Assembly (NCBI GenBank): GCA_902727925.1
Contig: CACVAW010000068.1
Location: forward strand, 1 to 57,891
Origin: an uncultured Campylobacterales bacterium
GTDB lineage: Bacteria; Campylobacterota; Campylobacteria; Campylobacterales; CACVAW01
Reading direction: 5' to 3'
DNA: 57,891 nt
Positions 1-57,891 of the stretch are shown one piece after another (position 1 is the stretch's first letter; the number at the start of each line of letters is the position of its first letter). The notes below the pieces were generated by a model. It worked only from the letters and a program-made list of their open reading frames with translations. It was not told where the DNA came from and did no database searches. Made by a program: the position numbers and the translations under genes.

Positions 1-1
1 A

Positions 2-184
2 AATGAACATACAAATGGTCTTATTCGTCAGTACATTCCTAAAAAATCTGAGTTCGATAATATTTCTAAGGAGCAAATAGTTACAATCGCACATAAGTTA
101 AATCATAGACCTAGAAAGTCTCTTAATTACAAAACACCATTTGAAGTTTTTATGCACTCTTTTCATCAGATTTTAGTCGCATGA
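2..184 (+). CDS. IS30-family transposase, C-terminal part (cut by window edge)
   Basis: An open frame enters at the window edge and stops at TGA 182-184. It encodes about 60 residues matching the end of IS30-type DDE transposases, with a TNGLIRQY..PKK segment, LNHRPRKSLNYKTP and FEVF. In this family the stretch follows the last catalytic Glu and ends the protein. The rest lies outside the window, so integrity cannot be judged. It lies 193 bp upstream of tRNA-Val. A second IS30 piece (an N-terminus) lies at 718-804 in the same orientation, so the two come from different copies. Confidence 0.85.
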   Translation, partial: NEHTNGLIRQYIPKKSEFDNISKEQIVTIAHKLNHRPRKSLNYKTPFEVFMHSFHQILVA

Positions 185-377
185 TTTTAGCTAATAAATT
201 GCATTTGCAAATCGAATTGGCGAAATAATTTAGGTTTAGAAAACTTTAAAAAGTAATAAAATATGAATTCGATTTTATTTAAGCTTATGACTCTATGTCG
301 AGATTAAATTGTGTGAATTTAAATTCACACTTTGTTTCTTAAGTCTCTTTAAATAAAATCACACTTCTTTTATGATT

Positions 378-452
378 GTTCGGGTAGCTCAGGGGTAGAG
401 CACTTCGTTGACATCGAAGTGGTCGGAGGTTCAAATCCTCTCTCGAACACCA
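378..452 (+). tRNA. tRNA-Val (GAC anticodon)
   Basis: A complete cloverleaf can be folded. The 7-bp acceptor stem pairs GTTCGGG with CTCGAAC, with one G-U. The D-arm carries AGCTCAGGGGTAGAGC. The anticodon arm CTTCG-TTGACAT-CGAAG gives anticodon GAC. The T-arm is GGAGG-TTCAAAT-CCTCT. Discriminator A is followed by an encoded CCA at 450-452. The anticodon GAC reads GUC/GUU valine codons. No other RNA gene is adjacent. Transposase remnants flank it on both sides. Confidence 0.95.
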
Positions 453-472
453 TTAATCCAATATTCATCCTT

Positions 473-494
473 AAATAGTCAAACCTGAAAAACT
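473..494. repeat. 22-bp repeat, inverted copy at 31000-31021
   Basis: A 22-bp sequence, AAATAGTC followed by AAACCTGAAAAACT, begins 21 bp after tRNA-Val. Its exact reverse complement lies at 31000-31021, beside the second MITE copy. Neither copy lies in a gene. It may be the end of a mobile element or debris carried with it; no function can be assigned. Confidence 0.7.
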
Positions 495-577
495 TCTGCC
501 AATTCGAATTGGTGTTACGATTTAGAAAAATTTAGTAAAAAGGACTTGTTATAAATGAAGTCTTTTATATCAGATTA

Positions 578-680
578 TTACCGCACCAATTAAATCCAAA
601 ATTTAAATCCGAAGTGCAATATTTCTAGAGGAAATAGAGAAATGATAGAAAGCAGGATTTAAAGAGGTTAAATGATGTAA
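578..680. mobile_element. Diverged MITE-like element, IS630 type
   Basis: The left end TTACCGCACCAATTAAAT is identical to the first 18 bases of the 99-bp MITE at 1973-2071 and is preceded by TA. The candidate right end is ..GATGTAA followed by TA (681-682), and TTTAAATCC / GGATTTAAA repeats lie inside as an internal inverted repeat. Length (103 bp) and TA borders fit a related non-autonomous element. The interior is not alignable with the other MITE copies, so the right border is tentative. Confidence 0.45.
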
Positions 681-717
681 TATTTTCTTCTTTAAAGTAC
701 AAAAAAAAGAAGAAAAA

Positions 718-804
718 TTGAGAGATTACAAACATTTAACCCAAGAAGAAAGATATCATATAGGAGCTTTGAGAAAAGCTGGATATAAATTGGAAAACTC
801 CTAG
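718..804 (+). pseudogene. IS30-family transposase N-terminal remnant
   Basis: A 28-codon frame reads from TTG 718 to TAG 802-804. It contains YKHLTQEERYHIGALRKAGY, the characteristic start of IS30-family transposases just before their helix-turn-helix. The family continues for some 300 more residues; here it stops abruptly at KLENS. The IS630 element starts only 26 bp later, and no IS30 sequence resumes after that element, so the rest was lost by deletion rather than by simple insertion. Confidence 0.75.
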
Positions 805-830
805 TGAAGTCTTTTTTGACAAAAAATTTA

Positions 831-1951
831 TTATTTCACCAAATAAATATATCAATATTTAAGCAAAAAGTATTATAATAGATCTATGAAAATAGATGCA
901 AGAAAAATAAGTACAGAAGCTCAACAAGAGAAGCGAAATTTAGCAATAAAACTTAGGAAAAAAGGTATGACTTGCAAAGAGGTTGCTAATATTGTAGAGA
1001 TCAATCACACAACAATATCAAGATGGTATGCAAGATATAAAAGAGATGGTGATAAATCTATAAAAGTTGGACAAAGAGGAAGAAAAATAGGAGCAAAGAG
1101 AAGTTTATTCCCAGAACAAGAACAACAAATAATAAGACAACTAATAGATAAGAATCCACAACAGCTGCAGTTTAAGTTTGCCTTATGGACAAGAGAGGCA
1201 GTGAGATATCTTATAAAGCATGAGTTAGGTATAGATATGCCAATATCAACAGTAGGACATTACCTCAAGAAATGGAAGTTTACAAGTAAGAAGCCTATAA
1301 AGAGAGCATATGAGCGTAAAGATGAAAACACACAGAAGTGGTTAAAAGAAGAGTATCCAGAGATAAAGAAACAAGCTAAAGCCCAGAATGCAGATATATG
1401 GTGGGGAGATGAAACAGCATGTGTATCATTACCAACAAACTTAAAGGGATATGCACCAATAGGTAGTAAAAACAAACCTATACTAACACATCCAGCAAAG
1501 AAATTTAAAATCAATATGATTAGTGCTATCACTAATACAGGTAAGACTATGTTTAGTCTATATGATGAAAGTATTAATGTTGACAGATTTATAGATTTTT
1601 TACAAAAGGTTATAGATTCAAGTGAAAAGAAAGTTTTTATGATTGTTGACAATCTTCGTGTACATCATGCTAAATTAGTAAAAGAATGGATAGAAAAAAA
1701 TAAAAATAAAATAGCTATATTTTATATCCCACCATATTCACCAGAGTTTAATCCTGATGAGTATCTCAATCAAGATTATAAAAGAAATGCTAATAAAAAT
1801 AACTTACCTCTAACAAAAGTTCAACTTAGAAAAAATACCGAAAATTATATGAATAATTTAGTAAAAAATACTAAAAAAGTTAGCAACTTTTTTAAACATC
1901 CTAGTATAAATTATGCTGCTTGATTATTGAGATATTTTTCTAGGGGAGTAA
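831..1951 (+). mobile_element. IS630-family insertion sequence
   Basis: The element carries one transposase gene (886-1923) and is bordered by TA dinucleotides at 829-830 and 1952-1953, the usual IS630/Tc1 target. The left end TTATTTCACC and the inverted right end TTACTCCCCT share imperfect terminal repeats. The first 35 bp resemble the left end of the MITE at 1973-2071, so this or a relative could mobilise that MITE. The exact terminal bases are inferred. Confidence 0.75.
886..1923 (+). CDS. IS630-family DDE transposase, apparently intact
   Basis: This 345-residue protein has an N-terminal helix-turn-helix (about residues 20-55, KKGMTCKEVANIV and HTTISRWYARYK), then an IS630 DDE domain. Candidate catalytic residues are Asp in WWGDET (about 174), Asp in MIVDN (about 252) and Glu in SPEFNPDEYLNQ (about 290). 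Length and order fit a complete family member, with no frameshift or internal stop. It starts at ATG 886, inside the left end of the element. It is likely still able to act on its own ends and perhaps on the neighbouring MITEs. Confidence 0.92.
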   Translation: MKIDARKISTEAQQEKRNLAIKLRKKGMTCKEVANIVEINHTTISRWYARYKRDGDKSIKVGQRGRKIGAKRSLFPEQEQQIIRQLIDKNPQQLQFKFALWTREAVRYLIKHELGIDMPISTVGHYLKKWKFTSKKPIKRAYERKDENTQKWLKEEYPEIKKQAKAQNADIWWGDETACVSLPTNLKGYAPIGSKNKPILTHPAKKFKINMISAITNTGKTMFSLYDESINVDRFIDFLQKVIDSSEKKVFMIVDNLRVHHAKLVKEWIEKNKNKIAIFYIPPYSPEFNPDEYLNQDYKRNANKNNLPLTKVQLRKNTENYMNNLVKNTKKVSNFFKHPSINYAA

Positions 1952-1972
1952 TAATCATAAATTAGTCGCTTA

Positions 1973-2071
1973 TTACCGCACCAATTAAATATAGCAATTT
2001 AAATGGCATAAGAGTACTATTTTTAGGGTATCATAGAAAAAATTATTTTCTATATTTTAGTAGTGGAGTAA
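1973..2071. mobile_element. 99-bp MITE, copy 1
   Basis: The element starts TTACCGCACCAATT and ends AGTAGTGGAGTAA, with imperfect inverted ends and a TA on each side (1971-1972, 2072-2073). It has no coding capacity. A second copy at 31039-31137 lies in the opposite orientation, has exactly the same length and differs at one base by eye (98/99). Copy 1 sits 21 bp after the IS630 element and 15 bp before the TerB-like gene, so it may have altered that gene's promoter. Confidence 0.9.
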
Positions 2072-2086
2072 TAATAAAGGAAGACA

Positions 2087-2485
2087 ATGTTTTTAAATAG
2101 ACTAAACCCAGAGGAAAAAGTTGCTTTTTTAGAGTTGGCACATCATATTGCAAGAAGTGATAATGATTTTAGTAATTTACAGAAAGAGATAATAAGTGGT
2201 TATTGTATGGAAATGCAAATTACTGATATTGAATATAATAATGAGACGTTTGATTTAGTTACTACTCTGAATAAAATTGAATCTGAGCAAAGTAAAAAAA
2301 TAATTTTACTTGAAGTGATGGCATTAATATATTCTGATGATATATTACACGAAGGAGAGAAAAAAATATTAAATACAATGATAGAAAGATTTCAATTAAA
2401 TAATACTATTGCAGATGTTTATACACAATGGTCAAAGTCAATTTTAGCTTTAACAATCCAAGGCGAGGCATTGTTACATATATAA
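2087..2485 (+). CDS. TerB-like helical protein
   Basis: This 132-residue, all-helical protein has the feel of the TerB / TerB-like superfamily: FLNRLNPEEKVAFLELAHHIARSDNDF at the N-terminus, then ALIYSDDILHEGEKKIL, the paired acidic-helix pattern seen twice in TerB folds. TerB proteins are implicated in tellurite or stress response and often accompany phage-defence or membrane-stress systems. The ATG follows AGGAAG 6 bases upstream. It is the first gene of a run of four; its stop overlaps the start of the next gene by one base. The family call rests on pattern, not on a search. Confidence 0.55.
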   Translation: MFLNRLNPEEKVAFLELAHHIARSDNDFSNLQKEIISGYCMEMQITDIEYNNETFDLVTTLNKIESEQSKKIILLEVMALIYSDDILHEGEKKILNTMIERFQLNNTIADVYTQWSKSILALTIQGEALLHI

Positions 2486-2769
2486 TGTTTCCATGTACTG
2501 AATGTGGCCTTTGTTGTCAAAATATTGCAACAGTAAAAGAACTAAAAGAATTTGATTTAGGTAATGGTGTTTGTAAGTTTTTTGATATGAAAACTAATAG
2601 TTGTACTATTTATGACTCGAGACCTGATATTTGTAAGGTAGATAAAATGTTTGAGATAAAATATAGCAATGAGTTTTCAAAAAAAGAATTTTATAAATTA
2701 AACGCAAAAGTTTGTAATGATTTACAAGAAGACTATCAAATAGATAGATCATATAGAATAAAAATATAG
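2485..2769 (+). CDS. YkgJ-like Cys-cluster protein (putative metal-binding)
   Basis: Translation most likely begins at ATG 2485, which overlaps the preceding stop (TAATG), rather than at a start further upstream inside the TerB-like gene. The product is 94 residues: FPCTECGLCCQNI near the start, then GVCKFFD, SCTIYDSRPDIC and VCNDLQ. The CxxCGxCC plus C..Y..RPxxC pattern is that of the YkgJ zinc/iron-chelating cluster family, whose biochemical role is unclear. It is translationally coupled to the TerB-like gene, so the two probably act together. Confidence 0.75.
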   Translation: MFPCTECGLCCQNIATVKELKEFDLGNGVCKFFDMKTNSCTIYDSRPDICKVDKMFEIKYSNEFSKKEFYKLNAKVCNDLQEDYQIDRSYRIKI

Positions 2770-2777
2770 GAAAAAAT

Positions 2778-3779
2778 ATGCCAATACCAATTATAGTTGG
2801 AGGAGTAATAGCTGCTTCTAGTTTATATGGAACAAAAAAAGGTTATGATACTTATCAAGATAAAAAAACTTCAAAGCATTGGAATAATAAAGCAGAGTTA
2901 ATTTATAATGAAGCAAGTGATGAGTTAGAGCAAGAAAGAATAAGTACAGATAATAATTTAGAAAAATTTGGAAAATTAAAAGTTATTACATACAGAGATA
3001 CTTTGGGAGATTTTATAGAAATATTTTCAAAAATTAAAAATGTTAACTTTGAAAATAATATGAATATTAATGAAACTATGAGTATAGACCAATCTTCAAT
3101 ACTTAAAATAAAAGACAGTGTTTTTGAAATACAAAATTTATTAGGTGGTGGGATAACTTCTATTGGTGGTGGAGTTGCTACAGGATTTGGTGCTTATAGT
3201 AGTGTAGGTATTTTAGCTAGTGCTTCTACAGGTACTACAATAAGTAGTTTATCAGGAATTGCTGCTAAAAATGCTACATTGGCTTGGTTAGGTGGAGGTT
3301 CACTAGCTACAGGAGGTGGAGGTATGGCTCTTGGAACAATTGTTTTAGGAGGAATTACCGTAACTCCTGCTTTCGCTATTTGTAGTAAATTAATATCAGT
3401 AAAAGCAGAAAAAGAAAAATTTGAGGCTTATGCAAATTATGATAAAGCTAAAGTACTTGTTGAAGAAATGGAAAATATAAAAGAAGAGTTTAAAAGAATC
3501 AACTTAAGAACAGAGGAGTGTTTAAATACTTTAAAGGTTTTATCTAATAAATTTGAAGATTATCTTGATAGACTAGAAAATATAGCTGACAATAGTAATA
3601 ATTATTCAAGCTATAGTGAAGAAAATAAAAAAATAGTATTAGTCACAGTGTCTATTGCTCAAACGATTAAAAACATTTGTGATGTTTCCCTATTAGATGA
3701 GGATGGTGTAATCACGAGAAAATCTAGCAGAGTTCTAAAAAGAATTAAAAAGTTCATTAAAGAATTAGAGGAAATTTAA
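2778..3779 (+). CDS. Gly-rich membrane-associated protein, unrecognised
   Basis: I do not recognise this 333-residue protein. Residues 1-25 form a short hydrophobic start (PIPIIVGGVIAASSLYG). Residues about 115-210 are a long Gly/Ala/Ser-rich hydrophobic stretch with GGGITSIGGGVATGFGAY and LGGGSLATGGGGMALG, reminiscent of glycine-zipper membrane insertion segments. The C-terminal 110 residues look like charged helical coiled coil. It starts 8 bp after the Cys-cluster gene and ends 1 bp before the next gene, so the four genes form one operon. A membrane-inserting effector is possible, but this is inference. Confidence 0.6.
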   Translation: MPIPIIVGGVIAASSLYGTKKGYDTYQDKKTSKHWNNKAELIYNEASDELEQERISTDNNLEKFGKLKVITYRDTLGDFIEIFSKIKNVNFENNMNINETMSIDQSSILKIKDSVFEIQNLLGGGITSIGGGVATGFGAYSSVGILASASTGTTISSLSGIAAKNATLAWLGGGSLATGGGGMALGTIVLGGITVTPAFAICSKLISVKAEKEKFEAYANYDKAKVLVEEMENIKEEFKRINLRTEECLNTLKVLSNKFEDYLDRLENIADNSNNYSSYSEENKKIVLVTVSIAQTIKNICDVSLLDEDGVITRKSSRVLKRIKKFIKELEEI

Positions 3780-3780
3780 A

Positions 3781-5406
3781 ATGTTAGAACTGAAAGCATT
3801 ACATCAAGAAATTATTGATGAAATAGGAATCCAAACCTTAGCAAGGTTTGGATTGAATATTTTTAGTTTAAATACTTATGATGCTTATGGTGCAAGTGCT
3901 ATTTCTACAAATATTGTTTCAGATTCTTATAATAGACATAAAAATAATAAACAAGGTTTTGGACAGTATTTTGAAGATTTAGATGTAGGTCAAAAAAATA
4001 TAACAAGTAAGTTGTTTAATAAAGGTGAAAAAACTTATACTACAGATGAATTAGCAGATATTAAAAAAGTTGCTGATATACTTAATTCAGATAAGAAGAA
4101 AGAAAATTTAAATTCTAAAGATAAAACAAAATTTGATTTTGTTATGCTTAATTTTAAAGATGAAGTTGAATCTATCAACACTAACCAAAATATGCTAAAT
4201 AATGCAAATAAAAACGATACTTCAACAGATACAGTAACATTTGATTCAAATGGAAATGTAGTCCAAAGATCTCAACATAAAGTAATAAAAAATACAAAAG
4301 ACTTGTTAAAAGATAGATATTTAAAAAATAATGATGTATTAACTATGCCATTTGATGATTATAAAAAACATAAAGAAAACCTTGAAGGTATGGCTAATAA
4401 TCCAAAAATTAAACTTGAGCAAAAAGAAAAAGCACAGAAAGCATTAACTATGTTAAATAAAAATAATGTCACAAATAGATTAATGTGTGAAAATCCTAAA
4501 ACAACAGCTGTTATAACACAGTCAATTACAGCATCAGGGCATATCGTACAAGCAGGATTATCAGATGCTATAGTGGTTGTATTATCAACTCTTGCAAATG
4601 GAGCAATATGGGAAATCAAAGATGCTTTTAGTGATAAAGGTTCAGATACTCCAATAAACACTAGAATTAAGAGATTATTAAAAAAAGTTTTAGAGAATTT
4701 TTACAAGACATTTAAAAGAGGTGCATCTTTTGGTGCTATAGATATAGGAGTTGGAATATTATCTCAAATTTTTAAATCAATTTCTAGTAAATTAAAAGAT
4801 TTATGGGATACTATTAGAACATCATCTAAATCAATTTACAATGCTATTTACTCTTATACTACAGGTGAAATAAAAAGCTATAAAGAAGTAATTTCTAGTG
4901 TAATAAAAGGGCTTTTGTCAGCAGTTATGGTTGTTGGTACAATTGTATTAGAAAGTAAACTAGAAGCTTTTTTAGCTACTATCGTTACACCTATAGTAGC
5001 TTCATTTTTAGCTCCTGCATTATCTATTGTAATAGCTTCAATCGCAGTTGTACTTATGAGTAAAAGTGTAGACCTTGCCCTTAATATACTTTTTGGAATT
5101 TTTGCACAACGAGATATTGTAAAAATGAAAGCTGAAAAAATTAGAGAACTCTCTGAAGAGTTATTCCCCTTACTTGTTAAAGAAAGAGAAGAATTAAAAG
5201 AGCTTATCGAAAGAGCTTATCGTGAAAGAAAGTTATCTTTTGAAAAGTCATTTGATGAATTTAAAGAAGGACTATCAACTAAGAATATAGACGATGTTAT
5301 TTGTGGACTTATTGGCATAAATCATATGTACAGTAAAAAATTACAGTTTAAAACACAAAAAGAATTTGATAATTTTATGGAAAGTAAATGTGAATTAATA
5401 ATTTAA
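3781..5406 (+). CDS. Large membrane protein of the TerB cassette, unrecognised
   Basis: I do not recognise this 541-residue protein. The first 230 residues are polar, with GFGQYFEDLDVGQKNIT and YTTDELADIKKVADIL. Residues about 250-280 are hydrophobic. About 375-440 forms a strong hydrophobic block (SVIKGLLSAVMVVGTIVL, then FLAPALSIVIASIAVVLM), followed by a charged helical tail. Layout suggests a soluble N-terminal domain and a membrane-anchored C-terminus. It begins 1 bp after the preceding stop and converges with hemW (4-bp gap). With its partners it may form an accessory stress or defence cassette; no enzyme motif is visible. Confidence 0.6.
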   Translation: MLELKALHQEIIDEIGIQTLARFGLNIFSLNTYDAYGASAISTNIVSDSYNRHKNNKQGFGQYFEDLDVGQKNITSKLFNKGEKTYTTDELADIKKVADILNSDKKKENLNSKDKTKFDFVMLNFKDEVESINTNQNMLNNANKNDTSTDTVTFDSNGNVVQRSQHKVIKNTKDLLKDRYLKNNDVLTMPFDDYKKHKENLEGMANNPKIKLEQKEKAQKALTMLNKNNVTNRLMCENPKTTAVITQSITASGHIVQAGLSDAIVVVLSTLANGAIWEIKDAFSDKGSDTPINTRIKRLLKKVLENFYKTFKRGASFGAIDIGVGILSQIFKSISSKLKDLWDTIRTSSKSIYNAIYSYTTGEIKSYKEVISSVIKGLLSAVMVVGTIVLESKLEAFLATIVTPIVASFLAPALSIVIASIAVVLMSKSVDLALNILFGIFAQRDIVKMKAEKIRELSEELFPLLVKEREELKELIERAYRERKLSFEKSFDEFKEGLSTKNIDDVICGLIGINHMYSKKLQFKTQKEFDNFMESKCELII

Positions 5407-5410
5407 AAAA

Positions 5411-6457
5411 CTATTGACCTACATACAAACTAATTTCATCAGCTAACAAAAAGTCTTTGTTATAGAATATATTGTCTTGAAAGTATAGTTTGTTTTCATC
5501 AACTAAGATGTTAGCTCTTTTTTGTTGCTTGGGGGATAGTATATTTATATCAACCCCTATAACACTTCTAAATCCTAAAAATATTTTTTCTAGGTTTATA
5601 TCTTGAGTGTTTAGTATTTCTTGTTTTGATTTTATAGGGTCTTTTATGTATTCGTTTAGACCTTTGGTTTGGTATATCCTTGTGTTGTTGATACAACCTA
5701 CTGCTGAGTTACCAACTCCTAGGTAGTCTTCATATCTCCAGTATCCAAGGTTATGTTTACACTTATGTGTTCCAAAGTTTGATATTTCGTACATTGGTAG
5801 TTTTTGGCTTATTTTATCGATTACGAATTTTGCTAGGTTTGTATTGTCTTTTCTTTTTTCTGGTGTTTTATAGAATGGTGTATTTTTTTCTATAGTTAGG
5901 GAGTAGGCACTTATATGATTGACATTCAGGGACAAGGCTAGTTCTATATCTTCTTTGAGTAGAGCTTCATTGTCAATATCACATTCATATATAAGGTCTG
6001 ATGAAATGTTTTTGATACCTACAAGTGAAGCATTTGTAAGGGCATTTATCCCATCGTCTCTTGAGTGCTTTCTTCCTAAAAATTTCAGTTTTTCGGGGTG
6101 AAAACTTTGAGTCCCGAAGCTTACTCGTGTAACACCTAAATCTTTGACATCTTGAAGCCACTGTTTTGACGAACTGTTTGGGTTGGCTTCTATTGTGATT
6201 TCTTCTACACTTTTTATGTATGGGGATATTGTGTTAAATATTTGTTCTAGGTATTTGATATCAAGTTGGCTGGGTGTCCCTCCACCAATGAATATAGTTT
6301 TGAACTCTTTTATATTGTGTTTTTGTACATCATATTTAAATTGTTTTATAAGAGCTGTTGTGTAGTTTTGTTGCAAATCAAGTTTATCAACAAATGAGCT
6401 AAAAGCACAATAAGGACATTTGACATCACAGAATGGAATATGTATATATAAAAGCAA
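5411..6457 (-). CDS. hemW: HemW-like radical SAM protein (heme chaperone family)
   Basis: This 348-residue radical SAM protein has CDVKCPYC near residue 10, the Cx3CxxC SAM/4Fe-4S motif followed by Cys as in HemN/HemW. FIGGGTPSQL, TIEANPNS, RVSFGTQSF and SAYSLTIEKNTP follow the family closely. Its length and the lack of the longer HemN N-terminus favour HemW, which delivers heme, over coproporphyrinogen dehydrogenase. It starts at TTG 6457 with AGGA 6 bases upstream. It is transcribed alone and converges on the TerB cassette. The intergenic sequence upstream carries a tandem repeat. Confidence 0.85.
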   Translation of the reverse strand: MLLYIHIPFCDVKCPYCAFSSFVDKLDLQQNYTTALIKQFKYDVQKHNIKEFKTIFIGGGTPSQLDIKYLEQIFNTISPYIKSVEEITIEANPNSSSKQWLQDVKDLGVTRVSFGTQSFHPEKLKFLGRKHSRDDGINALTNASLVGIKNISSDLIYECDIDNEALLKEDIELALSLNVNHISAYSLTIEKNTPFYKTPEKRKDNTNLAKFVIDKISQKLPMYEISNFGTHKCKHNLGYWRYEDYLGVGNSAVGCINNTRIYQTKGLNEYIKDPIKSKQEILNTQDINLEKIFLGFRSVIGVDINILSPKQQKRANILVDENKLYFQDNIFYNKDFLLADEISLYVGQ

Positions 6458-6604
6458 AATAATCCTAGAAATATGAAGTTCTGAAATAATATCATTTTAA
6501 CTAAAATTATTATAGAATTCGAACAATAATTATAAAAGTGCAAAAGATTAAGCTTTAAAAAAGGGATATAGTAGACTATATAACTTTACTAAAGTGTCAG
6601 ACTA

Positions 6605-6770
6605 AGTATTGATATGAACTTCAAAGATTTACTTGTAATATTTCCTCATAACATTAAGTTATAAGAGATGTAGAGGTAAAGCAACTGAGGCAAAGCCGAA
6701 GCTTCAGTATTGATATGAATTTTAGAGATGTACTCGTAATATTTCCTCATAACATTAAGTTATAAGAGAT
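6605..6770. repeat. Two 65-bp direct repeats, 101 bp apart
   Basis: 6605-6669 and 6706-6770 match at about 60 of 65 positions. Each contains ATATTTCCTCATAACATT followed by AAGTTATAAGAGAT, which forms a hairpin on the minus strand. The 36-bp spacer is GC-richer, with AACTGAGGCAAAGCCGAAGC. They fill most of the 354-bp gap between the divergent hemW and rppH genes. The second copy includes a full example of the covarying hairpin family at 6732-6778. Confidence 0.85.
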
Positions 6771-6778
6771 ATTACTCC
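6732..6778 (-). repeat. Covarying hairpin repeat, copy A
   Basis: Read on the minus strand this copy goes GGAGTAATA, TCTC, stem TTATAAC / GTTATGA, GGAAA, TATTAC, GAGTACA. The outer arms GTAATA and TATTAC pair fully and the inner hairpin pairs with one mismatch. The layout is the same as at 23130-23181, 29087-29136 and 35541-35592, with different but still complementary arms. It lies in the hemW-rppH gap. Confidence 0.7.
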
Positions 6779-6811
6779 TCTCTAAAAGAAGAATAAAAAA
6801 AAGGAAAATTT

Positions 6812-7276
6812 TTGTCTAAAAGATATAGACCAAATGTAGCAGCTATTATTCTTTCTCCTTCATATCCACTAGAAAGTAAGATATTTATCGCGAAGAGAAA
6901 TGATCTTGAAGATGCTTGGCAGTTTCCTCAAGGTGGAATTGACGAAGGTGAAGATGCAAAAACTGCTCTTCTTCGAGAGCTAGAAGAGGAAATAGGTACT
7001 TGTAATGTAGAAATTATAGATGAGTATCCAGAGTGGATAAGCTATGACTTTCCTGAAGCAGTAGCAAAAAAGATGCCTGGATTTGATGGACAGAATCAAA
7101 AGTATTTTTTGCTTAAGTTGAAATCTGTTAGTGACATCAATCTAAATACAAAAGATCCAGAGTTTGAGGATTTTAAGTTCGTAGACTCTAGAGAAGTTGT
7201 TAATGGAGCAGTTAGTTTTAAAAAAGTTGTATATTTAGAAGTGATAAAATATTTTAGAAAGAAGGGTTATTTATAA
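6812..7276 (+). CDS. rppH: RppH-type RNA pyrophosphohydrolase (Nudix)
   Basis: This 154-residue Nudix hydrolase has the box GGIDEGEDAKTALLRELEEE followed by IG, matching GX5EX7REUXEEXGU. The WQFPQGG and YDFPEAVAKKMPGF..GQNQKYF segments are typical of RppH/NudH, which removes pyrophosphate from 5'-triphosphorylated RNA and also cleaves dinucleoside polyphosphates. It starts at TTG 6812 with AAGGA 6 bases upstream. Its stop overlaps the lysC start by one base (TAATG). The rppH-lysC-hobA-holB order is typical of Campylobacterota. Confidence 0.92.
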   Translation: MSKRYRPNVAAIILSPSYPLESKIFIAKRNDLEDAWQFPQGGIDEGEDAKTALLRELEEEIGTCNVEIIDEYPEWISYDFPEAVAKKMPGFDGQNQKYFLLKLKSVSDINLNTKDPEFEDFKFVDSREVVNGAVSFKKVVYLEVIKYFRKKGYL

Positions 7277-8478
7277 TGTTAGTAGTACAAAAGTACGGTG
7301 GTACAAGTGTAGGGAATGTTGAAAAAATAAAAAACGTTGCTAAGAGAGTTTCGTCTAATCTAAGAAATGGGGATAAAGTAGTAGTGGTAGTATCTGCTAT
7401 GGGTGGTGAGACGGATAAGCTTGTAGGTTATGCAGGAGAGATTTCAAAAACACCTCCAAAAAGAGAAATGGATGTACTTCTTAGTTCGGGTGAAAGAGTA
7501 ACAAGCTCACTTTTAGCAATGGCTCTTGAATCAATGGGACACGAGGCTATATCACTTACAGGTAGACAAGCTGGAATCAAAACGAATAATGTACATACAA
7601 CAGCAAGAATAGAAAGTATAGATACACAAGTTCTAAAAAAGAATTTGAACGAAAATAAAGTTATTATTGTGGCTGGGTTTCAAGGAATTACCGAAAATAA
7701 TGAAGTAAGTACACTTGGACGTGGTGGAAGTGATCTTAGTGCTGTAGCAATTGCTGGGGCTATTAATGCAGATGTATGTGAGATATATACAGATGTAGAT
7801 GGTATATATACAACAGATCCAAGAATTGAGCCAAAAGCAAGAAAACTAGAAAAAATTTCATATGATGAGATGTTAGAGTTTGCTAGTATGGGGGCTAAGG
7901 TTTTACAAAATAGATCAGTAGAACTTGCTAAGAAGATGAATGTAAAGTTAGTAACAAGAAGTAGTTTTAATAATAATGAGGGAACACTCATAGTAAAGGA
8001 AGAAGAAATTATGGAAGAAGCATTAGTTAGTGGTATAGCATTAGATAAAAATCAAGCAAGAGTTACACTTATAGGAATTTCTGATAAACCAGGGATTGCA
8101 GCGCAAATATTTGAAAGACTTTCAGAAGAAAATTTAAATGTAGATATGATTATTCAAAATGTTGGAATATATGGTGAAGCAAATTTAAGTTTTACAATTG
8201 CGCAAAACGAACTTGAACATGCAAAAAGAATAATGGATGAGTTACATCCTGCAAAAAATATAGAGTTTGACGATTCTATTGTAAAAGTTTCAGTCATTGG
8301 TGTGGGTATGAAATCTCATAGTGGAGTAGCAAGTTCAGCATTTTCTGCACTTGCAAAAGACGGAATAAATATACAAATGATAAGTACAAGTGAGATTAAA
8401 GTTTCTATGGTGATAGAAGCAAAATATGGTGAGCTTGCTGTTAGAACTCTTCATAAAGTATATAACTTACAAGATTAA
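7276..8478 (+). CDS. lysC: Aspartate kinase
   Basis: This 400-residue aspartokinase catalyses the first step from aspartate to lysine, threonine and methionine. It opens with VVQKYGGTSVG (substrate/ATP binding) and has LSSGERVTSSL, GRGGSDLSAVA and EIYTDVDGIYTTDPR. The C-terminal third holds two ACT domains (about 265-330 and 345-395), the site of feedback inhibition in this family. It is coupled to rppH (1-bp overlap) and lies 2 bp before hobA. Length is normal. Confidence 0.96.
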   Translation: MLVVQKYGGTSVGNVEKIKNVAKRVSSNLRNGDKVVVVVSAMGGETDKLVGYAGEISKTPPKREMDVLLSSGERVTSSLLAMALESMGHEAISLTGRQAGIKTNNVHTTARIESIDTQVLKKNLNENKVIIVAGFQGITENNEVSTLGRGGSDLSAVAIAGAINADVCEIYTDVDGIYTTDPRIEPKARKLEKISYDEMLEFASMGAKVLQNRSVELAKKMNVKLVTRSSFNNNEGTLIVKEEEIMEEALVSGIALDKNQARVTLIGISDKPGIAAQIFERLSEENLNVDMIIQNVGIYGEANLSFTIAQNELEHAKRIMDELHPAKNIEFDDSIVKVSVIGVGMKSHSGVASSAFSALAKDGINIQMISTSEIKVSMVIEAKYGELAVRTLHKVYNLQD

Positions 8479-8480
8479 TA

Positions 8481-9020
8481 ATGATTGACTTCTCTCAATG
8501 GACATTAGATAAAGTTAGAGATGAATACTCTAATATGCAATGGATAGAAGAGAGAAGGTTTGAGTGGACACCTCTTGTAAAGAATGTTGTTAATAATATC
8601 TCAAATGGATTTACATATATAATAATCAGCGATGATAGTAAAAACTGGTTAGTAGAATACTTGTCTCAAACCCTTAATAAAACAGCAAATACTTCAAGAC
8701 CTTTTTTACCGTTTATTGATGGTAATAAAATTTATTCGAAGTTTGTTGTTGATATAAAAGACAGTGAAGGTATAGAACTTTTTGAGGATATGCTTAGTTT
8801 GTCATACTCTAGTGGGTATGCATTTTTTTATGTAGGTAAGGGCTCAAGTGCTATGGCAACTATAGCTAAACGAAATAATAATAGTTTTATTTGGATAACT
8901 GATGAATCAATTCCAAATAGCTTTGAACTTGATAGTGAAGATGAATATATGGATACAAAGTTAGTTCAATTATCAAATCTATTTAATCAAAGCATAGATT
9001 GTCTATTGTTTGAGACTTAA
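8481..9020 (+). CDS. hobA: HobA, DnaA-binding replication initiation factor
   Basis: This 179-residue protein matches HobA, the Campylobacterota-specific partner of DnaA domain I that helps organise the initiation complex at oriC, functionally like DiaA. The N-terminus DFSQWTLDKVRDEYSNMQWI with WIEERRFEWTPL, plus position right after lysC and before holB, are characteristic. The SIS-like fold of the family has no catalytic site to inspect. It overlaps holB by one base (TAATG). The gene itself is strong evidence for the phylum. Confidence 0.93.
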   Translation: MIDFSQWTLDKVRDEYSNMQWIEERRFEWTPLVKNVVNNISNGFTYIIISDDSKNWLVEYLSQTLNKTANTSRPFLPFIDGNKIYSKFVVDIKDSEGIELFEDMLSLSYSSGYAFFYVGKGSSAMATIAKRNNNSFIWITDESIPNSFELDSEDEYMDTKLVQLSNLFNQSIDCLLFET

Positions 9021-9619
9021 TGCGTTCAGCAATAATATTAACTAATAATTTTAGTAAAGCAAAAGAAGAGTTATTAACAGGTATAGACCCTAACTTTGTA
9101 AAAATCTATGAAGAAGATGCTTTTTTAGTAGAACATTCAAAACAAGTGATTAAAGAAGCTTATATAAAAGAAAAAGAGACTAAATATATAGTCTTAATTG
9201 CAAAGTCTTATAATCAATATGCGCAAAATTCACTTCTAAAGATAATTGAAGAACCTCCTGGGAATGTAGAGTTTTTTGTGTTTATAGAAAATATCTCAGC
9301 GATACTTCCAACTATCCGTTCTAGGATGATGATCCAAAAGTTTTTTTATGAAGTAGAAGATGAGGATATAGGATTAGAAATATCTAATTTGGATTTAGAA
9401 ACTATATATGCTTATGTGAAAAAAAACTCTTATATCAAACCAAATGAACTTAAAGTCATTTTAGAGACTATATTTCAAAAAGCTATTAGAAGTGGTGTGA
9501 CTTTTAACGAGCAAGAATTAGATTCTTTTAATAATCTTTTTAAACTGATAAATTTATATGGAAGTCCTTTTAATATACTTTTAAAAGTTCTTATGATGAT
9601 TTATCAAAAAAGAGGTTGA
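9020..9619 (+). CDS. holB: DNA polymerase III delta' subunit (short form)
   Basis: At 199 residues this is far shorter than E. coli HolB (334). It keeps the clamp-loader core that follows the ATP site: YAQNSLLKIIEEPPGN, FVFIENISAILPTIRSR. There is no P-loop, as expected for delta'. Short HolB after hobA is usual in Campylobacterota. It overlaps hobA by one base and ends the rppH-lysC-hobA-holB operon; the folP often found next in this group is absent. Confidence 0.85.
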   Translation: MRSAIILTNNFSKAKEELLTGIDPNFVKIYEEDAFLVEHSKQVIKEAYIKEKETKYIVLIAKSYNQYAQNSLLKIIEEPPGNVEFFVFIENISAILPTIRSRMMIQKFFYEVEDEDIGLEISNLDLETIYAYVKKNSYIKPNELKVILETIFQKAIRSGVTFNEQELDSFNNLFKLINLYGSPFNILLKVLMMIYQKRG

Positions 9620-9736
9620 ATACTATCTAATTGATTACTATATGTTGAGTTTTTAAGAGGTCGTTTTAATAGAAATTATAGTAATATTAACAAAATTTTA
9701 AAATAGACTTAATTGAAGTCTAATATGGAGATATAA

Positions 9737-10462
9737 ATGAAATTTAATAAAACCTTGATTTTCTTATCACTTTTTTCGGCATTTTGTTTTGCTAGTTCGC
9801 AAACACTTTTTTTTGACTATAAGCTTTCAGCATTAGATAATAAATCGTTTGAGAAACTCGATAGCATAGCAACTGAGATTTTGAGTTCAGGTGAAAACGT
9901 AAAAGTTCTTATTTATGCTCACGCAAATGATACAGGTTCAATTGAATACAATAAGAGACTATCTGAAAGAAGAGCTGACGCAATTAAAAATGAACTAATC
10001 CTTAGATCAGTTCCACTAGAAGTAATGCATATGTTCTCTATGGGTGAGCTTTATCCTATAGAAAATGATAAAGAGATGAACAAAAGAGCATTAATAAGAA
10101 TTATAAATGATGATATAACAAAAGACAATATTGCTCAACCAAATTATACAACTATATTTTTTGAACAAGATACAGAGCTTGGTAGTGATGATTTAAAAGC
10201 TATTGAAAACTTTGCTAATTCTATAGATAAAAAGTCAAAATACAAAGTTATGTTACTTTCACATACAGATTCAGATGGTGCATCTGGATATAACAAAATC
10301 ATTTCTATCGAAAGAGCTAAATTGGTAGATAAAAAATTAAAAGAATTAGGTGTAGAGAACATTGTTATGAAATCTTATGGTGAAGATTATCCAGTGATTT
10401 GTAATGACCACAAGGATCTTAAAAAGCTAAATAGAAGAATTGAACTTAAATTAATAAAATAA
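9737..10462 (+). CDS. Periplasmic protein with two OmpA-like domains
   Basis: This 241-residue protein has a signal peptide (KFNKTLIFLSLFSAFCFASS), then two tandem OmpA C-terminal-like domains. The first (about 22-125) has YNKRLSERRADAIKNEL; the second (about 135-240) has SHTDSDGASGYNKIISIERA and LNRRIELKL. Such domains bind peptidoglycan. No beta-barrel or lipobox is present, so a soluble periplasmic protein bound to the wall is likely. The second domain keeps TDSDG but reads IISIERA instead of the usual LSxxRA, so it may be weakened. It precedes purC by 16 bp and has its own leader region. Confidence 0.85.
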   Translation: MKFNKTLIFLSLFSAFCFASSQTLFFDYKLSALDNKSFEKLDSIATEILSSGENVKVLIYAHANDTGSIEYNKRLSERRADAIKNELILRSVPLEVMHMFSMGELYPIENDKEMNKRALIRIINDDITKDNIAQPNYTTIFFEQDTELGSDDLKAIENFANSIDKKSKYKVMLLSHTDSDGASGYNKIISIERAKLVDKKLKELGVENIVMKSYGEDYPVICNDHKDLKKLNRRIELKLIK

Positions 10463-10478
10463 TTAGGAAAATAGCAAG

Positions 10479-11423
10479 ATGGTAGATATAAAATCTAACT
10501 TTAACAATACATTAGACAATCCAAAATTTAAAAACCTTGGAAAACAAATAGATGGCAAAGTAAGAGCTTCTTATGTGCAAGATGGAAGAAGAATTATTGT
10601 TACAAGTGATAGAATATCTGCTTTTGATGTGATACTTACTAATGTTCCTTTTAAGGGGCAAATCTTAACTGGGCTTAGTAAATTTTGGTTTGATAAGACA
10701 AAAGATATCGTTCCTAATCATCTTATTGATATACCTGATCCTAGCGTGATGGTCGTAAAAGAGTGTGAAGTTTATCCTGTTGAGGTAGTTGTTCGTGCTT
10801 ATATTACTGGAAGTGCTTGGAGAGATTATACAAAAGGTAATCCTATCTCTGGTATTACTCTTGCCCCTGGACTTAAAAAGAATCAAAAATTAATAAAACA
10901 TATAATTACACCTAGTACAAAAGCAGATATAGGGCTTCATGATGAGCCAATTTCAAGGGAAGGTATAATATCTCGTGGATTAGTATCTGAAGATGAATAT
11001 AAGCAAATAGAAGAGTATGCTAATAAACTTTTTACAGTAGGTGCTAAGATAGCAGAGGAGAGAGGTCTTATATTAGTTGATACTAAATATGAATTTGGTA
11101 AAGATAAAGATGGAAATATTTGTGTTGTAGATGAGATTCATACGCCTGATAGTTCAAGGTACTGGTATAAGTCTAGTTATGAGGAAAAATTTAATGCTGG
11201 AGATGAGCCTCATCAATTAGATAAAGAGTATCTTAGGGGCTGGCTCATATCACAGGGGTTTATGGGTGATGGTGATGTTCCTAATATCCCTGAAGAGATT
11301 TTGGAAAATACAGTAAAAAGATATATTACTACATATGAAGAGATTACAGGTACAAAGTTTGTTCCAAATACTGAAGAACCAATTAAAAGAATAGAAAAAA
11401 ATCTTCTTTCTTATAAGATATAA
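10479..11423 (+). CDS. purC: SAICAR synthase (long form)
   Basis: This 314-residue phosphoribosylaminoimidazole-succinocarboxamide synthase joins CAIR and aspartate using ATP in purine synthesis. GKVRASYVQDGRRIIVTSDR, SAFDVILTNVPFKG and EVVVRAYITGSAWRDYTKG are core motifs; DEIHTPDSSRYW is the C-terminal signature. The length fits the longer yeast-like form rather than the 237-residue E. coli type. proC follows 1 bp after its stop. Confidence 0.96.
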   Translation: MVDIKSNFNNTLDNPKFKNLGKQIDGKVRASYVQDGRRIIVTSDRISAFDVILTNVPFKGQILTGLSKFWFDKTKDIVPNHLIDIPDPSVMVVKECEVYPVEVVVRAYITGSAWRDYTKGNPISGITLAPGLKKNQKLIKHIITPSTKADIGLHDEPISREGIISRGLVSEDEYKQIEEYANKLFTVGAKIAEERGLILVDTKYEFGKDKDGNICVVDEIHTPDSSRYWYKSSYEEKFNAGDEPHQLDKEYLRGWLISQGFMGDGDVPNIPEEILENTVKRYITTYEEITGTKFVPNTEEPIKRIEKNLLSYKI

Positions 11424-11424
11424 A

Positions 11425-12186
11425 ATGAAAAAAATAAATATAATTGGAAATGGAAAAATGGCTTTGGCTTTGGCTAAGTCTTTGAGTTTGGATTATGAAC
11501 TTCAAGTAATAGGAAGAGACGAAACAAAACTAAAAGAGTTTGTTTCATCTTTAAATAATGCAAAGATATCTCTTTATGATGGAGAGTTTTCATTACAAGA
11601 GGGGTTAACCCTAGTCTGTGTAAAGCCTTATGCTTTGGCAAAAATCAGTAAATATCTCAAAAATAAAGAAATTGATACAGTACTTTCTATATTAGCAGGT
11701 ACTAGTATCTCTGATATTAAAAAAGAGTTACCAACTGTAAAAAACGGCTACTTTAGACTAATGCCTAATATCGCTTGTGAGTATAATAAGTCTACAAATA
11801 TTTTAACAGGTGAGAATAGAAACGAAGATATTATAAATATCTGTAAAAGTTTTGGTAATACTGTTTGGGTGGATAGTGAAAATGAACTTGATATAGCAAC
11901 TGCAATTGCTGGAAGTGGTCCAGCATTCTTAGCTCTTATTGCTGAGGCTATTGAAGATGCAGGGGTTAACTGCGGGTTAAAACGGGTTGATTCAAATCTA
12001 ATTGCCAAAAGCTTATTTGAAAGTTTTGATGCTTTAATTAAGAATAAAAAACCAAGAAATATTATAGAAGAGGTTACCTCTCCAAATGGAACAACAGCAA
12101 GAGGATTAAAAGCTTTAGAAGTAAATAATACTAGATACAGTATAATGAGCAGTATAATAGAAGCTTACAATAGGACACAAGAATAG
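11425..12186 (+). CDS. proC: Pyrroline-5-carboxylate reductase
   Basis: This 253-residue NAD(P)H-dependent enzyme performs the last step of proline synthesis. The Rossmann start KINIIGNGKMALALA, VCVKPYALAKI, RLMPNIACEYNKS (family: MPN) and the C-terminal signature IAGSGPAFLALIAEAIEDAG with EVTSPNGTTARGL are all present. It is closely spaced behind purC (1 bp) and 25 bp before the secreted-protein/pilin operon, which may have its own promoter. Confidence 0.95.
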   Translation: MKKINIIGNGKMALALAKSLSLDYELQVIGRDETKLKEFVSSLNNAKISLYDGEFSLQEGLTLVCVKPYALAKISKYLKNKEIDTVLSILAGTSISDIKKELPTVKNGYFRLMPNIACEYNKSTNILTGENRNEDIINICKSFGNTVWVDSENELDIATAIAGSGPAFLALIAEAIEDAGVNCGLKRVDSNLIAKSLFESFDALIKNKKPRNIIEEVTSPNGTTARGLKALEVNNTRYSIMSSIIEAYNRTQE

Positions 12187-12211
12187 TATAATTTTTGAGA
12201 AAAGGAATTTA

Positions 12212-13930
12212 ATGCATAAAATATTTTTTAGTTTGACTTTACTTTTTTCATTTTGTACAGCTTCATTTAATGCAACCGATATTAATAATAGTGTTATTCA
12301 AACCAAATATGTATCTAAAAGTTTTGATCTTGAAGTTACTAGTAACATAGCTGATTTTAATGGTACAGTTTGTGTAGCAGTTGTTGACAGTAACGATATA
12401 AATATCTCTTCTTGGCAAAGTAAGGACATGACTAATGGTGATTCTTTTGTTAAGAGCTTTAATGTTGATCAAGCTGTTAGGATTGCAAGAATAAAAATCA
12501 AATACAATCAAAATATTCCTCATCTTATTTCTGATTGTAGTTTACCATTATCACTTTCGGAAACTTATTACGGAGATTCTTTTTCTGTTAGACCCGAGAA
12601 GTTTGTTTTTGATGAACTTAATGCCACATATATCTCACAAGAAGAATTATCTTTAGTTCTAGGTGTTTATAATGTAGATGATAATTTGTCTTTAAACTAT
12701 GAGGGAACTGACCTAAGAATAGAAATAGCTAAGAAATTTAGTGATGGTAGTGATGATGATGGAAGTTTAGAAGGAAATATGAGTTTTGATATTGGAGCTT
12801 TTGTATCTGGTAAAAGTGATATAAATTTATCTTTTGATGATATCGGAATTGTTGACTTTAAAATAATTGATACAAACTGGACAGCAGTTGATATCGGTGA
12901 TGGTACAAGTAGTAGTGACCTTGAAATAAGTACAGAATTTAATACCACTTTTTTGCTGGATAAATTCAAAATAACTTTTGGTAATATGAAGATAGAAGAT
13001 TATAATTCAACTTATACATACTTTAGTGATGATCTTAATATGAGTTCAAAAGTTTCAGAGTTTAATATCACAATATCAGCTGTAGGTGAGAAGAATATAA
13101 CAACTGCAAATTATACCTCTTCTGTAGCAGATAAGTATTATGATCAAAATATTTCTTATGAAATAAAAATCGATCTTAATACCACTGATATATATTCAGA
13201 GACTCTTTTTACTAAAAGTAACTTTGATGCAAACTTTACTAATGGAGTAGCAACTCTTAACGTAAAAGATATACTGTTTAATTATGGTAGAGATATGAGG
13301 TTTCCTAAAAATCCTAAAAAAGTTTTTGGGAGAGATCATAATATCTCATTTTATGTAATTGATAGTGATGCTATAGAAGCAAATATTACTTCTATATTAG
13401 ATGGTAATGCTACTTTCTTTTATGGAAGAATACACCGTAGTGATATATTTTCAGAAAATAATGTAGAAAATAATGTAGAAATATTTTATGAAGTTTATTG
13501 TGATGAAAACAACTGTTCACAGTATGATTTAAATACTTCAAACACATCTGCTAATTGGTATATAAACAGACTACATAATGATACTAGTTCTGGTAAGGTA
13601 TCTTCTTATAGATCAGTAATGGAAACAAAGATACAGGGTTTAGATATATATAGTTCATTAAGTATATCTTCAGGAATAGAAACAATACGGCTTCAAAACT
13701 TGATTAATAAACTTCCTATTCGAGATAGAATAGAACTAAACGCATCATCTTGGATGAGATATAATCCATATATAGTTACTGATATTATGGATTTTTATAT
13801 AAGTTTTGGTGGAGAAAAAACAGAATTTGATTCAAAAGAATCAAATGGGGCTACTTGGCTTGGTAGTGGTGAACAGGGAAAAGTATTAGATTTGTTAATG
13901 GATAAGTCCCCACATGATAGGTTAGAGTAA
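12212..13930 (+). CDS. Secreted Asn-rich protein with 22 PglB-type sequons
   Basis: This 572-residue protein has a signal peptide (HKIFFSLTLLFSFCTASF) followed by a long beta-rich, Asp/Asn/Ser/Thr-rich body. I recognise no domain. By my count it has 26 N-X-S/T sites, of which 22 have D or E at -2 (for example DFNGT, ELNAT, DTNWT, DYNST, EKNIT, DHNIS, DGNAT, ELNAS), the acceptor motif of bacterial PglB. Four pilin-like genes follow after 4 bp, so it may be a surface or tip protein exported with them. ATG 12212 has AAGGAA 6 bases upstream. Confidence 0.8.
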   Translation: MHKIFFSLTLLFSFCTASFNATDINNSVIQTKYVSKSFDLEVTSNIADFNGTVCVAVVDSNDINISSWQSKDMTNGDSFVKSFNVDQAVRIARIKIKYNQNIPHLISDCSLPLSLSETYYGDSFSVRPEKFVFDELNATYISQEELSLVLGVYNVDDNLSLNYEGTDLRIEIAKKFSDGSDDDGSLEGNMSFDIGAFVSGKSDINLSFDDIGIVDFKIIDTNWTAVDIGDGTSSSDLEISTEFNTTFLLDKFKITFGNMKIEDYNSTYTYFSDDLNMSSKVSEFNITISAVGEKNITTANYTSSVADKYYDQNISYEIKIDLNTTDIYSETLFTKSNFDANFTNGVATLNVKDILFNYGRDMRFPKNPKKVFGRDHNISFYVIDSDAIEANITSILDGNATFFYGRIHRSDIFSENNVENNVEIFYEVYCDENNCSQYDLNTSNTSANWYINRLHNDTSSGKVSSYRSVMETKIQGLDIYSSLSISSGIETIRLQNLINKLPIRDRIELNASSWMRYNPYIVTDIMDFYISFGGEKTEFDSKESNGATWLGSGEQGKVLDLLMDKSPHDRLE

Positions 13931-13934
13931 ATAT

Positions 13935-14609
13935 ATGAAATACAATAATATGAAAAAAGGTTTTAGTTTAATAGAGTTACTTTTCTCTATAGTAATAATA
14001 TCTCTTACGATATTTACATTGCCTATGCTAATGACAAGTTCAAACAAGTCTGATGATATATCAACAACAAGTGATATGATATATGCCATAGAATCAAATA
14101 TATATGCTACGCTGACATATAAATGGGATGAAAATGGTCAAGATGGTATAGCGCGGAATAAGGTACTTAAAACTAATTCAACGGCTATTGGACTTAACGA
14201 AGTAAATTCAACAAACTATAGAATAGGTCACGTAATAGGTAATACTAGAAGATCTTTTCATAAAGTACCACTTAACGCTTCAAACTCTCTTACTTTAGAG
14301 GGAACAGTGATAAATGACATAGATGATTTTAATGATAAAAATATTTCTATGTCTAAATCTATTGATATAGACTATTTAAATAATTTTGATGTTACTACAA
14401 AAGTATCATATGTAGAAGATAATGATGCAAGTGATATGTATCAAAAAGAATCAATAGACTTTACACTTGGTCTAACACCTACAACTAGTTCTACTAATAT
14501 CAAAGAAGTATCCATAACAGCATATTCAAGTGACAAAAATTTGAGTATTAATATGAAGGCATATTCTTCAAATATAGGGGAGGGAACTTATGTATATACA
14601 AGGTGGTAA
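13935..14609 (+). CDS. Type IV pilin-like protein 1
   Basis: This 224-residue protein has the class III signal KKGFSLIELLFSIVIISLTI: prepilin peptidase would cut after Gly and methylate the new Phe1, and Glu5 is present. The start may be ATG 13935 or ATG 13950, which gives the short leader MKKG. The body is beta-rich and polar, with three D/E-X-N-X-S/T sequons (EVNST, DKNIS, DKNLS). It is the second gene of the operon and overlaps the next by 20 bp. No assembly ATPase, platform protein or secretin is encoded nearby, so this is a minor (pseudo)pilin set served by machinery elsewhere. Confidence 0.85.
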   Translation: MKYNNMKKGFSLIELLFSIVIISLTIFTLPMLMTSSNKSDDISTTSDMIYAIESNIYATLTYKWDENGQDGIARNKVLKTNSTAIGLNEVNSTNYRIGHVIGNTRRSFHKVPLNASNSLTLEGTVINDIDDFNDKNISMSKSIDIDYLNNFDVTTKVSYVEDNDASDMYQKESIDFTLGLTPTTSSTNIKEVSITAYSSDKNLSINMKAYSSNIGEGTYVYTRW

Positions 14610-15510
14610 AAAAGCATTTACATTTATAGAGATAGTTTTTGTTATTGTTATACTTGGACTAGCTTCTTCTATTGGTGCAAGAGTAATATCAAACGCATAT
14701 AGTGGATATATAAAGTCAGTTAATTTAAATACTTTAAATTCAAGCCTTGAAGTTGTAGTAGATCAAATATCTAAAAGACTCGAATCACGGATAAAAGGAA
14801 GTGTAATAGCAAGAAATTTGGCTGGAGATTTTTTGCCACTTGCGACTAGTATTAGTACTCATAATTACACTACTATAGAGTGGATAGGAAGTTTTTATGA
14901 AGGGCTTTTGGGTGAAGATAATATTTCTGGATTTGTTGTTCCAAATTGGAGTGGTTTTATAGATATAAACTCTACAAGTACAAACAAAAGTTCAAAAACT
15001 ATTCATTCTCCATTATCTAAACTTACAAATATAAATTCTATGATAACAAATATATTAGGAAGTGATTTAAGTGTAGATAGTACTAATAAATTAGGTTTTA
15101 TTTTTAGAACAAATACTAAAGATTTTAACAGTAGTTGGGGTTGGAACTATGATGACTTTAATCATTCAAGTGTACATATAGTTAATATCAATAGTGATGA
15201 AATATTTGAATTTAATGATACAACGCAAATAGAAAATATATTTGAGAGATATGACTTGTCATGGAGTGCTTATGCTATAAGTATTGAAGGTGATACTGAT
15301 AATTTTGATTTATATCTACATTATAACTATAGACCTTGGCTAGGTGAAAGATATACAGATGGTGAAAAATCTATTTTAGCAAAAAATGTATCTACTTTTA
15401 GGGTATATCAAGGTGGAAGTACTATAAGACTAAAAGTTTGTCTTAATGATGATAATAAAACGGATGTAGGTAGTAGAGTCGGATTCTGTAAAGAGAAGGT
15501 GATTTTATGA
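14590..15510 (+). CDS. Type IV pilin-like protein 2
   Basis: This 306-residue protein has the leader MYIQGGKKAFTFIEIVFVIV: cleavage here would be after Ala or at a shifted KKA|FTFIE site, because the usual Gly at -1 is replaced by Ala. Glu5 is present and a hydrophobic helix follows. ATG 14590 is preceded by GGGAGG. By my count six of its eleven N-X-S/T sites have D/E at -2 (EDNIS, DINST, DFNSS, DFNHS, EFNDT, DDNKT). The C-terminus contains two Cys that could form a disulfide. Its stop overlaps the next start (ATGA). Confidence 0.82.
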   Translation: MYIQGGKKAFTFIEIVFVIVILGLASSIGARVISNAYSGYIKSVNLNTLNSSLEVVVDQISKRLESRIKGSVIARNLAGDFLPLATSISTHNYTTIEWIGSFYEGLLGEDNISGFVVPNWSGFIDINSTSTNKSSKTIHSPLSKLTNINSMITNILGSDLSVDSTNKLGFIFRTNTKDFNSSWGWNYDDFNHSSVHIVNINSDEIFEFNDTTQIENIFERYDLSWSAYAISIEGDTDNFDLYLHYNYRPWLGERYTDGEKSILAKNVSTFRVYQGGSTIRLKVCLNDDNKTDVGSRVGFCKEKVIL

Positions 15511-15947
15511 AAAAAGGTTTTAGTATATTAACTACTATCATGGTTATTGTTATTGTCTCTTTTATCGCGTCTATGATGATTTCAAATTCAACTGCGAGTG
15601 TGAATCAAACATCAAATCAGTACTTAAAATCTCAAGCTAAACTCTTAGTAAATAGCTCTATAGAATATGCACTTCTAGCAATTAGTGCGAATAATGAAAC
15701 GAATTGTTTAGACAATATATCTTTAAAGTTTCCAGAAGTAGACTATACACATGAAGCTAATATCACTATAAAATATATATCGGATAGTATGGGGACATGT
15801 AGTTCAGGTAATTTAGTTCTTTACTCTTCAAGTAGTATTGTGAATGAATCAGATAAAACAGTGTTGTTAGATGTAATAGTAAGAGTTAACCCAACTCTTA
15901 CAAGTGATGAGATAAAAATACATAAAAGAAGTCTTCAAAAAATATAA
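15507..15947 (+). CDS. Type IV pilin-like protein 3, lacks Glu5
   Basis: This 146-residue protein has the leader MKKGFSILTTIMVIVIVSFI. Cleavage after Gly would leave Phe1, but position 5 is Thr rather than Glu. Loss of Glu5 is typical of the minor pilin at the pseudopilus tip (GspK or PilX type), which suggests this role. Two Cys (in NETNCLDN and GTCSSG) may form a disulfide. One acidic sequon (EANIT) is present. It overlaps the preceding gene by 4 bp and precedes the fourth pilin gene by 19 bp. Confidence 0.8.
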   Translation: MKKGFSILTTIMVIVIVSFIASMMISNSTASVNQTSNQYLKSQAKLLVNSSIEYALLAISANNETNCLDNISLKFPEVDYTHEANITIKYISDSMGTCSSGNLVLYSSSSIVNESDKTVLLDVIVRVNPTLTSDEIKIHKRSLQKI

Positions 15948-15966
15948 ACACTTAAGAGGTCTAAAT

Positions 15967-16485
15967 ATGAAAAAAGGTTTCTCTCTAATAGAAATAATGG
16001 TTTCTATTACACTATTAGCTATCATTTTTTCTTATTTTTATGGAAGTGTGAACTCTCTTAAAAGATCAACTAATTTTTATGAGAATAAATTTAACTCTTT
16101 AGAAGATTTAAAAAGATATATAGCTGTCTTACAACAAGATATTATACTTAATATTGGGGAAGTTAAAATTCTTTCAGAAGAGAATAAAGATTATTCGATT
16201 TTAAAAGTAAGAACTAAAAACTCACTATATAACATCGATGTACCTTATGTAGTATGGTATGTAAATAAACGCAAAAGTACATTAAGCCGGATAGAGTCAG
16301 TAAGAGAAATAAATTTACCGATTAAAGAAGATTTTCATTTCTTTAATTTGGATGAAGTCGCAATTGGACTTAACTCATTCAAACTATATAAATCAAACGA
16401 CTTAAATAATACAAAAGATATATTAACCTATATAGATCAAAGAGGATTTTCTAAGATAGTCTTTGAAACACCAGGAATAGATTAG
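15967..16485 (+). CDS. Type IV pilin-like protein 4
   Basis: This 172-residue protein has the leader MKKGFSLIEIMVSITLLAII, with Gly-1, Phe1 and Glu5 all present. The rest is a mixed alpha/beta domain with YVVWYVNKRKSTLSRIE, a GspJ-like pattern. The ATG is preceded by AAGAGG at 7 bases. One acidic sequon is present (DLNNT). It is the last gene of the operon; a strong hairpin terminator follows at 16544-16577. Confidence 0.85.
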   Translation: MKKGFSLIEIMVSITLLAIIFSYFYGSVNSLKRSTNFYENKFNSLEDLKRYIAVLQQDIILNIGEVKILSEENKDYSILKVRTKNSLYNIDVPYVVWYVNKRKSTLSRIESVREINLPIKEDFHFFNLDEVAIGLNSFKLYKSNDLNNTKDILTYIDQRGFSKIVFETPGID

Positions 16486-16543
16486 AGTAAATCAAAAATA
16501 AATTAGATGTAGATTATATTTAGAGAGGTTTGAATAAGAGGTG

Positions 16544-16577
16544 AGTTACAACCCAATTTTATAATTGAGTTGTAACT
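16544..16577. terminator. Terminator between convergent pilin operon and mscL
   Basis: AGTTACAAC (16544-16552) pairs with GTTGTAACT (16569-16577), and inside it CAATT pairs with AATTG. Two operons end towards each other here, so the hairpin probably serves both. The U-run on either strand is weak. Confidence 0.7.
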
Positions 16578-16595
16578 ATATTTAGATTATAAAAA

Positions 16596-17000
16596 CTATT
16601 TTTTAAGTAAGTCTCTAATCTCTGAAAGTAGAACTTCTTGTGCAGGAGTTTTAGGAGCTGCTTTTTCTTCAGGAGCTTTTAATTTATTGTAACCTTTTAT
16701 CATCATGAACATTACAAATCCAAGAATTAAGAAAGAGATCATATCGTTAAAGAAAGTACCATACTTAATAGCTGGTGCACTTGCTGCTTCAAGAGCTTTC
16801 ATATTTTCATAGTTTTCACCATCAAGTGCGATAAATAACTGTGAGAAATCAACTCTACCTAAAAGCATACCAACTGGTGGCATAATGATATTCGCAACTA
16901 ATGACTTTATCAGTGTTGCAAAAGCAGCACCAAAAATAAAACCAACGGCCATATCAACCATATTTCCTTTTATAAGGAATTTTTTAAATTCTTCTAACAT
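16596..17000 (-). CDS. mscL: Large-conductance mechanosensitive channel MscL
   Basis: This 134-residue channel opens under membrane tension to release solutes on osmotic downshock. FKKFLIKGNMVDMAVGFIFG is the conserved N-terminal amphipathic helix and TM1; LVANIIMPPVGMLLGRVDF leads to the periplasmic loop; NDMISFLILGFVMFMMIKGY is TM2; EVLLSEIRDLLKK is the cytoplasmic C-terminal helix bundle. Length is normal. AAGGAC lies 6 bases before the ATG. It is a single-gene unit. Confidence 0.96.
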   Translation of the reverse strand: MLEEFKKFLIKGNMVDMAVGFIFGAAFATLIKSLVANIIMPPVGMLLGRVDFSQLFIALDGENYENMKALEAASAPAIKYGTFFNDMISFLILGFVMFMMIKGYNKLKAPEEKAAPKTPAQEVLLSEIRDLLKK

Positions 17001-17148
17001 TTTTGTCCTTTTTTTAATTTGGTGTTAGTGTAACAAAAATAAATTATATTCTTCAAGTTAGAAGCTGTTTGGTCAATGATTAAAGATTTTAATTTGACTT
17101 GAGGTTTGCTTGTATAGTTAGCTTTAAAGATTTTAAGACAAATCGGAG

Positions 17149-17154
17149 TATAAT
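17149..17154 (+). promoter_or_regulatory. Probable -10 box of the sucCD-oorDABC operon
   Basis: TATAAT lies 67 bp before the sucC ATG, preceded by AAATCGGAG and AT-rich sequence, as in Campylobacterota sigma-70 promoters, which rely on the -10 box and lack a clear -35. The roughly 60-nt leader holds a short GGAATAAACTCC inverted repeat (TTGGAATAAACTCCCAA) that could form a small hairpin. Confidence 0.55.
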
Positions 17155-17220
17155 TTCAGCCGTGCTTTTTGGAATAAACTCCCAAAATAAAATTAATAAA
17201 TTATAAATAATGAGGCTAAA

Positions 17221-18390
17221 ATGAATATACATGAGTATCAAGCTAAAGAGCTTTTTGTCAAATACAAAGTTCCAACAACTATAGGTGGTGTTGCAAATAA
17301 CACTGAAGAAGCACTTAAAGTTGCTAAAGAAGTTATCGGTGAGAATGGACCATGGGTTGTTAAAGCTCAAATTCATGCTGGTGGACGTGGTAAAGCCGGT
17401 GGAGTTAAATTTTTAACAGATATTAAAAAAGTAGAAAGTTTTACACAAGATTTATTAGGTAAAACTCTTGTTACTCATCAAACTGGACCTGAGGGTAAAG
17501 TTGTAAAAAAAGTATATGTTCAAGAAGGTATTGACATAGAAAAAGAGTTTTACCTTGGTATTGTACTTGACCGTCAAAATGAAATGCCTGTTATGATGGC
17601 TTCAACTGAGGGTGGAGTAGAAATTGAAGAAGTAGCAGAAGCAACTCCTGAAAAAATAATTAAAATAAATATAGATCCAGCAATTGGGTTTCAAGGTTTT
17701 CATGGTCGTGAACTTGCTTTTGGATTAGGATTACCAAAATCTGATATTAATACTTTTATTAAATTTGCATCAGCACTTTATACTATGTATATGGACCTTG
17801 ATACTGAGATGATAGAAATAAATCCTCTTGTTCAAACACCTGATAATAGATTTGTAGCACTTGATGCTAAAGTTGGATTTGATGATAATGCACTTTATAG
17901 ACATAAAGATATTGAAGCTCTTAGAGATTTAGGTGAAGAAGAACCTACTGAGACTGAAGCAGCAGAATATGGATTAAGTTATATTAAACTTGATGGTAGT
18001 GTAGGATGTATGGTAAACGGAGCAGGACTTGCTATGGGTACTATGGATACTATTAACTATGTTGGTGGAACTCCTGCAAACTTTCTTGACGTTGGTGGAA
18101 GTGCAAGTGCACAGACGGTGGCAAAAGGTTTTGAAATAATATTAAAAGACAAAAACGTAAAATCAATTTTTGTTAATATCTTTGGTGGTATTGTAAGATG
18201 TGATAGAGTAGCAAATGGTATTATTGAAGCTACAAAAATAACAAAAATAAATGTTCCTGTTATTGTAAGACTTGATGGAACAAATGCAAAAGAAGCAGCA
18301 GAGATTTTAAATAATGCTGGTATATCAAATATTATTACTGCAACTGATTTAGCTGATGGTGCTAAAAAAGCTGTAGCGCACGCGAAGTAA
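17221..18390 (+). CDS. sucC: Succinyl-CoA synthetase beta subunit
   Basis: This 389-residue ADP-forming subunit has the ATP-grasp N-terminal domain (MNIHEYQAKELFVKYKVP, VVKAQIHAGGRGKAGGVK), the metal-binding EINPL (about 200) and the C-terminal flavodoxin-like domain with NFLDVGGSA and FVNIFGGIVRCD. With SucD it interconverts succinyl-CoA and succinate with ATP formation. It opens the sucCD-oorDABC operon. AUG is preceded by GAGG. Length is normal. Confidence 0.97.
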   Translation: MNIHEYQAKELFVKYKVPTTIGGVANNTEEALKVAKEVIGENGPWVVKAQIHAGGRGKAGGVKFLTDIKKVESFTQDLLGKTLVTHQTGPEGKVVKKVYVQEGIDIEKEFYLGIVLDRQNEMPVMMASTEGGVEIEEVAEATPEKIIKINIDPAIGFQGFHGRELAFGLGLPKSDINTFIKFASALYTMYMDLDTEMIEINPLVQTPDNRFVALDAKVGFDDNALYRHKDIEALRDLGEEEPTETEAAEYGLSYIKLDGSVGCMVNGAGLAMGTMDTINYVGGTPANFLDVGGSASAQTVAKGFEIILKDKNVKSIFVNIFGGIVRCDRVANGIIEATKITKINVPVIVRLDGTNAKEAAEILNNAGISNIITATDLADGAKKAVAHAK

Positions 18391-18399
18391 GGGGATTAA

Positions 18400-19272
18400 A
18401 TGTCAATATTAGTAAATAAAAATACAAAAATAATCGTTCAAGGTTTTACTGGTAAAGAAGGTACTTTTCATGCAGAACAGTGTCTTGATTACGGAAGTAA
18501 AATAGTTGGTGGAGTAACTCCAGGTAAAGGTGGTCAAACACATCTTAATCTACCTGTATTTAATACAGTTAAAGAAGCAGTTACTAAGACTGAAGCTACT
18601 GTATCTATGATATTTGTTCCTCCTGCATTTGTAGGTGACGCAGTAATGGAAGCAGCAGATGCTGGAATAAGCCTAGCTGTAATAATTACTGAAGGAGCTC
18701 CTGTAGTTGATATGATGAAAGCAAAAGCATATGCAACTAAAAAAGGTATGGATACAATAGGACCAAATTGTCCTGGTGTAATCACATCTGAAGAATGCAA
18801 AATTGGTATTATGCCTGGTATGGTATTTAAAAAAGGTAATATCGGTCTTATATCAAAATCAGGAACTCTTACTTATGAAGCTGCAAATCAAGTAGTTCAA
18901 AATGGTCTTGGTATATCAACAGCTGTTGGTATTGGTGGAGATCCAATAATTGGGTTAAGCTATAAACAACTTCTTCCAATGTTTGAAGCAGATAAAGATA
19001 CTACAGCAATAGTTCTTATTGGTGAAATTGGTGGAGATCTTGAAATTCAAGCAGCAGAATATATAAAAGAAAATATCACTAAGCCTGTTGTAGCGTTCAT
19101 TGCTGGTCAAACAGCACCTGCAGGAAAAAGAATGGGTCACGCTGGAGCAATAGTAAGTGGTGGAAGTGGAACTGCAAAAGAAAAAATGGAAGCACTTACA
19201 AAAGCAGGCGTTCATGTAGTAGTTAGTCCAGCTGAAATTGGCGAAACTCTTAGTAAAGTACTTAAAGGATAA
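18400..19272 (+). CDS. sucD: Succinyl-CoA synthetase alpha subunit
   Basis: This 290-residue subunit binds CoA in the N-terminal Rossmann domain ([26 protein letters not shown]) and carries the phosphorylated His in [17 protein letters not shown] (about residue 247). [10 protein letters not shown] is also diagnostic. It follows sucC by 9 bp and precedes oorD by 3 bp. The next enzyme makes succinyl-CoA from 2-oxoglutarate, so the operon encodes two consecutive TCA steps. Confidence 0.97.
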
Positions 19273-19275
19273 ATA

Positions 19276-19608
19276 ATGGCACATATGGAATCACCACAAG
19301 ATACTCCTGTATGGGTAAACACTAACAACTGTAAAGCATGTAATATTTGTGTTACACTATGCCCAGCAGGTGTTTTAGGTATGATTGAAGCTGATACTTC
19401 AATTTTAGGAAGCACTATTAGTGTGGATTACCCAGATAGTTGTATCGGGTGTAATGCATGTGAACTTAGTTGTCCTGATTTTGCTATTTATGTATCAAGA
19501 AAAAAAGATTTTAAGTTTGCAAAGCTTTCTCCTGATTCAAAACAAAGAGCAGACCAAATAGTAAACGAAAACAAATGTATGAGTATTAAAGGAAGCCAAA
19601 ATGGGTAG
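19276..19608 (+). CDS. oorD: 2-oxoglutarate:acceptor oxidoreductase delta subunit (ferredoxin)
   Basis: This 110-residue ferredoxin-like subunit has two 4Fe-4S motifs: CKACNICVTLCP (about 16-27) and CIGCNACELSCP (about 56-67). It passes electrons from the OorAB active site to the external acceptor. It overlaps the oorA start by 8 bp. The order oorD-A-B-C is the known Campylobacter/Helicobacter arrangement, in which the complex replaces 2-oxoglutarate dehydrogenase. Confidence 0.95.
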   Translation: MAHMESPQDTPVWVNTNNCKACNICVTLCPAGVLGMIEADTSILGSTISVDYPDSCIGCNACELSCPDFAIYVSRKKDFKFAKLSPDSKQRADQIVNENKCMSIKGSQNG

Positions 19609-20734
19609 AAAATTAATCACAACAGGAAATGATTTAGTTTCAATGGCAGCTCTTGAAGCTGGATGTAACTTTTTTGCAGGATACCCTATAACACCATCAA
19701 GCGATATCATGCATAATATGAGTGTAGAACTTCCAAAGTTTGATGGACATTTCATTCAAATGGAAGATGAAATAGGTTCAGTGTGTGCAGCAATTGGTGC
19801 AAGTATGAGTGGTGCAAAAGCGATGACTGGTTCAAGTGGACCAGGGATTTCACTAAAGTCTGAGCAAATCGGATATTCATTTATTACTGAAGTACCATTA
19901 GTAATTGTAAATGTAATGAGAGGTGGACCTTCAACTGGACTACCAACTCACGTATCTCAAGCAGATGTTGGGCAGGCAAAATATCCAACTCATGGTGATT
20001 ATGCATCTATTTCACTTTGTCCTGGTAGTCTAGAAGAGTGCTACTCAATGACAATTGAAGCATTTAATTTAGCTGAAAAATATATGACACCAGTATTTTT
20101 ACTTCTTGATGAAACTGTAGGTCATATGCAATCTGAAGTTGAACTTCCAGATTTAGAAGATGTTAAAAAAATGGTAATTAATAGAGAAGTTTATACTGGT
20201 GACAAAGATACTTACGAACCTTATAACGCACCTATGGACAAACCAGCAGTACTTAATCCTTTCTTTAAAGGTTATAAGTATCACGTAACAGGTCTTCACC
20301 ATGGACATAAAGGTTTTCCAACAGAAGATCCAGTACAAAGTCAATATAATATCGATAGATTAACAGGTAAAGTAAATAATAACAGAGGCGATATTGTAAA
20401 ATATGCTGAATATATGCTTGATGATGCAGATATTTGTATTATAGCTTATGGAAGTATCTCAAGATCAGCAAAATCAGCTATTGCAAAGCTAAGAGAAAAA
20501 GGTATTAAAGCAGGTATGTTTAGACCTATAACTTTATGGCCAAGTCCTGATAAACAACTTCAAGAAATTGGTAAAAAATTTAAACATATATTTGTAACAG
20601 AACTTAATATGGGTCAATACCTTGAAGAGGTACAAAGATGTACAAAAAGAGATGATATAGGAACACTTCATAGAGCAAACGGTAAACCTATCCCACCACT
20701 AGAAATTGTGGCAAAAGTTGAGGAGATGTTATAA
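19601..20734 (+). CDS. oorA: 2-oxoglutarate:acceptor oxidoreductase alpha subunit
   Basis: This 377-residue subunit has AALEAGCNFFAGYPITPSSD at the start, GASMSGAKAMTGSSGPGISL, then VNVMRGGPSTGLPTHVSQAD, all typical of the pyrimidine-binding and core domains of OorA/KorA. With OorB it decarboxylates 2-oxoglutarate to succinyl-CoA with TPP. The stop overlaps the oorB start by 1 base. The complex is oxygen-sensitive in relatives. Confidence 0.96.
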   Translation: MGRKLITTGNDLVSMAALEAGCNFFAGYPITPSSDIMHNMSVELPKFDGHFIQMEDEIGSVCAAIGASMSGAKAMTGSSGPGISLKSEQIGYSFITEVPLVIVNVMRGGPSTGLPTHVSQADVGQAKYPTHGDYASISLCPGSLEECYSMTIEAFNLAEKYMTPVFLLLDETVGHMQSEVELPDLEDVKKMVINREVYTGDKDTYEPYNAPMDKPAVLNPFFKGYKYHVTGLHHGHKGFPTEDPVQSQYNIDRLTGKVNNNRGDIVKYAEYMLDDADICIIAYGSISRSAKSAIAKLREKGIKAGMFRPITLWPSPDKQLQEIGKKFKHIFVTELNMGQYLEEVQRCTKRDDIGTLHRANGKPIPPLEIVAKVEEML

Positions 20735-21564
20735 TGGCATTTGATTATAGTAAATATTTAAGAACAGATAAAATGCCAACATTATGGTGTTGGGGTTGTG
20801 GTGATGGAGTAATCCTAAAATCAGTTATTAGAGTAATTGATGAACTTGGTTGGGATATGGATGATGTATGTATTGTTTCAGGTATTGGATGTAGTGGTAG
20901 ATTTAGCTCATACATGAATGCAAATACAGTACATACTACTCATGGTCGTGCTATTGCATATGCAACTGGAATCAAGATGGCAAATCCTGATAAAAAAGTA
21001 ATTGTTATTACAGGTGATGGTGATGGTAGTGCAATTGGTGGTAATCATACAATTCATGGATGTAGAAGAAATATAGACTTGAAACATATAATAATAAACA
21101 ACTTTATTTATGGTCTTACAAACTCTCAAACAAGTCCTACAACACCAAAAGGCATGTGGACAGTAACTGCTCAGCGTGGTAATATCGATCCTACTTTCGA
21201 TCTTTGTAAATTAGCTGAAGGTGCTGGAGCTTCATTTATTGCTCGTGAATCTATGACTAATCCAACAAAACTTGAAAAAGTACTTAAAAAAGGTTTCGAA
21301 CATAAGGGATATTCATTCTTTGATGTATTCTCAAACTGTCATATAAACCTTGGTAGAAAAAATAAAATGGGTCAAGCAAAAGAAACACTTGATTGGATTG
21401 ATTCAAGAATAGTTTCGAAAAGTAAATTTGAAAAATTTACTCCTGAAGAACAAGATGGTAAATACCCAACAGGTGTATTAAGACAAGAAGAGCAAGATGA
21501 GTATTGTGATATGTATAAAAAAGTTCAGTATGCCTCACAAAATAATGAACAAGTAAAATTTTAA
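20734..21564 (+). CDS. oorB: 2-oxoglutarate:acceptor oxidoreductase beta subunit
   Basis: This 276-residue TPP-binding subunit has WCWGCGDG near the start, SGIGCSGRFSSYMNANTVHT, the TPP/Mg motif GDGDGSAIGGNHTIHGCRRN and NNFIYGLTNSQTSPT. It pairs with OorA to form the catalytic core. 1-bp overlap with oorA and 8-bp gap to oorC. Length is normal for KorB-type subunits. Confidence 0.96.
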   Translation: MAFDYSKYLRTDKMPTLWCWGCGDGVILKSVIRVIDELGWDMDDVCIVSGIGCSGRFSSYMNANTVHTTHGRAIAYATGIKMANPDKKVIVITGDGDGSAIGGNHTIHGCRRNIDLKHIIINNFIYGLTNSQTSPTTPKGMWTVTAQRGNIDPTFDLCKLAEGAGASFIARESMTNPTKLEKVLKKGFEHKGYSFFDVFSNCHINLGRKNKMGQAKETLDWIDSRIVSKSKFEKFTPEEQDGKYPTGVLRQEEQDEYCDMYKKVQYASQNNEQVKF

Positions 21565-21572
21565 GGACTGAT

Positions 21573-22127
21573 ATGAGAAGAGAATTAAGATTTACGGGTG
21601 CAGGTGGACAAGGTGTATTAACTGCTGGAGCAATTCTAGCACAAGCAAAAATAAATGATGGAGGCTTTTCTATAAAAGCTTCTACATATTCGTCACAAGT
21701 AAGAGGTGGACCAACAAAAGTTGATATTCTTCTTGATGAGAGTGAAATACTTTTTCCTTATGCGATTGATGGTCAAATAGAGTTTATGCTCTCAACTGCT
21801 CAACAAAGTTTTAATATGTATAAAAGTGAATTAGCACCTAATGCTATTATTGTTGTAGATAGTCATCTTGTTGAAGTTAGTGACGAAGATAGAGCTAAAT
21901 ATACAGTGTATGATGTGCCAATAATATATACTGCAAAAAATGTAGTAGGTAATGTTGTAACTCAATCAGTTGTTGCACTTGCAATAACAGTTGAATTAAC
22001 AAAAGTACTTAGTAATGAAGTAGTTTATGAAACTATGGTAAACAGTGTACCACCAAAGTCTGTAGAAGTTAACAAAAAAGCTTATGATGTAGGTGTTGAA
22101 ATAGCTAAAAAACTTTTAGCTAAGTAA
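21573..22127 (+). CDS. oorC: 2-oxoglutarate:acceptor oxidoreductase gamma subunit
   Basis: This 184-residue gamma domain starts RRELRFTGAGGQGVLTAGAI and has STYSSQVRGGPTKVDI, both diagnostic of the KorC/PorC family that binds CoA-side and structural contacts. It is the last gene of the operon. A perfect 16-bp hairpin just after its stop (22144-22185) probably terminates transcription. Confidence 0.95.
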   Translation: MRRELRFTGAGGQGVLTAGAILAQAKINDGGFSIKASTYSSQVRGGPTKVDILLDESEILFPYAIDGQIEFMLSTAQQSFNMYKSELAPNAIIVVDSHLVEVSDEDRAKYTVYDVPIIYTAKNVVGNVVTQSVVALAITVELTKVLSNEVVYETMVNSVPPKSVEVNKKAYDVGVEIAKKLLAK

Positions 22128-22140
22128 TACTTAATAACAC

Positions 22141-23052
22141 TCAAAAAAGGTTTATAAAAAGATTTGTTCTTTTATAAACCTTTTTATTCACATCCATCAA
22201 TATATAATCCATTTTCTTATCACTCAAAAAGTCTAAAGCAATCTTTATAGGCATTACACTTACCGCTGTAGCATAAGCATCAATTTTGGTATTGTTTCCA
22301 TGTGAGATAAGAGTTACTGATATGAAACTCTTTGCTGGATATTTTGTTTTAGGATTAATTAAATGATGATTTTTTTTGTTTTTGATATATCTATTGTATG
22401 TCCCACTTGTTGATATTGATATATTATTTTGATTAGTTTTGAATTTCATTAAAGTTGCATTCTCTTCTATTGGTGATTGTATATAAACTTCACACATATC
22501 AATACATCTTATATCTCCGCTTAGCTTTAGGATTCCCTTTGTTGTACTGTTTTGTATAAGGTAGTTATATAGTTTATCTATAGCGTAGCCTTTAGCTATG
22601 CCTCCTAAGTCTATTTTTGATTTTGAATTTATATGTATATATTTATCATGGACAAGTACTTTACTTAAATTTGATGCTCTTATCTCTTCTTGTGAGGGTA
22701 ATCTCTGGCTATTAGTACCAAACTTATACAAATCTTTTGTGATAGTTCCAATTGAGATATCAAAATACCCATTAGTATCTTTGTAGTACTCATTTGATAG
22801 AGTTAAAATCTCTTTTAAATATTTACTAGGTTCAATTTTTTTATCATTATTTAGAATACTAACTTGGGAGGTTTTGATATATGAAGATAGATTATTTTCT
22901 ATATCTTTTAAAAGCTCAAAGCCATTATTGACTACAGATAGATTATTTTCTATATTGATAGTTGCGAATGTCCCCATTATTACTTTTTGTTTGTTTATGG
23001 CTTGTAGATTAACAAACATTAGTAGTAAAAAAATTATTTTTATATTTTTAAT
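22141..23052 (-). CDS. apbE: ApbE-like FAD:protein FMN transferase, probable ATT start
   Basis: ApbE attaches FMN covalently to Thr in exported proteins. Motifs visible are KVIMGTFATI, GYFDISIGTITKDLYKFG, KIDLGGIAKGYAIDKL (FAD/Mg site), LSGDIRCI and KIDAYATAVSVM. The first ATG (23019) would leave a truncated leader. Eleven in-frame codons earlier lies ATT 23052 with AAGGAAG 4 bases before it, giving a full signal peptide IKNIKIIFLLLMFVNLQA; no ATG, GTG or TTG is available in that frame. A likely substrate is the FMN-binding protein at 42687. Its last codons form a terminator stem shared with oorC. Confidence 0.85.
   Translation of the reverse strand: MKNIKIIFLLLMFVNLQAINKQKVIMGTFATINIENNLSVVNNGFELLKDIENNLSSYIKTSQVSILNNDKKIEPSKYLKEILTLSNEYYKDTNGYFDISIGTITKDLYKFGTNSQRLPSQEEIRASNLSKVLVHDKYIHINSKSKIDLGGIAKGYAIDKLYNYLIQNSTTKGILKLSGDIRCIDMCEVYIQSPIEENATLMKFKTNQNNISISTSGTYNRYIKNKKNHHLINPKTKYPAKSFISVTLISHGNNTKIDAYATAVSVMPIKIALDFLSDKKMDYILMDVNKKVYKRTNLFINLF
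22144..22185. terminator. Bidirectional terminator shared by oorC and apbE
   Basis: AAAAAGGTTTATAAAA (22144-22159) and TTTTATAAACCTTTTT (22170-22185) form a perfect 16-bp stem with a 10-nt loop and A/T flanks that give U-runs on both strands. The hairpin lies inside the last 15 codons of apbE, so those codons double as terminator. Confidence 0.85.
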
Positions 23053-23129
23053 GAAACTTCCTTTCTTTATGACATGTAAGAGTCCAAAATAGAGTATCGC
23101 GCTATAGAGGGAGTAAACATTGGACCAAA

Positions 23130-23181
23130 CTTAGACTCATAAAGTTTCCTTGTAACATTTAGTTACAAGAGACTTTATTCC
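23130..23181 (-). repeat. Covarying hairpin repeat, copy B
   Basis: On the minus strand: GGAATAAAG, TCT, perfect stem CTTGTAAC / GTTACAAG, GAAA, CTTTAT, GAGTCTAAG. Outer arms ATAAAG and CTTTAT pair fully. The copy overlaps the last codons of the yigZ-like gene (stop at 23137-23139), so it is partly coding. It is followed on the minus strand by apbE and may affect read-through into it. Confidence 0.75.
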
Positions 23182-23721
23182 TATTTTTTCTAAGTCTTCC
23201 TTTGTACCTTTTATTACAAGTATAATTTTATCTGTTAAGAATTTAGAGCTTGATATTTCTATATTATTTTGTGCTAATTTATATTTTAGTATCTCATATT
23301 CTTTATACGAAATCTCTTTTGTTATAGTACTTTTTTCAATATATTCTGATTTAGTACTACATTTCATTACCTCTTTTGCAGAACTTGAATATGCTCTTAC
23401 CATACCACCAGTGCCTAGTCTTGTACCTCCAAAATACCGTACTGTAAAGATACAAGAATTTATGATTTTGTTTCCTTGCATTACATTTAGTGTGGGTTTA
23501 CCAGCACAGCCTTTTGGTTCACCATCATCACTTGAATTTTCTACTATTTGATTATATTCATTTAGGTATCTGTATGCATAGATAATATGGCTAGATTTAG
23601 GATGTTTGTTTTTAAGGTTTTGGTATTTTTCGTGAAAGTTTTTATAAGGAGTTATGATAGATATGAATTTAGATTTTTTTACTTCATAAGAAGTAGAAAA
23701 ATCTTCTTGCACATAAAACAA
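23137..23721 (-). CDS. YigZ/IMPACT family protein
   Basis: This 194-residue protein has the UPF0029/IMPACT N-terminal domain: SYEVKKSKFISIITPY, SHIIYAYRY, SSDDGEPKGCAGKPTLNVMQ and VRYFGGTRLGTGGMVRAYS, with a shorter C-terminal ferredoxin-like domain. The family (YigZ, YvyE) is widespread; its bacterial role is unresolved, with links to translation regulation by analogy with eukaryotic IMPACT. It lies 2 bp after the AMMECR1 gene on the same strand. The final residues coincide with the hairpin repeat. Confidence 0.9.
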   Translation of the reverse strand: MFYVQEDFSTSYEVKKSKFISIITPYKNFHEKYQNLKNKHPKSSHIIYAYRYLNEYNQIVENSSDDGEPKGCAGKPTLNVMQGNKIINSCIFTVRYFGGTRLGTGGMVRAYSSSAKEVMKCSTKSEYIEKSTITKEISYKEYEILKYKLAQNNIEISSSKFLTDKIILVIKGTKEDLEKIGIKSLVTKCYKETL

Positions 23722-23723
23722 TA

Positions 23724-24275
23724 TTAGAATTTATCTACTTGATAAGTTTTTATAATAGGTCTGTCATCAAGTATCGTTGGAGCAAGATCAGCTTTTTGAG
23801 CAAGTGAGATAAAGAAATCATCAAAATATTTTAAGTCTTCCCAAACTTGAGGTAAGAATGTAGCACTTTTATTACCAAACTCAATTATCACACCATCAAC
23901 ATTTGGTCTTATTTTTTGTCTTAGGTCGTCCATATCTGTATAATCTATCTGAGTAGTTTTTGAAAGGATTGATATTTCGTATTCTAAGTTTTGGTATTCA
24001 AAGAAATTAATAGGTTTAAACCTCGGATCAGCAAATGCTGCAGATTTAGCATTAAATACAATATCTTCATATAACGACCTATGAGCTTCAAGTGAACCTA
24101 TACAACCTCTAAGTTGGTTATTTAAATTAATGGTGACAAAACAAGCACCTATTTGCTCTAGACTAGGTAAACTAGTCAATACAAAACTTTCATTTAGTGT
24201 TCTAATAGGATCAAACTCTTCAAGTATAGATAGCTGAGCTATTGTTTTTATTAGGTCTTGGTCTCTAGCTGTCAA
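23724..24275 (-). CDS. AMMECR1-domain protein (AmmeMemoRadiSam A type)
   Basis: This 183-residue AMMECR1 protein has GACFVTINLNNQLRGCIGSL, with LRGCIG as the family hallmark, then AFADPRFKPI and VDGVIIEFGNKSATFLPQVW. Bacterial members are often named AmmeMemoRadiSam system protein A; the partners, a Memo-like protein and a radical SAM enzyme, are not in this window. Function in bacteria is not established. It opens a minus-strand run with yigZ and possibly apbE. Confidence 0.9.
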   Translation of the reverse strand: MTARDQDLIKTIAQLSILEEFDPIRTLNESFVLTSLPSLEQIGACFVTINLNNQLRGCIGSLEAHRSLYEDIVFNAKSAAFADPRFKPINFFEYQNLEYEISILSKTTQIDYTDMDDLRQKIRPNVDGVIIEFGNKSATFLPQVWEDLKYFDDFFISLAQKADLAPTILDDRPIIKTYQVDKF

Positions 24276-24338
24276 TATATACTCCTTAAAGCCTCATTTA
24301 GGTAAGATTATACTAAAAAATTTTAAAAGGAAATGGTA

Positions 24339-26081
24339 TTGGATAAAGAAGTATTATACTTATTAGGGCTTCTTCTTAATACTCCTACAAAATATGAAGA
24401 TAACTTTCTTTATACCAAAATCACTTTAGATAAAATAAATTGTTTTGAAGCAGTAGTAAAAAATATTAAAGTATCTCCAAAATATTTAAAAGTGTCAATG
24501 TACGCTAAAAATGTAGATAAGAATATAGAAGCTATAATCTTTCATCCAAGAAAATATCACTTTGAAATATTTGCTATTAATTCGACTTTGTACTTAAAAG
24601 CCGAAGTCAAATATAAATATGGTGCTTTTAATATAGTAAACCCAAAAATAATTACACAAATAAACAAGATAGTACCAACATACTCAAAATCTAAAACAGT
24701 CCCTATATCAAAAGATGAATTAGGTAAATTAAAGCTTGATAAAAAGAAACTAGAATTAATGTATCAGATACATCATCCTGATGCTAAGTTAGCAAACTTT
24801 TTTAATGAAAATAAAACATTTCCAGATGAGTATATAAAAGCACTTAAGTATTTTGAGGCGTATTTATACTTGTATAAACTATCTTTTAAAAAAAGTGAAT
24901 TTGAAGCTACAAAATCTTTAGATGGAAGTTATGAAAAGTTTGTAAAGAATCTTCCCTTTACTCTAACAAATGATCAATTAACTGCAATCAAAGATATACA
25001 AGATGACTTTGTATCAGGCATTGCAGCTAAAAGGATCATAATAGGTGATGTTGGATGTGGTAAGACTATGGTTATATTTGCAAGTGTGATGATGGCACTT
25101 CCATCTAGATCAGTGCTCATGGTACCAACAACAGTATTAGCAAAACAGATATATAACGAAGCAATTAAACATCTAGGAAAGTTTGCAAAAATTGCGCTTG
25201 TCACAAATGAAAACAAAAAATCAGATTTAAGCGAGTTTGATTTTATTGTAGGGACTCACGCTCTTTTATATAGAGATATACCTGAGTCACATCTTATCAT
25301 GATAGATGAGCAACATAGGTTTGGAACAAATCAAAGGAAACAGATCAAAAACCTTTTTAATGTAGGAAAAAAAAGAATCCATTCACTTCAATTCTCAGCT
25401 ACTCCAATTCCAAGAAGTTTAGCACTTATGAATTCAGACTTGATTGATCATACATTCATTGAAGAGTTACCATTTCCAAAAGATATAGATACTCTTCTAA
25501 TAGGCAAAAAAGATTTTAAAGACTTGCTTACTCATATAAAACAAGAGATAGAACAAAAACATCAAATAATTATAATATATCCTTTGGTTGAAGATAGTGA
25601 AATGATTGATTATCAGTCTATAGAGTCTGCAAAAGATTATTGGCTTAAGAGTTTTGACAAAGTATATGTAACACATGGCAAAGATAAAGACAAAGAAAAA
25701 GTCCTTGAAGAATTTTCAGACAGTGGAAATATACTAATTGCTACAACACTTGTAGAAGTTGGTATATCTTTGCCTAATCTTAGCATTATAGTAATAGTAG
25801 GAGCTGAAAGGCTTGGACTTGCGTCTCTTCATCAGCTTCGTGGACGGGTTAGTAGAAATGGTCTTAAGGGGTATTGCTATTTATATTCAAATGATGAAAA
25901 AAACAAAAGATTAAAAGAGTTTAGTAAAACAAGTAATGGCTTTGAAATAGCAACTATGGATCTCAAATACAGAAATAGTGGAGATATTATGAGTGGGTAT
26001 ACACAAAGTGGAGCTAGCTTTAAGTGGATTGATTTAAGTTCTGATATGGATATAATCCAGGAAGTAAAGAAAGCTTTATAG
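24339..26081 (+). CDS. recG: ATP-dependent DNA helicase RecG (short form)
   Basis: RecG reverses stalled replication forks and moves Holliday junctions. An OB-like wedge region occupies about residues 30-110. Walker A is GDVGCGKTMV, motif II is IDEQHRFG, then FSATPIPRSLAL, motif V GISLPNLSIIVI and motif VI HQLRGRVSRNG. Length (580) is shorter than the E. coli enzyme (693), mainly at the N-terminus. TTG 24339, 7 bases after AAAAGGA, is a better start than ATG 24333, which lies only one base after the same site. Confidence 0.92.
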   Translation: MDKEVLYLLGLLLNTPTKYEDNFLYTKITLDKINCFEAVVKNIKVSPKYLKVSMYAKNVDKNIEAIIFHPRKYHFEIFAINSTLYLKAEVKYKYGAFNIVNPKIITQINKIVPTYSKSKTVPISKDELGKLKLDKKKLELMYQIHHPDAKLANFFNENKTFPDEYIKALKYFEAYLYLYKLSFKKSEFEATKSLDGSYEKFVKNLPFTLTNDQLTAIKDIQDDFVSGIAAKRIIIGDVGCGKTMVIFASVMMALPSRSVLMVPTTVLAKQIYNEAIKHLGKFAKIALVTNENKKSDLSEFDFIVGTHALLYRDIPESHLIMIDEQHRFGTNQRKQIKNLFNVGKKRIHSLQFSATPIPRSLALMNSDLIDHTFIEELPFPKDIDTLLIGKKDFKDLLTHIKQEIEQKHQIIIIYPLVEDSEMIDYQSIESAKDYWLKSFDKVYVTHGKDKDKEKVLEEFSDSGNILIATTLVEVGISLPNLSIIVIVGAERLGLASLHQLRGRVSRNGLKGYCYLYSNDEKNKRLKEFSKTSNGFEIATMDLKYRNSGDIMSGYTQSGASFKWIDLSSDMDIIQEVKKAL

Positions 26082-26133
26082 GTTTGATATTAAATTTAAT
26101 TACTAATAATACTTTTAATAAAATTAGATTTGT

Positions 26134-26234
26134 TATAATCGTATTATTAAAAGGAGCAAAGCTCCAAGAGCCGTCTGCTAAAGACAGGGAAGAGGGATTT
26201 ATTCCCTCAAACGGCATAAAAAGGTATAAAATAG
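26134..26234 (+). promoter_or_regulatory. Promoter and structured leader of thrC
   Basis: TATAAT at 26134-26139 would start RNA near 26146. The roughly 90-nt leader folds into hairpin 1 (GGAGC/GCTCC, 26153-26165), hairpin 2 (GTCT-GCTAA-AGAC, 26173-26185) and hairpin 3 (GAGGGA/TCCCTC, 26192-26208). ACGGC (26211-26215) can pair with GCCGT (26170-26174), which competes with hairpin 2, so two folds are possible. The leader ends GGTATAAAATAG before the ATG. The same hairpin order occurs before fabG. A regulatory leader is inferred. Confidence 0.6.
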
Positions 26235-27707
26235 ATGAAATTTATTCAGACTCGTGGGAGTGGAAATAAAAAAGATGTGAGTTTTTCACAAGCAATTCTT
26301 AGTCCAAGTGCAAGTTTTGGAGGGTTATATGTACCTGAAAAGTTACCCACTTTTGAAGATGGATTTTTTGAACAAAATTTAAGCTATAAAGAATTGGCAT
26401 TAAAGATACTTAAGAAGTTTGATGTTGATATAGATGATGAGATACTGGGATGTGTAATATCACTTTATGATAACTTTGATGATGCAAATGATCCTGTACC
26501 ATTAAAACAAATAAAAGATAATTTATTCATAAATGAGCTATACCATGGACCTACACGAGCATTTAAAGATATGGCTTTGTCTCCTTTTGGTTCACTTGTC
26601 TCAAAATTAGCAGTACAAAAAAATGAAAAATTCTTAGTATTAGCAGCTACAAGCGGTGATACTGGACCAGCTACTCTTAATTCATTTGCAAATAAAGAGA
26701 ATGTAAAAGTTGTTTGTATGTACCCAAAAGGCGGTACAAGTGATGTCCAAAAACTTCAAATGACAACCCAGGAAGGTGATAATCTAAAAGTAATTGGAGT
26801 TAATGGTAATTTTGATGATACTCAAAATGCACTTAAGCATTTAATAGCTTCAGATGAATTTCAAAATCTTTTAGATAAAAAGAATATTAAACTAAGTGCT
26901 GCAAACTCTGTGAATTTTGGAAGAATAATATTCCAAACAACATATCACGTAAATGCATACTTAAAGCTTGTAAAATCAAATCAAATAAAAGATGGCGAAA
27001 AGATATATATAATAATACCAAGTGGAAATTTTGGAAACGCGTTAGCTGCTTTTTATGCAAAAGAGATGGGCTTACCAGTTGAAAAAATACTTATTACATC
27101 AAATGAAAATAATATATTAACAGACTTGATAAAAACAGGTATATATGATCTTAATAACAAAAAGTTTGTTCAGACTAAAAGTCCAGCAATGGATATATTA
27201 AAGTCTTCAAATATAGAAAGAATACTTTATCATAAGTTTGGTGCTAAGAGAACAAAAGAGCTTATGACTGATCTTGAAACAAAAGGTGTTTATAAATTAA
27301 ATGACGAAGAGCTAAAAGCACTTCAAAATGATTTTGATGCATATTATAGTAATGATGATTTTGGTAAAAGTATAATTAAAAAGTATTTTGATTATGGATA
27401 TGTGCTCGACCCTCATACAGCAACTGCATTTAAAGCATATAAAGAGATAAAAGGTGTATCAAATAAAATAGTTATCTGTTCAACAGCAGAGTGGACTAAG
27501 TTCGCTCCTACAATGTTAAATGCTATAAAAGAAGATGATGAAATATACTCTGATGAAGATGCGATAAAAGAGATATTAGAGCTTTCACCTAATAGTGAAG
27601 TGCCGGTACAAGTTAAAGAACTATTTGGGAAAAAAGAACTTCATACAGAAGTAATAGACAAAGAAGAAATACAAAATAGTATTTTAGACTTTATTAAGGG
27701 TGATTAA
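26235..27707 (+). CDS. thrC: Threonine synthase
   Basis: This 490-residue PLP enzyme converts O-phosphohomoserine to threonine. The PLP lysine lies in HGPTRAFKDMALSPFG (about residue 111); AATSGDTGPATLNSF and IIPSGNFGNALAAFYAKEMG are the phosphate-binding loops. It starts KFIQTRGSGNKKDVSFSQAI, the typical N-terminus of this longer threonine synthase type. creD follows after 3 bp. The gene has a structured leader that may control it. Confidence 0.96.
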   Translation: MKFIQTRGSGNKKDVSFSQAILSPSASFGGLYVPEKLPTFEDGFFEQNLSYKELALKILKKFDVDIDDEILGCVISLYDNFDDANDPVPLKQIKDNLFINELYHGPTRAFKDMALSPFGSLVSKLAVQKNEKFLVLAATSGDTGPATLNSFANKENVKVVCMYPKGGTSDVQKLQMTTQEGDNLKVIGVNGNFDDTQNALKHLIASDEFQNLLDKKNIKLSAANSVNFGRIIFQTTYHVNAYLKLVKSNQIKDGEKIYIIIPSGNFGNALAAFYAKEMGLPVEKILITSNENNILTDLIKTGIYDLNNKKFVQTKSPAMDILKSSNIERILYHKFGAKRTKELMTDLETKGVYKLNDEELKALQNDFDAYYSNDDFGKSIIKKYFDYGYVLDPHTATAFKAYKEIKGVSNKIVICSTAEWTKFAPTMLNAIKEDDEIYSDEDAIKEILELSPNSEVPVQVKELFGKKELHTEVIDKEEIQNSILDFIKGD

Positions 27708-27710
27708 AAA

Positions 27711-29093
27711 ATGATAGAAAAGTTTAAAAATGGTGTATCTATAAGACTTATAGTAATTGCTGTTTTAACACTAATGCTACTCATCCCCTTGGGGTTTATA
27801 AAGTCTTTGGTAAAAGAGAGACAAAATTTGCAGAGACAAAGTGTAGCTGATATAACAAGTAAGTGGAGTTCAGATCAGCTTATAAAAGCTCTTATTCTAA
27901 CAATCCCATATAAAAAAACAGAGTATAAGTATACATCAGTTAAAGATTCAAGTGGAAACATTACCCAAAATAAAGAATTAGTAGAAGTTATGAGTTATGC
28001 TCATTTTCTACCAAATACACTTAATATAAAAGTTGATCTTAATACAAGTATTAGATATAGAAGTATATATGAAGCTAGTGTATATGAAAGTATTATTGAT
28101 ATAGATGGAGATTTTTTGTATGAGGATATACTTAGTTTAGGTATAGATGAAAATGACTTCTTTTTTGATAAGGCTTTTGTATCTTTAGGGGTAAAAGATA
28201 GTAGAGGAATAAAAGAAAGAGCTTATTTGAATTTTGATAATAAGATATATTCGCTTAATTCAGGTGTCAAATCAAGTAATATCTCGTCCATATATGAAAA
28301 CTCTTTTAGTACTAATATAAAACTAGCAAAAAATAAAAACTACAAATTTGATTTGAAATTACATTTAAACGGTTCGTCATCAATGTATTTTTTACCTTAT
28401 GGTAAGGTAACTAATGTGATACTAGAATCTTCTTGGAATAATCCAAGCTTTAATGGTGATTTTTTGCCAAATAGTAGAGTTATTAATGAAGATGGGTTTA
28501 AAGCAAATTATAAAGTAATAGATATAAATAGAGATTACCCTCAAAGTATTACAAATGATCAAATTAGGTTATGGCAGTTTAATAAAAATAATCAATATAG
28601 AGGCTATGATAGCAAGCCATATATAAGTTCATCTTTTGGAGTTGACTTTAAATTAGCAGTTGATCATTATACAAAAGCAGATAGAAGTATAAAGTATGCA
28701 ATTTTGTTTGTGGTACTTACATTTTTGATATTCTTCTTAACTGAAATATTAAACAAAAGAAGAATTCATCCATTTCAATACATATTGTCAGGGCTCTCAT
28801 TAATCTTATTTTTTGTACTACTAATATCTTTTAGTGAACATATTGGATTTAATAATGCTTATATCATTGCAGCACTCGCAACTATATTTGCGCTTGGTTC
28901 GTATGTTAGATCAGTATTAGGAAGTAAGAAGTTAACTATGTACTTTATTGGTGTGCTTGCATTTATGTATGTGTTTATATTTATACTATTGCAATTACAA
29001 AGCTATTCATTGTTAATTGGTTCTGTGATGCTTTTTATAGTTCTTAGTGTAGTTATGTATATATCAAGAAAGATTGATTGGTATAAGGAGTAA
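27711..29093 (+). CDS. creD: CreD-like inner membrane protein
   Basis: This 460-residue protein has one N-terminal transmembrane helix (SIRLIVIAVLTLMLLIPLGF) followed by a large periplasmic domain up to about residue 315, then five or six closely packed helices ending in a short cytoplasmic tail. This layout, with SFGVDFKLAVDHYTKADRS before the helices and FFLTEILNKRRIHPFQY, is that of CreD, an envelope protein induced by the CreBC system in enterobacteria. No creBC lies here. One acidic sequon (DLNTS) faces the periplasm. The stop is inside a hairpin repeat. Confidence 0.85.
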   Translation: MIEKFKNGVSIRLIVIAVLTLMLLIPLGFIKSLVKERQNLQRQSVADITSKWSSDQLIKALILTIPYKKTEYKYTSVKDSSGNITQNKELVEVMSYAHFLPNTLNIKVDLNTSIRYRSIYEASVYESIIDIDGDFLYEDILSLGIDENDFFFDKAFVSLGVKDSRGIKERAYLNFDNKIYSLNSGVKSSNISSIYENSFSTNIKLAKNKNYKFDLKLHLNGSSSMYFLPYGKVTNVILESSWNNPSFNGDFLPNSRVINEDGFKANYKVIDINRDYPQSITNDQIRLWQFNKNNQYRGYDSKPYISSSFGVDFKLAVDHYTKADRSIKYAILFVVLTFLIFFLTEILNKRRIHPFQYILSGLSLILFFVLLISFSEHIGFNNAYIIAALATIFALGSYVRSVLGSKKLTMYFIGVLAFMYVFIFILLQLQSYSLLIGSVMLFIVLSVVMYISRKIDWYKE

Positions 29094-29136
29094 AGTCTCT
29101 CTTGCTGGGAGCAAGAGGAAGCTTTACGAGTCTAAG
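29087..29136 (+). repeat. Covarying hairpin repeat, copy C
   Basis: GGAGTAAAG, TCTC, perfect stem TCTTGC / GCAAGA with loop TGGGA, GGAAG, CTTTAC, GAGTCTAAG. The outer arms GTAAAG and CTTTAC pair fully. The copy begins within the last codons of creD. It could end the thrC-creD transcript, although a U-run is missing. Confidence 0.75.
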
Positions 29137-29182
29137 GTTAATAAATTAGTTTAGGTTAAATTAAGAAGTAAAAATTCTTGTC

Positions 29183-29282
29183 TATAAAAAGGTACTAGTA
29201 CCGTGGGCAGTCCGCCGAGGACAGCTTTGAAGAATTCATTTCTTCAAAGTGTATAAAATAAAAATAAACACAAAGGAAAAAT
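29183..29282 (+). promoter_or_regulatory. Promoter and structured leader of fabG
   Basis: TATAAA (29183-29188) is a possible -10 box. The leader holds hairpin 1 (GGTAC-TA-GTACC, 29191-29202), hairpin 2 (GTCC-GCCGA-GGAC, 29210-29222) and hairpin 3 (a perfect 10-bp stem from CTTTGAAGAA, 29225-29249), then TGTATAAAATA and AAAGGA before the ATG. The order and hairpin 2 match the thrC leader: GTCT/AGAC there is GTCC/GGAC here, so the closing pair covaries. Confidence 0.6.
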
Positions 29283-30026
29283 ATGACATTTACAGGTAGT
29301 AATGTATTAATAACAGGAGCAAGTAGAGGTATAGGTGCTAGTATCGCAAAGAGCCTGGCAAAAAGAGGTCTTAAAGTATGGATAAACTATAGATCAAAGC
29401 CTGAAATCGCAGACGCACTTAAAGATGAAATTATAGCGGACGGCGGAAGAGCAGCTGTTGTAAGTTTTGATGTTACTGATGAAGCTGGATTTATAGCTGG
29501 GATCAAAGCTATAGTACAAAGTGATGGTGAGCTTAGTTATATAGTAAACAATGCAGGTATTACAAAAGACAAATTAGTACTTCGTATGAAGACCCAAGAG
29601 TTCATGGACGTAATAAACGCAAATCTTACTTCAACATTTATAGGATGTAGAGAAGGTCTTAAAGTGATGAGTAAAAAGAGATTTGGTTCAGTTGTAAATA
29701 TATCTTCTATTGTAGGCGAAACAGGAAATGCTGGTCAAGTAAATTATAGTGCAAGTAAAGGTGGAGTAAACGCGATGACAAAATCATTTGCACAAGAAGC
29801 TGCTTCAAGATCAGTAAGATTTAACTCAATTACTCCTGGCTTTATAGCAACAGAGATGACAGATGAACTTAGTGATGAGGTAAAAGAGTCTTATACTTCA
29901 AAAATACCACTTAAGAGATTTGGAAGTACAGATGATATTGCTAATGCAGTTGCTTTTTTGCTTAGTGATGAATCTAGTTATATTACGGGTGAAGTTCTAA
30001 GAGTAAATGGTGGAATGTTGATGTAA
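29283..30026 (+). CDS. fabG: 3-oxoacyl-ACP reductase
   Basis: This 247-residue short-chain dehydrogenase reduces 3-oxoacyl-ACP with NADPH in fatty acid elongation. NADP loop GASRGIGASIA, then NNAGITKD, catalytic Ser in VNISSIVG, Tyr and Lys in YSASKGG (about 157-161), and SITPGFIATEMTDEL are present. A 50-bp piece of its 3' part is repeated, in decayed form, at 30834-30885, after the methyltransferase pseudogene. The gene has a structured leader and no close partner. Confidence 0.95.
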   Translation: MTFTGSNVLITGASRGIGASIAKSLAKRGLKVWINYRSKPEIADALKDEIIADGGRAAVVSFDVTDEAGFIAGIKAIVQSDGELSYIVNNAGITKDKLVLRMKTQEFMDVINANLTSTFIGCREGLKVMSKKRFGSVVNISSIVGETGNAGQVNYSASKGGVNAMTKSFAQEAASRSVRFNSITPGFIATEMTDELSDEVKESYTSKIPLKRFGSTDDIANAVAFLLSDESSYITGEVLRVNGGMLM

Positions 30027-30148
30027 TAAGCTAATTAGTGATATTTTAGATTTGCTAAAATATCGCTATGGAACACTTTAATGTAGCAAAAACTTGTTTT
30101 TACAATGAAGAGTAATAGATTAAAGAACACTTATATTTAGGGTGATAA

Positions 30149-30823
30149 ATGAAAAAAACTAGTTTAAAATTTAAGTACTCAAATGAGTTTAAACCTTATT
30201 ACTTTTCTGATAGAGAAAATATGATTAGAATTGCAATGGAGTATGTAAAATCTTCAAAACTTGTTGGAGATTATTGAGAGTTTGGAGTTCATACAGGTAG
30301 TACTTTTCAGGCTGCTTATCATTTTGCACAAAGAGAAAATCAGTTGGATATGAAATTTTATGCTTTTGATTCATTTGAGGGGATGCCTAAATCAAAAGGT
30401 ATAGATAGTGTAGATAATATTTATCAGTTTGTTGAAGGTCAATATGCTTGCACAGAAGAACATTTTAAAGATTCAATTGAAAAAAATGATGTAAATTTAA
30501 ATAAAGTTGAATTAGTTCCTGGTTGGTTTGAAGATACATTAACTGAAAAAACAAAAGATAAGCTAAAAATAAAAAAAGCATCTGTAATTTGGGTAGATTG
30601 TGATTTATATGCATCAACTGTACCAGTCTTGGAGTTTATAACTCAATATCTTCAAAATGGTACTATTATCTGTTTTGATGATTGGTTTTCATTTTTAGGT
30701 AATCCAAATAGAGGAGAACAAAAAGCATTTTACGAATGGATTAAAAAATATTCACATATAAAATGTATCGATTATCATACTTTTGGTAAATGGGGTAAAT
30801 CATTTATTGTTAGTTTGAGTTAA
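30149..30823 (+). pseudogene. TylF-type O-methyltransferase with in-frame TGA
   Basis: Read through, the frame from ATG 30149 gives about 224 residues of a class I methyltransferase of the TylF/MycF family: EFGVHTGSTFQAAYHF, FYAFDSFEGMPKSKGID, VELVPGWFEDTL, WVDCDLYAST and ICFDDWFSF. Codon 43 is TGA (30275-30277), in GDY-stop-EFGV, just before the SAM-binding loop. Family members have a coding residue there, often Leu. Reinitiation at ATG 30344 would lose the SAM loop. The rest of the frame is intact, so the change is recent, an error, or recoded. No SECIS-like reason to expect selenocysteine was seen. Confidence 0.8.
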
Positions 30824-30833
30824 TGAAAAAAGA

Positions 30834-30885
30834 AATATTATTTAAGAGATTTGGAAGTACATATGATATTACTAATGGCTGCTTG
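30834..30885 (+). repeat. Decayed fragment duplicated from fabG
   Basis: TTTAAGAGATTTGGAAGTAC and ATATGATATTACTAATG here match 29904-29955 within fabG (codons for the LKRFGSTDDIANAV region) with only a few changes, after which similarity fades. It lies just after the methyltransferase pseudogene. The pattern suggests that the methyltransferase arrived by an event that duplicated or recombined within the fabG 3' end. Confidence 0.75.
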
Positions 30886-30964
30886 TGCTTGGAATCTTAA
30901 GAAGTGGTTAAATCTCTTCTTGTGCCATTTTTCTTATGCTTTATGCTTTGTTTTTAGAGTGAAA

Positions 30965-30989
30965 CTATTGTTAATTTAACAATAGTTGT
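30965..30989. terminator. Perfect 25-bp palindrome
   Basis: AACTATTGTTAA and TTAACAATAGTT are exact complements separated by one T. It lies between the methyltransferase pseudogene and the second MITE. The one-base centre is poor for an RNA hairpin, so it could be a dyad protein site as well as a terminator. No U-run follows. Confidence 0.4.
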
Positions 30990-30999
30990 GAGAATGGAG

Positions 31000-31021
31000 T
31001 TTTTCAGGTTTGACTATTTAT
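31000..31021. repeat. 22-bp repeat, inverted copy of 473-494
   Basis: AGTTTTTCAGG followed by TTTGACTATTT is the exact reverse complement of 473-494. It ends 17 bp before the MITE copy 2. Both copies lie near IS630-type elements, so they could have been carried by the same mobile sequence. Confidence 0.7.
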
Positions 31022-31038
31022 TAGCTTTAAACAATTTA

Positions 31039-31137
31039 TTACTCCACTATTAAAATATAGAAAATAATTTTTTCTATGATACCCTAAAAATAGTACTCTT
31101 ATGCCATTTAAATTGCTATATTTAATTGGTGCGGTAA
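31039..31137. mobile_element. 99-bp MITE, copy 2 (inverted)
   Basis: The reverse complement of this segment equals 1973-2071 except at one position near one end. It is flanked by TA on both sides (31037-31038, 31138-31139). It sits 66 bp before the pyk start codon, so it probably supplies or interrupts part of the pyk promoter region. Near identity of two copies 29 kb apart indicates recent movement. Confidence 0.92.
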
Positions 31138-31203
31138 TAAATTACACAGCTTTAGGTTACTTTAAGTAAAATGTCATTAATTTATTATAACAAGGATAAA
31201 TGT

Positions 31204-32634
31204 TTGAGAAAAACAAAAATATTAGTAACAGTAGGACCATCTACAGATAACAAAGAAAAAATGAGAGAATTAATAAGAACAGGTGTTAATGCCTTTAGAC
31301 TGAATTTCTCACATGGTGATCATAAGACTCATAAAAGAAGTACAAAACTTATAAGAGAAGTAGCAGATGAAGAGGGTGTTGTTATATCTATACTTCAAGA
31401 TATATCAGGACCAAAAGTAAGAATAGGTGAGGTTGATGGCGAGCTTCAACTTAAGATTGGGGATATTTTAAAGCTTTCAAAACAAGAAAACCCAAATGAT
31501 CCAAATCACTTGACTCTGTCATATCCAAGTATTATTGATAGAGTAGAGTTAGGCGAAGAGATATACTTTGCTGATGGAACTGTACGAACAAAAGTGATAG
31601 AAAAACAAAATGATACTTTAGTATTAGAACTTCTTGTTAACGGAGTATTAAGCTCAAGAAAAGGTGTGAATTTTCCTAATACTCATATAGGTATACCTGC
31701 AATCACTCCAAAAGATGAAAAAGATTTAGCCTTTGGTGCCGAGCTGGGTGTTGATGTCGTAGCTCTTTCTTTTGTACATAATAAAGAAGATATACAGAAC
31801 GCAAAAAAGATATTAAATGAGAATAATTCAAAACCTCTTATAGTTGCAAAGATTGAGACTATAAGCGCAGTTGATAATCTTGATGAAATTATCAATGAGT
31901 GTGGTGGGGTGATGGTCGCTCGTGGTGACCTTGGAGCTGAACTTGGTACACATAAAGTTCCAGCTATCCAAAAAAAAATAATAGCTATTGCAAATACAAC
32001 ACAAAAAACTGCTATTGTAGCTACTCAGATGCTTTCATCCATGGTTCAAGCACCTTTCCCAACACGTGCAGAAGCTAGTGATATAGCAAATGCAGTATAT
32101 GATGGGACTGATGTGGTTATGCTTTCTGATGAAACTACAATAGGTAAGTATCCAATTCAAGCAGTGCAAACTCTTGTAGATACAATAGAAGAGACTGAGA
32201 AAGATTATGACTATTATAAGTGCTATGAACCAACAGCTAATGATATATTTGCAAACTCTGCTGTTAATTTGTCTCATTACCTTGAAGATACAGCTATTGT
32301 AACATTTACAAGTAGTGGAACAACAGCAAAAAGTGTATCAAAGTATAGACCAAGTGTACCAATATATGCAGTAACACATTCTGATGATGTATTAAGACAA
32401 GTTAATATGTTTTGGGGTGTAAAGCCCCTTTTTACACTTAGAAAATCTGATAATAGTGCAATTTTGTTAAATGAATTTATTGCTAAGATGAGAAAAAAGA
32501 ATTTACTTAGCGAAAGTGATAGTTTTATTATCACTAAAGGTACATATATAGGTAAAAGAGGAACTACTAATTCAATTAGAGTACTTGATTATCAAGGTAT
32601 ACAAATGATAGAAGAAGAAAATAAGAACGTATAA
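31204..32634 (+). CDS. pyk: Pyruvate kinase
   Basis: This 476-residue enzyme makes pyruvate and ATP from phosphoenolpyruvate. RKTKILVTVGPSTDN at the start, AFRLNFSHG, DISGPKVRIG, then IVAKIET, MVARGDLGAELG and ATQMLSSM cover the substrate and metal sites. TTG 31204, 7 bases after AAGGA, fits the usual N-terminus; the upstream ATG 31171 would add 11 atypical residues. MITE copy 2 lies just upstream. Confidence 0.94.
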   Translation: MRKTKILVTVGPSTDNKEKMRELIRTGVNAFRLNFSHGDHKTHKRSTKLIREVADEEGVVISILQDISGPKVRIGEVDGELQLKIGDILKLSKQENPNDPNHLTLSYPSIIDRVELGEEIYFADGTVRTKVIEKQNDTLVLELLVNGVLSSRKGVNFPNTHIGIPAITPKDEKDLAFGAELGVDVVALSFVHNKEDIQNAKKILNENNSKPLIVAKIETISAVDNLDEIINECGGVMVARGDLGAELGTHKVPAIQKKIIAIANTTQKTAIVATQMLSSMVQAPFPTRAEASDIANAVYDGTDVVMLSDETTIGKYPIQAVQTLVDTIEETEKDYDYYKCYEPTANDIFANSAVNLSHYLEDTAIVTFTSSGTTAKSVSKYRPSVPIYAVTHSDDVLRQVNMFWGVKPLFTLRKSDNSAILLNEFIAKMRKKNLLSESDSFIITKGTYIGKRGTTNSIRVLDYQGIQMIEEENKNV

Positions 32635-32714
32635 GCTTAAATATAACTTAAGTTAAGGTTTAGTTAAGCTTATATAGATAGACTTCTGACAATATTTTCA
32701 AATAGAGGGTTTTA

Positions 32715-33146
32715 ATGAAAACTACTAAGATGTTAAATAACCAAAATGTACAAAGAGACTGGGTAATAGTTGATGCTAAAGGCAAAACTTTTGGTAGACT
32801 TGTGACTGAAATTGCAACACTACTAAGAGGTAAGCATAAGCCATCATTTACACCTCATATTGATTGTGGAGACTATGTAGTAGTAGTTAACGCATCATCA
32901 GTGAAATTTACTGGTAATAAAGTAGATACAAAAAATTATTATAGACATACAGGGTATTTTGGGGGAATTAAAAGTGATAAGTTATCTGACTTGTTAGAAA
33001 AAAATCCATCAAAACTATTTATGTTGGCAACTAGAGGTATGCTTCCAAAGTCAAACTTAGGTAAAGCAATGATCAAAAAGTTAAAAGTATATGCAGGTGA
33101 AGAGCATCCTCATACAGCACAAGTAAATGCAAAAGGTGGAAATTAA
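32715..33146 (+). CDS. rplM: Ribosomal protein L13 (uL13)
   Basis: This 143-residue large-subunit protein has [40 protein letters not shown] and [18 protein letters not shown], all diagnostic. It is the first gene of the rplM-rpsI pair (2-bp gap). The 80-bp leader has AAGCTTAA-type inverted repeats around 32632-32673, which could be an autoregulatory site; this is only a suggestion. Confidence 0.98.
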
Positions 33147-33148
33147 TA

Positions 33149-33538
33149 ATGGCAAAAGTATACGCAACCGGACGAAGAAAAACGGCTATTGCAAAAGTAT
33201 GGCTTGAAAGTGGAAATGGAAGTATTTCTATTAATGGACTTAATCTTGATGATTGGTTAAGAGGTCATCCAGCAATTAAGAAAAACGTTTTATTACCATT
33301 ATTTGTTACAAAACAACATAAAGAAGTAAATATCACAGCATCTACTTTAGGTGGTGGATACTCTGCTCAAGCAGACGCACTTAGACATGCTATTTCAAGA
33401 GCTTTAGTTACTTACGATGAAGAGTTTAAAACATCTTTAAAACAAAAAGGGTTTTTAACTAGAGATTCAAGAAAAGTAGAGAGAAAGAAATACGGTAGAA
33501 GAAAAGCAAGAAGAAGTCCACAGTTCAGTAAAAGATAA
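33149..33538 (+). CDS. rpsI: Ribosomal protein S9 (uS9)
   Basis: This 129-residue small-subunit protein starts [18 protein letters not shown] and ends [14 protein letters not shown]; the C-terminal SKR tail reaches the tRNA P site in the ribosome. [19 protein letters not shown] is the core signature. It is coupled to rplM. Two hairpins follow (33552-33615). Confidence 0.98.
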
Positions 33539-33551
33539 TATAAGTCGGAAG

Positions 33552-33615
33552 CTGAAGAAATACAATTTTTCTTCAGTTCTCAACTATTTGGTGTCAGTTT
33601 TGACCCCTTTTTTTA
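33552..33615 (+). terminator. Hairpins after rpsI, the second a likely terminator
   Basis: CTGAAGAAA (33552-33560) pairs with TTTCTTCAG (33568-33576). A second hairpin, GTCA-GTTT-TGAC within GGTGTCAGTTTTGACCCC, is followed by seven T. The second has the form of a rho-independent terminator, ending the rplM-rpsI unit just before the next gene's ribosome-binding site. Confidence 0.6.
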
Positions 33616-33624
33616 GGAAATTCA

Positions 33625-34071
33625 ATGAGTCAAGAAATACTTATCCCATTAGTTATAGCAGTTATAGCTGGAGTTTTCTTGTATAAGAATGTAAATGTAG
33701 CAGTATACAAAGCTCATATTGAAGATTATGATGAGTTTGAGTTTTTCAAACAATACTCTATGATTGTTGAAACTTATGTAGAAGAAATTATTCAAGACTT
33801 ACAAAGTGAAAATCCACGAAAATATATCTTAAATCACTCTTCAGATAGTAGTTATCTAATTGAATTTTTAAAAGAAAATAAACGAACACTTAATTTCTTT
33901 CAAACAGAACTATCTAAAAGCAAAAGCATAGAAGAGATTCAAGCAAATCTTTTTGATATGCTTTCAAAAATAGATGATGAACTAAACAATAGATTTCAAA
34001 ATGGTAAAACCCTAGCATCCCAGCTAAAAGAAACTTTACAAAATGAGTATCAAAAGCTAAAGAATCCTTAA
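33625..34071 (+). CDS. Small membrane-anchored helical protein, unrecognised
   Basis: This 148-residue protein has one N-terminal membrane helix (ILIPLVIAVIAGVFLYKNV) and then a charged, entirely helical body. No family is recognised. The N-terminus lacks a cleavage site, so it is probably anchored with the body in the cytoplasm. ATG 33625 has AGGAAA 6 bases upstream. It ends 19 bp before xseA on the same strand and may share a transcript with it. Confidence 0.7.
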   Translation: MSQEILIPLVIAVIAGVFLYKNVNVAVYKAHIEDYDEFEFFKQYSMIVETYVEEIIQDLQSENPRKYILNHSSDSSYLIEFLKENKRTLNFFQTELSKSKSIEEIQANLFDMLSKIDDELNNRFQNGKTLASQLKETLQNEYQKLKNP

Positions 34072-34090
34072 ACAAGCAGAGGTCTCATTT

Positions 34091-35326
34091 ATGATAGATA
34101 CAGTAAGTGAACTAAATCACAAGATAAAAGGTCTTTTAGAAACTACATTTTTAAGTATCAGTGTTTCAGGAGAAATCTCACGCCCTACATATCACTCATC
34201 AGGACATATATATTTTACTCTTAAAGATAACAACTCCAGTATAAGTTGTGTTATGTTTAAAGGTAATAATGCCAGACTTAAATTTAAACTTGAAGAGGGT
34301 TTAAAAGTAGTAGTAAACGGTGCAATTAGTGTTTATACTCCAAGAGGAAGTTATCAAATAAATTGTGTGAGTGTTGAGCCTGATGGACAGGGAAGTCTTA
34401 ATCTTGCTTACGAACAGCTCAAAACCAAGCTTTCATTAAAAGGCTATTTTGATAGTAATATCAAAAAAATATTGCCTAAATATCCTAAAAATATTGTTTT
34501 AATTACTTCAGGAAGTGGGGCTGCATTAGCTGATATGCTTAGAGTAGCAAAAAGTAGATGGCCATTAGTAAAAATCACTTTAATAAATACGCTAACTCAA
34601 GGTGAAAATGCAAAATTTGATATAGTTAAAAATATTAAGTTAGCAGATTCTTTAGATACTGATATCATAGTAGTAGCAAGAGGTGGTGGAAGTCTTGAAG
34701 ATCTTTGGAGTTTTAATGAAGAGATAGTTGCAGACGCAATTTTTGAGTGTAACACTCCTGTAGTTTCAGCCATTGGGCATGAGATAGATATTCTTATTAG
34801 TGACTTTACGGCTGATTTAAGAGCCCCTACACCATCTGCTGCTATGGAACTAATACTTCCAGATATTAATGAGATGCGGTTTTACTTAGATGAGTTAACT
34901 AATAGGTACAATTCAGTAGTACAAAATATGATACTAAAAAATGAAGCTAAATTATCTAATATAAAAGAACTTTACCGTCAAAACTCTATAATTTCCAAAA
35001 TTGAGCTTAATTTACAAATAATCAAATACCTAAAGACAGAATTTAAATCAAGTTTGGACTCTATAATAGCTAAAAAAAGCTCTTATATAAAAGAACTTCA
35101 GTACCACTTGAAATCTAGCACAGAGCAAATATTAACAAATAAAACTAATAAATTAGAGTTTTTAAAAGAAACACTTAAACATAATAATCCTGCAAACAAA
35201 TCAAAAATTGGGATAGGGTATATTGAAAAAAATGGTAAAAAAATATCATTAAAAGATATCAAAAAAAATGATGAGTTTGAACTACTTGATTCTAAGGTTT
35301 CAATTAAAGCAAAAAGAATTGGATAA
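34091..35326 (+). CDS. xseA: Exodeoxyribonuclease VII large subunit
   Basis: This 411-residue nuclease subunit has the N-terminal OB domain (SELNHKIKGLLETTFLSISVSGEI..HIYFTLKD) and the catalytic domain with ITSGSGAALADMLRV, VVARGGGSLEDLWSFN and VSAIGHEIDILISDFTADLRAPTPSAA. A long coiled coil follows. ExoVII degrades single-stranded DNA with the small subunit XseB, which is not in this window. AGAGG lies 8 bases before the ATG. The C-terminal tail is shorter than in E. coli (456). Confidence 0.94.
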   Translation: MIDTVSELNHKIKGLLETTFLSISVSGEISRPTYHSSGHIYFTLKDNNSSISCVMFKGNNARLKFKLEEGLKVVVNGAISVYTPRGSYQINCVSVEPDGQGSLNLAYEQLKTKLSLKGYFDSNIKKILPKYPKNIVLITSGSGAALADMLRVAKSRWPLVKITLINTLTQGENAKFDIVKNIKLADSLDTDIIVVARGGGSLEDLWSFNEEIVADAIFECNTPVVSAIGHEIDILISDFTADLRAPTPSAAMELILPDINEMRFYLDELTNRYNSVVQNMILKNEAKLSNIKELYRQNSIISKIELNLQIIKYLKTEFKSSLDSIIAKKSSYIKELQYHLKSSTEQILTNKTNKLEFLKETLKHNNPANKSKIGIGYIEKNGKKISLKDIKKNDEFELLDSKVSIKAKRIG

Positions 35327-35355
35327 TGTCTTAGATTAAAAGAGTAGAATTTAAT

Positions 35356-35669
35356 TTGAGACCTCTGAACAATTATAGTGGTACATAGCATTAAAGACTT
35401 TTTAGTATAGTTCTTTTGCAGATTGAAATACTAGCCATAGTTAATATAAGAGCTGCGAAGGGACTATACTGAGAAGTCTTTATTGCCCGTAGGGAAAGAT
35501 TGTTTTGGCGATTTTTAGAAAAATAAAACCTCATATTAGTGGAGTGAAGGAAATTCTCAGGCTTGCCTGAGGAGTAAACTTCACAAGTCTAGTATTTCAA
35601 TTTTCTTTTTCTAAAACTCATCCAAAACTTATCTTTCTATGAACTACTATAAATGTTTAGAGGTCTCAA
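35356..35669 (+). ncRNA. Large structured RNA candidate upstream of pglB
   Basis: The 369-bp gap between xseA and pglB is highly self-complementary. TTGAGACCTCTGAAC (35356-35370) pairs with 35655-35669 over 15 bp with one G-U. 35392-35421 pairs with 35453-35482 over 30 bp; the five differences are all U in the first arm opposite G in the second, so the helix is unbroken only in plus-strand RNA. The loop segment 35422-35434 pairs perfectly over 13 bp with 35589-35601, a pseudoknot or alternative fold. Hairpin repeat copy D lies at 35541-35592. It ends 15 bases before the pglB ribosome-binding site, so it may be a leader or a separate RNA. Confidence 0.6.
35541..35592 (+). repeat. Covarying hairpin repeat, copy D
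   Basis: GGAGTGAAG, then stem CTCAGGC-TT-GCCTGAG, then GAGTAAA, CTTCAC, AAGTCTAG. The outer arms GTGAAG/CTTCAC pair fully and differ from the other copies with matching changes on both sides. It lies within the structured pglB upstream region and its last bases overlap the 13-nt pseudoknot partner. Confidence 0.7.
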
Positions 35670-35695
35670 CCCTTAAAAAATATCAAGGAGATAGC

Positions 35696-37795
35696 TTGCA
35701 ACAAAATAAAATAACATTTCCCTTTACTATAGGATTAATCGCCTTAGCGTACATGTTTAGTGTCGGTATCAGGTTCATTTGGGTTTATTACTTTGCCTCA
35801 GATTATCCAAGTTTTTTATGGAATAACGAAATAATGATTACTACGAATGATGGGTATTACTTCGCTAATGGTGTTAAAGCTATGCTTGAAGGAACTCTTG
35901 ATTTACTTAATCCTAGAGAACTACAAAGTTTAAATGCGAGCTTAGGTCTTAGTTATATTACTTACGCTCTTGCTAAATTCACTCCCTTATCACTTGAAAC
36001 TGTCATACTTTACATGCCAGCATTTGTATCAAGTTTGATTGTTGTTCCTATAATTCTTATTTGCAGATTGTTTAATCTTACTTTAGTTGGATTTTTTGCA
36101 GCTCTTTTAGGTGCTATCACACATTCATATTATAATAGAACTATGGTCGGATATTATGATAGTGATATGTTTGCTCTACTTTTTCCTTTTGTGATTTTAT
36201 ACTTCATATTTGCATTATTGGTTAAGCAAAAATCAATATATGCTCTTTGGGCTGGTATAGCAATAGCTATTTTTCCACTTTTTTATGCACAAGGTTTGAC
36301 TGTAACATTTGCTACTTTATGTTTATATTTGGGTTATGTATTATGGAAATTTAGAGATGATAGTACAATGCACAAAAGTGCGGTGCTTTTATTTGTCTCT
36401 ATAGTTAAGTTTTCAATACTTATTAAAATACCTGTTTTGATTCTTCTTTATCTTGGAATGAATAGAGTGAAGTTAGATAAGAGACTCTGGGTATATATAG
36501 GTGTTATAGTGGCAGTAGTTGCTGCTATTTCTACAGGTCTTTTTATGAATATCATAAACTACCTATTATCTTATACAGGTCAAGGAACTAGTTCAAGTGA
36601 GGGGTTAAACTTCTTTCAAGTGAATCAAACAGTTAGAGAAGCTTCAGGGATATCTATGGATTATCTAGCGCAAAGAATATCAGGTCATCCTATAATTTTA
36701 ATTACCTCTATTCTTGGATATATACTTCTTTTGATTAATCATAAAAAGTTTATAGTCTCTTTACCTCTTTTTGGTCTTGGTCTTTTTGCCTTATTTGGTG
36801 GGCTTAGATTTACAGTATATGCTGTACCACTTGCAGCTATTTCTTTTGTATATATCTCATACATCATTAGTGAGTTTTTCATTAAAAATAATTACAAATA
36901 TATAGTAGTAGCAATCTGTACAGCTTTAGCAATTTGGCCAAATATTAATCATATATTGAATTATAAGACAACTCCGGTATTTTCGATACAAGAGGTTCAA
37001 TCTCTTGAAAAACTTAAAAAAATATCAAACAGAGGTGATTACACTCTTACTTGGTGGGATTATGGATATCCGATATGGTTTTATTCAAATACTCATACAT
37101 TAATAGATGGTGCTAAGCACAATCAAGATAACTTTATCATTTCAAAAGTACTCTCTACTGATTCACAAGCTCAAGCAGTGAACTTGTCAAGAGTAGCAGT
37201 TGAGGCTTATGTCAAAGATCATAAAATAGCAGCTAATACTATATTTGAACAAGCTAAAAAAGATGATCTTGACTCAAATGAGTTTTTAAAGTCTTTAAAA
37301 AGTTCAGACTATAAATTACCTATAAAAACAAGAGATATATATCTGTATCTTCCATATAGAATGCTAAATATCTTCCCAACTGTAAATGTATTTAGTAATC
37401 TTGATCTTGAAGATGGGACGATATACCAAAGACCGTTTTTATATAGAAGTAATAGATATACAGATGATAATAAATTTATATATTTTCAAGGTAAACAACT
37501 TTTTATTGATAAAGAGCTAGGTAATCTTCATCTTGGTAATAAAAAATTACCTTTACATAAGATGATTGTTATTGGTTATGAAAAGAACAAAATGTTCAAA
37601 AAAGAGAATATTTTAAACTCTTATGGAAATATATCAGTGATATATCTATCTCATAGAAATACATTTATAATAGCAGATAATAAAATGATGAATTCGGTAT
37701 TTTTCAAACTATTTATTTTTGAAGAATATGATAAGAATCTTTTTGAACCTGTTATAACTAATCATAGTGTTAAAGTCTATAAATTAAAGAAATAA
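35696..37795 (+). CDS. pglB: PglB-type oligosaccharyltransferase
   Basis: This STT3-family enzyme transfers a lipid-linked glycan to Asn in D/E-X-N-X-S/T sites on the periplasmic face. About 13 membrane helices occupy residues 10-430, and the first loop has NDGYYFANG. The C-terminal domain has the catalytic/recognition motif WWDYG (453-457). TTG 35696 with AAGGAG 5 bases upstream gives 699 residues; the ATG at 35639 lies inside the structured region and would add 19 atypical residues. The rest of a pgl cluster is absent, so the gene stands alone, as in several Campylobacterota. Confidence 0.94.
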   Translation: MQQNKITFPFTIGLIALAYMFSVGIRFIWVYYFASDYPSFLWNNEIMITTNDGYYFANGVKAMLEGTLDLLNPRELQSLNASLGLSYITYALAKFTPLSLETVILYMPAFVSSLIVVPIILICRLFNLTLVGFFAALLGAITHSYYNRTMVGYYDSDMFALLFPFVILYFIFALLVKQKSIYALWAGIAIAIFPLFYAQGLTVTFATLCLYLGYVLWKFRDDSTMHKSAVLLFVSIVKFSILIKIPVLILLYLGMNRVKLDKRLWVYIGVIVAVVAAISTGLFMNIINYLLSYTGQGTSSSEGLNFFQVNQTVREASGISMDYLAQRISGHPIILITSILGYILLLINHKKFIVSLPLFGLGLFALFGGLRFTVYAVPLAAISFVYISYIISEFFIKNNYKYIVVAICTALAIWPNINHILNYKTTPVFSIQEVQSLEKLKKISNRGDYTLTWWDYGYPIWFYSNTHTLIDGAKHNQDNFIISKVLSTDSQAQAVNLSRVAVEAYVKDHKIAANTIFEQAKKDDLDSNEFLKSLKSSDYKLPIKTRDIYLYLPYRMLNIFPTVNVFSNLDLEDGTIYQRPFLYRSNRYTDDNKFIYFQGKQLFIDKELGNLHLGNKKLPLHKMIVIGYEKNKMFKKENILNSYGNISVIYLSHRNTFIIADNKMMNSVFFKLFIFEEYDKNLFEPVITNHSVKVYKLKK

Positions 37796-37831
37796 GCTAT
37801 ATAATTCGGCAATAAAACTTAAGGAGAAATA

Positions 37832-38428
37832 ATGTTAGTTACAAACAAAGCACCAGATTTTACTGCTACAGCAGTACTTCATGATAATCAGATAGTAGAT
37901 AATTTTAATCTATATGAAAACTTTGGTAAAAAAGGTACAGTACTTTTCTTTTACCCACTAGACTTTACATTTGTATGCCCTTCAGAGATAATCGCATTTG
38001 ATAAAAGATTAGAAGAATTCAAAAAAAGAGGAATTAATGTAATCGGCGTAAGCGTAGATTCACAATTTTCTCATTTTGCTTGGAAAAACACTGATGTAAA
38101 TCAAGGTGGTATAGGTCAAGTTAAATTTCCACTAGTTGCAGATTTAAGCAAAAATATTGCACGTGATTATGATGTATTACTTAATAATGCAGTTGCTCTT
38201 AGAGGATCATTTTTAATAGATACTGATGGTACTGTTAGACATGCTGTTGTTAACGATCTTCCACTTGGTAGAAACATAGACGAAATGCTTAGAATGATAG
38301 ATGCAATGCTATTTACTAATGAGCATGGAGAAGTATGTCCTGCTGGTTGGAGTGATGGTAAAGCTGGTATGAAAGCTAGCACTGATGGTGTAGCTGAATA
38401 CTTAAGCTCTCACTCAGACGATTTATAG
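37832..38428 (+). CDS. Two-Cys peroxiredoxin (AhpC/TSA type)
   Basis: This 198-residue peroxidase has the peroxidatic Cys in YPLDFTFVCPSEI (about residue 50) and the resolving Cys in GEVCPAGW (about 171), typical of typical 2-Cys enzymes that reduce H2O2 and organic peroxides with thioredoxin. GVSVDSQFSHFAW is also diagnostic. ATG follows AAGGAG. It is a single-gene unit ended by the hairpin at 38434-38457. Confidence 0.95.
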   Translation: MLVTNKAPDFTATAVLHDNQIVDNFNLYENFGKKGTVLFFYPLDFTFVCPSEIIAFDKRLEEFKKRGINVIGVSVDSQFSHFAWKNTDVNQGGIGQVKFPLVADLSKNIARDYDVLLNNAVALRGSFLIDTDGTVRHAVVNDLPLGRNIDEMLRMIDAMLFTNEHGEVCPAGWSDGKAGMKASTDGVAEYLSSHSDDL

Positions 38429-38433
38429 AACTT

Positions 38434-38457
38434 AAGAGGCTTCTTTGGAAGCCTCTT
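38434..38457 (+). terminator. Rho-independent terminator of the peroxiredoxin gene
   Basis: AAGAGGCTTC (38434-38443) pairs perfectly with GAAGCCTCTT (38448-38457) around a TTTG loop, followed by a T-rich tail. The murB start codon lies only 11 bp after it. Confidence 0.9.
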
Positions 38458-38468
38458 TATTTTAATAC

Positions 38469-39236
38469 GTGCAAATAGATTTTTCAAAGTATTCTAGTAT
38501 TAAGATAGGACCTATCTTAGAGGTTCGTATTATAGAAGATTTTGAAAAGTTAAAGCCCAAAGAAAATATTATTGGGGGTGCCAATAATATTCTTATCTCA
38601 AACAATCCTCCACCTCTTGCAATGCTCTCAAGTAAATTTGACTATATCCATATTAAAGATAATACACTTGTTGTCGGAGCAGCTACAAAAAGCTCAAAAC
38701 TACTAACATTTTGTAAAAAACACAATATCAAAAATTTTGAATTACTTCAAAAGCTTCCAGGTTCTATTGGAGGTCTTACTAAGATGAATGCAGGTCTTAA
38801 AGAGTGGGAGATATTTAATCATTTAAATTATGTAAAAACAGATGATAAAATAATCAAAAAAGAAGACATCAATTACTCATATAGACACTCTGATATAGAA
38901 GGTATCATCTATGAAGTAGGGTTTGATATAGAAGTAGGTTTTAATAACGCTATATTAGGTTTTTTTAAAGACCTAAGAGATAATCAGCCGAATAATCCAA
39001 GTGCAGGAAGTTGCTTCAAAAATCCACCAAACGATTATGCAGCTAGGCTTATTGAAGCTGTAGGGCTTAAGGGCAAAGAATTTGGTAATGTATCATTTAG
39101 TAAAAAACACGCTAATTTCTTAGTAAACCGTGGTAGTGCTACTTATGATGAAGCTATAAATTTAATAAGAATAGCTCAAAAAGAAGTAAGAGATAAATTC
39201 AATATAGAGCTTGAGTTAGAAATTCAGGTAATATAA
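38469..39236 (+). CDS. murB: UDP-N-acetylenolpyruvoylglucosamine reductase
   Basis: This 255-residue FAD enzyme completes UDP-MurNAc synthesis for peptidoglycan. NIIGGANNILIS (FAD loop), LLQKLPGSIGG, NAG, INYSYRHSDIEG, PSAGSCFKNP (catalytic Ser/Cys region) and KHANFLVNRGSAT are present. It starts at GTG 38469, with no clear ribosome-binding site because the terminator stem sits directly upstream; the leader may be very short. Length matches the short Campylobacterota form. Confidence 0.92.
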   Translation: MQIDFSKYSSIKIGPILEVRIIEDFEKLKPKENIIGGANNILISNNPPPLAMLSSKFDYIHIKDNTLVVGAATKSSKLLTFCKKHNIKNFELLQKLPGSIGGLTKMNAGLKEWEIFNHLNYVKTDDKIIKKEDINYSYRHSDIEGIIYEVGFDIEVGFNNAILGFFKDLRDNQPNNPSAGSCFKNPPNDYAARLIEAVGLKGKEFGNVSFSKKHANFLVNRGSATYDEAINLIRIAQKEVRDKFNIELELEIQVI

Positions 39237-39279
39237 ATGAGACCTCTTATGAGGTATAAAAAATCAGAGGATTTTTACT

Positions 39280-39633
39280 ATGTTAAAGGGAATTATTACG
39301 CTTTTGATTTTTCAGTTTTTGGGTGGATGTATAGCTACACTATTTTCCCTATTAGTTCCAGGGCCTGTGATTGGGATGGTTTTATTATTGATATTTTTGA
39401 TGATTAGAGGAAGTAGTTTTAAGAGCCTTGATGACGTAGTATCGTTGCACTTAAGATATTTACCGCTTTTATTTATACCAGCTGCTATGGGAGTTATTAC
39501 TCAAGTAGACATTATCTCAAAAGAGTTTTGGGCAATACTTATATCTCTTGTTTTTGGAACAATAATCTCACTTGCTTTGAGTTCAAAACTAATGGATTAC
39601 TTAATCACAAAAAAAGAAAATAAACAAAAATGA
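39280..39633 (+). CDS. lrgA: LrgA/CidA family membrane protein
   Basis: This 117-residue, four-helix membrane protein starts LKGIITLLIFQFLGGCIATL and has VPGPVIGMVLLL, the CidA/LrgA signature. Partnered with LrgB it affects murein hydrolase export, autolysis or pyruvate movement in other bacteria. It overlaps lrgB by 4 bp. A small hairpin (ACCTC-TTAT-GAGGT) lies in its leader at 39242-39255. Confidence 0.9.
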   Translation: MLKGIITLLIFQFLGGCIATLFSLLVPGPVIGMVLLLIFLMIRGSSFKSLDDVVSLHLRYLPLLFIPAAMGVITQVDIISKEFWAILISLVFGTIISLALSSKLMDYLITKKENKQK

Positions 39634-40343
39634 ATATTAATACACTAATAGAATATATATCTTCAACTCCTCTAACTTGGTTAATACTCACTCTCGGCTC
39701 TTTTAAGCTAGGTATTATTATTTATGAAAGATTTAATAAACATACTTTGCTGCAGCCTATTATCATTTCTTATGTGACTATTATAAGTACACTTTTATTA
39801 ACAGGGGTTTCATACACTGAGTATTTTAAAAGTGTAGAAATCATTCACTTCTTTTTGGGACCAGCTACTGTTGCTCTGGCATTGCCTTTATATAAGAATC
39901 TAAAACATATAAAATCTATATTTGTACCGATTTGTATTACTTTAGTTGTTTCAGCAATATTTTCAATACTAGTTGCAGTTGGGATACTTTGGATTTTAGA
40001 TGCTAATATTATTACAATACTATCAATGACAACAAAATCAATCACTGCACCAATAGCTATAGTTACATCAGAACAAATAGGTGCTATTCCTTCACTCGCA
40101 GTTAGTTTTGTAGTTATTACTGGAATTCTTGGAGCATTGTTTGGAACTTCAATTTTTAAATTTATGGGTATAAAAGATGATAGAGCAAAAGGATTTGCTT
40201 TGGGAGTTGTTTCTCATGGCATTGGGACGGCAAGGGCTGTAGAAATAAGCCAAAAGTCTGCTGCTTTTGGAGCTCTTGCTATGGGACTTTGTGGGCTATT
40301 TACTGCAGTATTTCTTCCGTTAGTATTGGTTTGGATATCGTAA
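39630..40343 (+). CDS. lrgB: LrgB/CidB family membrane protein
   Basis: This 237-residue membrane protein has FLGPATVALALPLYKN, TTKSITAPIAIVTSEQIG and KGFALGVVSHGIGTARA, all typical of LrgB. It acts with LrgA. It ends just before a perfect bidirectional terminator and converges with lemA. Confidence 0.93.
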   Translation: MNINTLIEYISSTPLTWLILTLGSFKLGIIIYERFNKHTLLQPIIISYVTIISTLLLTGVSYTEYFKSVEIIHFFLGPATVALALPLYKNLKHIKSIFVPICITLVVSAIFSILVAVGILWILDANIITILSMTTKSITAPIAIVTSEQIGAIPSLAVSFVVITGILGALFGTSIFKFMGIKDDRAKGFALGVVSHGIGTARAVEISQKSAAFGALAMGLCGLFTAVFLPLVLVWIS

Positions 40344-40348
40344 AATAG

Positions 40349-40376
40349 TTTTAGAGCTATAATTATAGCTCTAAAA
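40349..40376. terminator. Bidirectional terminator between lrgB and lemA
   Basis: TTTTAGAGCTATAA and TTATAGCTCTAAAA form a perfect 28-bp palindrome (14-bp arms) between two convergent genes. A/T flanks give U-runs on both strands. Confidence 0.85.
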
Positions 40377-40393
40377 TAAATATGATGGCAGTT

Positions 40394-40990
40394 TTAAAAC
40401 TCTACTACTCTTTCTTCGTTAGCTTGAACTTTTTCTTCACTTAATTCCCAGTATTTAAAGTCTTGTTTTAATTTAGGGAAAGCTTTTACTACAAATGTAT
40501 CTGGAACTGATTCAATTGTTACATTATATTGCTCAATTCCATCATTATAAGCTTGTTTTGCAAAACTTAGTTTGTTTTCAGTTGATACAATTTCTTCTTG
40601 AAGTTGAAGCATATTTGTACTTGCTTTAAGATCAGGATAAGCTTCCATCGTTAGTGAAAACTTAGAACTCATTTCACCTGAATTTATCATACTAGATAAA
40701 CTCTCTTCTACTTCTTTAAGCTCTTCATTATTAAAAGCATCACCTTCTAAGTTAATAGCTTTTTGTCTAAGCTCAACTACTTCTTTAAAAGCACTTTTTT
40801 CGTAGTCCATATATTTTTTTACACTATTTATTAGTGAATCAAATATCTTAGCACGTCTGTCAAGTTGAACTGATATTTGCTTCTCGGCGTTTACAACATT
40901 TTCTTTTAATCTGATGATTTTATTATAGATTGACACAATCCAAAATATCAAAACTCCAACTACAATTAATATAATCCATCCAGTACTCAT
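40394..40990 (-). CDS. LemA family protein
   Basis: This 198-residue protein has one N-terminal membrane helix (GWIILIVVGVLIFWIVSIYN) then a helical domain with VNAEKQISVQLDRRAKIFDSLI, YPDLKAST and AYNDGIEQYNVTIESVP, the LemA signature. Its N-terminus is outside with the domain inside in studied members; function is unclear. It is a lone gene, divergent from smpB, with AAAGG before the ATG. Confidence 0.92.
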   Translation of the reverse strand: MSTGWIILIVVGVLIFWIVSIYNKIIRLKENVVNAEKQISVQLDRRAKIFDSLINSVKKYMDYEKSAFKEVVELRQKAINLEGDAFNNEELKEVEESLSSMINSGEMSSKFSLTMEAYPDLKASTNMLQLQEEIVSTENKLSFAKQAYNDGIEQYNVTIESVPDTFVVKAFPKLKQDFKYWELSEEKVQANEERVVEF

Positions 40991-41057
40991 AACACAACCT
41001 TTATAAAATATGATTTGTTATAATACCAAAAGATATATATAAAGTTAAAGGACTACC

Positions 41058-41504
41058 ATCAAGACAATAGCTCAAAATAAAAAAGCCAGATTTGATTATG
41101 AACTATTAGAAATCTATGAATGTGGAATAATGCTTACAGGTAGTGAAGTAAAGGCTATTAGAGCTGGTAGAGTAAATATAAAAGATAGTTTTGTAAAAAT
41201 AGTTAAAAATGAAGCTTTTGTATTTAATATGCATATATCACATCTTGATACTACAACACTTTTCGCACCTGATCCAAGACGAGATAGAAAGCTTTTATTA
41301 CATAAAAAAGAAATTAATAAATTGTTTGCTAAAGTTTCAAGAGAAGGACTTGCTCTAGTTCCAACAGTAATGTACTTTAGTCATAAGAATTTGGTAAAAA
41401 TCAAGATAGCACTTGCCAAAGGTAAGAAGCAATATGACAAGAGAGAAACGCTTAAAAAACAAGATCAAACAAGATCAATTGCTCAGGCTTTGAAAAATTA
41501 TTAG
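41058..41504 (+). CDS. smpB: SsrA-binding protein SmpB, probable ATC start
   Basis: SmpB binds tmRNA and rescues stalled ribosomes. The first ATG (41130) would remove 24 conserved residues: the in-frame upstream sequence encodes KTIAQNKKARFDYELLEIYE, the standard SmpB N-terminus, up to ATC 41058, which has AAAGGA 5 bases upstream. From ATC the protein has 148 residues, the normal length. The body has GSEVKAIRAGRVNIKDSFV, HISHLD and the C-terminal basic tail. No ATG, GTG or TTG is available in that frame. A sequencing error in the start codon is the main alternative. Confidence 0.9.
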   Translation: MKTIAQNKKARFDYELLEIYECGIMLTGSEVKAIRAGRVNIKDSFVKIVKNEAFVFNMHISHLDTTTLFAPDPRRDRKLLLHKKEINKLFAKVSREGLALVPTVMYFSHKNLVKIKIALAKGKKQYDKRETLKKQDQTRSIAQALKNY

Positions 41505-41580
41505 ATTGTTTGATTAAATTTATTTCACAAAATTTAATGTATATTTAATAATAACATGGTAAATTTCCACTCATAATAAA

Positions 41581-41599
41581 AATGATATCTATTATCATT
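41581..41599. promoter_or_regulatory. Fur-box-like palindrome upstream of the porin
   Basis: AATGATATCTATTATCATT has 7-bp arms AATGATA and TATCATT and looks like the classic Fur box (GATAATGATAATCATTATC). It lies 24 bp before the porin ATG, overlapping where the promoter should be. Iron-dependent repression of the cassette is inferred. Confidence 0.6.
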
Positions 41600-41622
41600 A
41601 TTAAACATAACAAGGAAATAAA

Positions 41623-42684
41623 ATGAAATTTAAAAATACATTAGTTTTAGGGGCGCTTACAAGTACATTACTTTTTGGTAACTCTTTAGAGCAAAAGGTA
41701 GCTGAGTTAGAGAGCAAAATAGAAGCTCTTACAGAACAATCAGCTTTTGGAGCTGGTGAGTCAAAGCTTTCTTTTAATGGATATGCTAAGGTTGACTATG
41801 TGAACTATCTTGATAGGCGTGGGGAAGATTTTAGTGATGACTATAGATTAATATTAGCTCCAAAGTATAAGTTCAGTGATACAGTTAGTTTCATATCTGA
41901 GATAGAGTTTGAACATGCTGGAAGTACTGTTGAAGTTGAGCAGTCTTATATTGAGTGGAAAGTTCAAGACAATCTTAGTCTTAATATAGGTAAGCAAATA
42001 GTTCCAATGGGATATGTGAATCTTTACCATGAACCAACAGTATTTAATGGAGTAAACAGACCAGAGACAGAAAAAAACATAGTACCTTCAACTTGGTATG
42101 AAAATGCTATTTTAGTAAAAGGTAACTACGACAAACTTAAATTCCAAGCTGGTATATTACCATCTCTTGACGCTACAGAAGGCTCAAGTGTAAGAGACTG
42201 GAGAGGTAAAGGGAACAAAGCAAAAGCTGAAGATATAGCAGTAGTAGCTAGAGTTGATTATACTTTTACACCTGAATTTCAAGCAGGATTCTCATACTTT
42301 ATGGGGGACATTGGGCAAAATGCTGTAGGTCTTGAAGATGCAAAAATAAGTATGCTAAATATTTATGCTACATACCAAATAGAAGATCTTAAAGTAAAAG
42401 CTTTTTATGCACAAAATGATATAGATGGGATAACTGGTCTTAGCGAAACAAAACCTGATGGTTACTATATAGATGCTAGCTATAAGATAGATGATTTTGT
42501 ACCATTTGTTAGATATGAAGAGTATCAAGTAGAAACAAAAGCGGATAGTAGAACACTAACGACCCTAGGACTTAATTATTTTATAAATCCAAATGTAGTT
42601 CTTAAAGCTGATTATATATTCTATGAAAAAAGTGATGGTGAAGACGATGATAGATTTTCTATGGGTGTAGGAATGATGTTTTAA
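41623..42684 (+). CDS. Outer membrane porin-like protein
   Basis: This 353-residue protein has a signal peptide (KFKNTLVLGALTSTLLFGNS), a short coiled coil (LEQKVAELESKIEALTEQ) that may anchor to peptidoglycan or trimerise, and a beta-barrel body ending in aromatic-rich MGVGMMF (C-terminal Phe), as usual for barrels. SFNGYAKVDYVNYL and NIGKQIVPMGYVNLYHEP suggest the phosphate-selective porin O/P or DcaP class; substrate unknown. The Fur-like box upstream and the FMN-binding protein downstream (2-bp gap) suggest a role in iron or metal acquisition. Confidence 0.85.
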   Translation: MKFKNTLVLGALTSTLLFGNSLEQKVAELESKIEALTEQSAFGAGESKLSFNGYAKVDYVNYLDRRGEDFSDDYRLILAPKYKFSDTVSFISEIEFEHAGSTVEVEQSYIEWKVQDNLSLNIGKQIVPMGYVNLYHEPTVFNGVNRPETEKNIVPSTWYENAILVKGNYDKLKFQAGILPSLDATEGSSVRDWRGKGNKAKAEDIAVVARVDYTFTPEFQAGFSYFMGDIGQNAVGLEDAKISMLNIYATYQIEDLKVKAFYAQNDIDGITGLSETKPDGYYIDASYKIDDFVPFVRYEEYQVETKADSRTLTTLGLNYFINPNVVLKADYIFYEKSDGEDDDRFSMGVGMMF

Positions 42685-42686
42685 TC

Positions 42687-43172
42687 ATGAATAAAATTCT
42701 AATTTTATTATCTTTGATAGCTTCTTTAAACGGAGCTATCTTAGAAGATGCTATGAAGTCTATGAAAGACTTCTATGGCATAAAAGAAGTAGAGAAAAAA
42801 ACTATTTTTTTGACAAAAACCCAAAAAAAAGATCTCAAAAGTAAGCTTAAAAATTTTAATATAAAGTCTATTTATTATTATCTTATTGCTATGGATAGTA
42901 ATGAACAAAATAGATATGGAATTCTCCTAAGTTCAAAGGTTAAAAGTAAAAGTGTCGTAAGTTTGTATTTATTAAATAGTGATGGGAAGTTAGATGATAT
43001 AGAAATCATAGCCTTTAATGAACCCTCAGAATACAAGCCTAAAGAAGATTGGCTTTTGGGTTTTTCTCAAAAAAATAAAATGCCTAATATCACAGGTGCA
43101 ACACTAAGTGCAAGAGCAATCACAAAGCAAGTAGTACTATCACAAAAGTTATTTGATATAATCCCAAAATGA
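42687..43172 (+). CDS. Exported FMN-binding domain protein
   Basis: This 161-residue protein has a signal peptide (NKILILLSLIASLNGAI) and a C-terminal FMN-binding domain with NITGATLSARAIT, the motif in which ApbE links FMN to Thr. NNR-type loops are typical of RnfG/NqrC and single-domain flavoproteins that pass electrons in the envelope. It lies between the porin gene and two small membrane proteins, so it may accept electrons across the membrane to reduce iron or another compound. The window encodes a matching ApbE. Confidence 0.85.
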   Translation: MNKILILLSLIASLNGAILEDAMKSMKDFYGIKEVEKKTIFLTKTQKKDLKSKLKNFNIKSIYYYLIAMDSNEQNRYGILLSSKVKSKSVVSLYLLNSDGKLDDIEIIAFNEPSEYKPKEDWLLGFSQKNKMPNITGATLSARAITKQVVLSQKLFDIIPK

Positions 43173-43636
43173 AATTCTTTATCTCAAATGATATACGCAA
43201 AAATGATACTTTAAAAACTGTTATAACTCTATTTTTATTTTGTTTAGTTTTTTATATTGGACTTGATTTTTATCTTAAGTTAGAATATTTTGGCTTTAGT
43301 ATAGATGAGCTTATAAACACTATAAGAGGTGATGAAGAATATTTTCTTGATCCTGTTAGTTTTAAAGACTTAGTAGAGATGATTCATATTCATAGCTTTT
43401 TTGCTCTTATATATTTTGCGATGATACTTGGCATAATGTTTCGTCTTAAGACTAGATTGATTTTGTTTTTTATTGTTGTTTCAGTCTTATCCTTGCTATG
43501 TTCATATATATTGCTACTTCTTAGTACTCATTATGATGTTTTTGTATATTTAGTTGGAAGTTATGTATTATTTAATATTGTAATTATTTTTGGTATATTT
43601 ATGATCATGGTTAAGTTATGGTTTCTAAGAGTTTAA
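43169..43636 (+). CDS. Four-helix membrane protein of the flavin cassette
   Basis: This 155-residue protein has four predicted membrane helices (near 12-35, 72-90, 93-115, 120-152) with two His close together in the loop before helix 2 (EMIHIHSFFA) and one His between helices 3 and 4 (THYDVFV). The histidines suggest heme b or metal ligands, but no family is recognised. It overlaps both neighbours (4 bp and 19 bp), so it is co-translated with the FMN-binding protein and the next small membrane protein. Confidence 0.65.
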   Translation: MKFFISNDIRKNDTLKTVITLFLFCLVFYIGLDFYLKLEYFGFSIDELINTIRGDEEYFLDPVSFKDLVEMIHIHSFFALIYFAMILGIMFRLKTRLILFFIVVSVLSLLCSYILLLLSTHYDVFVYLVGSYVLFNIVIIFGIFMIMVKLWFLRV

Positions 43637-43971
43637 TATATATCTATTTTGGTATATTTGTAGTACTTTTTTTGGTTAATTTTTTGAGTGCTTTGTATTT
43701 GTTTGATATGAGTGAAAAAAGTTTGATAGTTAATTTAAAAGTTATTACTCCTCATATTCTTTCGCAAGGTATTTTAGTATTTATTTTTTCTCATCTTTAT
43801 CAGTTTTATTCTTCTAAAAAACTTCTTATATATTTGTTATTTATTTTTATGATAGGTAACAATCTAGCTATATTAGTGAATATTTATTTGAAATTATTTT
43901 TTATGGTTGGGTTTTATTTGTGTTTGCTTATAACTTTTTCTTTGTTTTTGAGAAAAGGTCTTAGGATATGA
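43618..43971 (+). CDS. Second four-helix membrane protein of the flavin cassette
   Basis: This 117-residue protein is almost wholly membrane-embedded, with four helices. One His lies in ITPHILSQG and one in IFSHLYQF, in helix 2. It could pair with the preceding protein to hold a heme or quinone, like the membrane partners of flavinylated electron-transfer proteins. No family is recognised. It ends 31 bp before addB. Confidence 0.6.
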   Translation: MVSKSLIYIYFGIFVVLFLVNFLSALYLFDMSEKSLIVNLKVITPHILSQGILVFIFSHLYQFYSSKKLLIYLLFIFMIGNNLAILVNIYLKLFFMVGFYLCLLITFSLFLRKGLRI

Positions 43972-44002
43972 TATAATTTTTCAAATGTAATTAAGGATAT
44001 AT

Positions 44003-46318
44003 TTGAAACTAACAGTATTTACAACTTCTAGAGCTATTAGAGAATATATAAATACTAACGATATTCTGCAGAATGAAAAACTTATTACTTTAGGTGATTT
44101 TGAAAGTAGGGCTTTAATAGTTCCTAGCCTTAAGTTCATTGATACTAGACTTCGAGTATTTTACCTTAAGCGTGCTTGTGAATTTGATAGGTTTGAAGAC
44201 CTCAAAATAGATATTGATTTTTTTAGTTTTGTTAAGAATTATGAAATTATATTTAAGTTCTTTTCTGAACTTTTAAATGAAAATCTCACTATAAATGATA
44301 TAGAGCTTAGAGATACTTACGCAGAGTATGATTCACATCTAAATATATTAAAACAAGTTTTGCATAATTATGAAGAGCTACTTGCAAGTGATGGTTATAC
44401 AGATACAATATTCACTCCAAGTAATTATATTTTAAATGAAGTTTATTTAAAAGAGTTTGATAATATAGAAGTAAAACTCAACGGATATTTAAGTGGCTTT
44501 GAATACAAAATATTAAAAGAAATTGCTTGCCTAACAACTCTTAGAATAATATATACTCCAAATAAGTTTAACAAAAAAATGAGCTTAAAGTTTGAAGAGT
44601 ATTTTGGTGAAGAGCTGATATATAATATCACCTATAATCTTGACTTTAGTAATAAAAAAATAGAACAAACAAATAAACAAACCAAAAACTATATATATGA
44701 TGAATATCAAGCAAAAACTAGATTAGAGCAAGTTGCCTTTGTAAAGAAAAAAATATATGACTATATACAAAGTGAAATTGAGCCTGAAAAAATAGTAGTA
44801 ATAACTCCCGATGAGAAATTCACAAAAATACTCAGTGACTTTGATAATGAGAACAACCTAAACTTTGCCATGGGATTTTCTTATGAAAATGCTCCTGTAT
44901 ATCAAAAACTAAACACTATATATAAATATATGAATGAAAAGTCCAATGAAAATAGACATAGATTAGATAGATATGAAATTAGTGCAGAGTTTGTAGACGA
45001 ACTTAATCAGGTTAGTACTTTTGAAGAGTTTGAAGATAAGTTAGTGCAAATAGTAAATGAAGATGATAATATAGATATCTATAAAGAAGAACTTCACTAC
45101 CTAAAACTAGTTACACAAAAACAAGACCTTGATATCAAGAGTATATTCTTTTTGCTTTTAGCCACTTTAGCAAAAAAGACTATTTCTGATAGTAGAGGTG
45201 GTAAGATAACGGTGATGGGAGTACTTGAAAGCCGTGGGGTTTGTTATGATGGGATTATTGTAGTTGATTTTAATGATGATAAAGTTCCTAAGAAGAATAA
45301 AAAAGATTTGTTTTTGAGCTCTGAAGTGCGTGCTAAAGTGGGACTTCCTACTATGCAAGACAGACAAAACTTACAAAAGAGTTACTATGAAGCACTTTTT
45401 AGTGAGGCTAAGTATGTTTCGATTTCGTATGTAAAAGATGATGTGAGTGATAAATCAAGGTTTCTTGATGAGATAAAACCACACTTTAAAGTACTACCAA
45501 ACGACTATAAAACAATACTTTTTAATAAGACTAAATCAAAGAATCATTACTTATTAGAAGACCTTGAGCTTGAATATGAATTTGAGACTCTTAGTGCAAG
45601 TAGATTAAAAGTATTTTTAGAATGTAAAAGAAAATATTATTTTAGGTATATTAAAAAAATCAAACCAAATCCAGTCTATCAAGACAGAACTGCTCTTGAT
45701 ATTGGTATAAGTTTGCATGAGATATTAAAAAGAGTATATCAAAAACAGAGTTTTTTTGAGAGTATAGCTGAGCTAAAAAGTAGTTTTGATTATGAGCTTG
45801 ATACGTATTCAGTACAAAACAAACTTGACGATATATTCAAATTCAAATTAGATATAGTGCAATATAAAATAAATAGATTTTTTAAAGATGAGATTGTTCG
45901 TTTTGATATGGGACATAGTACCAAGTATGTTGAAAAAAGTTTTAAGTCTAGTTTTGAGGGGCTTAATATTGTCGGACAAATTGATAGGGTAGATTTATAT
46001 GAAGATAAGTTTGTAGTATATGACTATAAGACAGGAAGCATAAAGCTAGACAAAAAAATAAAAGATGATGTTAGTGATTTTCAATTGGTATTTTATTTTT
46101 TGTTATTAAAAGATATAAAACCAGTAGATAGTTTGTATTATGTTAATATCATAAAAGGTGAGTATCAAAAAGAAGAGTTACTAGAAGAAAAGCTAGAGGT
46201 CTTAAAAGAGATATTTAAAAAGTTAAAAGAACCTAAACAAAATTTCAGAATGTGTGAGAAGCTTTCAATTTGCAGGTTTTGTGAATATAGTACTATATGT
46301 GGACGTCAAAATGATTGA
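44003..46318 (+). CDS. addB: AddB-like nuclease/helicase subunit
   Basis: This 771-residue protein pairs with AddA for double-strand-break repair. The N-terminal part is an inactivated helicase-like region without a good Walker A. The C-terminal third is a RecB-family nuclease: LSASRLKVFLECKRKYYFRY (first Fe-S Cys), DIGISLHEI, GQIDRVDLYEDKFVVYDYKTG (Asp and Lys of the active site) and MCEKLSICRFCEYSTICG (remaining Fe-S Cys). TTG 44003 is the start. It overlaps addA by 8 bp. Confidence 0.9.
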   Translation: MKLTVFTTSRAIREYINTNDILQNEKLITLGDFESRALIVPSLKFIDTRLRVFYLKRACEFDRFEDLKIDIDFFSFVKNYEIIFKFFSELLNENLTINDIELRDTYAEYDSHLNILKQVLHNYEELLASDGYTDTIFTPSNYILNEVYLKEFDNIEVKLNGYLSGFEYKILKEIACLTTLRIIYTPNKFNKKMSLKFEEYFGEELIYNITYNLDFSNKKIEQTNKQTKNYIYDEYQAKTRLEQVAFVKKKIYDYIQSEIEPEKIVVITPDEKFTKILSDFDNENNLNFAMGFSYENAPVYQKLNTIYKYMNEKSNENRHRLDRYEISAEFVDELNQVSTFEEFEDKLVQIVNEDDNIDIYKEELHYLKLVTQKQDLDIKSIFFLLLATLAKKTISDSRGGKITVMGVLESRGVCYDGIIVVDFNDDKVPKKNKKDLFLSSEVRAKVGLPTMQDRQNLQKSYYEALFSEAKYVSISYVKDDVSDKSRFLDEIKPHFKVLPNDYKTILFNKTKSKNHYLLEDLELEYEFETLSASRLKVFLECKRKYYFRYIKKIKPNPVYQDRTALDIGISLHEILKRVYQKQSFFESIAELKSSFDYELDTYSVQNKLDDIFKFKLDIVQYKINRFFKDEIVRFDMGHSTKYVEKSFKSSFEGLNIVGQIDRVDLYEDKFVVYDYKTGSIKLDKKIKDDVSDFQLVFYFLLLKDIKPVDSLYYVNIIKGEYQKEELLEEKLEVLKEIFKKLKEPKQNFRMCEKLSICRFCEYSTICGRQND

Positions 46319-48998
46319 TAAGTTTTTGGCACTTGGTGCAAGTGCAGGTAGTGGCAAGACTTTTGCTCTTGCTATAAGATATATCGCACTTTTATATATG
46401 GGAGCAAATCCTTCAAGAGTTCTTACTCTTACCTTCACAAACAAAGCTGCAAACGAGATGAGAGAACGAATCTCAAATATACTAAGTGATTTGGAAAATA
46501 AAGAGCTTGAATTAAGTGTATTATCAAAGACACTTGGAGTAAGTACAAAAGAGTTACTTGCTAAAAAGAATGATATTTATAATAAGTTTTTAAAAAGTGA
46601 TATCAAGATATCTACAATAGATAGTTTTGTGAGTAGTATTTTAAGGAAATTTTCGTTTTATTTTGGAATTAATCCAGATTTTGAAGTAGATTTTTCTATA
46701 GACGAAGAAGAGCTTAAAAAGATATTTATAAAGAATATAAAGAAAAGTAATAAATACAAGTCTTTGATAAAGTTTTTGAGTGTTATTGAAGAAAATAGTA
46801 TGTTTGAGATTTTTGACAATCTGTATGCGTATGACTTCGTATATGATGAGGACGAAGTAGAGAATTCCAATACTGACTATAAAAAGAACTTCTATAGAAT
46901 AAAAGAACATTTTCTTAATTGTGAGGGATTAAGTAATAGTGCTAAAAAAGCTCTTAATGATAATGAGATATTAGAATTACTAAATAAAACATGGATGAGT
47001 AAAGACTCTTTAAAAGAGTATAGTTATTTTAAAAAGTGTCATAATGAACAAGTTGATGTTTATTTTGCAGAGCTTAAAAAAGATTTTTTAGAGTATTTAT
47101 TAGGTTATGAGAAGAATGTATTTAAAAAGATTTTTGAGTTTTATGAGATTTATTTACAAAGTAAATTAGAATATAGCAAAAGGTATAACAAGCTAAGCTT
47201 TGATGATATGAGTTATTTTGTGTCTAAATTGATGCTCGAGAATATAAATAAAGAGTTTTTTTATTTTAGGCTTGATGCGAGGATTGATCATATTCTTCTT
47301 GATGAATATCAAGATACTAGTTTTAAGCAGTTTGAAATATTAAAACCTCTTATCTCAGAAATAATATCTGGGTTTGGTGCAAGTGAATTTAAGACATTCT
47401 TTTATGTAGGAGATGTTAAGCAGTCGATTTACAGATTTAGAGGTGCAAACTCTCTCATTTTTGATTATACAAAAGATCTTTTTAGAGTGAATCTTAATAA
47501 TCTTGATACTAACTATAGAAGCTCTAAGGGTGTAGTAGAGTTTGTGAATAAAGTTTTTGAAACCAAAATAAAAGACTATATACCTCAAATAGCTGATCAA
47601 ACTAAGAGTGGCTATATTGAGTATATCTCAGATGAAGATATAAAAGAAAATGTATTAAAGAGTCTAAAGTCTCTTCTTGATAAAGGTGCGGCTCACTCTG
47701 ATATAGCAGTACTTGTAGAAAATAATAAAGAGGCAAAAGAGTTACAAGAATATATAACGGATAAAATTAAAAATATAAGTATCGCAACTGAACCTAATAT
47801 AGTTTTGAGTAAAAGCAAAAGCGTAAAACCAGTTGTTGAGTATCTAAAGTATATATATTTTAAAGAGATGATTCATAAAACAAACTTTAATGCTCTTATC
47901 GGAGAAGAATTTGATTATAAAAAAGAGTTTGAATATACTGAATCAATAACAGATAATATAAAAAAAATAATTCAGGTTTATGAATTAAGTGTTGATGATA
48001 ACTTACTTAAGTTCATAGAGTTTTCTTATTCATTTGATGACTTTGAAGAACTTTTATTTAATATAGAAAGTATCAGTCAAAAAGAGATTTTTGATTCAAG
48101 TAATAAAATTAAGATTTTGACTATTCATAAGTCTAAAGGTCTAGAGTTTGATCACGTCATAATAATGGATTCATTATCATCAAGAATTCCAAGTAATAGA
48201 AAAAAAATACTTTATAAATATGATGGGATTAGATTAGAAAAAATATTTTTCAAAATCAAAGGTAGAGGGAATGTTGATAGTGAATATAATAATGCAACCC
48301 AGCTAGAAAAGCAAAATGAATATATAGATAAGCTCAACAAGTACTATGTCGCTTTTACTAGAGCTAAAAACTCACTTATAATATGCGCAAAAAAAGAAAA
48401 ATCGAATTTTGACTTTTTGGAGATTGATGATTTTAGTTTGGGAAATATAGAAGTAAAACAAAAGCAAGAAACAAAAAAGCTTGAGTTTGAATATGAGTCA
48501 AAGTTCTATGGCTTACAAAATGTTAAAAAAGACAACAAAAGTGACAGAGAAGTAAAAAACCTAGATAAAATAAACTTCGGTACAAGCCTGCATTATATGC
48601 TTGAGATGATGGGTGACTTGAATCCCGAGAACTTGAAGAGTGCTTCTAATGCAATGAGTAATAGGTTTTGTAATATACTAAGTGATCTTGCATTAGAAGA
48701 TATAAGCAAAAGAGTTAAAAACTTAGTATTGAATAAAGAGTTTATTAATTTAATTAAAGATGCAAAGATATATAAAGAATATCCGATATATGATAATACG
48801 AGTGTTTCTTATATCGATTTACTTATCGAAAAAGATGATGAGGTAATAATATTAGATTATAAAACAGGTATATTTAGTGATAAATATACAAACCAATTGT
48901 CTAACTATAAGAATCTCTTTAAGAGTAAAACTTCTAAAAAGATAATAACAAAGCTATGTTTCATAAATAAAGATCAAATAAAGATAATAAATACTTAA
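46311..48998 (+). CDS. addA: AddA/RecB-like helicase-nuclease
   Basis: This 895-residue UvrD-type helicase starts IDKFLALGASAGSGKTFALA (Walker A). ATG 46311 overlaps the addB stop and gives the correct N-terminus; upstream starts lie in addB. Further motifs: LTLTFTNKAANEMRERI, DHILLDEYQDTSFKQFEIL, VGDVKQSIYRFRGA, ILTIHKSKGLEFDHVII and YVAFTRAKNSLIICA. A C-terminal nuclease has YIDLLIEKDDEVIILDYKTG. It is the motor and one nuclease of AddAB. Its start overlaps addB by 8 bp. Confidence 0.92.
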   Translation: MIDKFLALGASAGSGKTFALAIRYIALLYMGANPSRVLTLTFTNKAANEMRERISNILSDLENKELELSVLSKTLGVSTKELLAKKNDIYNKFLKSDIKISTIDSFVSSILRKFSFYFGINPDFEVDFSIDEEELKKIFIKNIKKSNKYKSLIKFLSVIEENSMFEIFDNLYAYDFVYDEDEVENSNTDYKKNFYRIKEHFLNCEGLSNSAKKALNDNEILELLNKTWMSKDSLKEYSYFKKCHNEQVDVYFAELKKDFLEYLLGYEKNVFKKIFEFYEIYLQSKLEYSKRYNKLSFDDMSYFVSKLMLENINKEFFYFRLDARIDHILLDEYQDTSFKQFEILKPLISEIISGFGASEFKTFFYVGDVKQSIYRFRGANSLIFDYTKDLFRVNLNNLDTNYRSSKGVVEFVNKVFETKIKDYIPQIADQTKSGYIEYISDEDIKENVLKSLKSLLDKGAAHSDIAVLVENNKEAKELQEYITDKIKNISIATEPNIVLSKSKSVKPVVEYLKYIYFKEMIHKTNFNALIGEEFDYKKEFEYTESITDNIKKIIQVYELSVDDNLLKFIEFSYSFDDFEELLFNIESISQKEIFDSSNKIKILTIHKSKGLEFDHVIIMDSLSSRIPSNRKKILYKYDGIRLEKIFFKIKGRGNVDSEYNNATQLEKQNEYIDKLNKYYVAFTRAKNSLIICAKKEKSNFDFLEIDDFSLGNIEVKQKQETKKLEFEYESKFYGLQNVKKDNKSDREVKNLDKINFGTSLHYMLEMMGDLNPENLKSASNAMSNRFCNILSDLALEDISKRVKNLVLNKEFINLIKDAKIYKEYPIYDNTSVSYIDLLIEKDDEVIILDYKTGIFSDKYTNQLSNYKNLFKSKTSKKIITKLCFINKDQIKIINT

Positions 48999-49095
48999 TG
49001 TTTTAAATACTAAGTTATAAAGATAAATTTGTTATACTTGTGGCATATCGACTTGTGTTTTGATGAAATTTAATATAAATTAGAAGAGGAAACTT

Positions 49096-50856
49096 ATGCA
49101 ACTTCCAAATTTTTTTCAATCTTTCTTAGATAGAGTAAAACAAGCTAAAAAAAATTCTAGAAAGTTAGATAGTAAAGAAGACACAAAAATACAAGAAGAA
49201 GAACTTTCATCTTTTACACCAAAAGAGGATTTAAGTAATAAGGTTAAGACTACTACAGTTAATGATTTACAAGATAAAAGAAAAGCAGTTTTAAGAAATT
49301 ATGGTCTTGGGATAATCTTACTTGCTTTTTTAGTTGTTGGTATTATGGCCGCTATTTCACTTTTTGCTGGATTTTCAGAGAAAGCTACAGAGAGAGCAAA
49401 GATTGAGAAAAAAGAAAATGTGGATTTGTCGTTTTATGGTAATGAGGATACTTGGAAAATACAAGTTAATAATAGAATAATTGGTATTAATAATAAACTT
49501 GATAATAAATTTCATGAAATTAGAGAATCAACTAAACAAGATGCCAAAGACGCAAGAAAATTAATAGATACCTCAATATCACTCATGACTGATCAAATAG
49601 ATAAAGGTATCAAAAAACTTAATTGGCTAGTAGAAGATGTAAAAGATGATTTTAAAAAAATAACAGATGACACAAAAAAAGAACTTTTAGAAACTAGAGA
49701 TGATATAGCAGAAGCAAGAAAAAGTATAAACTCTACAGAAGAGAGATTAAAACAGTATACAAATACACAATTACAACAATCCTTAGTGGATTTAGAACAA
49801 AGACTATTGGGGCAGATTAGCTCTAATACAAACTTGTTAAATAAACCTAGAGTGACTATTAATGGTGGACTTACTAATATACCAGGTGGGGCAATTGCTG
49901 AAGGTGCTATTGGCTTAGCTGCGCCAACTTATCAAAATGGAGGCGGTCTTAGTCTATTTGAAAAAAGTATATTTGGTAAAGATTCAGAAAAAAAAGTAGA
50001 AGAGATGAAAGAGCAAGAAGTTGTTCTTGACTATGATAAAGAAGATGTTTATAGGTTTACAAATATAACAGATATTGATGTAGATGACAGTGTTGATTAT
50101 GACGCAGTTTATTCTCTTAAAGATGAAGAAAAAAAAGAACAAGAACCAGGTCTTCATATAATGACAGGTTTTTCAAAAGCATTACTTATTACAGGTGTTG
50201 CAGCTCCTACGTTTGGTCAAGGTCTTCAAAATCCAAAACCAGTTATTCTTACAGTTGAGAGTGACCTTATAATAGCAAACGATGACACTGAAGATTTGAA
50301 AAATTGTATGTTACTAGGAACAGCAACTGGTAATATGAACAGCTCACGTGCAGAAATTCAAATTACTCGTCTTAGTTGTTCTATCACTCAAAGAGATGGT
50401 AAAAAATATAAGATTGAGCAATCAGGAAGTCCTCTTGGTTGGGTTATTGGTGAAGATGGTAAATATGGCTTAAAAGGAAGATTGGTTGATAGCTCTAGTA
50501 AAGTAATTATGCGAGAACTAATGGTAGGATTCTTGCAAGGGGTATCTGAAGCCTTTGCTAATCAAGGTGATAAAAATGATGGAACTACTGATATTAGTTT
50601 AGGTGCAAGTAGTGGAGCAGGAACTGGAGCAGGACAGGCCTTTGATAACTTAGCTGAATATTACAAAAAAATGCTTGATGGACTTTATCCTGTTATTGAT
50701 GTAAAAGCTGGAAGAAAAGTTACAATACTATTCAAAGGAAGTACTCCTACTCAAGAGACTAGATACAGAAGTGTAGAAGTTCAAGAAAGAAGAGATTCAG
50801 GAGCTTATAACTCAAATAACGCAGAGGAGATAGAAATTGGTTATCAAAATTGGTAA
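49096..50856 (+). CDS. traB: TraB-like F-type T4SS core protein (VirB10 family)
   Basis: This 586-residue protein has a short cytoplasmic start, one membrane helix near residue 75 (YGLGIILLAFLVVGIMAAIS), a long coiled coil (about 130-240), and a C-terminal TraB/VirB10 beta-barrel: MTGFSKALLITGVAAPTFGQ, LTVESDLIIANDDTEDLKNC, SSRAEIQITRLSCSITQRDG and VKAGRKVTILFKG. In F-type systems TraB spans the envelope and joins TraV and TraK at the outer membrane. No TraL, TraE or TraK lies in front, where addA is found. AGAGGA precedes the ATG. Confidence 0.85.
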   Translation: MQLPNFFQSFLDRVKQAKKNSRKLDSKEDTKIQEEELSSFTPKEDLSNKVKTTTVNDLQDKRKAVLRNYGLGIILLAFLVVGIMAAISLFAGFSEKATERAKIEKKENVDLSFYGNEDTWKIQVNNRIIGINNKLDNKFHEIRESTKQDAKDARKLIDTSISLMTDQIDKGIKKLNWLVEDVKDDFKKITDDTKKELLETRDDIAEARKSINSTEERLKQYTNTQLQQSLVDLEQRLLGQISSNTNLLNKPRVTINGGLTNIPGGAIAEGAIGLAAPTYQNGGGLSLFEKSIFGKDSEKKVEEMKEQEVVLDYDKEDVYRFTNITDIDVDDSVDYDAVYSLKDEEKKEQEPGLHIMTGFSKALLITGVAAPTFGQGLQNPKPVILTVESDLIIANDDTEDLKNCMLLGTATGNMNSSRAEIQITRLSCSITQRDGKKYKIEQSGSPLGWVIGEDGKYGLKGRLVDSSSKVIMRELMVGFLQGVSEAFANQGDKNDGTTDISLGASSGAGTGAGQAFDNLAEYYKKMLDGLYPVIDVKAGRKVTILFKGSTPTQETRYRSVEVQERRDSGAYNSNNAEEIEIGYQNW

Positions 50857-51040
50857 AATAGTAGCACTATTGTATATATTGATATTTGCTTGTGGATGTA
50901 GTGCTCTTAGTCTTGGGTATGAGAAGAGTTATTGTGAAGAAAATGGTTATGACTATACTGATGCTGGTATCTGTGGTAATCCAATGACAATATATCAAAA
51001 CAGAAAATATATAAATAGCTTAAAAAGCGATTGTCAATAA
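50837..51040 (+). CDS. Small lipoprotein resembling the TraV N-terminal region
   Basis: This 67-residue protein starts at TTG 50837 inside the end of traB (20-bp overlap). It has a lipoprotein signal with candidate lipobox in LIFACGCSAL, then YCEENGYDYTDAGICGNPMT and YQNRKY, with two Cys 14 apart. TraV proteins start with a similar lipidated Cys followed by a Cys pair and a Y-x-N patch. The next gene has the rest of TraV with its own lipobox, so the TraV functions may be split in two. Confidence 0.6.
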   Translation: MVIKIGKIVALLYILIFACGCSALSLGYEKSYCEENGYDYTDAGICGNPMTIYQNRKYINSLKSDCQ

Positions 51041-51058
51041 ATAAAGGAATATAAACAT

Positions 51059-51628
51059 ATGTTAAATAAAATATGCTTAGGAATCTTATTAATCGTACTA
51101 CTAAATGGATGTGGTCTTAGAACAGGTGTTAAGTCTTGTGGCATACTTTCAGATATAGATAGTGTAGAGCAACAAAGAAATTTTTTAGTTGAGAGTGGTA
51201 GAAGTAGCTTAACCCCTTATCAAATGAAAATTAAGCCAATAGTAGGTTCACGTCAAGATGATTCAAAAGTAGTTGTCGATATGGGGAAAGTGCTTAAGAT
51301 TTGGGTAGCACCGTACAAAAGTGGAGCAACTATGATATCTAGCCATGACTTGTATACTTGGGTACAAAAACCTGGATTTATACCAGGAGAAAGTATAGAT
51401 ACTGTAAAAAAAGCTGATGGTATGATGGCTGCATCAAAAAGATTGCCTTTTGTTTTTAATGAGAATGAAGTTGCAAAAGAGGGTGATCTTAATAGTAAAG
51501 AAGTAAAAGATTATGTCAATAGTGTATATAAAGTACAAAATGATAATGAAATAATAAAAGAAAATAATAAAAAAGCATCTAAATATGATCCTAGTATAAA
51601 ACAATATTTAGAAAAACAAAGGAAATAA
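51059..51628 (+). CDS. traV: TraV-like T4SS lipoprotein
   Basis: This 189-residue lipoprotein has lipobox LLNGC (Cys18). The central KIWVAPYKSGATMISSHDLY followed by TWVQKPGFIPG resembles the conserved TraV segment (IWIAP..D..Y..V..PG.W). TraV is the outer-membrane lipoprotein that ties TraB to TraK in F-type T4SS. The charged C-terminal tail is longer than usual. It lies 18 bp after the small lipoprotein and 3 bp before the next gene. Confidence 0.7.
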   Translation: MLNKICLGILLIVLLNGCGLRTGVKSCGILSDIDSVEQQRNFLVESGRSSLTPYQMKIKPIVGSRQDDSKVVVDMGKVLKIWVAPYKSGATMISSHDLYTWVQKPGFIPGESIDTVKKADGMMAASKRLPFVFNENEVAKEGDLNSKEVKDYVNSVYKVQNDNEIIKENNKKASKYDPSIKQYLEKQRK

Positions 51629-51631
51629 ATT

Positions 51632-52099
51632 ATGATAAAAAAATCTCTTTTAATAGTTGCATTCTCATCTATGATGTTAGCTGGTCCTGCAAATGATATC
51701 ACAATATCAGACTTAAAAGAAGCAGTTGTACTTTTAATAGAAGATGTTAAAAAGTTAAGAACTGAAAATATAGCGGTTTCAGATGAAGCAATGCAACAAA
51801 TAACTAGCTATAAAGAAACATTTAAAAATAGATTAGAAGGTGGGATTGAAGGTCTTACTACAAAAATTACTTCAGTGGATCAAGAGTTAGAAGTGTTAAA
51901 AAAAGAGAATGAAGATCTTAGATTAAAAAACCTAGAATTAGTTGATACTATCAATCAAATTAATTCAGATACTAAGAGCGTTTTGATAACTAGTCATAAC
52001 ATAGAAAAAAAATATATAAAAATAGAAAACTCAATAGAAGAAACTGATACAGCATTAGATAGAAAGATTAAAAGATTTGTAAGAAAATATACTAAATAG
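51632..52099 (+). CDS. Exported coiled-coil protein of the T4SS-like cluster
   Basis: This 155-residue protein has a signal peptide (KKSLLIVAFSSMMLAGPA), then a helical, charged chain; about residues 75-115 (LEVLKKENEDLRLKN) are a clear coiled coil. It ends with a basic stretch (RKIKRFVRKYTK). Function unknown; the fold could resemble a periplasmic spacer. It lies between traV and the ATPase gene with 3- and 8-bp gaps, so it belongs to the unit. Confidence 0.65.
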   Translation: MIKKSLLIVAFSSMMLAGPANDITISDLKEAVVLLIEDVKKLRTENIAVSDEAMQQITSYKETFKNRLEGGIEGLTTKITSVDQELEVLKKENEDLRLKNLELVDTINQINSDTKSVLITSHNIEKKYIKIENSIEETDTALDRKIKRFVRKYTK

Positions 52100-52107
52100 G
52101 TTTTTAA

Positions 52108-55100
52108 ATGGGTCGTGTAATTGATATTAGTAAAAGAATTCTAGATATATTCCTTTCTCCTCTTGAGGATATTGGTACAACAGAGGGTTTATCTGAAAAA
52201 AATCTCCGCTCAGTACTCGAAAATAGGGGTGTAAGTGATTTTTTACTTTATAGGTATTATGAAGATTTAGGAGACGTTGGTCTTTATACTCTTTCAAATG
52301 GAAGAAAGGGTTTTATTTTTCGTATGTTTCCTCCTGCTTTTTTGGGACGTGCTACTGAGGAACAGTTTGAGTCTTTTTTTTCATCAATGTCAATAGATGG
52401 TGCAGTAGTCCAATTCTTAACATTTTCAAGTCAAAACATTGAAAACCAAATAGATGAATTTGAAGCAATACATAACGAACCCTCAAATATTAGAAGAGAT
52501 TATGCCTTAAAAGAAGTAATTAAAAATAGAGCTACAAACCTCAAAAAATGGACTAAAGAGTCAATGTTTAGAGGAGCTGACTTTAGGCTTAGAGATCTTG
52601 TAAATCTAGTATCTGTACTTTTCCCTGAAGATATGGAAGAAGAGGATATCATTGCTCAATTTGATATTATAAAAGCAAATATGGGGAAACTATATTTACA
52701 AAACTTCTCAGCTAACAGCTTAGTAATACTTTTAAGAGAGTTTTTTCATGCTGAAAAGACAGCTAGTGAATGGTCAAGTAGATTTGATCAAAGAAAAATG
52801 ATTAACCATCAAATTGTTAGTGGTGGAGTTAAAGTTCAAACCTCGCATAAAGAACACAAAAAAGGGTTTGTAATAAATGATACAAACTATGTTACAACTT
52901 TAACCACAAAAGAATTTCCTGTAAAAATGTCACTTGAAACATTTAATGAAATGTTCTTTGATAGACTAGGTAAAGATATACAACCTCCAATTTATGGTCC
53001 TTTTATAGCATCTCTTACTATAGTATTTGATGGAGTTGAAAAAGCTCAAGAAGAAGCATTAGCTAAACTTAGACATGATATGAAAGAGCTTAAAAAATTA
53101 CCTTCAAAGGTAACTGATAGTGACCCAGTGCTTAAAGAAAGATTACAAGAAGTATTTACTCAAATAAATGAAATTACAATTAATGGTGAAGTTCCATTAA
53201 GGTCAATGTGGACACTTAGTATATTTGATACAGACAGAAGAAAGCTTGGTCAAAGTGTATCAAACATTAAAAATAACTTTAGATTATATAACTGGAAATT
53301 AGTTGAAGAAAAATTTGGAAATATTGCTTTATTCTCAACTCTATTTTCTTTTCCATTACAGTATCATAAACAAGTTGATGAGCATTTAAAAAGATTTAAT
53401 ACGTTATTTAAAAGTAATGATTCAGCTATTGTTCCAGCAATTACAGATAATAAAGGGATGGGAGCAAAACACTTACCATATTTTGGTAGAACTGGTCAGA
53501 TACAGTGGTTTGATCCTTATAGCTCAGGTTCAAACTATAATATAGCTGCTATGGGTTATTCTGGATCTGGTAAATCATATACCTTTGCAGATTTTATCAC
53601 CTTATCTCTTGCTATGGGGTACAAAATAAGAGTTATTGATTCACTTCCAAGTTATCAAAGATTATCAAATCTTATTGGTGGACAATATATTGACTTTAGT
53701 GATGAAAAACCAATTTGTGTAAACTTTTTTAGTAAAATACTTGTTAAAAGAGATCCTAAAACAGGTGATGTGATATATGATGAAACTGAATATGGACAAA
53801 GATACCCAGTAATTGCAGAAGAAGATATTTCAGCCATTATCCCAATTGTGGGTATGATGTGTGGGGTTAATATTGTTGCTTCTGGAAGTGAAAGTGCAAC
53901 AGATATTAATACAGGCACAAAAACAAGATATCTAGCAGCTAGGTTTGAAGAAGCGATTAGAGAAAGTTTTAGAAGTCGTGGATATGACGCAGGTATGAAA
54001 GAAATTCAAGATTATTTAATAGAAATCTTTGATCAAGAAAGACATATTGGAAACAAAGAACAAGCTTCAATACTACAAGATATTATTGTTGCACTTGCAC
54101 CTTTTTCTGATCCTAAAGGTGCTTACTTTAGTTTCTTTAATGGTGTTAATAATGTTGAGTTTTCACTTGACTTTGCTGTAGTGGAAATTACAAGACTTGA
54201 AGAAAAAGGTGCTCTTTATCCTATTGTACTAATGGTTGTTGCAAATCAAATTGTAAATGAGTTTTTTGGAGATGAAGATAGATCAAAAGCTCTTATACTT
54301 GATGAATTCTGGAAGTTTATTGACAATATAATAGTTATGACTTTTATTGAAGAATTAGCTAGAAAGATTCGTAAGAAGAATGGAATACTTGTAACTATTA
54401 CTCAGTCGATTGCAGATTATTTTAGAAATGAAAGAGCGATATCTCTTTATGAAAACTGTAACTGGAAATGGATGCTTAAGCAACCAGCAAGTTCAATTGA
54501 AAGAGCAGCTCAAAGTTCAAGATTATCAATCAATCCTTTTTATCAGAAGATGTTAAAGACTATTGGTAAAAGAAGTGGAATGTACGGTGAATTTGCAATT
54601 CTTTCTGAAGATACAGCGATGTTTACAAGACTTAAAGCTGATTCACTTAGTCACTGGGTATATACAACGGATCCAAAAGATAAGAAAAAAATAAATTATA
54701 TAATGAAAGAACACAACTTAAATGATGTTGATGCATCAAAGTTTTGTGCATATCAAAGCGAAAATGAAGATGCAACAACTCAAGAAATTCTTGAAGCAAC
54801 AGGAATTGTTGCAAAAAAAGATGCGGTTGCAAGAAAAAAAGCAAAAGAAGAAAGAGATAGAACGATACTTTATAATTTAAATAAAATTATAAAATCAAAA
54901 AACCCACTTCTTTATTTTCAGTCTGTATATGATAGGAATGAGCAAAGAATTATGGAAGAGATACTTATTCGTATGGAAATAGATGATGGTACTTTGGTCT
55001 ATCCAAAAGACATATTAGCAATTGCTAAACATAATAATTTACTTCAAGATTTAGAAAGAGCAATAATTAGAAAAGCTGTCAAAATGTACTCTACTAGACA

Positions 55101-55578
55101 AGATCAGATATTATGTGCCATAAATATAACATTAGAATCATTTTTAGATGAACTTATGATTGATTATCTTATTGAAACTATTGTTGAAGCTGGTTGTACC
55201 AATAAAGTTGTTCTTGAAGTACCTCTTGTAAAAGTATATAAAGAAATGTCATATGATATCGCAGAAAAACATTTAAAGATCCTTAGGAATAAAGGAATAA
55301 GGGTTGTAACTGATGGAGTTACACTTGATACTAGTCCAAAAAAATTCTTAGGATTTGATGTAGATTATATAAAGATAGATGGTAGTACAGTTTCACAAAT
55401 GATAGAAGATGATACAAGTAAGATATTTACAGAAGCAATTATTATTATGGCTCAAAAGAACAAAATGAAAGTAAGTATGTTACATATTGAAAATGAACAA
55501 ATATATAACATTGCTAAAGAGATTGGAGCTGATTACTTTCAAGGACACTTTTTAAGTATGCCTGAAAAAATATTATAA
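52108..55578 (+). CDS. TraC-like T4SS ATPase fused to a degenerate EAL domain
   Basis: This 1156-residue protein starts with an F-type TraC/VirB4 module: TraC N-terminal region (about 20-440), Walker A GYSGSGKS (483-490), Walker [10 protein letters not shown] with Asp732-Glu733. At about 895 a charged linker starts, and 910-1156 is an EAL-type domain: EIL in place of EAL (951-953), Asn1006, Glu1037, Lys1089 (YIKID) and the C-terminal FQGHFLSMP. The DD pair is Asp1069-Gly1070 and the EGVE Glu is replaced (MLHIE), so phosphodiesterase activity is unlikely, though c-di-GMP binding is possible. TraC normally ends near 870 residues. It lies 25 bp before secA. Confidence 0.85.
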
Positions 55579-55603
55579 TTATAGAATTAGGATAAGTTAT
55601 TTA

Positions 55604-57891
55604 ATGTTTAATATAAAAAAGATCTTTGGTTCTCGTAATGATAGGGAACTTAAAAAATATGAAAAAAGAGTAGATTTAATAAATAGTTTTGAAACAAAAT
55701 ATAAAAGTCTAACTGATAGTGAATTAAAAGCAAGTTTTTATGAATTAAAAGAAAATGTAGAAGATAAGAAAAAAACTCTAGATAATGTATTAGAAGATAT
55801 ATTTGCAATTACTAGAGAAGTTAGTATTAGAACTACAGGTATGAGACATTTTGATGTTCAGCTTTTAGGCGGAATTGTACTTCACGAGGGTAAAATCTCT
55901 GAGATGAAAACAGGTGAAGGTAAGACATTAGTTGCGACCCTAGCTGTAGTATTAAATTCACTTGTCTCAAGAAGTGTTCATATTGTAACAGTGAATGATT
56001 ATCTAGCTTCAAGAGATGCTGAAGAAATGTCTCCTATATATCAGTTTTTGGGTCTTAGTGTAGGTATAGTGACATCAGATATAAAAGATGAAGAAGATAA
56101 AATCAAAGAATATAATGCAGATGTAGTATATGGAACCAATAATGAATTTGGTTTTGATTATTTACGAGATAATATGGTTTTTTCTATTGATAAAAAAGTC
56201 CAAAAACATCACTATTTTGTTATAGTTGATGAAGTTGATTCTATCTTAGTTGATGAAGCAAGAACTCCACTTATAATTTCTGGTCCAGTTAATGCTAAAA
56301 TGGCAGATTATCAAAAAGCTGATGAAGTAGCTCGTAAGCTTCAAGTTGCAAGTGTAAAAAAAGCTGATGATACAATAGATACTACAAGTGGTGATTTTGT
56401 AATAGATGAAAAACATAAAAACATTATTATTACTGAAAATGGTATTAAAAAAGCAGAAGAACTATTTGGTGTTCAAAACTTATATGATTTAGAAAATGCT
56501 AGTCTTGCGCATAATCTTGATCAGTCACTCAAAGCTAGATTTATTTATCAAAAAGATACTGATTATGTAGTTAAAGAAAATCAAGTAATTATTGTAGATG
56601 AATTTACAGGCCGTCTTAGTGAAGGTCGTAGATTTTCAGAAGGACTTCATCAAGCACTTGAAGTCAAAGAAAAAGTTGAAGTACAAAAAGAGTCTCAAAC
56701 TCTAGCAGATATAACATTCCAAAATTATTTTAGGATGTATGATAAGCTTGCAGGTATGACTGGGACTGCTCAAACAGAAGCAACAGAGTTTTCTCAAATA
56801 TATAATTTAGAAGTACTTAGTATTCCTACAAACAAAAAAATAGCAAGAATAGATAGAAATGATCTTATTTATAAAAGCGAATCAGAAAAGTTTCAAGCAG
56901 TAGTAAATAAGGTAAGAGAATTAAATAAAAAACAACAACCTGTACTAATAGGTACAGCTTCAATTGAAAAAAGTGAAGCTTTACATAAGTTGTTAACAAG
57001 AGAAAAAATAAAGCATAACATCTTAAATGCAAAGAATCACGAACGTGAAGCTAGTATAATAGAAAACGCAGGTCTAAAGGGTGCTGTTACAGTTGCTACA
57101 AATATGGCTGGTCGTGGTGTAGATATAAAAGTAAACGATGAAGTTCAAGCTCTTGGTGGACTTTTTATTCTTGGTACTGAAAGACATGAAAGTAGAAGAA
57201 TAGATAATCAATTACGTGGACGAGCTGGACGTCAAGGAGATAGTGGAGAGAGTCAATTCTTCTTAAGTCTTGAAGATTCACTTTTACGTATATTTGGTAG
57301 CGATAAAATAAAAACTATTATGGAGAGACTAGGGATAAAAGAGGGCGAACATATAGAGTCTAAAATGGTAACAAGAGCCGTTGAAAATGCACAAAAAAAA
57401 GTTGAGTCTATGCATTTTGATTCTAGAAAGCACTTACTTGAATATGATGATGTGGCAAACAAGCAAAGAGTTAGTATTTATGAATTTAGAGATAATCTAA
57501 TTGATGAAAACTATAAAATAGAAGATAAGATAAATACAATAAGAGAAGAATATATAGATTCAGTATTAATAGCTTCTAATGTTATAGAAGATTTAGATTC
57601 TAGTGAATATGATCTAGAATATTTAATTCAAACAATAAAAAAAGACTTAAATCAAGATTTTAGAGCTGAAGAACTCAAAAGTCTAAATTTCGAGCAGTTA
57701 AAGACTTATATATTAAATGTAGTTATAGATGATTATGATAAAAAGATGTCTGCTCTTCATGATACTCAAAGAAATGAGATAGAAAGAATAATCTATCTTC
57801 AAGTCTTAGATAATGCTTGGAGAGAACATCTTTATCAAATGGATATACTAAAAACAGGTATTGGACTAAGAAGTTATAACAATAAAGATCC
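55604..57891 (+). CDS. secA: SecA preprotein translocase ATPase (cut by window edge)
   Basis: SecA drives export through SecYEG. 762 codons lie within the window of an expected length near 860. MKTGEGKT (Walker A), [49 protein letters not shown] (Walker B), [33 protein letters not shown] and [11 protein letters not shown] are present without interruption. ATG 55604 follows AGGAT. It follows the TraC-EAL gene by 25 bp, probably in the same transcription unit. Confidence 0.96.

Follow-up and report, generated by a model that had tools for sequence, protein, structure and literature searches.

What would an EAL domain, a kind of domain that as an enzyme breaks down the signal molecule c-di-GMP, do at the end of TraC, the ATPase that powers the F-type conjugation and secretion machine? 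The question is raised by one gene in the contig analysed here (57,891 nucleotides from an uncultured Campylobacterales bacterium, GenBank assembly GCA_902727925.1, contig CACVAW010000068.1; this whole stretch is called the window below). The original prediction, made from the letters alone, had read in this gene a TraC-type ATPase running without a break into a degenerate EAL domain, and this continuity was borne out, the gene being one uninterrupted frame with no internal stops:

52108..55578, + strand: traC-EAL fusion gene, 1156 aa (frame, translation, Pfam, NCBIfam)
52234..53358, + strand: TraC_F_IV domain, aa 43-417 (Pfam PF11130, E 7.7e-28)
53554..53577, + strand: Walker A GYSGSGKS, aa 483-490 (translation; G483, G486, G488, K489 and S490 invariant in the fusions)
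54301..54306, + strand: Walker B DE, aa 732-733 (invariant in the fusion alignments)

The ATPase assignment also stood, with matches to TraC_F_IV (98 bits, curated cut-off 28.1), to P-loop_TraG (aa 649-869, E 3.2e-23) and to the TraC family TIGR02746 (aa 58-868, E 9.6e-128), and both Walker motifs lie exactly where they had been placed. Since the TIGR02746 score (427.3 bits) falls under the equivalog cut-off of 567.05, the window TraC is a divergent relative and not a strict equivalog. The marks of an F-type TraC are nevertheless there, namely intact Walker A and Walker B motifs and traB and traV nearby (the traV call being weak), and at its other end the protein matches the Pfam EAL family with 132.6 bits (cut-off 31.3). 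The gene product is a TraC (VirB4-class) ATPase of an F-type type IV secretion system (T4SS) with a C-terminal EAL-fold domain.

The fold of that domain was the point on which a structural comparison could have overturned the prediction, and it came out as EAL. An AlphaFold2 model of aa 868-1156 was obtained with a mean pLDDT of 89.6 and a pTM of 0.80, and the best 50 Foldseek matches in the PDB were all EAL-domain structures (E down to 8e-17), among them both an enzyme (MucR 5m1t_B, TMt 0.89) and receptors (LapD 3pjt, TMt 0.86; FimX 4f3h, TMt 0.86). What had to be corrected was the boundary: an EAL-like domain had been drawn at about 910-1156, and the domain is present, with its proper start near residue 926 and a predicted linker helix before it:

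54805..54897, + strand: predicted linker helix between TraC and EAL, aa 900-930 (AlphaFold2 model, helix 33-63 of the modelled stretch)
54883..55563, + strand: degenerate EAL domain, aa 926-1152 (PF00563, E 1.9e-38; fold confirmed)

When the fusion was searched in other Campylobacterota, where its absence would have spoken for a local accident, nine more full-length cases were found, all in families of the Campylobacterales other than that of the window, giving ten genomes in total. The carriers are a plasmid (pAMYT of Malaciobacter mytili LMG 24559, whose copy, WP_114843316, is annotated merely as 'EAL domain-containing protein') and chromosomal or unplaced contigs; they include Sulfurimonas indica NW8N (G075), the single large contig of genome G171, and six genomes from four genera of one family, f13, which may be the Helicobacteraceae. 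In an additional genome, G185, a TraC fragment at a contig edge scores as the fused kind, and its EAL part would fall off the contig. The possibility of a local gene-fusion or assembly artefact was rejected: nine other genomes have the same fusion after the same TraC end, among them one in a single contig and one with the fusion on a complete plasmid, no supporting evidence for an artefact was found, and its probability is negligible.

The fusion is rare and patchy, the pattern expected of a mobile element, with 5 of 399 genomes in the order sample (the G185 fragment counted), 6 of 121 in family f13 and 10 of 397 in the class sample, and at least 11 TraCs of the same order have no EAL domain. 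A search of viral contigs did not find the fusion, and a phage collection gave matches to the TraC part alone. A profile scan of genome contigs with narrow patterns returned Sulfurimonas indica as its sole fusion. One candidate (G112, contig C112), which matched aa 857-1154, was dropped, its 989-aa frame starting like a periplasmic sensor protein and not like TraC.

The genes around the fusion are those of an F-type system, and they recur beside other fused copies:

46254-48998: RecB/AddA-like helicase gene, flanking the tra block on the left (NCBIfam profile search)
49096..50856, + strand: traB/TrbI-type gene of the F-type T4SS (PF03743 TrbI, E 6.8e-23; NF010289 TraB, E 4.1e-23)
50837..51040, + strand: small lipoprotein-like ORF overlapping traB (same-place homologues in M. 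mytili and two f13 clusters, E 1.5e-12 to 4.5e-9)
51059..51628, + strand: TraV-like lipoprotein with a KPIxGSR motif (phmmer E 1.7e-27 to 6.7e-24 against f13 and M. mytili lipoproteins)
51632..52099, + strand: exported coiled-coil protein directly 5' of the fused traC (weak phmmer matches)
55604 to contig end: secA, flanking the tra block on the right (translation read by eye)

M. mytili, G171 and four f13 loci have a traB homologue ahead of the fused TraC, and traB and the TraV-like gene adjoin it in M. mytili and the f13 clusters too; a homologue of the TraV-like lipoprotein matches TraV TIGR02747 weakly, under the cut-off (E 8.6e-6). In M. mytili and f13, too, the gene just before the fused TraC encodes a coiled-coil protein, and the weak phmmer matches of the one in the window (E 2.9e-5 to 3.6e-4) are to the same-place gene of M. 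mytili and two f13 clusters. The f13 T4SS clusters (L134-L141) are F-type and encode an AAA protein of the MoxR type; four of them were read, and three of these encode a very large exported-looking protein (about 1440-1730 aa) downstream of TraC-EAL. A DDE_3 transposase gene (886-1923; PF13358, E 1.4e-33) lies close to the left end of the window.

In the window genome (1.5 Mb, 69 contigs) the T4SS appears to be split over several places, since further blocks sit on other contigs: a second T4SS block has a traH-like gene on C18 with a near-copy on C31, and coupling-protein-like genes are found on C55 and on C27, the latter beside a relaxase. The traH-like blocks of C18 and C31 (L051 and L050) are near-identical and lie beside the same gene; they may reflect true duplication, strain variation or an assembly effect.

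How often the fusion arose was addressed with trees. When the TraC parts were compared without the EAL part, the ten fused proteins fell on one side of a branch with 100/100 support against eleven unfused ones, and the same branch kept 100/99 once outside TraCs were added. The tree of the EAL part alone placed nine of the ten together (98/89), with weak support for all ten (65/53) and the window sequence on a long branch. Within the fusion clade three groups can be recognised, an environmental one (M. mytili, S. indica and G171), the f13 proteins and the window protein. Because the ten fused TraCs form one clade, the data point to a single old fusion, early in a Campylobacterales lineage of this T4SS; that it has been retained since is shown by this clade, by the conserved operon and by the same catalytic losses in its members.

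These losses concern the residues that make an EAL domain an enzyme:

55315..55317, + strand: G1070, replacing the second Asp of DDF, a metal-2 ligand (absent in 10/10 fusions; ligand roles from PMC5301497)
55480..55482, + strand: L1125, replacing the Glu of AExVE, a metal-2 ligand (absent in 10/10 fusions; ligand roles from PMC5301497)

Both losses had been predicted, and so had the landmarks that remain, E951, N1006, E1037, K1089 and Q1145-G1146, all of which the alignment confirmed; in full, the window domain retains Q938, E951, R955, P966, N1006, E1037, D1069, K1089, D1091 and Q1145. Across the ten fusions the EAL Glu, the Asn, the Glu/Asp, the Lys and the QG are always kept and the first Asp is kept in nine. 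In the comparison set, made up of unfused EAL domains from the same order, the catalytic residues are kept, with the degenerate GGDEF-EAL protein of the window genome as the single exception. The ligands are known from PA3825 (PMC5301497). Its metal 1 is coordinated by the EAL Glu, the Asn, Asp130 and the leading Asp of DD. Metal 2 has the second Asp and Asp183 as ligands, except in the calcium form, where the first Asp and Glu217 take this role. Mapped by position, Asp183 would be the KIDG Asp and Glu217 the AExVE Glu. By these ligand roles the fusions have retained metal site 1 and lost metal site 2.

A phosphodiesterase, still active or with residual activity, that keeps c-di-GMP low around the secretion machine would fit the intact EAL fold and the preserved metal-1 site, and is nonetheless very improbable. 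The window domain lacks the full DD motif and the AExVE Glu by which a two-metal EAL phosphodiesterase is recognised, the DDFGTG loop is replaced in the fusions, and FimX, which lacks this same DDFGTG motif, required for metal coordination, is described as an inactive phosphodiesterase (PMC5301497). With the same two catalytic residues gone from all ten proteins, the fused domain is very probably no phosphodiesterase.

If the domain does not cleave c-di-GMP, it matters whether its hosts make the molecule at all. In three f13 hosts with complete genomes (G523, G421 and G478, 99-100% complete) the fused domain is the sole EAL domain, and the motif of their one GGDEF-like protein is broken (GDSEF, GGGRF or GSGRF); a degenerate-GGDEF protein of about 360-390 aa is conserved in all six f13 hosts (L103, L104, L105, L110, L111 and L112). 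Since cyclases with degenerate motifs can be active (PMC3974145 counts about a quarter of the known cyclases as having such motifs and names an active AGDEF enzyme), we infer rather than observe that c-di-GMP is absent from these three; in G421 and G478 it is probably not made, and the EAL domain is nonetheless kept. Between these two genomes the EAL part is under purifying selection, with 7 synonymous and 3 non-synonymous differences where about 80% non-synonymous are expected under neutrality (P=0.0008), a test that covers ten nucleotide differences in one pair, dN/dS being saturated or unreliable for the other pairs tried.

In the window genome a single short GGDEF protein has its GGDEF motif intact. 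Because its sole other EAL protein, a GGDEF-EAL protein on contig C2 (L055:3511-6069), is degenerate in both motifs, there may be hardly any functional c-di-GMP turnover in this small genome. The environmental hosts present the opposite situation, with many GGDEF matches (G171, G164 and G075; 35 to 48 per host, with 48 in the 3.2 Mb of G171 and 41 in S. indica). The tra cluster of M. mytili holds a GGDEF-EAL gene (WP_114843305) with an intact EAL, and that of S. indica a gene with an intact EAL. In G171 a DNA topoisomerase-GGDEF fusion with an intact GGEEF (L040:6856-9834) lies in the tra cluster downstream of the fused TraC.

On this evidence three readings of the dead domain can be weighed. 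It could, as the original prediction proposed, be a receptor whose binding of c-di-GMP directly switches the TraC motor, so that conjugation or secretion would follow the sessile or motile state of the host, and there is a good deal that fits: the metal-1 residues, the Lys and the QG are kept, the YQP-type Gln is present in nine of the ten fusions, and c-di-GMP controls other secretion and pilus ATPases (PMC8389850, PMC4624772). The Arg of EALxR, which would be the counterpart of Arg192 of BlrP1, a phosphate contact (PMC3989770), is present in the window, M. mytili, G171, G415 and G497, is a Lys in G491, and is missing from G523, G421, G478 and S. indica. Its loss in three hosts that have no intact cyclase is what would be expected if binding decays once the signal has gone, but the three losses amount to one event in one clade, and S. 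indica has lost both this Arg and the Gln despite its 41 GGDEF matches. Similarly, c-di-GMP genes lie within all three environmental tra clusters, which favours a c-di-GMP role there; this is suggestive only, since GGDEF genes are common in the environmental genomes, and with 48 of them in G171 one in a 40 kb stretch is unsurprising. Against a receptor also stand the window genome, with its one short intact-motif GGDEF protein, and G523, G421 and G478, which seem unable to make c-di-GMP and yet retain the domain, so that we regard this reading as rather unlikely. A wider version, in which the dead domain senses c-di-GMP, or another ligand in the metal-1 pocket where c-di-GMP has been lost, and switches the ATPase directly, is somewhat doubtful. 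At the other extreme, the EAL fold could be a pure structural appendage that stabilises TraC oligomers or the contact with the coupling protein without any ligand. The apparent loss of catalysis agrees with this, as does the lower identity of the EAL part between members of the three groups (about 17-25%, vs about 26-34% for TraC), but the few invariant residues of the EAL part are mostly those of the pocket (N1006, K1089, E1128 and Q1145-G1146), and a ligand-free appendage is improbable.

The best reading lies between these, namely that the fused domain serves TraC as a regulatory or docking module, with an EAL fold that is catalytically dead, and responds to c-di-GMP only in some hosts. Its core function seems c-di-GMP-independent because the domain persists under selection in hosts without a recognisable diguanylate cyclase; for a dead module whose core role does not need c-di-GMP we see about even chances. 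Carried on a long helix at the end of the TraC motor, such a built-in regulatory or docking module could bind a partner or ligand through its pocket or dimer face, and this binding could tune how TraC assembles or works at the cytoplasmic entrance; where the host produces c-di-GMP, the molecule may still be a ligand of the retained pocket. Besides the c-di-GMP genes of the environmental tra clusters, a further point tells against the c-di-GMP-independent module: some ligand binding by the fused domain is likely, since the metal-1 residues and the Lys are kept even in the hosts without a cyclase. The fusion clade offers a natural comparison here, the same fused domain being found both where c-di-GMP genes abound and where no cyclase can be recognised, with which it can be asked whether dead EAL domains are receptors or c-di-GMP-free modules, and also whether conjugation is controlled at the motor, beyond transcription.

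TraC-EAL is a new domain architecture made from known parts. The original prediction knew of no described system with this fusion, and a search for TraC or VirB4 with EAL or c-di-GMP agreed, finding none described in open-access titles and abstracts. With the F-plasmid type TraC (TIGR02746) the window protein shares the TraC_F_IV domain, the TraG-type P-loop, the Walker motifs and the place in a traB-traV-traC operon; the F-plasmid type has no C-terminal EAL domain, and the window protein belongs to a separate TraC clade (427 bits against the 567 cut-off). The closest TraC outside the fusion clade, from a Persephonella marina plasmid (NC_012439; P0008, L142:5839-8616), has no EAL domain. Its tail (aa ~850-926) holds two PIGEILEKLGYIT.../LFGEIATELGFVS... 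repeats that look like the MshEN/GSPII domains found in pilus ATPases, and has PilF 6f8l as its best PDB match (E 0.0015). A Pfam scan of this tail and of the whole protein gave no MshEN domain, and the Arg of the RLG motif is missing; a second type of c-di-GMP-related domain at the same TraC end would, if true, be striking.

Like TraC-EAL, the ATPases of the MshE/PilB type are secretion or pilus ATPases with an added c-di-GMP-related domain; they belong to another ATPase class, and the domain, which binds c-di-GMP, is a different one (MshEN) at the N-terminus. LapD shares the EAL fold, with catalysis not expected, and in structure 3pjt it has c-di-GMP bound, which for the window domain is putative; unlike TraC-EAL, LapD is a membrane signalling protein. 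YdiV has kept the EAL fold and lost catalysis; c-di-GMP is neither a ligand nor a substrate for it, and it works through contact with protein (PMC3510510), a mode of action that would also suit the window domain. It has, however, lost 8 of the 10 conserved residues (PMC3510510), whereas the window domain keeps most of its c-di-GMP pocket residues and has lost the two metal-2 ligands. FimX, among the best sequence and structural matches of the window domain, likewise ties a dead EAL domain to a pilus ATPase: its EAL domain binds PilZ, which bridges it to the ATPase PilB, and with full-length FimX present, ATPase activity of the PilB-PilZ complex goes up about threefold (PMC8389850). FimX does this as a protein of its own acting through PilZ, whereas the window EAL is fused to a T4SS ATPase, and among the ten fusion hosts searched PilZ was detected in G171 alone, with none in G523, G421, G478 or the window genome. 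By analogy FimX would be the nearest working model for the fused domain, and YdiV the nearest model that does without c-di-GMP.
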